Of a DNA stretch of 34,327 nt, positions 1 through 34,327 are shown in pieces. The first letter of the stretch is position 1, and the number at the start of each line of letters is the position of its first letter. The notes beneath the pieces are model-generated. The model saw only the letters and a list, made by a program, of their open reading frames with translations, had not been told where the DNA came from and made no database searches. A program made the position numbers and the translations under genes. The DNA comes from Candidatus Segetimicrobium genomatis (GTDB lineage: Bacteria; Sysuimicrobiota; Sysuimicrobiia; Sysuimicrobiales; Kaftiobacteriaceae), in the NCBI GenBank assembly GCA_005888595.1, contig VBAL01000062.1:4319-38645 (forward strand). Reading direction: 5' to 3'.

Positions 1-590
1 CGTGGGGCATTCCCGCCGTCCTGGCCACACGCGCCGCGCCGGAGTTCTGGGTGGGCATGCTGGCGCTGGCGGTATTTAGTTTCACCCTGAACTGGTTCCC
101 CTCGTTCGGCGCGACGAGCCCGGGCAGTGTATATCACAGCTGGTGGGCGAAGGTGGCCTCGTGGGACTTCCTGCGGCACCTCACCCTGCCCGTCTTGACG
201 CTCGCCCTGTACCTGCAGGGTCTACCCACGCTGCTGATGCGGAGCACGATGCTGGAGGTGATGGACGAGGATTTCATCACCTTTTGCCGGATGCGAGGGC
301 TGCCCGAGCGCACCATTCTGCTGCGCCACGCCGCCCGCAACGCACTGCTTCCGGTGGTGACCGCGTTTGCGCTGGGGATCGGGTACTCGATCGGGGGCAA
401 CGTCATCATCGAAACCGTGTTCAGCTGGCCCGGGCTGGGCCGCACGCTGGTGCGCGCGGTGGCGGCCAAAGACTACCCCGTCGCGCAGGCGGCATTTTTC
501 CTCATCGCGTGCGTGATGATTGCGATGAACTTCGTGGCCGATCTCCTGTACACGCTGCTCGATCCGCGGGTGAGCCATGAGCAGCAGTGA
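1..590 (+). CDS. Dipeptide/oligopeptide ABC transporter permease, DppB-type (5' partial)
   Basis: This is the C-terminal part of an inner-membrane permease that forms half of the channel of a peptide ABC importer. The reading frame (first full codon at base 3) is open to the window edge, so the start lies outside. The binding-protein-dependent transport signature is visible as the EAA-like loop, with FCRMRGLPERTILLRHAARN followed by the conserved stretch ending in the NVIIETVFSWPGLGR motif, typical of DppB/OppB. Several hydrophobic segments flank it, and the end LLYTLLDPRV is the usual family C-terminus. The stop overlaps the start of the next permease by 14 bases, so the two are translationally coupled. 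The solute-binding protein is not seen and is probably upstream of the window. Confidence 0.93.
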   Translation, partial: WGIPAVLATRAAPEFWVGMLALAVFSFTLNWFPSFGATSPGSVYHSWWAKVASWDFLRHLTLPVLTLALYLQGLPTLLMRSTMLEVMDEDFITFCRMRGLPERTILLRHAARNALLPVVTAFALGIGYSIGGNVIIETVFSWPGLGRTLVRAVAAKDYPVAQAAFFLIACVMIAMNFVADLLYTLLDPRVSHEQQ

Positions 591-1500
591 GCGCGCCGCC
601 GCCCTTCCCCAGTGGACGCGGGCGACATCGACGTGGCGCGACGCGCTGCTGGTCACCTGGGCGGTGGCCCGCCGCGACCGGTTTGCGCTCGCCGGTCTCG
701 TCATTTACGGCGTGCTCCTGGTTGTCGCACTGGCGGCGCCGGTCGTGGCGCCGTACAATCCGCAGGACCTCAACTACCGGCCTGACGGCGAGGTCGCCGC
801 CAACGAGGTTCCTTCGCTGCCGCACTGGCTGGGGACCACAAATTTGGGGCGGGACATCTTTTCCCAGGTATTGTTCGGAGCGCGCGCCGCGCTGGTGGTG
901 GGGTTCGTGGCGGCGTTCGGGGTCGTCGTGCTCGGCACGCTGGTGGGCCTATTCGCCGGTTACTACAGCGGATGGGTGGATATGCTGTTGATGCGCCTGG
1001 CCGACGTGGCATTCGGTATCCCATTTCTGCCGATGGCTATTGTGCTGGTGGCCTTCTTAGGGCCCAGCATCTGGAACACGGTGCTGGTGATGGTCTTGTT
1101 GCTGTGGCGCGACACCGGGCGCGTCATCCGCGCGCAGGTGCTCTCACTGCGGACGCGATCCTACGTGGAAGCCGCGCGGGTGCTGGGCGCCAGCCACCTG
1201 CGCACGATGTTCGTGCACATCGCCCCCAACGTCCTTCCGCTGTCCTTTCTGTACGGATCGCTCGCGGTAGGGTGGGCGATCCTGACCGAGGCCACCATCA
1301 GCTTCCTGGGATTCGGTGATCCCAACGTCATCTCGTGGGGATTCATGCTGCAGGATGCCTACAACTCACAGGCCATGGCCCGGCACGCCTTCTACTGGTT
1401 CGTGCCTCCCGGTCTGTGCATCATGCTGGCGGTGATGGCCGGGTTCTTCATCGGCCGGGGCTACGAAGAGTTGCTGTTCCCACGTCTGCGGCGGCGGTAG
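577..1500 (+). CDS. Dipeptide/oligopeptide ABC transporter permease, DppC-type
   Basis: This is the second channel subunit (307 aa) of the peptide importer, partner of the preceding permease. An N-terminal cytoplasmic stretch and a first membrane helix (about residues 38-58) precede the DppC hallmark HWLGTTNLGRDIFSQVLFGAR. The central inner-membrane domain carries the EAA loop YVEAARVLGASHLRTMF, which docks onto the ATPases, and then the TEATISFLGFG motif. Length is normal for the family. The ATG lies inside the end of the upstream gene (ATGAGCAGCAG), and no better start is visible. The next gene, an ATPase, begins 7 bases after the stop. Confidence 0.95.
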   Translation: MSSSERAAALPQWTRATSTWRDALLVTWAVARRDRFALAGLVIYGVLLVVALAAPVVAPYNPQDLNYRPDGEVAANEVPSLPHWLGTTNLGRDIFSQVLFGARAALVVGFVAAFGVVVLGTLVGLFAGYYSGWVDMLLMRLADVAFGIPFLPMAIVLVAFLGPSIWNTVLVMVLLLWRDTGRVIRAQVLSLRTRSYVEAARVLGASHLRTMFVHIAPNVLPLSFLYGSLAVGWAILTEATISFLGFGDPNVISWGFMLQDAYNSQAMARHAFYWFVPPGLCIMLAVMAGFFIGRGYEELLFPRLRRR

Positions 1501-1507
1501 CGGATCG

Positions 1508-2566
1508 ATGTCGTTGCTGGAGATCGACACCCTTGCAGTCCAGTACCACACGCTGCACGGTGCGGTGCAGGCCGTGCGGGGCGTGACCCTGTCAATCGAG
1601 CGGGGCCGCGCCGTGGGGCTGGTCGGCGAGAGCGGCTGCGGGAAGACGACGCTGGCGCGCGCGCTGATCGGCGTGCTGCCGCGCAACGCGGCGATCACCG
1701 GCGGCCGGGTGCGTTTCGATGGCGCCGATCTGCTGCAGCTATCCGGCGACGCGCTGAACAACTACCGCTGGCGGCGCATCGCCATGGTCCCGCAGGCCGC
1801 GATGGACAGCCTCGATCCGGTATACCGGGTGGGGGATCAACTGGTCGAGACGATGCGGCTGCGGGGGGGCCTCACCTCTCCCCAAGCGCGGGAGCGCGCG
1901 GAGCGCCTGTTTGCGCTGATTGGGCTGGAACCCGGGCGGCTGCGCCTCTACCCGCATGAGCTGTCCGGCGGGATGAAGCAGCGGGTGGTCATCGCGATGG
2001 CCCTGGCGCTGGACCCGCAACTGGTGATCGCCGATGAGCCGGTGACGGCGCTGGACGTGATCGTGCAGCACCAGGTGCTCCGCACGCTGCGCGAACTGCA
2101 GGAGACCCTGCAGTTGAGCCTGCTGCTCATCACCCACGACATCTCCGTCGTAGCAGACCTCTGCGACGATGTCGCCGTGATGTACGCCGGGCGCATCGTG
2201 GAGGCCGGGAGTGTGCGGGAGGTCTTTGCGGCGCCGCACCATCCGTATACGATGGGCCTGCGCAACGCGTTTCCGAGCCTGCGGGCGCGCTCAGCCCGCC
2301 TGGTGCCGATCGAGGGATATCCCCCGGACCTCGCATCCCCGCCCGCCGGATGCGCGTTCGCCCCACGCTGCCCGTTTGCGATCGAACGGTGCTGGCACGA
2401 CGATCCGGCGCTGTTGCCCACCACCGGTGGCCGTCTCGCTGCCTGCCACCGGGCCGCTGAGGCGGATGCGCTCCGGACGCAGGCTCCGCAGGCGTTTGCC
2501 CGCCTCGAAACGACCGGGCCCCAAAGCGTGCGGCCCGGGGCGCCGCCGGCCGGAGGGACTCTGTGA
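1508..2566 (+). CDS. Peptide ABC transporter ATP-binding protein, DppD-type
   Basis: Cytoplasmic ATPase (352 aa) that powers the peptide importer. Walker A GESGCGKTT is at residues 40-48, the ABC signature LSGGMKQRV at about 152-160, and Walker B LVIADEP at about 172-178, followed by an H-loop histidine in LLITHD. The C-terminal extension has the oligopeptide-transporter cysteine motif CAFAPRCPFAIERC found in DppD/OppD. In some relatives this region binds an iron-sulfur cluster. The gene overlaps the next ATPase by four bases (GTGA), so the pair is coupled, as in other two-ATPase peptide importers. No truncation is seen. Confidence 0.95.
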   Translation: MSLLEIDTLAVQYHTLHGAVQAVRGVTLSIERGRAVGLVGESGCGKTTLARALIGVLPRNAAITGGRVRFDGADLLQLSGDALNNYRWRRIAMVPQAAMDSLDPVYRVGDQLVETMRLRGGLTSPQARERAERLFALIGLEPGRLRLYPHELSGGMKQRVVIAMALALDPQLVIADEPVTALDVIVQHQVLRTLRELQETLQLSLLLITHDISVVADLCDDVAVMYAGRIVEAGSVREVFAAPHHPYTMGLRNAFPSLRARSARLVPIEGYPPDLASPPAGCAFAPRCPFAIERCWHDDPALLPTTGGRLAACHRAAEADALRTQAPQAFARLETTGPQSVRPGAPPAGGTL

Positions 2567-3597
2567 GTCACCTGCTTGAAGTGACCGACCTCCGGAAAGA
2601 GTACCCGCTGCAGTCCGGCTTGCTGAGCGCGGTGATGGGTTCCAGGCGTGTCGTCCACGCGGTCAACGGCGTCTCTTTCGTCTTGGACGAAGGCGGCAGC
2701 CTGGGCCTGGCCGGGGAGAGCGGGTGCGGCAAAACCACGACCGCCAAGCTCATCCTCAGGCTGTTGCACCCCACGGCCGGCAGCATCCGGTTCGCCGGGC
2801 GCGATGTAGCCGCACTCGACGGGTCTGACCTCCTGTCATACCGGCGGCAGGTGCAGTTCATATTCCAGAATCCGTACGAGGCGTTGAACCCGCGGTTTAC
2901 GATCCTGCGGTCGCTGCTGGAACCCCTGATCATCCACGAGATCGGACAGTCTATCGCCGAGCGCGTCGAACGTGTGGCCGGGGCGCTGGACCGCGTCCAC
3001 CTCAACCCTCCTGAGACATTCTTCCTGAAGTATCCGCACCAGCTCAGCGGCGGGCAGCTCCAGCGGGTGGTCATCGCGCGGGCGCTCCTGGTGGACCCGG
3101 TGCTGCTGGTCGCAGACGAGCCCGTTTCGATGCTGGACGTCAGCATCCGCGCCGGTGTGCTTAACCTGATGCGCGAGCTCAGCCGCGAGCGCAAACTCAC
3201 CACGATCTACATCTCACACGATCTCGCCTTGATTCGGTACATGTGCAGCGTCACCGCCGTGATGTACCTCGGGACGATCTGTGAGATTGGGCCCACCGAG
3301 GAGGTCATCGAGCATCCGCGCCATCCCTACACGCAGGCGCTGGTCTCCGCGGTGCCGGACCCCGATCCCACACGGCCGCGCCGGCCGGTGGAGATCGCCG
3401 ACACGGTGCCGACGCCCTTCCAGCTCCCCGCGGGCTGCCCGTTTGCCGACCGGTGCCCGCAGGTGATGGAGGTCTGCCGCCATCTCCGGCCGCTGTTGCT
3501 GCCCGTGGATGCCGGCGTCCGCGTGGCCTGTCACCTGTATCCCGACAGCACTCCCCGGACCGCAGAAGGTTACGGGGCGAAGATGGAGCCGCATTGA
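2563..3597 (+). CDS. Peptide ABC transporter ATP-binding protein, DppF-type
   Basis: Second ATPase (344 aa) of the importer, acting as a heterodimer with the preceding one. Walker A GESGCGKTT is at residues 51-59, signature LSGGQLQRV at about 161-169, and Walker B LLVADEP at about 182-188. The C-terminal cysteine motif CPFADRCPQVMEVC is the family's oligopeptide extension. The start is a GTG overlapping the upstream stop. The stop shares its last base with the ATG of the AsnC-type regulator, so transporter and regulator are cotranscribed. An F-type rather than D-type role is inferred from gene order. Confidence 0.94.
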   Translation: MSHLLEVTDLRKEYPLQSGLLSAVMGSRRVVHAVNGVSFVLDEGGSLGLAGESGCGKTTTAKLILRLLHPTAGSIRFAGRDVAALDGSDLLSYRRQVQFIFQNPYEALNPRFTILRSLLEPLIIHEIGQSIAERVERVAGALDRVHLNPPETFFLKYPHQLSGGQLQRVVIARALLVDPVLLVADEPVSMLDVSIRAGVLNLMRELSRERKLTTIYISHDLALIRYMCSVTAVMYLGTICEIGPTEEVIEHPRHPYTQALVSAVPDPDPTRPRRPVEIADTVPTPFQLPAGCPFADRCPQVMEVCRHLRPLLLPVDAGVRVACHLYPDSTPRTAEGYGAKMEPH

Positions 3598-4121
3598 TGC
3601 GACGGCCCGGTACGCTGGATCCGCTGGACATCGAGATCATCCGCCTCCTGCAAAAAGACGGCCGGCTGCCGTACAGCGCGATCGCCGAGCGCTTCGACGT
3701 CGCGGAGGGCACGGTGCGCAAACGCGTGACACGGCTGATGTCCGAAGGGTACTTCCGCATCGTGGGGGTGGCCAGTCCGTTCAAAGTCGGCATGGATGTC
3801 GTCGCCATCATCGGCCTCAACGTCGCCCGGCAGAAGATGACTCAGGCCCGCGCCCACCTGCAGCGGTTGGAATCCGTGCGGTACATCGGCATCACCACCG
3901 GGACGTTCGACTACATCATCGAGGTGGTGTTGCCCTCGATGCAGGACCTGCTGCACTTTCTCATGTCGGATCTGGCCCGCATCCCCGGGCTGAGTCATAC
4001 CGAGACCTCGCTCATCTTGGACATTCCCAAGCAGAGTTATGACTGGTTGCCGTCGGCGCTGGCCAAACCCCGTGTGTTCCGGGATGCGGCACAGCCGTCG
4101 CGGCGCAGAGGAGGACGATGA
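3597..4121 (+). CDS. Lrp/AsnC-family transcriptional regulator
   Basis: A 174-aa regulator with an N-terminal winged helix-turn-helix (LDPLDIEIIRLLQKDGRLPY at about residues 7-26, then AERFDVAEGTVRKRVTRLMS) and a C-terminal RAM/AsnC ligand domain (about 65-150). Lrp/AsnC proteins form dimers to octamers, sense amino acids or small metabolites and often control the adjacent transport or catabolic genes. I chose the ATG at 3597, which overlaps the previous stop (TGATG). An open frame continues upstream, but only as a shadow of the ATPase gene. Its place between a peptide importer and peptidase-like enzymes suggests local control of the operon by an amino-acid or peptide-derived effector. That role is inferred. 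Confidence 0.93.
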   Translation: MRRPGTLDPLDIEIIRLLQKDGRLPYSAIAERFDVAEGTVRKRVTRLMSEGYFRIVGVASPFKVGMDVVAIIGLNVARQKMTQARAHLQRLESVRYIGITTGTFDYIIEVVLPSMQDLLHFLMSDLARIPGLSHTETSLILDIPKQSYDWLPSALAKPRVFRDAAQPSRRRGGR

Positions 4122-4122
4122 G

Positions 4123-5883
4123 GTGACGTACGTCGATCCCAACGAAGGCACACTGCGGGACGAGGTCTCGCTGGAAGAACCTCGCGCCTTGATCCACCGC
4201 TTCTCGACCCTGGTGCGCGAGTCGGGCAGCGACGATGAGTGGACGGCGGCGCGCGAAATCGCCGGCCGCCTGGCAGCGTGGGGCGTGCCGCACACGGTGC
4301 ACGAGCCGCTCCTGTATCTCAGCGTCCCCGAGCGGGCTTCGCTGGAAGTGCTCGCACCGCAGCGCCGCAGTCTCCGGGCGAAGACGCCGTCCTTCTCGGT
4401 CTCCACAGACGGCACGCCGGTTCGCGGTCAGGTCGTGTACGTGCCGACGGTCCCGGGGGCGCCATTCACCGACACGTTCGACACGCCGCTGCCTGCCGGG
4501 GTGGGCGATGTCTCCGGCCGGATCGTGCTGACCGAAGGTTTCCCTTCCCCGCAGAAAGTGCTGGCACTGCAGCAGCGTGGCGCGGCGGCGATCATCTTCA
4601 CCCACCCGGGGCAGGCGATTCACGAGATGATCTGCACGACCATCTGGGGAGCGCCGGATCTGGACAGCCTGCCCCGCAAACCTACCGTGGCCGTGGTGAG
4701 TGTGAACCGTCCCGACGGCGAGGCGCTGGTGGCGATGGCGAAGAACGGCGGGCTGGACGTGGCGCTGCACACGCGCCTGCGCGAGGGGTGGATGCGCTGC
4801 CCGGTGGTCGTGGCGGAGATCCCGGGCACGGACGAGCCCGATGTATTCCTGCTGGCCCACGGACATCTCGACTCCTGGCATGCCGGCATCGGCGACAACG
4901 CCACCGGGGATGCAACGCTCTTGGAGCTGGCCCGCATCTTCTGGACGCACCGCAGCCGGCTGCGCCGCAGCGTGCGCATCGCGTGGTGGGCCGGGCACTC
5001 CACCGGCAGGTACGCGGGATCGACGTGGTTCGCCGATACCTTCGCGATTGATTTGGTGGAGCGATGCCTGGCCCACATGAACATCGACTCCCCGGGGTGC
5101 CGCTGGGCGACCGAGTACGAGGATGTGTCCTGGATGCCGGAGACGGCGGCTTTCTGCCAGGAGGCGATCCGCGATGCCACCGGCCAGGCATCGTTCGGCG
5201 AGCGACCGCACCGCGCCGGCGACTGGTCGTTCAACAACCTGGGCCTCAGCGGATTCTTCATGCTGTTCTCGACGATGCCGAAGCCCCTGCTGGCTGAGAA
5301 GGGCTACTATCCGGTGGGCGGGTGTGGTGCGAACATCGCCTGGCACACCGAGGACGACACACTGCCGATCTTCGACGAGCACAATCTTGATCGTGACCTC
5401 CGGGCCTACGTCACGACGGTGGTGCGGGCGCTGAACGCCCCGGTTCACCCATTGGATTTCCGGGCGGCCGTCCGAGAGTTCGGACAGACCCTGGTTCAAT
5501 ATCAAGGGATCGCCGGCGAGCGGTTTGACCTTTCAACGGTCGTCGCGGAGGCCGGGATGCTCGAGCGCGCCCTGGACCGTTTCTATGACCGCTGCGAGGA
5601 GCTGGCGACACTGCCGGTGACCGACGCCAGGGTCCGCGCGGCCAACGCCGCCATCCGCCGCATCGCGCGCCAGCTGGTGCAGGTGAACTTTGCGCGATCT
5701 GACCGGTTCCACCATGATCCTGCGGCCCCGATCCCGCCGCTTCCGGATCTGGCCGCGGTCCGGCAGCTCGGGACCGCCGACCCGGTGATCCGCGGCTTCG
5801 TGCAGGCGCACCTGGTGCGCGGGCGCAACCGCGTGGTGTGGGCGTTGCGGGAGGCGCGGCGGACGGCAGACGAAGCGCGGTAG
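4123..5883 (+). CDS. M28-like metallopeptidase with PA domain, variant active site (paralogue A)
   Basis: A 586-aa protein with an internal PA-type domain (about residues 120-215) and a C-terminal M28 (aminopeptidase Y-like) fold. Zinc-site residues can be matched: H248 and D250 in GHLDSW, D258 in GDNATG, D322 in NIDSPG and H408 in WHTEDD. The usual catalytic Glu-Glu of the W-x-G-E-E motif is instead H292-S293 in WWAGHSTGRYAGSTWFAD, so ordinary aminopeptidase chemistry is uncertain. The start is the GTG at 4123, preceded by AGGAGG at good spacing; earlier in-frame starts would overlap the regulator. No signal peptide is seen, so it is probably cytoplasmic and acts on imported substrate. It is paralogous to the gene at 7097. 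Confidence 0.85.
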   Translation: MTYVDPNEGTLRDEVSLEEPRALIHRFSTLVRESGSDDEWTAAREIAGRLAAWGVPHTVHEPLLYLSVPERASLEVLAPQRRSLRAKTPSFSVSTDGTPVRGQVVYVPTVPGAPFTDTFDTPLPAGVGDVSGRIVLTEGFPSPQKVLALQQRGAAAIIFTHPGQAIHEMICTTIWGAPDLDSLPRKPTVAVVSVNRPDGEALVAMAKNGGLDVALHTRLREGWMRCPVVVAEIPGTDEPDVFLLAHGHLDSWHAGIGDNATGDATLLELARIFWTHRSRLRRSVRIAWWAGHSTGRYAGSTWFADTFAIDLVERCLAHMNIDSPGCRWATEYEDVSWMPETAAFCQEAIRDATGQASFGERPHRAGDWSFNNLGLSGFFMLFSTMPKPLLAEKGYYPVGGCGANIAWHTEDDTLPIFDEHNLDRDLRAYVTTVVRALNAPVHPLDFRAAVREFGQTLVQYQGIAGERFDLSTVVAEAGMLERALDRFYDRCEELATLPVTDARVRAANAAIRRIARQLVQVNFARSDRFHHDPAAPIPPLPDLAAVRQLGTADPVIRGFVQAHLVRGRNRVVWALREARRTADEAR

Positions 5884-5890
5884 CGACGGC

Positions 5891-7069
5891 ATGGTCCTGG
5901 CCATTCATGGCGCCCAGGTTATCGACGGCACCCGCGCCGATCCCGTTCCCGACGGTGCCGTGGTGCTGGACGGCGATCGCGTCACTCAGATCGGCAGGAT
6001 CTCTACGCTGCGGCTTCCGGCCGGGACAGAGATCGTTGAAGCCGGCGGCACCGTGCTCCCGGGTCTGGTAAACGCCCACACCCACTGCTCGATCATTCCT
6101 GGGCTCGGCGACCAGACCGGCCAGATGCGCCAGCCGCCCCTTCCCAGCGGGTTCCGTGCGGTGGGCAACATGCGCCGGGAACTGCTGTCCGGGGTGACCA
6201 CCGCCCGCATCATGGGCGAGGAACACCACCTCGATATCGAGATGCGCCGTGCGATCGACGCCGGTGTGATTCCGGGGCCGCGGCTGCTGTGCTGTGGTAT
6301 TCATCTCACCAGCGCACACGGCCACGGCCGGGCGTTGACCACGACCGATGGAGTTGAGGGCGTGCGCCAGCGCGTACGTCAGAATATTGCGGCCGGCGCG
6401 GACTGGATCAAGCTCTTCATCACGGGTGGAGTCAGCAGCGTCGGCGCATCTCTCGAGGCCTACACGTACACTCGTGAAGAGATCCGCGCGGCGTGCGAGG
6501 AGGCGCACCGTGCCGGACGGAAAGTGGCCGCCCACGCACACGGTGGACCTGGGGTGCGCGTGGCGCTGGAGGAAGGGGTGGACACGGTCGAGCACGGCGC
6601 TCTGCTTACTGGCGACGACGTCGACCTGATGAAACGCCTGGGCCGATTCCTCGTGTGCACCTTTGCGATTCTGTACCATCCTGAGGGCATCGAGAAGACC
6701 GACCGCCACAACCCGGCGATCTGGACCAAGGTCACGGCATTGCGGGAGCAGGAGGAGGCGCGTTTTCGTGAGATCCTCCGCTCCGGCGTGCGCTACGCCG
6801 TGGGGACCGACAGCATGCACGGCCTGCTGTGGTTTGAGATCGCGACGCTGGTGCGCTTCGGGGTCCCGCCGCTGGACGCCGTGCGCGCTGGAACGGCCTG
6901 GGCGGCCGAGGCCTGCGGGATTAGCGATCGCGTGGGGACGCTGGAGCCGGGCAAGCTGGCTGACATCCTGGCAGTCGACGGTGATCCGCTGCGTGACGTC
7001 GAATCGCTGCGCCGCCCGCGCGTGGTGATGAAAGGCGGACGCCGCTTCGACCGCCTCTCCGATGACTGA
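5891..7069 (+). CDS. Metal-dependent amidohydrolase, prolidase/imidazolonepropionase-like
   Basis: A 392-aa amidohydrolase-superfamily enzyme that should hydrolyse an amide or peptide bond at a binuclear metal centre. Visible ligands are H63 and H65 (HTH), K174 in KLFITGG (the position of the carboxylated bridging lysine), H215/H217 in HAHG, the EHG motif at 234-236, and D307 in GTDS. The C-terminal ADI/LA beta-strand motif (LEPGKLADILAVDGDPL) closes the composite beta-sandwich. No export signal is seen. It sits 8 bases after one M28-like gene and 28 bases before its paralogue, so it probably shares their substrate pathway, for example Xaa-Pro dipeptide or N-acyl amino acid cleavage. Exact substrate unknown. 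Confidence 0.9.
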   Translation: MVLAIHGAQVIDGTRADPVPDGAVVLDGDRVTQIGRISTLRLPAGTEIVEAGGTVLPGLVNAHTHCSIIPGLGDQTGQMRQPPLPSGFRAVGNMRRELLSGVTTARIMGEEHHLDIEMRRAIDAGVIPGPRLLCCGIHLTSAHGHGRALTTTDGVEGVRQRVRQNIAAGADWIKLFITGGVSSVGASLEAYTYTREEIRAACEEAHRAGRKVAAHAHGGPGVRVALEEGVDTVEHGALLTGDDVDLMKRLGRFLVCTFAILYHPEGIEKTDRHNPAIWTKVTALREQEEARFREILRSGVRYAVGTDSMHGLLWFEIATLVRFGVPPLDAVRAGTAWAAEACGISDRVGTLEPGKLADILAVDGDPLRDVESLRRPRVVMKGGRRFDRLSDD

Positions 7070-7096
7070 CTCTGCAGCTAGAGGGAGGGTCTTGTC

Positions 7097-8872
7097 GTGA
7101 GCTGGACTGCAACGTGGAAAGATCCGCACGAGCAGGCGGTGACCGCGGCCGTGACGCTTGACGCGCCGTGGGCGCTGGTGGAGCGGTTCGACACGCTGGT
7201 ACGCGACTCAGGGGGCAAGGCGGAACGCCGCGGGATCGAGTACATCATCAAGCAGCTGGCGAAGTGGGGCGTGCCCCACACCCTGCACGAACCCGAACTG
7301 CTCATCAGCGTGCCGCGCCGCGCCAGGCTTGAGGTGCTTGCCCCGGAGCCCAAGGCGCTGACCGCCAAAACGCCCTCCATGTCGCTGTCGATGGACGGAC
7401 ACTGGCAGCGGGGGCCGCTGGCATACGTACCAACGGGCCAGGCCGGTGCCATTACTGCGATCTTCGAGCGCGCGGAGATCTCGGCGGATGTCGAAGGTCG
7501 GGTGGTACTGACTGAAGGCTATCCCTCGCCCGGGAAGGTGGCGGCGTTGCAGGAGCGGGGGGCGCGGGCCGCGATCTTCATCAGCCCAGGCGAGCGCATT
7601 CATGAAGGCATCTGCACCACGATTTGGGGCTCCCCCGATCTCGATTCAATCGGCCGCAAGCCGAAGATTCCTGTCCTCGCCGTGAACAAGAGCGAGGGAA
7701 GATGGCTGCGAGACCTGGCGCAATCTGGGGCCGTGAAGGTGCGGTACTCCACCAAGCTCGACGAGGGCTGGCGGCCGATTCCCGTGCTGGTGGCCGAGAT
7801 CCGCGGGACGGTGGAGCCCGAGAAGTTCGTCCTGCTGCACGGCCACATCGACTCGTGGCATCAAGGCATCGGCGACAACGCCACCGGCGACGCGACGCTG
7901 CTGGAGACCGCGCGCGTGCTCTGGCAGCATCGGCAGCACCTGCGCCGCAGCGTCCGGATCGCCTGGTGGTCCGGCCACTCTCACGGTCGCTACGCCGGGT
8001 CCACGTGGTTTGCCGACGCGTTCGCGATGGACATCGACGAAAACTGCGTCCTGCACATCAACTGCGACTCCCCGGGCTGCCGCTGGGCGACGGTCTTTGA
8101 GGACGTGTTCTGGATGAGCGAGGCTGAAGGCATCGCCAGGGCGGTGATCCGCGACGTGACCGGCCAGGACAGCAGCGGCGGCCGGCCCCTGCGGGCCGGA
8201 GACAAATCATTCAGCAACATCGGCGTCTCCACATTCTATATGCTGTCATCCACCATGCCGAAAGACATGGTCAAGGAGAAGAACTACTATCCCACCGGCG
8301 GGTGCGGGGGCAACATCGCCTGGCACACCGAGGATGACACCCTGGAGATCGCCGATCGGGATCACCTGCTCCGGGACATCAAGGTGTACGCGGCGGCGGT
8401 GTTGCGGGCGGCGAACAGTCCGATCTATCCTCTGGACTTCGCCGCCGTGGCCGCGGAGTTCGAGCAAACGCTGCGCCGGTATCAGGAGGCCGCGGGGTCG
8501 CAGTTCGATCTCGGCGAGGCGGTCGAGGATGCGCGGGCGCTGGGACAAGACGCGGCACGCTTCTACGATCGCATCGCGGGGCTGGCTTCGGCGTCGGTCG
8601 ATGATCCCCGGGTGAAGCGCGCCAACGAGGTACAGCGCCGGCTGGCCCGTATTTTGGTGCCGATCAACTACACCCGCGCCGGGCGGTTCCGCCACGATCC
8701 CGCGGTGGACGTGCCGCCGCTGCCCGACCTGGAACCGGCTGCCAGGCTCGCCTCTCTGGAACCCGGCAGCGAAGCCCACCGCGTGACGGTGATTCACCTG
8801 ACTCGAGGCCGTAACCGCGTGCGGAGCGGGTTGCGGGCGGCGCGGCAGGTGCTCGCCGAAGCGGGAGCGTGA
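7097..8872 (+). CDS. M28-like metallopeptidase with PA domain, variant active site (paralogue B)
   Basis: A 591-aa paralogue of the protein at 4123, colinear over its full length. It shares the PA-type insert, the HGHIDSWHQGIGDNATGDAT block (H250, D252, D260), D324 in NCDSPG and H410 in WHTEDD. The catalytic Glu-Glu pair is again replaced, here by H294-S295 in WWSGHSHGRYAGSTWFAD. Conservation of this change in both copies argues for a real subfamily trait rather than decay. The start is a GTG with a purine-rich GAGGGAGGG ribosome-binding site about 8 bases upstream. The C-terminal tails of both copies end in a matching TRGRNRV-type segment. The two copies may divide substrates or form a heteromer. 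Confidence 0.85.
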   Translation: MSWTATWKDPHEQAVTAAVTLDAPWALVERFDTLVRDSGGKAERRGIEYIIKQLAKWGVPHTLHEPELLISVPRRARLEVLAPEPKALTAKTPSMSLSMDGHWQRGPLAYVPTGQAGAITAIFERAEISADVEGRVVLTEGYPSPGKVAALQERGARAAIFISPGERIHEGICTTIWGSPDLDSIGRKPKIPVLAVNKSEGRWLRDLAQSGAVKVRYSTKLDEGWRPIPVLVAEIRGTVEPEKFVLLHGHIDSWHQGIGDNATGDATLLETARVLWQHRQHLRRSVRIAWWSGHSHGRYAGSTWFADAFAMDIDENCVLHINCDSPGCRWATVFEDVFWMSEAEGIARAVIRDVTGQDSSGGRPLRAGDKSFSNIGVSTFYMLSSTMPKDMVKEKNYYPTGGCGGNIAWHTEDDTLEIADRDHLLRDIKVYAAAVLRAANSPIYPLDFAAVAAEFEQTLRRYQEAAGSQFDLGEAVEDARALGQDAARFYDRIAGLASASVDDPRVKRANEVQRRLARILVPINYTRAGRFRHDPAVDVPPLPDLEPAARLASLEPGSEAHRVTVIHLTRGRNRVRSGLRAARQVLAEAGA

Positions 8873-8874
8873 CG

Positions 8875-9921
8875 ATGAAAGCGGTCGTCATCCGTGCGCA
8901 CGGCGGCATCGATACGCTGAGACTCGAGGAGATTCCCACCCCCAGGCCGCGGCCCGGCCAGGTGCTGGTGCACGTGCGCGCCGTCGCGCTCAACAACCTG
9001 GACGTGTGGGCGCGCAGCGGCCCGCCGGGTGGGCGTCCGGTGTACCCGTGGGGCCGGCTGGCGTTGCCGCTTATCACCGGGGGCGACGTCGCCGGGGTGG
9101 TGGAGGCAGTCGGTCCCGGTGCGACCGATCTCGCGCCGGGTGACCGCGTCGTCGTGAATCCCATCCTCTCGTGCGGACAGTGCGCGTGGTGTCTGGCCGG
9201 TGAGCAGTCGATGTGCACCGACTACCGCATCTACGGCGAGCACATCCCCGGCGGAATGGCCGAGTACACGGTGGTGCCCGCGGCAAATTTGCTGCGCGTG
9301 CCGGATGACGTTTCCCTTGAGCATGCCGCCGCGGCGCCCGTATGTTTTACCACTGCGTGGCGAGGACTGATGACGGCGGCCCGGCTGCGGGCCGGTGAGG
9401 ACCTGCTCGTTGTCGGCGCCTCCGGCGGCGTCGGCACGGCGGCGCTGCAGATCGGCAGGCTGGCCGGCGCGCGTGTGCTTGCGCTCGTCGGCGGCGCCGG
9501 TAAGGCGGCGAAAGCTGCGGAGCTCGGTGCAGTGCCGATCGACCGCTTGACTCATCCGCAGTTCAGCGCGCAGGTCCGGGAGATCACCGGATCCGGCGTA
9601 CATGTCGCAATCGATCCGGTGGGTGCCGCCACCTGGCCGGAAACCATGCGCAGCCTCCGGCCCGGCGGACGCATGGCCATCTGCGGGGCCACCGGCGGGG
9701 AGCGGCCCGACATCGACATCCGGGAGATCTATCAGCGGCACCGCCGCATCCTCGGTGCCCCAATGGGAAGCGTCTCCGACTTCCTGATGGTGATGGGCCT
9801 GGTCTTCGCCGGTGCGCTGGTACCGGTGATCCACGCCGTGCTGCCGCTGGCGGGAATTCGAGAAGCCCACCGCATCTTCGAAGCCCGGGAGCACTTCGGG
9901 AAGATCGTATTGGTGCCGTAG
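8875..9921 (+). CDS. Zinc-binding alcohol dehydrogenase-like oxidoreductase (MDR family)
   Basis: A 348-aa medium-chain dehydrogenase/reductase. A GroES-like N-terminal domain carries four structural-zinc cysteines, C100, C103, C106 and C114 (CGQCAWC spacing), and the Rossmann NAD(P) domain begins with GASGGVGTAALQ (about 181-192). The position that usually holds the catalytic-zinc cysteine after the second strand reads ALNNLDVW, so the catalytic zinc appears to be missing, as in quinone-reductase-like members. I prefer the ATG at 8875, with GGGAG seven bases upstream, over the GTG at 8869, which would leave no spacing. It is the last gene of the operon and may reduce or oxidise a product of the hydrolases. 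Substrate not predictable. Confidence 0.9.
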   Translation: MKAVVIRAHGGIDTLRLEEIPTPRPRPGQVLVHVRAVALNNLDVWARSGPPGGRPVYPWGRLALPLITGGDVAGVVEAVGPGATDLAPGDRVVVNPILSCGQCAWCLAGEQSMCTDYRIYGEHIPGGMAEYTVVPAANLLRVPDDVSLEHAAAAPVCFTTAWRGLMTAARLRAGEDLLVVGASGGVGTAALQIGRLAGARVLALVGGAGKAAKAAELGAVPIDRLTHPQFSAQVREITGSGVHVAIDPVGAATWPETMRSLRPGGRMAICGATGGERPDIDIREIYQRHRRILGAPMGSVSDFLMVMGLVFAGALVPVIHAVLPLAGIREAHRIFEAREHFGKIVLVP

Positions 9922-9927
9922 TCGAGT

Positions 9928-10022
9928 TAGTGCCGTACCAACTTGATAGTTAGGCCTACCTCCTGAGCGAATCCGAGTTACTAAGAAGGGCACATGCGGC
10001 AAATCAAGTTGGTACGGCACTA
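9928..10022. repeat. MITE-like element with perfect terminal inverted repeats
   Basis: Two perfect 18-bp inverted arms, 9930-9947 and 10003-10020, are flanked on both outer sides by TA, giving 20 matching bases in all. The 55-bp interior has no coding capacity. TA flanks are what IS630/Tc1-mariner transposition leaves behind, so this may be a non-autonomous MITE. It could equally act as a bidirectional terminator, because it sits exactly between two convergent genes. The right end supplies the stop codon of the minus-strand gene at 10020. A related half-site is at 19755. Confidence 0.7.
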
Positions 10023-10388
10023 GTGCGCGGCGAGCCGGAGCACGATCTCGATGGTACGCCGCTGTGCGCATTCTCCGCCGTACCAGTAGGAGACCTGCTC
10101 GGTGCTGTATTTGTTTTGGAAGAGTTGGTAGACTTGCGAGCGGGCGCTGTCGACGATGCGGGCGGCGCCCTCAAATGTGATCTCGTCCACTTCCAGTGTG
10201 ACACGCGGGTTGGCGGCCACGTTCCTCACCCAGTTGGACTCCGGATGGCCCAGCAGATAGATGCGTCCCTCGTGATAGGCAAACCACAGCTCCACGGTGC
10301 GGGGGCGCTTCGTGCGGCGGCCAATGGTGGTGAGGCGCACAATCGGCGCGCCTGCCAGAACCTGTAGATCGCTCGTCTCGCCGGGCAT
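10020..10388 (-). CDS. Small nitroreductase/F420-dependent-type flavin oxidoreductase
   Basis: A 122-aa split-barrel protein of the PNPOx-like/DUF385 kind. The opening strands (APIVRLTTIGRRTKRPRTVE, then LWFAYHEGRIYLLGHPES) and the following NWVRNVAANPRVTLEV block are typical of deazaflavin- or FMN-binding nitroreductase-family proteins. Length is normal for this compact fold. Start: ATG at 10388, overlapping the stop of the upstream alkyltransferase-like gene by one base (TGATG), so they are coupled. The stop TAG falls in the last bases of the inverted-repeat element. Cofactor (F420, FMN or haem) and substrate cannot be read from sequence alone. Confidence 0.82.
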   Translation of the reverse strand: MPGETSDLQVLAGAPIVRLTTIGRRTKRPRTVELWFAYHEGRIYLLGHPESNWVRNVAANPRVTLEVDEITFEGAARIVDSARSQVYQLFQNKYSTEQVSYWYGGECAQRRTIEIVLRLAAH

Positions 10389-10768
10389 CAGCGCCTCCGC
10401 CTCGCCGCCCGCCGCACCCGGTGCGCAGGTGCCGCCAGCGCGGCCATCGCTTCCGGCGGCAGCCCGCGTCTGTGCCCGGTGCGGCCCCCACTGTAGCCGC
10501 TGGCCAGCCCGCCGGTGCGGTTGACGATCCGCTGCCATGGAATGCCGTCTCCACCGGCGTGCGCAATCCATCCTACCTCACGCGCCGCACGCGGCCTGCC
10601 GGCCAGCCGTGCGATCTGACCGTACGTCGCGACGCGACCTTTGGGGACAGCGCGAACGAGCGCGTGAACGCGTTCGACGAACAACCGCCACCCGCGAACA
10701 GAGCGAACACGACGAACGGGGCGAGCAGGGCGAACAAACGAAGGAATAAAGAATGTGCAATTGGTCAC
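10388..10768 (-). CDS. Alkyltransferase-like DNA repair protein (MGMT-fold, no reactive cysteine)
   Basis: Resembles the DNA-binding domain of O6-alkylguanine-DNA alkyltransferase: VPKGRVATYGQIARLAG, then GIPWQRIVN and SGY. The PCHR motif with the alkyl-accepting cysteine reads PWQR here (W78 in the 126-aa form), as in alkyltransferase-like (ATL) proteins. ATL proteins bind O6-alkylguanine and hand it to nucleotide excision repair. Two starts are plausible. A GTG at 10768 overlaps the upstream HAD stop (GTGA) and gives 126 aa. A TTG at 10684 gives 98 aa, nearer the ATL norm. The extra N-terminal residues are encoded by a degenerate GTTCG repeat and look accidental. It sits in a DNA-repair-flavoured minus-strand cluster with mutY. 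Confidence 0.82.
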   Translation of the reverse strand: MTNCTFFIPSFVRPARPVRRVRSVRGWRLFVERVHALVRAVPKGRVATYGQIARLAGRPRAAREVGWIAHAGGDGIPWQRIVNRTGGLASGYSGGRTGHRRGLPPEAMAALAAPAHRVRRAARRRR

Positions 10769-10805
10769 GTGTTCCCCTTGTTCCTCGCGTTCGCTATGCT
10801 CGCAG
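10645..10805. repeat. Degenerate GCGAAC/GTTCGC repeat cluster with inverted arms
   Basis: Many imperfect copies of a GCGAAC-containing unit, about 9-14 bp apart, run along the plus strand to about 10740. The opposite orientation (GTTCGC) appears at 10771-10803. Arms 10721-10735 and 10789-10803 pair with 13 of 15 bases matching. The cluster straddles the junction of the HAD and ATL genes and encodes the tail of one and possibly the head of the other. Confidence 0.6.
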
Positions 10806-11502
10806 GATAGGCGCCGGTCAGAAACTTGAGCAGTTCCGCCAGCGATTTCACGCGCGGCGAGTATTCAGGATGGTTGTCAAACCGGTCGAGCAGCACAGCG
10901 TTGAGGCCGGCGGTCCGGGCCGCGTCAACGTCGCGCGTGATGTGATCGCCGACGCTGAGCGCGTCCACGGCCGGGATGCCGAGCCGGTCCAATGCAATCT
11001 TAAACAGCCCGGGGTCCGGCTTCCACACCCCCTCGGCCGCCGAGACGACGACGGTGTCGAAATACTTGCCCAAGCTCAGTTTGTCCAAGGTGAGCGGCAG
11101 CGATGGTTCCCAGTTGGACACGACCGCCATGCGGTAGGCTCGGGCGCGCAGCCGGCGCAGTGTGGGCCCGACATCCCGGAACACTTTCAAATGGCGGTAC
11201 CCATCAACAAACCAGCGTGCCAGCTCAGGGTAGAGGTCGCGCCGTCTGGGCAGCAGGATATCCAGCAGGTCCCGCGCCAGCTCCAGCCACATCCGGTGCT
11301 CATCGGCCACGGTGCGGATCTGGTGGACGAGGGTGTCGTGGCGTGGGTTGACGCCCTCCAGTGCCTCGGCGATATTGTCCCGTTTGAGGATCTCGTTGTG
11401 CTGGATGAAGAAATCTTGCAGCAGGATCCGCAGCGGGCGGCGATAGGCGATCAGCGTGTCGCCCGCGTCGAAGAGGATCGCCCGTATCCGCGGCGAGATC
11501 AC
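10765..11502 (-). CDS. HAD-superfamily hydrolase
   Basis: A 245-aa haloacid dehalogenase-like hydrolase, probably a small-molecule phosphatase. Motif I is DAGDTL near the N-terminus (RAILFDAGDTLIAY), with the nucleophile Asp first; the second Asp that serves as general acid/base in phosphatases is DxGDT. Motif II is VVSNWEPS, motif III the lysine in EGVWKPDPGLF, and motif IV SVGDHITRDVDAAR. A helical C1-type cap lies between motifs I and II. The start is a GTG at 11502 forming a GTGA overlap with the stop of mutY, which rules for it over longer open-frame starts. The last residues (ANARNKGNT) are encoded by the degenerate repeat cluster. Substrate unknown. Confidence 0.88.
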   Translation of the reverse strand: MISPRIRAILFDAGDTLIAYRRPLRILLQDFFIQHNEILKRDNIAEALEGVNPRHDTLVHQIRTVADEHRMWLELARDLLDILLPRRRDLYPELARWFVDGYRHLKVFRDVGPTLRRLRARAYRMAVVSNWEPSLPLTLDKLSLGKYFDTVVVSAAEGVWKPDPGLFKIALDRLGIPAVDALSVGDHITRDVDAARTAGLNAVLLDRFDNHPEYSPRVKSLAELLKFLTGAYPASIANARNKGNT

Positions 11503-12161
11503 GCAGGAGAAAAGAGAGGATACGCGCGGCAGGAAGGCCGCATTGGGCACCCCGGGCACGCCGGCGCGCGCGCGGTGCACACCGTGGCGCCGAGGTCCAT
11601 CAACGCTTGGTTGAAGTCATAGGGCTGCCGGCGGGGGAGTACGGCGGCCGACAGATCCCATAACACCCGGTCGGTGACCGGGCGATTCCCGAAGAACACA
11701 CGGTGCAGGACGCGCCGCACGTTGGTGTCAAGGATCGGTTCTCTCTTGCCATAGGCAAACGTCAGCAGGGCCCCCGCCGTATACCGGCCGATGCCCTTGA
11801 GTGCCAGCAGTTCAGGCTTGGTGTCGGGTAGCCGTCCTGCGTATTTTCGCGTGACGGTACGGGCGATCTCCCGCAGGCGAATGGGACGGACGTTGTATCC
11901 CAGCGGATACCATGTGTCCCGGACCTGCCGCACCGGCGCCTTCGCCAGCACGCCCCACGATGGATATTTCCGCATCCATTCGCGATACTTGGGAATCACC
12001 CGCGACACCTGGGTCTGCTGCAGCATCATCTCAGAAACCAGGACGCGGTACGGATCGCGGGTGTGCCGCCACGGTAGGTCGCGGCCGTGCCGGGCATACC
12101 ACTGCAGCAGCTTCCGCGCAAACCAGCGTTTCCGGGCGGGCGATGGGAAGGTTCCGGCCAC
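11499..12161 (-). CDS. mutY: A/G-specific adenine DNA glycosylase MutY, short form
   Basis: Base-excision repair glycosylase that removes A mispaired with 8-oxoguanine. Visible features are the catalytic-glutamate motif SEMMLQQTQVSRV (E44), the helix-hairpin-helix LLALKGIGRYTAGALLTFA, the ILDTNVRRVLHRVF segment with the conserved Asp, and a C-terminal [4Fe-4S] cysteine set CTARAPACPGCPMRPSC (C-x6-C-x2-C-x5-C). The protein stops about ten residues later at 220 aa. The NUDIX-like 8-oxoG-recognition domain of canonical MutY (about 350 aa) is therefore missing. I chose the GTG at 12161, with AAGGA eight bases upstream; an open frame to 12302 would overlap the next gene. It is coupled to the HAD gene downstream. 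Confidence 0.88.
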   Translation of the reverse strand: MAGTFPSPARKRWFARKLLQWYARHGRDLPWRHTRDPYRVLVSEMMLQQTQVSRVIPKYREWMRKYPSWGVLAKAPVRQVRDTWYPLGYNVRPIRLREIARTVTRKYAGRLPDTKPELLALKGIGRYTAGALLTFAYGKREPILDTNVRRVLHRVFFGNRPVTDRVLWDLSAAVLPRRQPYDFNQALMDLGATVCTARAPACPGCPMRPSCRAYPLFSPA

Positions 12162-12211
12162 GGGAAGCGTCCTTCGCCGCGATCGCTGCGCTGCCCTCCG
12201 CGCCGGCGCGC

Positions 12212-13504
12212 TCACGCCGCTCTGCGGCTGCGCCGCCACATCACTGCGGCCCAGCCGAGGTAATATGCTGCGACGAGCAGCCCCACAACGAGAAGACCCC
12301 ACGGGAGTCGCGGCCAGGGGACCGATGCGTTGACCGCGGCCACTGTCGCCGCGCGCAGCCGGATTTCATCACCAATCTGCTGCGTCCACATCACCAGGAC
12401 CTTTTCGTTGACCGCGGCAATGATGGGATGAGTGCTCTTGGCCTCGCGCGTCACCCGGTTGGTTTCCCGCCAGGTACCGTCACGCCGGCGCAGGTAGATC
12501 TGCCGGTCGTCGTCCCATGCCACATACACGCGGCCGCGGCCATCGATGGCCACCGAGGGATTGAACCCGTTCTGCGCCGGGGCGGAGACTAGTTGCTGGC
12601 CGCTCCATCGCTGCGAGCGCTCGGCGAAGTAGATGCGGCTGCCACCGGAATCTCGGCGCTCCCAGACGACGACCGCAGTACCGTCCGGTCCGGCGGCCAG
12701 CGTGACGGCCATCGAATCCGCGCGCCCCGACGAGATGGTCTCGGGTGGCGTCCAGGCGCGGTCGTACACCCCCGCACCATTCGATGCAGGGCGCAGTGTG
12801 TGCCGTACCTGATAGTTTCGCAGATCGAACTGGTACCAGGCACTATGGAGCCGGCCGGTGCTGTCAATCACCAGCGCCGGATTGATGGCGTCGGGGATGC
12901 CGGGGCTGATGACTTTCGGCTCTCTCCACCCCGCACCATTCGATGCGGGGCGCAGCCGGTTATCGCTGGCGGCTGTGTAGAGGATCTCGTAGATGGAGCC
13001 ATGGCGCGTGGTGATCGCCGGCGCGCCGGCGCGGATTCCATACCAGACCATGTGCACCGTCCCCTGTGCATCGACCGCCAGGGCCGGAATTCCGGCATAG
13101 GCGTCACCTGGAGAGATCTTCAGGGGCGTGCTCCAGCCCCGATTGGCGTAACGCGCATAGTACACTTTCCCGACGCCGTTGTCGTATTGCGTCCAGGCCA
13201 GGTGCACCGTGTTGTCGGGTCCGACCGCCAGGGCCGGGTATCGGGAGTGGGCTCTCGCCTGCGTGACCTGCTGAAGATCCCATCGCCGGCCGTCGGTCGA
13301 GGACGCCACAAAGATCTGTGAGTAGCCGCCCGCGGTGCTCACGAACGTGATGTAGATCTTCCCGGAGGCGTCGACGCCGATCTTCGGCTGGCTGTTGGCC
13401 TGGGTGGCGTCTTCCGTGACGTCTGTGGCCACGACGGTCTGCGCGTTCGCGCTGGAACCTGCGACAAGCGTGACAAGTACGACAAGGGCCGCGATTCTTT
13501 TCAC
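12212..13504 (-). CDS. Exported, membrane-anchored BNR/sialidase-like beta-propeller protein
   Basis: A 430-aa protein with a signal peptide (residues 1-21, cut after ANA). It has about six propeller blades of the form PALAVDxxGTVHxVWxxxxxxxxIYYA and a C-terminal transmembrane helix (about 400-422) followed by a basic tail. The topology is a periplasmic or extracellular propeller held to the inner membrane. Blades resemble sialidase/BNR-type repeats, but no sialidase arginine triad can be assigned, so I call no enzyme activity. Two blades contain the same nine residues LRPASNGAG (184-192 and 237-245), each encoded by a palindromic DNA element. No other blade has this insert. The start follows a Lys-Arg-rich signal and no better one is seen. 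Confidence 0.85.
   Translation of the reverse strand: MKRIAALVVLVTLVAGSSANAQTVVATDVTEDATQANSQPKIGVDASGKIYITFVSTAGGYSQIFVASSTDGRRWDLQQVTQARAHSRYPALAVGPDNTVHLAWTQYDNGVGKVYYARYANRGWSTPLKISPGDAYAGIPALAVDAQGTVHMVWYGIRAGAPAITTRHGSIYEILYTAASDNRLRPASNGAGWREPKVISPGIPDAINPALVIDSTGRLHSAWYQFDLRNYQVRHTLRPASNGAGVYDRAWTPPETISSGRADSMAVTLAAGPDGTAVVVWERRDSGGSRIYFAERSQRWSGQQLVSAPAQNGFNPSVAIDGRGRVYVAWDDDRQIYLRRRDGTWRETNRVTREAKSTHPIIAAVNEKVLVMWTQQIGDEIRLRAATVAAVNASVPWPRLPWGLLVVGLLVAAYYLGWAAVMWRRSRRAA
12770..12796. repeat. In-frame palindromic element, copy 2 (one mismatch)
   Basis: This 27-bp sequence matches the copy at 12929 at 26 of 27 bases. Stem arms are 12770-12776 and 12785-12791, with loop CCATTCGA. One arm base has changed (A at 12788), breaking a stem pair. 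It is read on the minus strand as LRPASNGAG in the beta-propeller gene. Confidence 0.8.
12929..12955. repeat. In-frame palindromic element, copy 1
   Basis: A perfect 7-bp stem (CCCCGCA at 12929-12935, TGCGGGG at 12944-12950) with an 8-base loop CCATTCGA, followed by the shared CGCAG. Translated on the minus strand as LRPASNGAG in the same frame as copy 2. It lies between a blade strand ending TAASDN and the next blade's WREPKVIS, where other blades have no insert. Confidence 0.82.
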
Positions 13505-13552
13505 GGCGCACTGACTTCGGCGCGCATGGCCATGAATCCCTGATTGCGCGTT

Positions 13553-13583
13553 CCGGGTCCCCGGTCCCGGGTCCCCGGTCCCG
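13553..13583. repeat. 14-bp tandem repeat in divergent intergenic region
   Basis: Two exact tandem copies of CCGGGTCCCCGGTC (13553-13566 and 13567-13580), plus three bases of a third, lie between the divergent beta-propeller and gamma-glutamyltransferase genes. The unit is itself nearly palindromic, so it could form hairpins. The 13505-13660 gap otherwise holds the presumed divergent promoters, but no clear -35/-10 pair was found. Confidence 0.75.
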
Positions 13584-13660
13584 CAGGTTCGTTTTGCAAG
13601 GGGCAGGCAACGCTGTCCATCCCAGAGAAATCAACGCTGATTTCTTTGAAGGAGGATGCG

Positions 13661-15289
13661 ATGGTCATGGGTCGGCTCAGCCGCGCGGTCGTAGTCGCCC
13701 AACGGGGGATGGTGGCAACGGGGCATCCGCTGGCCTCCGCCGCGGGGCTGCGGGTGCTGACCTCCGGCGGCAACGCCGTCGACGCCGCGGTGGCGACTGC
13801 CGGTGTGCTGGGTGTTGCTCAGCCGATGATGTCCGGTCTGGGCGCCGACACCTTCATGCTGGTGTACCGGGCGGCGGAGCGCAAACTCTACGCCGTCAAC
13901 GGCAGCGGGGTCGCGCCGTACGCGGCGACGGTGGGCTGGTTCGCGGCGCACGGGCATCGCACGATGCCGTTGCGCGGCATGCTGGCGGTATCGGTGCCTG
14001 GAGCGGTGGACGCCATGGTCACCGCCCTGGAGCGGTGGGGCTCCGGCCGGTTCACATTGGAGCAATTGCTCGAGGCGGCGATCGGCTACGCCGACGAGGG
14101 AGTCCCGATTGCTCCGAAGGTGGCCTTCTGGGTGCAGCAGGCCGCCGACGTAATCGCCCAGTTCCCCTCCACCGCCAAAGTGTTCATGCTGCGGGGAGTT
14201 CCGCCTCGCGCCGGTGATGTCATCGTGATGAAGGATCTGGCCCGGAGTCTCCGCGCCGTGGCCGCGGGCGGTCGCGAGGCGTTCTACCGCGGCGATCTGG
14301 CGAGGCAGCTGGTGCGGTACTCCCAGGCCCACGGAGGATTGATGACTGAGCGCGAATTTGCCGAGCACCGCAGCGGTGTATACGACCCAATCGCGACAAC
14401 ATATCGGGGGCATACCGTCTACACGACTGCGCCGCCGTCGCAGGGCATCGTCGTGCTGGAGATGCTGAACATCCTGGAAGGATACCCCCCGGACCAATTG
14501 CGCTGGGGGACGGCGGACGCCGTGCATCTGGCGGTGGAAGCGAAGAAGCTGGCGTTTGCCGACCGGCTGGCCTATCTGGGCGATCCCCGGTTCACAGACA
14601 ACCCGCTCGACATCCTGCTCTCAAAGGACTACGCTGCCCGCCGGCGGGGCGTCATCGATTCCCGGCGCGCCCGGGCCGAGGTCCCGGCAGGGTTGCTCGC
14701 ACAGAGAGTGGGCGACACGACGTACTTCTGTGTCGCCGACACGCAGGGCAACGTCGTGTCGTACATCACCAGCCTCTCCGCCAGTTTCGGCTGCGGCGAG
14801 ATCGTAGAAGGGACCGGAATTCTGCTCAACAACCGCGCCGGGCGCGGATTCGTACTGGATGAAAAGCATCCGAACTGCATCGGGCCCGGCAAGCGCACCA
14901 TGCACACACTCATGCCTTTCATGGCGTTCCAGCAGGGCGCGCCGTACCTGGCCTGGGGGACGCCCGGTGGAGATGGGCAGCCTCAGTGGAACACCCAGGT
15001 ATTCAGCAATATCGCAGACGGTGGGCTCTCGATTCAGGAGGCGATTGAACGGCCACGGTGGTTCAGCTTCCCCGGCACGGATCCCGCGAACCTCCCGGCG
15101 GCATCTGAGTTGCGGGTGGAGGCTGGGTTTCCGGCAGAGACGGTGGCAGAACTCACCGCGCGCGGCCACGCTATACGAGAGATGGGGGAGATGGAATCGG
15201 GGGGAGGCTCCCAGGCTATCATGATACGCGACGGCGTGTTCTATGGTGCCTCGGATTCTCGCGTTGATGGGTGTGCGATCGGCTACTGA
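13661..15289 (+). CDS. Gamma-glutamyltransferase family protein
   Basis: A 542-aa N-terminal-nucleophile hydrolase of the gamma-glutamyltranspeptidase/acylase family, which self-cleaves before a threonine to make two subunits. The large-subunit start shows MVATGHPLASAAGLRVLTSG and GGNAVDAAVA. The predicted nucleophile is T353 in GDTTYFCVADTQGNVVSY, followed by GTGILLNNRAG and WGTPGGDGQPQ. The residue after Thr-Thr is Tyr rather than the His common in classical GGT, as in GGT-like acylases and amidohydrolases, so the substrate may not be glutathione. No convincing signal peptide is seen. Start: ATG at 13661, five bases after AAGGAGG; an ATG at 13667 is the alternative. It is divergent from the beta-propeller gene. 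Confidence 0.9.
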   Translation: MVMGRLSRAVVVAQRGMVATGHPLASAAGLRVLTSGGNAVDAAVATAGVLGVAQPMMSGLGADTFMLVYRAAERKLYAVNGSGVAPYAATVGWFAAHGHRTMPLRGMLAVSVPGAVDAMVTALERWGSGRFTLEQLLEAAIGYADEGVPIAPKVAFWVQQAADVIAQFPSTAKVFMLRGVPPRAGDVIVMKDLARSLRAVAAGGREAFYRGDLARQLVRYSQAHGGLMTEREFAEHRSGVYDPIATTYRGHTVYTTAPPSQGIVVLEMLNILEGYPPDQLRWGTADAVHLAVEAKKLAFADRLAYLGDPRFTDNPLDILLSKDYAARRRGVIDSRRARAEVPAGLLAQRVGDTTYFCVADTQGNVVSYITSLSASFGCGEIVEGTGILLNNRAGRGFVLDEKHPNCIGPGKRTMHTLMPFMAFQQGAPYLAWGTPGGDGQPQWNTQVFSNIADGGLSIQEAIERPRWFSFPGTDPANLPAASELRVEAGFPAETVAELTARGHAIREMGEMESGGGSQAIMIRDGVFYGASDSRVDGCAIGY

Positions 15290-15298
15290 GGAAATTGT

Positions 15299-15373
15299 CG
15301 ATTGTGGATTGCAGATTGTGAATTGAACAGCTGTAGTTCAATTCGCAATCCAACAATTCACAATCCACAATCG
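15299..15373. terminator. Long AT-rich inverted repeat, probable transcript terminator
   Basis: Outer arms of 13 bp (15299-15311 and 15361-15373) and inner arms of 9 bp (15320-15328 and 15336-15344) pair perfectly, with an asymmetric internal stretch between them. Arms are built from ATTGTG/GATTG-like heptamers and are far more AT-rich than the surroundings. It begins ten bases after the gamma-glutamyltransferase stop and ends just before ndk. No U-tract follows, so terminator function is inferred; it may be a dispersed palindromic repeat. Confidence 0.55.
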
Positions 15374-15389
15374 GGCATGGGGGTGAATA

Positions 15390-15983
15390 TTGGAGGAGAT
15401 TCGGAAAGAGCGGACCTTGGTCTTCCTCAAACCTGATGGTGTGCAACGTGGACTGGTTGGAGAGGTTGTGGGCCGGTTCGAGCGTGCCGGGCTCAAGCTG
15501 GTGGGGATGAAAATGGTGTGGCCGGATCGGCCGCTGCTGGACCGGCACTACCCTCGGGAAGACAGCTTCTTGCGGACGCTCGGAGGCAAGACGAAAGACG
15601 CGTTTTCCACCTACGGCCTGGATGTGAAGAAAGAAACCGGCACCGACGATCCACTGGAAATCGGCCGGCGGGTGCGTGGCTGGCTCATTGACTACGTCTC
15701 ATCGGGTCCGGTGGTCGCGTTCGTATTGGAGGGGATTCATGCGGTCAGCGCGGCGCGCAAGATTGTGGGTGACACGCTGCCCTACCGGGCGGCCCCAGGC
15801 ACCATCCGGGGCGACCTCTCCGTGGATTCTCCGACGGTCGCCAACGTCATGAAGCGTCCGGTGCGCAACCTGATCCACGCCTCCGGGTCGATCGAGGAGG
15901 CGGCATCCGAGATTCCACTATGGTTCCGCAAGGAAGAACTCCACGAGTACTCACGGGCCGACGAGCGGGCGATGTTCGGATAG
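15390..15983 (+). CDS. ndk: Nucleoside diphosphate kinase, long form
   Basis: Transfers the gamma-phosphate from ATP to NDPs through a phosphohistidine. The N-terminal ERTLVFLKPDGVQRGLVGEV block and the late RNLIHASGSIEEAASEIPLWF block are diagnostic; the active-site His is H163. At 197 aa it is about 50 residues longer than the usual 140-150. Extra sequence sits around residues 50-90 (between HYPREDSF and VRGWLIDYVSSGPVVAFVLEG), before the active site (SVDSPTVANVMKRPVR) and at the tail. The start is a TTG at 15390; no in-frame ATG or GTG lies before LKPDG, and GGGGGTG precedes it. It stands alone between inverted repeats. Confidence 0.9.
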   Translation: MEEIRKERTLVFLKPDGVQRGLVGEVVGRFERAGLKLVGMKMVWPDRPLLDRHYPREDSFLRTLGGKTKDAFSTYGLDVKKETGTDDPLEIGRRVRGWLIDYVSSGPVVAFVLEGIHAVSAARKIVGDTLPYRAAPGTIRGDLSVDSPTVANVMKRPVRNLIHASGSIEEAASEIPLWFRKEELHEYSRADERAMFG

Positions 15984-15987
15984 AACA

Positions 15988-16105
15988 GGAACCAGGATTC
16001 CAGGGTACCAGGGGACCAAGCCTAATGCTTGCCTGGTTCCCTGGCTACGTGGTCTCCTGGCCGGTCACTCACGGTTTGCGTTGGTCCCCTCGTCCCCTGG
16101 TTCTG
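15988..16105. repeat. Degenerate ACCAGGGGACC-type repeats in alternating orientation
   Basis: A perfect 9-bp inverted pair (GGAACCAGG at 15988-15996, CCTGGTTCC at 16032-16040) encloses another copy, TACCAGGGGACC, near 16006. A copy in the opposite orientation spans about 16083-16102. The block lies between the convergent ndk and VOC-like genes and runs into the end of the latter, encoding its last dozen residues. It may serve as a bidirectional terminator. Confidence 0.55.
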
Positions 16106-16886
16106 CCGTTCTCCCTATCAGCCAGAAGCTGGCCCCCAGAATATTGCCGGTCCGTGGTTCTTTGCCGAGTGTCTCGCGGTCGGCAAAGACGTGCAGCGTT
16201 ACGCTGCGCAGCGAGACCTGCATCCACCAGTACGGAGCCTCCGACACGGGATTGATGAGCAGCCTGGCCTGCGCGACGCGTCCGCTGACAAGCGCGGTGG
16301 CCTCCGCAAACTCCACGGCGTCGTCGATGCCGGCGTGGGCAGTCGACGCGAATGACTCCAGCGGAGGCCGGTAGATCTCCCCGGGCGCAGTGCGATAGGC
16401 GGCTTCATTTTCGTACAGCTCTGCTTCGTGCGTCAGGGCGGCGATTTCAACTCGGCGCGTGGTGGGAAACGTGGTAATCCGGCTGCGGGCCAGTGCGAAA
16501 TCCACCAGGCCGACCCGCATGGGGAAGGCGCCCGAGTAGGGCTCGTCGGGCTCGGACGGCTCCAGCCAGCCATCGATCCATCCATCGAGGGGTTCCTCAG
16601 GATCCTCGCCGATGCCGGTGATAGCGAGGGTGTGAGGCTCACCGGTAGCGAAAAACGGCGTCGCGCCGGTGACCTCGCCTGTCTGGTTCACCTGAGCCCA
16701 GATCTCCGGCCCACCCTTCCCTCTCCCGGCGGGAGAGGGTGGGGTGAGGGTAGGAGCCCACCGCACCAGCGCGCCGCCGTCCGGGACGGGAAAGCGTATC
16801 CCTTCGGCGGCCGCGCGCCGCGCCAGGGTCCAGTACGCGTCCATGTCGTCAACCGGAAAGCCGATGCAGCTGAAGTGGCTGGACAC
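16065..16886 (-). CDS. VOC/glyoxalase-like protein of unknown function with repeat-encoded insert
   Basis: A 273-aa cytoplasmic protein. Its first 45 residues (MSSHFSCIGFPVDDMDAYWT, then LARRAAAEG) resemble the start of a VOC/glyoxalase-like domain. I do not recognise the rest, which includes acidic segments (GIGEDPEEPLDGW) and a late SLRSVTLHVFADRE strand. Residues 46-59 (TLTPPSPAGRGKGG) are encoded by a dispersed CCCTCTCCC/GGGAGAGGG palindrome and interrupt the fold in frame. The tail AEPGDEGTNANRE is encoded by another repeat type. Start: GTG at 16886, directly abutting the stop of the acetyltransferase (TGAGTG), so the two are cotranscribed. A metal site cannot be assigned with confidence. 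Confidence 0.65.
   Translation of the reverse strand: MSSHFSCIGFPVDDMDAYWTLARRAAAEGIRFPVPDGGALVRWAPTLTPPSPAGRGKGGPEIWAQVNQTGEVTGATPFFATGEPHTLAITGIGEDPEEPLDGWIDGWLEPSEPDEPYSGAFPMRVGLVDFALARSRITTFPTTRRVEIAALTHEAELYENEAAYRTAPGEIYRPPLESFASTAHAGIDDAVEFAEATALVSGRVAQARLLINPVSEAPYWWMQVSLRSVTLHVFADRETLGKEPRTGNILGASFWLIGRTAEPGDEGTNANRE
16711..16751. repeat. CCCTCTCCC/GGGAGAGGG palindromic element inside a CDS
   Basis: Perfect 9-bp arms at 16719-16727 and 16731-16739 with a GGC loop, extended by flanking purine/pyrimidine tracts. This palindrome class is common in bacterial intergenic regions (general knowledge). Here it is translated on the minus strand as TLTPPSPAGRGKGG without breaking the frame of the VOC-like gene. 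Confidence 0.8.
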
Positions 16887-17438
16887 TCAGGACCTCCCGC
16901 CGAAATAATCCTCATCGAGCATCCCATACAACACCGTATCGTACCACTGCCCGCCCCAGAACATTTTCTTGCGTGCAATGCCCTCCCGGCGGTAGCCGGA
17001 TTTCTCCAGGGCTCGCTGGCTGCCCACGTTGTCGATGCGCGCTTCCGACTCCAGCCGGTGCAGGCCCAGCGTCTCGAAGGCGAACTTCGTCCGCACCAAC
17101 ATGGCGTCGCTGCCGAAACCTTTCCGCCAGGCCGATTTCTCACCGATCACGGTGCCCGTCCCGCCCATTCTCAGCTTCCAGTTAATGCGGTGGATGCCGG
17201 TAAAGCCAATGTGCCGGTCCTGGTCGTCCAGGATCGCCCACACCACCTCGACGTCCCGTTTCTGAACGCGGTCGAACCATTCTTCCTCCATGCCGCGCGT
17301 CACGCCGATCGTCATGAGCAGGTATTGCGTCACCTCGGGATCATTCAGCCAGCGGATGCTGTTCTCCAGGTGCGTGTGCTTGTCCGGGGGTACCAGCCGG
17401 ACTTTGTCTCCCTGCAGGCCCGCCATCTTCTCCGCCAT
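16887..17438 (-). CDS. GNAT-family N-acetyltransferase (RimJ/RimL-like)
   Basis: A 183-aa GCN5-related acetyltransferase. It opens with DKVRLVPPDKHTHLENSIRW and WLNDPEVTQYL, typical of RimJ/RimL-like enzymes. The acetyl-CoA-binding loop region is EKSAWRKGFGSDAMLV (normally R/Q-x-x-G-x-G/A), followed by HRLESEARIDNVGSQRALEKSGYRREG. RimJ/L types acetylate protein N-termini or small amines; the substrate is unknown. I chose the ATG at 17438, with GGGGAGGTGG about six bases upstream, over the ATG at 17465. It is directly followed by the VOC-like gene. Confidence 0.88.
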   Translation of the reverse strand: MAEKMAGLQGDKVRLVPPDKHTHLENSIRWLNDPEVTQYLLMTIGVTRGMEEEWFDRVQKRDVEVVWAILDDQDRHIGFTGIHRINWKLRMGGTGTVIGEKSAWRKGFGSDAMLVRTKFAFETLGLHRLESEARIDNVGSQRALEKSGYRREGIARKKMFWGGQWYDTVLYGMLDEDYFGGRS

Positions 17439-17508
17439 GCCACCACCTCCCCGAGTTGCAGCCATGATAGCATCTTGGAAACGGACCGGACGCCGGAGGT
17501 TGGCGGAC

Positions 17509-18408
17509 CTACTGCAGCCGGAGGACGCGGCGGGCGTTGTCGCCCAGGATGGCCGCCCGATCCTGCGGGGGCAACTCCAGACGGTCGAGAATCTCGACCT
17601 GTTCTTTCAGGATGTGGTGCCGGTAGCCGCCCCACACCGTGGAGTCAGTGCCGAAGAGGATGCGCCGGGGGCCGAACGCGCGCAGAGCATCGCGGAAGAT
17701 CTGTTCCAACGGTGGCCCGCCCGGGTAGTACTCCCGCCAGTTGTTGGTTCCCGAGGTGTCCACGCACACGTTTTCGGTATGGTAGGCCAGGAACAGCGTT
17801 TCCCTGAAGAACCCCGCCCCGAAGTGCGCGATGAGGAACGTTACTTCTGGAAACTCCTTCACCGGCGCTGAGAGCGGGAGTGGACTGGCGTACGTCAGAT
17901 CGTAGAATGAGCCGACCGTGATCCCGAAGTGAAACAGGACCGGCAACTGTTGTTCGGCCGCCGCCTCGTAGACCGGATAGAGGGCCCGGTCGTTGGGATA
18001 GAAGCGCTGGATGGGCGGATATAACTTCAACCCGCTGAGGCCAAGTGTCCGGAACTGCGCGACTATCCGTGCCGCGTTAGAGTCGCGGGGGTCGACCACA
18101 GACCCCCAGCCGGCAAACCGCCGGGGGTTGATGGCGACGAACCGCGAAAGTTCGTCATTTCCCTCGCCCACGGCGATAAAGGCCCCGGTGTCGACGCCAG
18201 CCTTGTCGAACTCCACCAACCAGGAGCGGGCGTGATCTTCCAGCGAGAGCCCTTCCAGTTCGGCCAGCCGCTCCTCGTAGGTCTTCCCCCGCATGCGGGC
18301 CGACTCGACGGCTTTCTGCCGGTAGGCCGGCATCCGCTCCCGCCCCCGGCGCAGCATCGAGGCGGTAATCAGATGCAGATGGCTGTCGACAATCGCCACG
18401 CCCTTCAC
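17509..18408 (-). CDS. Amidohydrolase-2 family metal-dependent hydrolase
   Basis: A 299-aa TIM-barrel hydrolase or decarboxylase of the Amidohydro_2 family. Metal ligands are visible as DSHLH (D8, H10, H12), a mid-sequence histidine in VLFHFGITVGSF, H in FLIAHFGAG and the late Asp in LFGTDSTVWGG. The C-terminal ILGDNARRVLRL is the standard family ending. Members hydrolyse or decarboxylate cyclic or aromatic substrates; the substrate here is not predictable. It is the first gene of a minus-strand group with the GNAT and VOC-like genes, separated from them by a 70-bp gap. Start at ATG 18408. Confidence 0.88.
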   Translation of the reverse strand: MKGVAIVDSHLHLITASMLRRGRERMPAYRQKAVESARMRGKTYEERLAELEGLSLEDHARSWLVEFDKAGVDTGAFIAVGEGNDELSRFVAINPRRFAGWGSVVDPRDSNAARIVAQFRTLGLSGLKLYPPIQRFYPNDRALYPVYEAAAEQQLPVLFHFGITVGSFYDLTYASPLPLSAPVKEFPEVTFLIAHFGAGFFRETLFLAYHTENVCVDTSGTNNWREYYPGGPPLEQIFRDALRAFGPRRILFGTDSTVWGGYRHHILKEQVEILDRLELPPQDRAAILGDNARRVLRLQ

Positions 18409-18675
18409 GATACTGCCGCGCCGACAGAACCGTCAAGCAACAGGGTCATGCTTGCGACGAAGTTGACGATGAGCATACTGGAAAGGTCAAGAGGTCCTGG
18501 CCTGTCGGCCTGGAAGAAAAAAGGAACTTTGATGGAGATCCAGGGCTAAGGCGTGGCACGGGGCTTGCTCATAGGGATGTTCAGCAGGTGTTGAGACCGC
18601 GAGGCCAGGCAGTTAGTTCACAAAATCCGCCATAGGCGGAGGGTGAGAACGGGGTAAAAGAAGGTAGCCGGTAGT
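18409..18675. other. Non-coding leader/promoter region with one structured hairpin
   Basis: This stretch has no convincing gene. It lies between the divergent amidohydrolase gene and the riboswitch and should hold promoters for both, but I see no strong -35/-10 pair. A hairpin is visible at 18616-18650: a perfect TCCGCC/GGCGGA stem (18626-18640) inside a second, bulged GTTCAC/GTGAGAAC stem. Confidence 0.5.
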
Positions 18676-18791
18676 CGGCAGTAAGATGAGGCCCGGTCCT
18701 CATCTCGATAAAGGCAAACCCGTCGTGAGGCGGGGACGCAAAGCCACGGGACTCTACCCAGTAGAGTTAGCCGGGTTGCCGAAAGAGGAGG
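18676..18791 (+). promoter_or_regulatory. Cyclic-di-GMP-I (GEMM) riboswitch
   Basis: The conserved aptamer core is plain. GGCAAACC (18713-18720) leads into a P2 hairpin with a GTGA GNRA tetraloop. Then comes GGACGCAAAGCC, a P3 hairpin with stem ACTCTAC/GTAGAGT, and TAGCCGGGTTGCCG ending at 18781. This matches the GEMM consensus that binds c-di-GMP. The nucleotide that separates c-di-GMP from cyclic AMP-GMP binders appears to be G, but my alignment is by eye. A possible P1 pairs 18676-18680 with 18777-18781. An extra hairpin at 18684-18705 holds CCTCATCT, which could alternatively pair with the ribosome-binding site AGAGGAGG (18784-18791). Confidence 0.9.
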
Positions 18792-18799
18792 ACGTTTTC

Positions 18800-19228
18800 A
18801 TGTTCAGTCCAGTGCGGGCATCTTGGAGTGTGCTGTTCATAATGGTCACGGTGGCGCTGAGTGCGCTGCCGGCTGCGGCGCAGACCGCGAGTTCGACGGT
18901 CACGATCGCGGTTCCCTCAATCCAGAAGGTAGAAGGTACCACGTCGCTCGTCGTTCCGGCGGGTGCTCCCCTGCAGCAGGGCCAGCTGGTCGTCAAGAGC
19001 AACATCGCCTGGGTACTGGTCGCACACGTCTCCGACCCGAATGCGGTTATCGCCTGGAGGATCGCCGGTAGTGCGACCTGGCAGCGGCTCGGCGCGGCGA
19101 CGCCCGTGCTCCGGGGCCTCAAGGGTGTGCATCAGGTGGAGTACGAGGTGCAACCGGACGGCGGCTCGGCGAAGCAAGGCCTGCCGGTCGCGGTGACATT
19201 CTCGGTGGAACCGGTCGGCGCCCCCTAG
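18800..19228 (+). CDS. Small secreted protein under riboswitch control
   Basis: A 142-aa protein with a classic signal peptide (hydrophobic core VLFIMVTVALSALPA, cleavage after AAA-Q near residue 28). The mature part of about 110 residues is rich in beta-forming residues and has no cysteine, so it may be a small Ig-like or pilin-type sandwich exported to the periplasm or surface. I do not recognise the family. Start: ATG at 18800, eight bases after AGAGGAGG, which directly abuts the c-di-GMP riboswitch; the frame also runs upstream through the riboswitch but without a start signal. Riboswitch control suggests a role in surface attachment, biofilm or motility (inference). Confidence 0.8.
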   Translation: MFSPVRASWSVLFIMVTVALSALPAAAQTASSTVTIAVPSIQKVEGTTSLVVPAGAPLQQGQLVVKSNIAWVLVAHVSDPNAVIAWRIAGSATWQRLGAATPVLRGLKGVHQVEYEVQPDGGSAKQGLPVAVTFSVEPVGAP

Positions 19229-19301
19229 GAGGACACGGTTGTGGCACGATTCGTGCTAAGTAGTCACCGTGGGAGCAAGATTACTCGTGGGGTGCGCAGG
19301 G

Positions 19302-19757
19302 ATGTCGGCGAGACTAAAGCTTGAAGATGTGCACTGCACCGTGGATGGGCTGGTCACCGTGGCGCGTGTCCGGCTCAGCCATCGCGGGCGTTCCGCGTCC
19401 GGGACAGCCAGTGCCCGTACGACGGAGGGCATCTGGCGTCACGTGGTCGCGGAGGCTGCCCTGAGCGCCGTGCGTGAGATCATCGATGGCAACCTCGACG
19501 TGACCCTGGATGCCGTCGCCGAAGTCGGCTCCGGCCGGCACCCGATCATCGTGGTAACCATGGCGATGGGCCGGGGGCGAAACGAAGTGTTCCTCTCCGG
19601 CACCGCGTCGCTGCAAGGGGACCGCGTTGCAGCCGTCGCCAAGGCTGTGTTGCACGGCTTGAATCGGTGGGTAGAACCGTTCCTGGCAATTGCTGCATCG
19701 AGTTCATCCGTCGGCCCGCGGCCGTCCGGGCCGCTGCCCCGCATTCGCTCGAACTAA
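19302..19757 (+). CDS. Hypothetical protein, 151 aa
   Basis: Not recognised. An alpha/beta pattern is visible: strand-rich residues 1-35 (LEDVHCTVDGLVTVARVRLS), a helix EAALSAVREIID, strands VTLDAVAEVG and PIIVVTMAMGRGRNEVFLSG, and a helix AAVAKAVLHGLNRW. The pattern with a repeated SGTAS-type turn suggests two copies of one small fold. The start is uncertain: ATG 19302, or GTG at 19269 or 19287. It lies 73 bases after the riboswitch-controlled gene on the same strand, so it may be in the same transcript. The TAA stop sits inside a degenerate copy of the terminal repeat of the 9928 element. No signal peptide or membrane segment. Confidence 0.6.
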   Translation: MSARLKLEDVHCTVDGLVTVARVRLSHRGRSASGTASARTTEGIWRHVVAEAALSAVREIIDGNLDVTLDAVAEVGSGRHPIIVVTMAMGRGRNEVFLSGTASLQGDRVAAVAKAVLHGLNRWVEPFLAIAASSSSVGPRPSGPLPRIRSN

Positions 19758-19774
19758 CTCCGTACCAACGCGAT
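19755..19774. repeat. Degenerate half-site of the 9928 MITE-like element
   Basis: Matches the left 20 bp of the element at 9928 at 15 of 20 positions, including a run of ten (CCGTACCAAC) and the TA end. No partner arm follows, so this looks like a one-ended remnant. Its first bases form the stop codon of the upstream gene. Confidence 0.4.
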
Positions 19775-19782
19775 AATCCGTC

Positions 19783-19802
19783 TAGTCCGGCTAGCGGGAC
19801 TA
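19783..19802. terminator. Palindrome between convergent genes, possible bidirectional terminator
   Basis: TAGTCC (19783-19788) pairs with GGACTA (19797-19802), and the centre GCTAGC is itself palindromic, with one mismatched pair between. It sits between two convergent genes and contains the TAG stop of the HD-GYP gene. No U-tract is present. Confidence 0.45.
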
Positions 19803-22034
19803 ATCCTGCGCGGGGTGTTCGACCAGCCGCAAGAAGACCTCGACGATTGCCGGGTCAAAATGTTTCCCGGCCTGCTCCCTGATGTAGTCGAGGGCCCGCT
19901 CCTGCGGCCAGGCCGCACGGTAGGGACGGTCGGACCGCAGCGCATCCCACACGTCTGCGACAGCGAAGATGCGGGCCGCCAGGGGGATCTGGTTTCCCCG
20001 CAGCCCACGGGGATATCCGGTTCCGTCCCACTTCTCGTGATGACCATAGGGGATGTCGAGGGCTGGACGTAGGTGCGCGACCGGCGCGAGTAACTCAAAG
20101 GCGTACACCGGGTGCTTTTTCATAATGATCCACTCTTCATCCGTGAGCGGGCCTGGTTTAAGGAGGATGCTGTCTGGTATTCCCATCTTGCCGATGTCGT
20201 GCAGCAGTGCGCCGCGGCGCAGGTGCACTATTTCTTCTTCCCGCAGCCCTATAGCGCGGGCCAGGCGCACGGTGAGTTCCATGACCCGCTGGGTGTGTCC
20301 TTCGGTTTCCTTGTCGCGGAGGTCAAGGGCTTTCGACCACCCTTCCAGGGTAGTGTCGTAGGCCAGCGTCAGGTCAAGATTCGCGCGCTGCAACCCCTGG
20401 AAGAGCGCGGCGTTGTCGATGGCGACGGCGGCCTGACCGCCAAGCGTCTCCAGAAACTCAAGCCATTCCGCGGTCGGCTGGAACGGCCGGCGTTGGAAGA
20501 TCTCGAGCACCCCGGCGACCTGCCCTTTCGCAATAAGCGGCGCCATGAATGCGGTGACGAATCCTTCTTCCTCCACGAGGTGCCGGCGGACGAAATCCAC
20601 ATCCTTGGTGAGATCGGCAACGGTGACCGTGCGGCGATCCAGCACGGCGCGCCCGGCGTGGCCCTCCCCGAACCGCAACCGGTACGCCATGATGGTGTTC
20701 CCGCGGAATCCCCGCCCGGCACTGTAATACAACTCCTGGGAATGTGGATCAACGAGCAATACGTCCGCCGCATCCGCGTGGAGCTCGGCAACGACCTGAT
20801 CCAAGACGACGGCGAGTGTGAGGCGAAGGTCCAGACTCCCGGTGATGGCCTGGTCAATCGCGCGCAACGCCTGCGTGTGCCGCAGTCGCCGCTCTGCGTG
20901 CTCGCGCTCCTCGCGCTCGGCCTCCCGCGCCTGCCCCAGCTGAGCTTCTCGCCCCTCCAGGGCCGTGGCCATGCGGTCGAATGTGCTGGCCAGTCGTCCG
21001 AATTCCCCGACATCATGCGGGAGGCCGCTCCGGACGGTGAGTTCCCCGCGCCCGAGTCGCTCGGCGGCCATGATGAGCCTGTTCACTGGATTGAATAGAA
21101 AATGGCTGCCACCGGCCCACGCGGCAAGCAGGGCAAGCGCGCCGAAGAGAGTGACAAGCAGCGCGTTGCGGATCAGATGGTGTGTGGCCTCGACCAGGGC
21201 GGCAGCCCTGGGGATTCCGACACTGAGGAAGAGGGCGGTCTCACCTGGTCCGGTCCGTAGAGGGACGAAGCCAAAGAGCCTCGGCACAGCGTCCAGCCCC
21301 GGCGCGTCCGCGGTCCCCTCCCCACCCTTGACGATTGCCGCGACAATGGGTGCCTCGGGCTCTGTCTTGCCCACCCATCGGTCGGGATCGGGGAAGCGCG
21401 CCAGGATCGTCCCCTTACGATCGAGGACAGTGATGGTCGACCCCGGTGGTAGGTCTGCGTTGGCGGCGAAGTCGTTCAGCCAGGCCAGGTCGAGTGCGGC
21501 ATAGACAACCCCTGTCACATGGCCCGGGGCGTCCAGGACTGGGTAGCCGAAGGTGATCGCTCCCTTGCCGGTCACCCGGTCGACCAGGTACTCCCCCACG
21601 GCGAAATCGGCTGTCGTCACTGCCCGCCAGAAGTAGGACCGATCGGCGACGTTAACCTCGCCGGAAAGCGGCACGGCGCTGCAGACGAGATTTCCGTTGA
21701 GATCGGCGACACCGATGTTTGCGTAGTATGTGGTTTCCCTCATTCGCGCCGCCAGGAGAGTGTGACAGGCAGCGCCGGCAGTCTGGCGCATTGCAGGCAA
21801 CTGGGCGAGTCCGGCCAGCATACTGTGCGTTTGGACGGTCAGCCGCTCATAACTGATGGCGGCGGCGCGGGCCAGTTGCAGCCCGGCTTGCTTGGCTTCG
21901 TCTGTCCCCTCGCGCCGTTGCTCTTTGAAGGTGAGCAGCGTGAGCAGAAGCGCGGGGACAAAGGCGAGCAGCACAAAGACCAGCATGCGGACGCGCAGGT
22001 GCACGAATGCCTTGTTCATGGCAGTGTCGACCAT
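19800..22034 (-). CDS. Cache-HAMP-GAF-HD-GYP sensor, probable c-di-GMP phosphodiesterase
   Basis: A 744-aa inner-membrane signalling protein. Order: TM1 (about 14-35), extracytoplasmic Cache-type sensor (about 40-280), TM2 (about 289-310), HAMP (312-360), a charged coiled coil (362-390), GAF (about 395-545) and HD-GYP (about 555-740). The HD-GYP metal and catalytic residues are present: H580 in EGHTQRV, H612-D613 in LLHDIGK, H641 in KKHP, H665-H666 in GHHEKWD and the DGTGYP motif at 670-675, then DVWDALRSDRPYR. Such proteins degrade c-di-GMP in response to an external ligand. It converges on the riboswitch-controlled genes, so it may tune the signal they read. It has no GGDEF domain. Confidence 0.93.
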   Translation of the reverse strand: MVDTAMNKAFVHLRVRMLVFVLLAFVPALLLTLLTFKEQRREGTDEAKQAGLQLARAAAISYERLTVQTHSMLAGLAQLPAMRQTAGAACHTLLAARMRETTYYANIGVADLNGNLVCSAVPLSGEVNVADRSYFWRAVTTADFAVGEYLVDRVTGKGAITFGYPVLDAPGHVTGVVYAALDLAWLNDFAANADLPPGSTITVLDRKGTILARFPDPDRWVGKTEPEAPIVAAIVKGGEGTADAPGLDAVPRLFGFVPLRTGPGETALFLSVGIPRAAALVEATHHLIRNALLVTLFGALALLAAWAGGSHFLFNPVNRLIMAAERLGRGELTVRSGLPHDVGEFGRLASTFDRMATALEGREAQLGQAREAEREEREHAERRLRHTQALRAIDQAITGSLDLRLTLAVVLDQVVAELHADAADVLLVDPHSQELYYSAGRGFRGNTIMAYRLRFGEGHAGRAVLDRRTVTVADLTKDVDFVRRHLVEEEGFVTAFMAPLIAKGQVAGVLEIFQRRPFQPTAEWLEFLETLGGQAAVAIDNAALFQGLQRANLDLTLAYDTTLEGWSKALDLRDKETEGHTQRVMELTVRLARAIGLREEEIVHLRRGALLHDIGKMGIPDSILLKPGPLTDEEWIIMKKHPVYAFELLAPVAHLRPALDIPYGHHEKWDGTGYPRGLRGNQIPLAARIFAVADVWDALRSDRPYRAAWPQERALDYIREQAGKHFDPAIVEVFLRLVEHPAQD

Positions 22035-22135
22035 TCATACGCATTCCCCGCAGTCCGTGTAGGTTAGGCGTATTCAACAGGCAAATGCAGGGTTGGACTT
22101 CAGGCGAAACCGCAGACGCGTGCGGAGACCCGCGG

Positions 22136-23260
22136 TTATGAGAGGCCGGTCAGCGCAAACTCGATTTCTTCCCGCACCCGGGGGTCGCTTTCTTGCGTGA
22201 GGCGATCGCGCAGAGTAGCTCTGGCCTGGGGGTGTGCGATGCGACCGAGGGCCCACGCCGCGTGGCCGCGGACAATGGAATCTTCATCATCCAACGCTCT
22301 CACCAACGCTGGAACGGCACGCGGATCTCGAAGGTTCCCCAGCGCCACTGCGGCGTTGCGGCGCAGGCCCTGCCGTTTGGCGCGCTTGATGGCGCTGTGG
22401 CGGAAGCGCTCCTGATACGCCGCCTCGTCAATGTGCAGCAGCTCGACGAGGTCTGGAAAGGCGACGTCTTTGCGTGGTGCAAACTCCTGGTGGATTCCCT
22501 CCCGGACCAGCGCGTTATGCGGGCACACGTCCTGGCACACGTCACAGCCGAAGACCCAGGTCTGCATCAACGGCCGCAGCTCGCGGGGGATCCACCCGCG
22601 CAGCTCGATGGTGAGGTATGAGATGCACCGCCGGGCGTCGACGACGAACGGCGCCACGATGGCGCCGGTGGGGCATTGGTCCAGGCAGATGCGGCAGCGC
22701 CCGCAGGATCCTCCGGCCGGCTCGTCCGGCTGCAGGTCGAGATCGGTGAGGACTTCACCCAGAAAGACGTATGATCCGTGGCCGGTCTTCGTGATCAGCA
22801 TCGTGTTCTTCCCAAACCAGCCTAACCCGGCGCGCTGCGCGATGGCGCGGTCGAGCAGCGGACCGGTATCCACGTAGTAGCGCGCCAGTCCGGCGCCGCG
22901 CTCGCTCAAGAATCCCGCCAGGTCCTGCAGCCGGTGTTCCATCACCTCGTGGTAGTCAGTCCCCCGGGCATAGGACGAGATGCGTCCGGACAGGTTGTCG
23001 GGTGGAGGCGCAGGCGCGTCCCAGCGATACGCCAGCCCCACGACCACAATCGACCGAGCGCCCGCTGCGGTGTACGCTGGATTCGCCGCTTTCGGTGCGT
23101 GGCGTTCGACGTAGTCCATCTCCCCATGCATGCCGGCGGCGACCCACTGCGCCATACGCTGGCCGTCCTCGGGCAGAGGATCTGCCGTGGTGATCCCGAC
23201 CAGGTCGAACCCGAGACCGCGCGCATGAGCCTTGATATCAAGCGTGAGTGCGTGGTCCAT
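22136..23260 (-). CDS. queG: Epoxyqueuosine reductase QueG
   Basis: Catalyses the last step of queuosine synthesis in tRNA, reducing epoxyqueuosine with cobalamin and two [4Fe-4S] clusters. The catalytic Asp is D131 in VDTGPLLDRAIAQRAGLGWF. Cluster cysteines are C186, C189, C192 and C196 (CGRCRICLDQCP) and C212, C239, C242 and C246 (CDVCQDVCP). The C-terminal part (about 300-370) has two HEAT-like repeats for tRNA binding (RDPRAVPALVRALDDEDSIV). The 374-aa length is normal. Start at ATG 23260. It is preceded on the same strand by a dipeptide permease, with 13 bases between, so it may be read through from that operon. The 22035-22135 gap after the gene holds only a short CCGCA/TGCGG hairpin. 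Confidence 0.95.
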   Translation of the reverse strand: MDHALTLDIKAHARGLGFDLVGITTADPLPEDGQRMAQWVAAGMHGEMDYVERHAPKAANPAYTAAGARSIVVVGLAYRWDAPAPPPDNLSGRISSYARGTDYHEVMEHRLQDLAGFLSERGAGLARYYVDTGPLLDRAIAQRAGLGWFGKNTMLITKTGHGSYVFLGEVLTDLDLQPDEPAGGSCGRCRICLDQCPTGAIVAPFVVDARRCISYLTIELRGWIPRELRPLMQTWVFGCDVCQDVCPHNALVREGIHQEFAPRKDVAFPDLVELLHIDEAAYQERFRHSAIKRAKRQGLRRNAAVALGNLRDPRAVPALVRALDDEDSIVRGHAAWALGRIAHPQARATLRDRLTQESDPRVREEIEFALTGLS

Positions 23261-23273
23261 CAGCTTGAATGTA

Positions 23274-24137
23274 TCAGGTCCGCATCTGCGGGTCGAGCAG
23301 GTCCCGCAGGCCGTCTCCCAGCAGATTGAACCCCATTACCGTGAGGAAGATCGCCAGACCGGGATAGATTGAGAGCCATGGAGCCTGCCGCAGATAGTCG
23401 CGTCCGGTGCTGAGCATCGAGCCCCACGAGGGCGTGGGAGGCTGCGCTCCCAGGCCGAGAAACGACAGGCTCGCTTCGGCCAGAATCGCGCTGCCGACGC
23501 CGAGCGTGACGAGCACGATGGCCGGCGCCACGGTGTTGGGAAGGATGTGCCGGAAGATGATCCGGGCGTTCGAGGCGCCCAGGGCGCGCGCCGCGTCGAC
23601 ATACTCCAGCTGCCTGTTGACGAGCACCTGACCCCGGACGAGACGGGCCAGCGCCGTCCAGCTGACGAGTCCCAGCGCCAGGAACACGTTGTACAGGCTC
23701 GGGCCGATCACGGCCATGATCGCAATGGCGAATAGCAGCCCGGGGAACGCGAAGATGATTTCGGCCAGACGCATGATGAGGTTGTCCACCCAGCCGCCGT
23801 AGAATCCGGAGAGCAGTCCCAGGGTGATCCCCAGGGTGAGCGCAGATGCCTGCACGGCCGCGCCGACCCCTAGCGAGACACGCGCTCCGTACACGATCCG
23901 GCTGAACACGTCCCGGCCGAAGAGGTCGGCGCCCATCAGGTACGGGCCGCCCGGCGGATGCAGGTAGTTGTTGAGGTCGGCATCGCGGATGGGGTCCCGG
24001 GGCGCAATCCACGGAGCGAAGATCGCCACGCCGATCAGCACAATGATAATGCCGCCGCCGATGGTGAGGTTGCGCAGCTTCCGGGCGCGCCGCCATCCCC
24101 GGCGCCGTCCGGTGATGGCTGGCGTCTGGACCATCAT
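23274..24137 (-). CDS. Dipeptide ABC transporter permease, DppC-type (second operon)
   Basis: A 287-aa channel subunit of a second peptide importer. It has an N-terminal basic stretch, TM1 (about 26-45), the family block PYLMGADLFGRDVFSRIVYG, the EAA loop YVDAARALGASNARIIFRHI, and the LAEASLSFLGLG motif. The start ATG at 24137 overlaps the stop of the upstream DppB-type gene (ATGA), ruling out longer in-frame extensions. The gene itself is intact, but its partner permease and solute-binding protein are frameshifted, and no ATPases are nearby. Function may therefore depend on ATPases encoded elsewhere, or the operon may be decaying. Confidence 0.93.
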   Translation of the reverse strand: MMVQTPAITGRRRGWRRARKLRNLTIGGGIIIVLIGVAIFAPWIAPRDPIRDADLNNYLHPPGGPYLMGADLFGRDVFSRIVYGARVSLGVGAAVQASALTLGITLGLLSGFYGGWVDNLIMRLAEIIFAFPGLLFAIAIMAVIGPSLYNVFLALGLVSWTALARLVRGQVLVNRQLEYVDAARALGASNARIIFRHILPNTVAPAIVLVTLGVGSAILAEASLSFLGLGAQPPTPSWGSMLSTGRDYLRQAPWLSIYPGLAIFLTVMGFNLLGDGLRDLLDPQMRT

Positions 24138-25047
24138 TCGTATTTGATGCGGGGGTCCAGCGCGACGTAGGAGAGGTCGACGAGCAGGTTGAGTCCGATG
24201 AAGATGGTGGCGATGAACAGCACGCATCCCTGAACCATGGGCAGATCGCGCACCGCAATGGAATCGACTAGAAGCCGGCCGATCCCAGGCCAGGAGAACA
24301 CACGCTCGGTGATCACCGCTCCGCTCAACAGCCCGCTCATCTGCACGCCGATCACGGTGACAATGGGAATGGCGGCATTCCGTAGGGCGTGGACCATGAA
24401 GACGCGGCGGCCGGCCAGCCCCTTGGCGCGGGCCGTGCGGATGTAATCTGCCCGGATGACGTCCAGCATCGACGAGCGGGTCAGGCGGGCGATGACCGCC
24501 GACAGGCCCGTGCCGAGCGTGATCGCCGGCATGATGAGATAGGGAAAGGCCGGTCCATAGCCTGACGGCGGCAGCCAGCGCCACTGCACGGCCAGGAGGT
24601 AGATCAACAGCAGGCCGAGCCAGAAGTTCGGGATGGAGACGCCGATCGTGGCGAGTACGATGGACGCCGAGTCAAACACCGTGTTCTGACGCAGTGCGGC
24701 GGCAATCCCCGTCGTCACGCCGATGAGGATCGCCAGGCCTAATGCCGAGATGGCAAGCATCGCCGTGGCCGGCAGGCGCTCGAGGATTGACGTCAGCACG
24801 TTGCGGTCGGTGCGATAGGAGATCCCAACAGGTATTGGACCGGGACCGGATCGTCCAGCCCCCACTTTGCGCGAATGATCCTGGCCGCGGCCGGATCGAC
24901 CGACGCTACCTTCTCTTCCATCAAGAGTGCCACGGGGTCGCCCGGGACGATCTGCATCAGCACGAACGTCACCAGGGTGACCCCGACGAAAACCGGCAGT
25001 GCCAGCAGCAGCCGGCGGGCGATGAAAGACGCGATCCCCTTGGGCAT
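24134..25047 (-). pseudogene. Dipeptide ABC transporter permease, DppB-type, frameshifted
   Basis: The N-terminal half (from ATG 25047: MPKGIASFIARRLLLALPVF, through IVPGDPV and KWGLDDPVPVQYL) and the C-terminal half (GISYRTDRNVLTSILERLPA to DPRIKYE) are in different frames and meet near 24822-24833. The family's linking segment, normally about a dozen residues ending GDLG, is missing, so a deletion of roughly 30 bases, not a multiple of three, explains the break. Read straight through, the first frame stops at 24793. Both halves are otherwise well preserved, including the EAA loop region (AKGLAGRRVFMVHALRNAAI). Either recent inactivation or an assembly error; raw reads would decide. Confidence 0.85.
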
Positions 25048-25114
25048 TGTCCTCAACCGTCACAAACCGGAAATCATTGCAAGGTCCGGAGCCCGAATCC
25101 CGGCGCCCGTCAGT

Positions 25115-26678
25115 TCATCGCCGCGGCTGGATCCAGACCTTGTGCATCTGAATCCAATCCAGCTCCAGAGGGTTCCCGACAATCCCGTGTATGTTGGGCT
25201 GGTGCACCAGCGCGGCCTTGTTATAGTTCCAAAAGAACCACGGCGCATCCGCGACGACCAGCCGCTCCGCCTCCTGGCAGAGCTGGATCTGCCGGCGCGG
25301 GTCGAAGGTGCGCTCCGCTTCGTCCATCAGCGCGTCTACCCGGTCATTCTTGTAGAACATGCGATTGCCCGCGACGCCGAAGTTACGGGACCGGAATGGC
25401 CCCAGGTAGTTCACGCAGTTCGAGCCGCCGCCGTGGGACAGCACGTAGGTCATGAGCTCGCCCTTGCCCGCGCGGTCCAGCATGATGCCGAAGTCCTGCT
25501 GGACGATGCGCGCCCGGATGCCGGCGTCGGCCAGGTAGCGCTGCAGCACCTCCAGCCACCGGCCGGCCACGGGCGAGCTCGAGCCGTTCAAGTCCATCTC
25601 GAAGCCGCTGGTGAATCCGGCCTGGGCGAGGAGTTCCCGCGCCCGTTGCGGATTGTACTCATAGCCGCGCAGGCTTGGATCGAAGGCGGCGAGGCTCGGC
25701 GGGAAGACGCCCGTGGCCACGAAGGCCTTGTCCTGCAACACGGTGCGGACGGTTGTCGCCTTGTCGATCGCGAAGTTGATGGCCTGGCGGACGCGGGCGT
25801 CGTTCAGCGGGGATTTGGTTGTGTTCATTCCCATGTGGCGGGTGAAGAGCTCCGCCACCTCGACGACGTAGGGTTTCCACTGAGGATCGTCTGCGTAGCG
25901 CCGGTACGTGGGGTCTTCGAGGAGTATGAAGTCCAATCTCCCCGTTTCGAATTCTGCCTGGAGTGTGGCGGGGTCGGGGATAATGCGGAACTCCAGCGCG
26001 CTGATGTACGGCCGGCCCTCCCAGTAGTCTGGGTTCTCCTTCAGCAGGAGAGAACTGTCGCGGCTCCAGGACACAAAAATGAACGGACCCGACCCTACGG
26101 GGCGCTGGCCGAAGTCGCGGCCCAGCCGCTCAGCCTCGTCTTTGGGCACGATGAACAGCCCGGTGAAGACGAGGGGGAACGTGCTGTCCACGACGGAGTT
26201 GGTGATTTGAACAGTATAGCGGTCCAGCGCACTGATGCCGCTGACCTCCCGAGCCTGCCCGGCCGTGAATTCTCTGGCGCCCACGATGCGGTCAAAGGCG
26301 CGGATGAACGGTGAAGCCATCTGTGGAGTGAGGGTGCGCTCGATCGTGTACTTGACGTCATCCGACGTCATCTCACGACCGTGGTGAAACTTGATCCCGC
26401 GGTGCAGGCGGAACGTCAGGATCTTTCCATCGCCGCTAACGGACCATGCCTCGGCCGCTCCCGGCTCGATGGCCAGGGTCGAAGATGGTCATCTTGACCG
26501 CGATGGCCCGCGACGTGTTGGTCAGGGCGGGGTCGAGATTCGCCGGGTCGCTGCTGAGCGCCCGCCGGAAATGTCCACCGGATACCGGGATCTGCCCGGC
26601 GGCCGGCTGGATCGGCGTGAATGCCGCAATCACCGCGAGGGAGGCTGCCGCCAGCCAGGTGAACACCGACGTGCGCAT
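25115..26678 (-). pseudogene. Dipeptide ABC transporter solute-binding protein, frameshifted
   Basis: A family-5 extracellular binding protein split by a frameshift near 26475-26484. The N-terminal part (signal peptide with cleavage in AAGQ and no lipobox cysteine; GHFRRALSSDPANLDPALTN) ends its frame after KMTIFD. The rest continues in another frame as LAIEPGAAEAWSVSGDGK, then ILTFRLHRGIKFHHGREMTS, to the end (IQPRR). About eight residues usual at this point are absent, so a short deletion is likely. The start ATG at 26678 has GGAGGT six bases upstream. The C-terminal 418 residues alone form an open frame but would lack export. It heads the second peptide-transport operon, divergent from nagZ. 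Confidence 0.85.
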
Positions 26679-26742
26679 TTCACACCTCCGCAGGTCTTAG
26701 TGTCGTTCCTAGTGTAACAGCGAAGTAGAATGTAGCATAAGC
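26679..26742. promoter_or_regulatory. Short divergent promoter region
   Basis: Only 64 bases separate the divergent peptide-binding-protein and NagZ-like genes, so both promoters must lie here. A TAGAAT at 26726-26731 could be the -10 box for nagZ, which would give a very short leader. No Shine-Dalgarno sequence precedes its ATG. No good -35 is visible. Confidence 0.35.
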
Positions 26743-28296
26743 ATGTCTATGTCGACTGCCGATCTCATCGGTCAGCGGTTTGTCGTTGACTTCGCAGGTC
26801 CAGAAGTCACGGCTGACCTGGAGCGCCTGATCCGCGAAGGCCGCGTGGGAGGCGTGATCCTGTTTGTGAAAAATGTCCGGTCGGTCTCTCAGGTGCGCAC
26901 GCTGACGGCAGATCTCCAGCGGCTGGCCGCGGACGCCGGTCTACCCCCGTTGCTGATTACCATCGACCAGGAAGGCGGTCTCGTCAACCGGCTGATCGAC
27001 GGGTTCACCGTCTTCCCCAGCGCGATGGCACTCGGCGCCTCGGGGCGGGCCGCGGACGCCGCGACCGCCGGCCGGATCACATCTGTGGAGCTCCGTGCGC
27101 TCGGGGTGAACGTCAACCACGCCCCCGTGCTGGACGTCAACAGCAACGCGGAGAACCCAGTCATCGGGATCCGCGCATTCGGTGACGATCCGGCAGACGT
27201 CGCCCGCCTCGGCGTCGCGTACATTCAGGCCGCGCAGGGCGCGGGAGTCCTGACGACGGCCAAGCATTTCCCCGGACACGGCGCCACCCCTGTGGACTCG
27301 CATCTGGACCTGCCCGTCGTCACAAAGGACCCAGAGCGCCTGCGGCGGGAGGACGTGTTCCCGTTTGCGGAGGCCGTCCGCGCCGGGGCGGACGGGATCA
27401 TGTCCACCCATATCGTCTTTCCTGCGCTAGACGCCATGCGCCCTGCCTCGCTCTCGGCCCAGATCATGACCGCCCTGCTCAGACACGAGTTGGGTTTCAG
27501 CGGCGTTTCATTTACGGACTCGATGGCCATGAAAGCGATCACCGATCGGTGGCCGCGTGGGACTGCTGCCGTCGCTGCGCTGCAGGCTGGGATTGACGTC
27601 GTGCTGGCGTGCGGACGGCACGACGCGCAATGGGAGTCGATTGAAGCCGCGCGCCGCGCGGCCGAAGACGGTACGCTGGATCCCGCCGGCCTGCGTGCCG
27701 CTGCGGACCGGATCGCGAGGATCCGGATGCGCTACGCGTCCGCTGGCGCTCCGGATGAGGCCGCCGGCGCCGAGGACCACCGCCGGCTGGCGCAGGAGAT
27801 TGCGGATCGCGCGATCACCCTCGTGCGCAACCGGGCGGAGCGAATCCCCCTGCCTGCCGGACGCACGGTAGTCCTCAGTACAGCCGTGGATGAAAGCGAG
27901 ACCGCGGCGTCCGGCGATCGGATGGCCTCAGCGCTGCGGTTGGGCGACGAACTAGCGGAGCTAATGTCAGACGTCACGGTCGCGACCGATCTCGGCAAGA
28001 TCGTGAATCAGTCTTGGGACAATGTCGTCGCGGTGAACGTGTCCTGGAGCTCCTCCCAGGGCACGCAGATGCTTCAGACGCTGTACTCGAAATTTGGGAA
28101 GCGGCTGGTGGTTGTGGGTGCGGGCAACCCGTACGAACTCCTGCGAATCCCGAGTCTGGACACGTATCTTGCCGCGTACGGTCCCGATCCGGCCAGCATG
28201 CGCGCCGCCGCGAGAGTGCTCAGCGGAAGGCTTGACCCGGCGGGACGTCTTCCGGTCGCCCTGCCGGGTCTGTACCCCCGGGGGCATGCGGCTTAG
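26743..28296 (+). CDS. nagZ: Glycoside hydrolase family 3 beta-N-acetylhexosaminidase (NagZ-like)
   Basis: A 517-aa GH3 enzyme that removes non-reducing beta-GlcNAc, for example from peptidoglycan fragments or chitooligosaccharides. The NagZ catalytic loop KHFPGHGATPVDSHLDLP (174-191) carries the Asp-His acid/base pair (D185, H187), and the nucleophile is D259 in SFTDSMAMKAI. Unlike short Gram-negative NagZ (about 340 aa), it has a GH3 C-terminal domain (about 350-515), as in Bacillus-type NagZ. No signal peptide is visible, suggesting cytoplasmic action on imported sugars. A second ATG lies two codons in. It is the first gene of the amino-sugar operon. Confidence 0.92.
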   Translation: MSMSTADLIGQRFVVDFAGPEVTADLERLIREGRVGGVILFVKNVRSVSQVRTLTADLQRLAADAGLPPLLITIDQEGGLVNRLIDGFTVFPSAMALGASGRAADAATAGRITSVELRALGVNVNHAPVLDVNSNAENPVIGIRAFGDDPADVARLGVAYIQAAQGAGVLTTAKHFPGHGATPVDSHLDLPVVTKDPERLRREDVFPFAEAVRAGADGIMSTHIVFPALDAMRPASLSAQIMTALLRHELGFSGVSFTDSMAMKAITDRWPRGTAAVAALQAGIDVVLACGRHDAQWESIEAARRAAEDGTLDPAGLRAAADRIARIRMRYASAGAPDEAAGAEDHRRLAQEIADRAITLVRNRAERIPLPAGRTVVLSTAVDESETAASGDRMASALRLGDELAELMSDVTVATDLGKIVNQSWDNVVAVNVSWSSSQGTQMLQTLYSKFGKRLVVVGAGNPYELLRIPSLDTYLAAYGPDPASMRAAARVLSGRLDPAGRLPVALPGLYPRGHAA

Positions 28297-28464
28297 ATGT
28301 AGCTCCGAAGCCACCCAGCCGCAAGTCCAGGCTTTGCAACCCAGGTGACTAAGAAAGGCCTTCGGATCGATGCACTCAGGTATCGCGCAAGGTTCCTGAA
28401 TGGGACGCGGGAATGACTCCGGGTAGACGAGGATAGGGTATGTTGACGAGAGGAAGAAAGCGCG

Positions 28465-29742
28465 GTGAATGACAGGATGGAGGGGCTTGGTGTGAAGGTG
28501 CGGCCGGTGAGAGGCGTTGCAGCGATCGCCATCGTTCTGGTCACGGCGATGAACGGGGTCGCCGCGCCGCAGACCACGCTGGAGTTCTGGACGATTTCGT
28601 TGCAGCCGTTCTTCACCGACTACGTGAACGGACTGGTCGCCGGCTATCGGCGCGCGAATCCGGGTGTGCAGGTCAAATGGGTCGACGTGCAGTTTCAAGC
28701 GGTGGAGCAGAAACTGCTGGCGGCCATCGCCGGCGGTGTCCCCCCCGATGTTGTGAATCTCAACGTGGAGTTTACGTCCCGGATCGCCGAACGCGGAGCG
28801 CTCGTGGACATGGACGCCGCGGTGCCGGCGGCCGATCGGGCAAAGTACTTTGAAGGCTTGTGGAGTTCGGGCCGGTTCAAAGGAAGAAGTTACGGCATCC
28901 CCTGGTACATTGCCCCACCCGTCCTGATCTACAACGGTGACCTGTTCAAGAAGGCGGGACTGAACGTGCTGACCCCACCGGCCACCGAAGACGCCATGAT
29001 CGAAGCGGCCAAGCGCGTAAAGGATCGCGCACGGGTGTACGGGTTCATGCCGCCCCTTGACGGCACACGCTTGATGTACCTGTTCCTCGAGAATGGATTG
29101 CCGGTGCTCAGTGCGAACGGCAAGCTGGCTGTCTTCAACTCCCCCGCCCACGTGGCCTATCTCCAGAAGTACATGGACCTGTTCAAAGCGGACTACTTCC
29201 CAGACGATACGCTGCGCCGCGGGTTCACCGGCGCGGTGGAGCGCTACAGCGCCGGCCAGCTCGGGATGCTGCTGGTGGGTCCGCAGTTTCTGCTGCGCAT
29301 CAAAGAAAGCAACCCCGAGGTGTATGCGAAGACGTTCGTCGCACCTTATCCCATGGGGAAAGGCAGGGTAATCCATGCCCCGCTGATGGCGCTGGCGGTG
29401 CCGAGGGCCAGCAAGAACCACGAGGAGGCGGGCAGATTCGCGCTCTACGTGACAAGCGACGAGAATCAGCTTGCGTTCTCGAAGTTGACGGTGATCTTTC
29501 CGTCGACGAAGAAGGCGGCCGCCGATCCGTACTTCAGACAGAAGGGAACCGGTCCGGAGTGGCAGGCTCGGGCGATTGCCGTTGGTGAACTCAAGTTCGG
29601 ACGCGACCTCACCGTGGTCGTGCCCAATCAGACCGAACTCTTCAAGATCTTCCGGGAAGCCGTCGAGGGCGCATTTTTCGGGAAAATGAGCGCGAAGGCA
29701 GCGCTGGACTGGGCCGTCCGGGAGTGGAATGCCCGGCTGTAG
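28465..29742 (+). CDS. Sugar ABC transporter solute-binding protein (family 1)
   Basis: A 425-aa periplasmic sugar-binding protein. Signal peptide: a basic N-terminus, then hydrophobic GVAAIAIVLVTAMNGVAA, with cleavage near residue 35 and no lipobox cysteine. The mature start LEFWTISLQPFFTDYVNGLV, then GGVPPDVVNLN and YGIPWYIAPPVLIYN, are typical of family-1 carbohydrate-binding proteins. Start: GTG at 28465 with GAGAGGAAG about nine bases upstream. The preceding 168-bp gap (28297-28464) holds no gene; an imperfect TCCGAAG/CTTCGGA pair is the only structure I see. A strong hairpin follows the stop. Given its neighbours, the ligand is probably chitobiose, GlcNAc or a muropeptide sugar. Confidence 0.92.
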   Translation: MNDRMEGLGVKVRPVRGVAAIAIVLVTAMNGVAAPQTTLEFWTISLQPFFTDYVNGLVAGYRRANPGVQVKWVDVQFQAVEQKLLAAIAGGVPPDVVNLNVEFTSRIAERGALVDMDAAVPAADRAKYFEGLWSSGRFKGRSYGIPWYIAPPVLIYNGDLFKKAGLNVLTPPATEDAMIEAAKRVKDRARVYGFMPPLDGTRLMYLFLENGLPVLSANGKLAVFNSPAHVAYLQKYMDLFKADYFPDDTLRRGFTGAVERYSAGQLGMLLVGPQFLLRIKESNPEVYAKTFVAPYPMGKGRVIHAPLMALAVPRASKNHEEAGRFALYVTSDENQLAFSKLTVIFPSTKKAAADPYFRQKGTGPEWQARAIAVGELKFGRDLTVVVPNQTELFKIFREAVEGAFFGKMSAKAALDWAVREWNARL

Positions 29743-29749
29743 CCTCGGA

Positions 29750-29772
29750 GGGGGAGGGCGATTCCCTCCCCC
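29750..29772 (+). terminator. Strong GC-rich hairpin after the binding-protein gene
   Basis: GGGGGAGGG (29750-29758) pairs perfectly with CCCTCCCCC (29764-29772) around a CGATT loop, eight bases after the stop. No U-run follows. In binding-protein operons such a hairpin often protects the highly expressed upstream mRNA or attenuates downstream genes. The rest of the gap to 29907 shows only pyrimidine-rich sequence. Confidence 0.6.
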
Positions 29773-29907
29773 TTCCGATACCTCCCCCTCTCCCAGTGCC
29801 CCCACCTTCCAACCACGCGCGATGCTCGGACTCGGCAAAGCCGGTCCTGCGCATGAGACAAATCTGGGGCCTGGGGTCAGCCTAAACTCCCGGACTATAG
29901 ATTCAGC

Positions 29908-32145
29908 ATGCGACTGAGCGCACTCTTACTGATGGCTCTGTTGACCGCCGGGATTCCTCCGGCATGGGGCACCGCAGGCCAGGTTGTTCCAGATGCTTTT
30001 AGCCCTACACTGCAACCGGTCGATCTGCTGCCCGTCCCTAAGCAAGTGCAATGGGGCGATGGTGTGTTCGCCGTCACCTCCGGAACTCGCATCGTCGTCA
30101 GCGATCAGGCTACGGCCGAAGATCTCTTCGCGGCCCGCGAGCTGAACGAAGAGCTGCGCGCCCGCTACCGGACGGAACTCGACGTTGTCCGGGAGCGCCA
30201 GGTTGCCGATCCGGCCGGGCATATTGTGATCGGCGAACCCACCTCCAACGCAATGCTTGGCCGGCTGCTTGAGCAGGCCGGCATCTCGGTCACGGCAGCG
30301 TCCCCGGGCCCCGAGGGCTACGTGTTGCGCGTCACGCGCGGACAGATCACCATCGCAGGATCGGACCGTCGCGGGACGTTTTACGGCGTCCAGACGCTGC
30401 GACAGTTGCTGGGCCCTGCGCCGGCCGCCGCGGGGCCACAGCCTGGCATCGTAGCCAGCGTCCGGGTGGTGACCATCCGCGACAGGCCTGATCACGCCGT
30501 GCGCGCGGTACATCTCCTGCTGGACGGCTCATCGGGCGAGTTCCACTCCGCGCTCATCGACCGTATCCTGGCTCCATACAAGTTCAATACGCTGATTGTC
30601 GAAGCCGAGGACGTGCAGTGGGAAAGCGGGAGGTCGTTGTGGAGTCCCGACCCGCGCGGGGCCACAAAAGCACAGGTCCAAAAACTGCTCGAGGTCGCCC
30701 GGCAGCATCATATCCAGGTCATTCCGCTCATCCCGACGCTGGGGCACAGCGAGTGGGTCTTCGCCGGGCTGCGCGACGAGGCGCTCTGCGCCCAGGTGGC
30801 GTACATCCCCAAACATCTGCGCGAAGAAGGCAAGCCGCAGATGACCTGCGACCGCGCCCGCGGCGTCTACCCCGACGTCTACGATCCGGAGCGGACGATT
30901 ACGATCAACGGCACACCCACGACCCTGAACGAGGCGCTGATCTTACCCATTCTGAAAGAGGCCATCGATCTGTTCCGGCCGGCCTATGTCCACCTCGGCC
31001 ACGATGAAGTCCGCGGTCCGTCGGGGCTGCGGTATGACATGGACCTGTACCTGCGAGATATCGTCACGCTCTCGCGATTTCTTCGATCCTCTGAGGTCCG
31101 GCCGATGGTGTGGGGCGATGTGCTCTGGGAGCGCCGGACAGAAGCTGCCGCCGAGCCCCTGTTCCGGGAGTTGCCACGCGACCTCGTGATCGTCCCGTGG
31201 AAGTATGAAGACATCCGGGAGTATCCGGAACTGTCCTACTTCCGCCGGGCGGGGTTCCCGGTACTGGGGGCGACATGGTACCGCCTGCACAATAACTACT
31301 GGTTCAGCCGCGCGGCAAAAGCGGCGAATGCGCTGGGGATGGTGCGCACCACCTGGACCGGGCACTTTCAGAGCCAGGCCGCGCTGACCCGAGCGTATCA
31401 GCAGCTCTACACGTACCTGAGCGCTGCGGCTTACTTCTGGACGTCGGACAGGCCGGAGCCGGATCGCGCCCCGCGGGAGGCCGAGCTGGCCCGCCGGTTC
31501 GCCGAGGCGTGGAACGCGGGCACGCGGCCAGCCGCGCCGATCCCCGGGACCCTGCTGAATCTCTCTAGCGCTGCCACGCAGCGGCACATCGACGATGACG
31601 GCGCCGGATGGCTCGGCAAAGGAGCTGATTACGACCTGCGCGCGCTGCACAGCGGCCGGCAGCGTTTCGGCGGGGTCCTGTTCGAGGTGCTGGACCCCCG
31701 CCGCCATGATGGAAAGAGCATCGTCATGCTCAGAGGGGAACGCGACGTGGCCGCCGCGATGCCCCAGCGCGTCACGATCCCATGGCGGGGCCGGGCCGCC
31801 TGTCTCGTCTTCCTGCATGCCGCGCTGGACCGGGCCGTCAACTTCGGCGACGTGATCGGTCGGTACACCATCACGCTGGAAGGTGAACGGCGCGAGACGA
31901 TCGACCTGCGGTACGGCCGGGACATCAGCAGCTGGCTGTGGGACGCGGAGAGGGGGATCGCCTCCATTGAGCAGGAGGTAGCGTGGTCCGGTTCCACGCG
32001 GGCCGGGAACGACGTTCAGCTGCAGATGCTGCGCTGGACGAACCCGTCCCCGCAGACCTCCATCCAATCGATTGAGCTGACCAGCAGCGGCGGCCGCGCG
32101 AGCCCGGTCGTGTTCGCCATCACGGCGCTGGATCGATGCCCGTGA
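29908..32145 (+). CDS. Exported glycoside hydrolase family 20 beta-N-acetylhexosaminidase
   Basis: A 745-aa enzyme that releases terminal GlcNAc/GalNAc by substrate-assisted catalysis. It has a signal peptide (residues 1-22, LLMALLTAGIPPAWG), a GH20b N-terminal domain (about 38-190, including RRGTFYGVQTLRQLL) and a GH20 barrel with the catalytic Asp-Glu pair D366-E367 in VHLGHDEVRGP. The substrate tryptophans are suggested by WTGHFQ. The C-terminal 170 residues form an extra beta-rich domain (RVTIPWRGRAACLVFLHA), perhaps carbohydrate-binding. The stop overlaps the start of the sugar permease by ten bases. It probably acts in the periplasm or outside, feeding the ABC importer. Confidence 0.92.
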   Translation: MRLSALLLMALLTAGIPPAWGTAGQVVPDAFSPTLQPVDLLPVPKQVQWGDGVFAVTSGTRIVVSDQATAEDLFAARELNEELRARYRTELDVVRERQVADPAGHIVIGEPTSNAMLGRLLEQAGISVTAASPGPEGYVLRVTRGQITIAGSDRRGTFYGVQTLRQLLGPAPAAAGPQPGIVASVRVVTIRDRPDHAVRAVHLLLDGSSGEFHSALIDRILAPYKFNTLIVEAEDVQWESGRSLWSPDPRGATKAQVQKLLEVARQHHIQVIPLIPTLGHSEWVFAGLRDEALCAQVAYIPKHLREEGKPQMTCDRARGVYPDVYDPERTITINGTPTTLNEALILPILKEAIDLFRPAYVHLGHDEVRGPSGLRYDMDLYLRDIVTLSRFLRSSEVRPMVWGDVLWERRTEAAAEPLFRELPRDLVIVPWKYEDIREYPELSYFRRAGFPVLGATWYRLHNNYWFSRAAKAANALGMVRTTWTGHFQSQAALTRAYQQLYTYLSAAAYFWTSDRPEPDRAPREAELARRFAEAWNAGTRPAAPIPGTLLNLSSAATQRHIDDDGAGWLGKGADYDLRALHSGRQRFGGVLFEVLDPRRHDGKSIVMLRGERDVAAAMPQRVTIPWRGRAACLVFLHAALDRAVNFGDVIGRYTITLEGERRETIDLRYGRDISSWLWDAERGIASIEQEVAWSGSTRAGNDVQLQMLRWTNPSPQTSIQSIELTSSGGRASPVVFAITALDRCP

Positions 32146-33022
32146 GACCGGCCCCCAAGCCGAGTGCAGCGCGTGGTTCAGGGCGGCGGACCACGCTCGT
32201 TGCGTACCTCTTCTTGCTTCCCGCGCTGGCGTTGCTGGCGATTTTCACCTTCTATCCCGTCATCTTTGGCACGGTCCTCAGCCTGTTTGAGTACGACGTG
32301 ATCAATCCGCCGCGCTACGTCGGGCTGCAGCAGTTCCAACGCCTGCTGTCGGACCGCTACTTCTGGATCGCGCTCACCAACTCCGCGAAGTACGTGCTGG
32401 TCGTGCCGGTCATCCAGCTCTGCTCCATCCTGCTGGCGGTGCTGGTGAACCGGCCGTTGCGCGGCATGGGTGCGTTTCGCGCTGCGTACTATATCCCGGT
32501 CATCACCTCCTGGCCCGTCGTCGGGATCATGTGGACCTGGATGTACGACCAGCAGGGGGTTGTGAACTGGGTCCTGCGCGGTTTGGACCTCGTGGCGCGT
32601 CCCATCTCCTGGCTGAATCACCCCACCATCACGCTGTACGCCGTGATGTTTGTGACCCTGTGGAAGGGGCTGGGCTGGTACATGGTGATTTAGAGTACGA
32701 GGAGGCGGCGATGATCGATGGCGCGTCGCGCAGCAGGGTGTTCTGGCATGTCACCATCCCGCTGCTGCGGCCATACGTCCTGCTGGCCTCGCTGCTCTCC
32801 ACGATGGCGGCGGTGAAGGTGTTTGAGGAGATCTACGTGATGACGCGCGGCGGGCCGTTCTTCAGCACCTACACGATGTTCATGTACATCTTTGACAAGG
32901 CGTTCGAGGAGCTCAACATGGGCTACGCGGCGGCGCTGGCGTTGGTGCTGGCCGCCATTCTCCTCGTGCTCTCGGTCATCAACTTCCGTATGTTCCGCCG
33001 GGGAGGACTTGAGTGGTACTAA
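32136..33022 (+). pseudogene. Sugar ABC transporter permease, MalF-type, frameshifted
   Basis: The first channel subunit of the amino-sugar importer, broken at about 32690. The N-terminal part (TM1 AYLFLLPALALLAIFTFYPV, through GLGWYMVI) runs into a TAG at 32691. The C-terminal part resumes in another frame as EYEEAAMIDGASRSRVFWHV and ends MFRRGGLEWY. The usual ten residues between them (of the type xLAxLQxIPx) are missing, so about 28 bases appear deleted just before the EAA loop. Both parts are otherwise well conserved and in the expected order. Inactivation or assembly error cannot be told apart from this sequence. Confidence 0.85.
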
Positions 33023-33058
33023 CTAGCGGGAATGCAATAGGCATGACAGCAACCGGCC

Positions 33059-33868
33059 ATGACGCGTAAGTTCGTAGTGTACCTCATCCTGATCGGGCTG
33101 GCGATCTTCACGGCGTTCCCGTTTCTGTGGACGCTGCTGGTGTCGTTCAAGACGCGCGGACCAATTTTCTCCATCCCGCCTGATCTCAGCCTCACCGGTT
33201 TCTCCCTAGCGAACTACAGCGGCGTGTGGAAGACGCTCCCGCTGCCGCGGTATGCGCTGAATAGCCTGTACATCGCGGCCATGGGCGTGAGCCTGACGCT
33301 GGTCATCTGCTCGCTTGCCGCTTACCCGCTGGCCCGGATGCAGTTCTGGGGGAAAAACGTGGTCTTCTACGCGATCCTCGGCACGTTGATCTTGCCGGAA
33401 CATATCGGCTTGATCGTAAACTTCATCACGATGATGCGGTTCCGGCTGGTCGACACCTACGCCTCGGTGTATCTGCCGAGTATCGCCAGTATCTTCGGCA
33501 TCTTTCTCCTCCGCCAGGCCTACCTGTCCATCCCGCAGGAACTGGAAGACGCCGCCCGGATCGACGGAGCCGGTGACCTCACGATCTGGTGGCGCATCAT
33601 GCTGCCGCTGACCGTGCCGGCCCTGGCCACGCTGGCCATCTTCCAGTTCGTGGCGTTTTGGAACAGCTTCCTGTGGCCGGTCATCATCCTCAAGACACCG
33701 GACAAATACCCTCTCGCCGCGGGCCTGCTCTACCTGCGCGGGCTGTTCGCGTACAATACCCGGTACATCGCCGCAGGCATCGTGATCGCCACCCTGCCTG
33801 TGATCGTGGTATTCCTCTTTACCCAGCGGTACTTCATGCGCGGTCTCACCGCAGGAGCCATCAAATAG
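33059..33868 (+). CDS. Sugar ABC transporter permease, MalG-type
   Basis: The second channel subunit (269 aa) of the amino-sugar importer, with six predicted membrane helices. The EAA loop is intact: IPQELEDAARIDGAGDLTIW, leading to the PLTVPALATLAIFQFVAFWN segment. The ending RYFMRGLTAGAIK is the common family C-terminus. Start ATG at 33059, 36 bases after the frameshifted partner. The stop is immediately followed by the ATG of the DUF4127 gene (TAGATG), so they are cotranscribed. The ATPase must be encoded elsewhere, as with shared MsmK-type ATPases. Confidence 0.95.
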   Translation: MTRKFVVYLILIGLAIFTAFPFLWTLLVSFKTRGPIFSIPPDLSLTGFSLANYSGVWKTLPLPRYALNSLYIAAMGVSLTLVICSLAAYPLARMQFWGKNVVFYAILGTLILPEHIGLIVNFITMMRFRLVDTYASVYLPSIASIFGIFLLRQAYLSIPQELEDAARIDGAGDLTIWWRIMLPLTVPALATLAIFQFVAFWNSFLWPVIILKTPDKYPLAAGLLYLRGLFAYNTRYIAAGIVIATLPVIVVFLFTQRYFMRGLTAGAIK

Positions 33869-34327
33869 ATGGCCTCCCCCGTGCTGGTGTTTGTGCCGCT
33901 GGACGGCCGGCCGGTGACGATGGACATTGTGGCCGATCTGGGTCGGGCTGCCGGGGTCGATGTCCGTACCCCGGACCGTGTGATGCTCAGTGACCGGTTC
34001 CGCCTCGGAGAGGTTGACGGGGTGTGGAAGTGGTTGGAGCGCGAAGCTGCCGGTGGCAGCGCAGCCCTCATTGCATCGGTGGAAACGCTGTGCTTCGGTG
34101 GTCTGGTGGCGTCGCGGAAAAGCGAGGTGGGGTTTGAGGAGATTGTCCCGCGGCTCCACCGCCTCTACGAGATCGCCTCGCGGCTCCCCACGTATGTCTC
34201 CGCAGTCATCCCCCGCACGCCACAGCAGCCTACGGATGAGGATGCGGCGTATTGGAAGACCGGGGACCAGGCCGCGATGCTCCGGCATCGCAACCGCCAC
34301 CTGCAGTTGAACGCCGACTTAATCTCC
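33869..34327 (+). CDS. DUF4127 family protein (3' partial)
   Basis: The first 153 codons of a gene running off the window. The start MASPVLVFVPLDGRPVTMDI, a VRTPDRVMLSDRF block, and SVETLCFGGLVASRKSE match DUF4127, a family of unknown function (about 500 aa) whose members begin with a VPLDxRPV motif. The ATG abuts the stop of the MalG-type permease, so it belongs to the amino-sugar operon. That genomic link suggests a role in sugar processing, but no catalytic residues are known to me. No signal peptide is seen. Confidence 0.85.
   Translation, partial: MASPVLVFVPLDGRPVTMDIVADLGRAAGVDVRTPDRVMLSDRFRLGEVDGVWKWLEREAAGGSAALIASVETLCFGGLVASRKSEVGFEEIVPRLHRLYEIASRLPTYVSAVIPRTPQQPTDEDAAYWKTGDQAAMLRHRNRHLQLNADLIS

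Follow-up and report, generated by a model that had tools for sequence, protein, structure and literature searches.

A Dispersed 22-bp Palindrome, Probably a Mobile Element, That Adds Nine Codons in Frame to Protein-Coding Genes of Uncultured Bacteria

Two Near-Identical Inserts in a Beta-Propeller Gene

The window, by which the whole analysed stretch of 34,327 nucleotides is meant, carries on its minus strand a gene (12212–13504) for a BNR-type beta-propeller protein of 430 aa, secreted or membrane-anchored. The assignment is based on the ORF, a Pfam BNR_4 match of its product (E 3e-9), orthologues with 86, 71, and 50–54% identity, and an AlphaFold model that is all-beta with a pLDDT of 77.6; the dN/dS of the gene is 0.25–0.47. 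An earlier note, made from the sequence alone, had described two 27-mers in a propeller gene, at 12770–12796 and 12929–12955, as identical at 26 of 27 positions and as both encoding LRPASNGAG on the minus strand. These claims held and the coordinates are exact.

On the minus strand the 27-mer reads CTGCGCCC[T/C]GCATCGAATGGTGCGGGG. Copy B (CTGCGCCCCGCATCGAATGGTGCGGGG, 12955–12929) is made up of the 5-mer CTGCG at 12955–12951 and a 22-bp palindrome at 12950–12929, and copy A (CTGCGCCCTGCATCGAATGGTGCGGGG, 12796–12770) of the same 5-mer at 12796–12792 and the palindrome at 12791–12770. The hairpin of the two copies is CCCYGCATC-GAAT-GGTGCGGGG, with a stem of 9 bp and a loop of 4 nt, and the stem of copy A contains one T.G pair. 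At the position of the second target repeat lie GTGTA on the right flank of copy A (12765–12769, minus strand) and TGGAG on that of copy B (12924–12928, minus strand), both degraded and agreeing with CTGCG at two of five positions. The DNA identity of the two copies is limited to the 27 bp. In the AlphaFold model, the inserts (residues 183–191 for copy B and 237–245 for copy A) are low-confidence inter-strand loops. No further match at up to three mismatches was found in the window beyond copies A and B, and none of 100 dinucleotide-shuffled windows contained such matches.

A Dispersed Family in Three Congeneric Genomes

The window belongs to genome G000 (2.94 Mb, 325 contigs), whose two congeners are G001 and G002; the genomes are metagenome assemblies. 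In the alignment of the propeller orthologues, copy B is present in all three congeners, as LRPASNGAG in G000, LGPASNGAG in G001, and LRPAPNGAG in G002. G000 and G001 also carry copy A, and in its place G002 has a clean 27-bp gap (RHT^VADRVW). Both copies are missing in four family relatives outside the genus (L007–L010). Since copy A is missing in G002 and copy B is present in all three congeners, the copies represent two separate in-frame gains.

The palindrome is dispersed far beyond this gene. Two covariance models (R1 and R2) found 17–22 distinct places in each congener genome and 0–3 elsewhere in the family, with copy totals of about 17 in G000 and about 19 and 22 in the two congeners. 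Searching the 22-bp pattern at up to three mismatches gave 23–34 strand hits per congener but only background counts in the rest of the phylum; the reversed pattern, used as a control in the congeners, gave no hits. For the 27-mer itself, the sole other genomic match at up to three mismatches lies at the secD-secF junction of G000 (C108:4698), with compensatory changes in the stem. About half of the copies are located at gene ends or junctions, where their translation is uncertain.

These results bear on the remaining claims of the earlier note. It had called the copy with the stem mismatch the second copy and taken it to be older or drifting; this failed, because the mismatch copy is copy A (12770–12796), which is present in G000 and G001 and absent in G002 and is the younger one, and the intact-stem copy B (12929–12955), common to the three genomes, is the older. 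It had also stated that a mobile origin would be refuted if the two copies were the only ones in the genome and orthologues carried LRPASNGAG at both places. Neither was the case, with the further G000 copies found and one or both propeller copies missing in orthologues. Its suggestion that the palindrome is mobile or copied and tolerates being translated, in a host unrelated to Rickettsia, largely held, the element being smaller and more widely spread, and the likeness to the Rickettsia palindromic elements (RPE) holds as an analogy but not as an identity.

Several other copies were observed along the way. In the N-terminus of a PilB-like ATPase, a copy occupies one place in two genera (L073, L077, L149, L206), with the peptide RRPAPDGxGRRRxLGE. 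This is the oldest copy observed, and it may reflect long retention or more than one insertion; because it is common to another genus of the family, some copies may predate the genus. The genome G004, also of another genus of the family, has one copy inside an RlmN gene (L264), adjoining extra residues, and a single copy near the end of a membrane protein gene (L263). At two sites common to the congeners (L102/L124/L146 and L108/L130/L141), the palindrome diverges between genomes more than its flanks do and stem pairing is mostly kept, as if the hairpin mutated fast or were swapped between copies, although this is only a possibility. A weak palindrome match at 1551–1572 of the window (G000:C177:5869–5890; GCCTGCACCGCACCGTGCAGCG) has similar sequences in G001 and G002 and is probably native sequence rather than an insertion. 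A match in DprA (L116) was rejected as chance, being a native motif of equal length in G002.

In-Frame Insertions and Empty Sites

The copies were placed in genes by codon-bias scoring and ORFs. They lie in or at the ends of HemB, GatB, RimM, RlmI, the SecA linker, and the starts of SecF and PPDK; further hosts are an intradiol dioxygenase, an AlkZ-related protein, GH57, an acyl-CoA ligase with two tandem copies, the CoxA end, the signal region of a binding protein, and others. The family names were confirmed for HemB, GatB, RimM, RlmI, SecA, the dioxygenase, the AlkZ-related protein, GH57, and the ligase. The remaining hosts were named from a reading of the sequence.

Filled and empty sites were paired by retrieving orthologues with the concatenated flanks, and those pairs that align cleanly differ by exactly nine residues (+27 bp). 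The HemB site is filled only in G001 and empty in G000, G002, G005, G006, and G009, and the RimM insert is found only in G002. RlmI and the AlkZ-like protein are filled in G000 and G001 and empty in G002 and the outgroups. The GH57 insert is present in G000 and not in G002, the dioxygenase is filled in all three congeners and empty in G006, and the second tandem copy of the acyl-CoA ligase occurs only in G002. The GatB insert is confined to G000, but its exact boundary is less certain because loop length varies among relatives. The HemB insert comes after the Cys-rich loop (GHCGV), and those of HemB, RimM, and GatB are in loops that vary among solved structures. Purifying selection acts on the host genes, with a dN/dS of 0.06–0.29.

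A 22-bp Palindrome Between 5-bp Direct Repeats

The common unit is a palindrome of 22 bp, CCCTGNRCC-NNNN-GGTNCAGGG, with two inverted arms of 9 bp and 4 bp between them. Its stem covaries, and 95.8% of stem cells are paired. The palindrome lies between direct repeats of 5 bp with the consensus CNNNG, often with a purine before and a pyrimidine after. Among 55 copies, the flanking 5-mers show a direct identity of 70%, compared with 54% (sd 2) for shuffled partners, and inverted identity is not raised. Perfect repeats flank 16 of the 55 copies vs. 3.0 expected, and the maximum in 10000 shuffles was 10; among periods of 20–35, only 27 gives a peak. The 55 copies include orthologues, and with one copy per locus the repeats are still perfect in 12 of 37. 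Three 24-bp variants (L113, L138, L139) were excluded from the repeat statistics as a different form.

The empty sites hold the 5-mer once: RlmI has CGCAG when empty and CGGAG twice when filled, and the empty sites of HemB and RimM hold GTGCG and CCCTG. The flanking 5-mers vary from copy to copy (CGGCG, CCGCG, CTCCG, CGCTG, CTGCG, and others) and match each other, with no fixed tag. Tandem copies have one 5-bp spacer in common. A widespread ATTGC...GCAAT repeat measures 23 bp without the palindrome and 50 bp with a copy nested inside it. The 5-bp direct repeats bear the hallmark of a target-site duplication, and the sum of 22 and 5 is 27, so the reading frame is kept. For the two window copies, the duplication is inferred from other copies, because their own right-hand 5-mers are degraded. 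Several copies of their subfamily (CATCG) have CTGCG as the left 5-mer, and for this subfamily a 27-bp unit without duplication remains possible and is not excluded.

Other hairpins were also noticed. At L138, L139, L143, L150, and L155 (G001, G002) there is a hairpin repeat, TTGCTTCG-(variable tip)-CTCGCAATGACA, with a hypervariable apical sequence, and its tip sometimes holds the 22-bp palindrome. The 24-bp variants (CCCTGCATCCAACGTGGTGCAGGG) have a similar position and no direct repeats. A longer hairpin, CCATGCACC-14 nt-GGTGCATGG, with related arms and a different loop, adjoins the apparent end of a tRNA gene at L262 and L265.

Reading Frames of the Insert

Of the three frames of the palindrome, two give peptides like LRPASNGAG and ALHQTVQGA, and the third gives a peptide rich in Cys and Trp. 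Both used frames are free of stops. The third frame would arise at 34–38% of candidate sites (estimated for seven window genes only), and it is used by none of about 15 copies inside domains; one degenerate copy, located at the C-terminal end of an S41 protease, does use it. Avoidance of the third frame inside domains argues for translation of the insert. That the insert is translated, and not skipped, is inferred from such sequence evidence.

Occurrence Beyond the Phylum

Among 386 genomes across the bacteria, the strict pattern was found only in the congeners, in G009, and in three distant genomes, G135 (three hits), G267 (one), and G058 (one, likely by chance). All six genomes examined from the phylum of G135 have copies, with none for the control, and two are found in the genus of G267. 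The 5-bp repeats are perfect in 16 of 19 copies from the phylum of G135 together with G267 and G127. Because the search pattern used for this second lineage prescribed the C and G at the ends of the repeats, only the three free positions count as evidence. Some of these copies are perfect 22-bp palindromes. In-frame copies occur in CobB-like and MtaB-like genes, whose fragments exceed the family model by nine residues (82 vs. 73 and 94 vs. 85). This gain rests on the length of the family model, without an empty-site comparison, and a solved-structure search with the CobB fragment gave no match.

How the Element May Move, and Other Explanations

We propose that the copies are members of one dispersed family of mobile, non-autonomous elements in which a single 22-bp palindrome makes up the whole element, and we consider this explanation as a whole likely. 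Insertion at CNNNG-type sites would duplicate 5 bp of the target, giving +27 bp, that is, nine codons. The palindrome is near-identical on both strands and usually stop-free, and an insertion would thus keep the frame and add a flexible loop peptide that is translated. Inserts would survive in surface loops, linkers, and termini, the Cys and Trp frame not being seen inside domains. We presume that a transposase or integrase, working in trans, acts on the two adjoining arms and cuts CNNNG sites with a stagger of 5 bp; this step is inferred only. From general background, IS1380- or IS1634-like enzymes, with their C-rich ends and duplications of 4–6 bp, may be candidates. Neither an autonomous partner nor an enzyme turned up; among the fetched loci, a scan for longer elements bounded by these ends and repeats yielded no convincing candidate, and two half-site pairs considered as composite elements (G001:C13 and G002:C234) turned out to be ordinary genes. 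Targeting of hairpin tips found no support: flank complementarity beyond the 5-mer is not above shuffled values, and nesting inside other hairpins applies to only part of the copies.

The simplest alternative is that the propeller inserts arose by duplication of a blade or are a conserved loop, with no mobile element. Both copies are near-identical and sit in inter-strand loops of a repeat protein, as this would predict, but their identity covers only the 27 bp, orthologues lack one or both, and the palindrome is also found in unrelated genes, which all but excludes it. Another explanation is that the palindrome is a REP-type repeat moved as single-stranded DNA by a RAYT (Y1 HUH) transposase. 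The REP-like size, the palindromy, the adjacent copies, and the occasional intragenic location (PMC3733652) speak for it, as do two PF01797 genes in G000. However, both genes lie between palindromes other than this one (GGGTCAGACCC; GTCAAGTCTTGAC), the element has no constant GTAG or CGTC tag, and 5-bp direct repeats are present, which are not known to arise by Y1 transposition. We regard this origin as unlikely. The two RAYT-like genes (L064:963–2006 in C216 and L065:1459–2439 in C88) have palindromes of their own (AAGGGTCAGACCC...; GTGCTATGTCAAGACTTGACCCC), and we consider them separate REP-type systems of the same genome.

In a further scenario, half-palindromic sites give rise to the 27 bp through local template switching or hairpin-primed synthesis, without transposition. 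It could draw on the targets that resemble a half-element (the RimM empty site, ...CCCTGCAC) and on the existence of tandem copies. Against it, one 22-bp sequence occurs at unrelated sites in two phyla, targets show no extra self-complementarity outside a few nested cases, and most empty sites have no arm; the RlmI filled/empty pair has no arm homology and perfect 5-bp repeats. Such an origin is very hard to sustain. It is also improbable that translation skips the inserts, as it does the hop elements of Magnusiomyces mitochondria. The palindromes sit in essential genes, and sequence alone cannot exclude skipping, but the frame is always kept, the used frames have no stops, and the third is avoided, none of which skipping would need.

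Relation to Known Palindromic Elements

The RPE of Rickettsia are about 150 bp long (PMC10969869; Ogata 2000, 2002 as summarised in PMC10969869, PMC3733652, PMC6649704). Like them, the proposed mobile palindromes are dispersed and selfish, lie in frame in unrelated conserved genes, are apparently tolerated in loops and termini, and have empty sites in relatives. In contrast to the RPE and their peptides of tens of residues, the present element has a 22-bp core and adds 27 bp and 9 aa, has 5-bp direct repeats and another sequence, and is hosted by uncultured lineages, ANGP1-type and others. The hairpins of RPE-4 and RPE-6 bear a CGTC tag, whereas this palindrome has no constant tag. With the REP of the GTAG and CGTC superfamilies (PMC3733652), it has in common a hairpin in the range of 20–40 bp, adjacent copies, and some location within ORFs, but it lacks the constant unpaired tetranucleotide tag, has target direct repeats, and is not beside the RAYT genes of G000. 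Thus the family works like the RPE, and it fails membership of both RPE and REP on size, host, and tag.

The MITE (PMC10969869) are likewise non-autonomous, with inverted arms, target-site duplication, and occasional in-frame fusion, but the present element has only two 9-bp arms and 4 bp, with no known parent transposon; the shortest MITE in the bearing sections of PMC10969869 is 39 bp. The family meets the tested MITE features (target-site duplication and terminal inverted repeats) except for a known parent. Coding and intragenic palindromes of mitochondria (Nematomorpha, Magnusiomyces; PMC6649704) are also hairpin DNA in protein genes, gained and lost between species, but the present copies are bacterial and chromosomal, belong to one sequence family, and give a constant net gain of 27 bp. 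For ten loci with copies, Rfam gave no match besides tRNAs, and no precedent for a 27-bp in-frame palindrome family was found in the literature searched. A bolder reading, which we could as readily doubt as accept, makes the 22-bp palindrome a cross-phylum family and possibly the smallest known transposable unit; moved in trans and duplicating 5 bp of target, it would add nine codons and so colonise essential genes without breaking them.

Most known cases of selfish DNA spreading via protein-coding genes come from Rickettsia, where the elements are about 150 bp long. In the uncultured (soil) bacteria described here, which represent two phylum-level lineages, a unit of 22 bp with clear target-site duplications appears to do so, and hemB, rimM, and gatB are among its host genes. 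The filled and empty sites of sister species make it possible to test what nine residues cost a protein, the lower size limit of mobile elements, and how such small palindromes may move.
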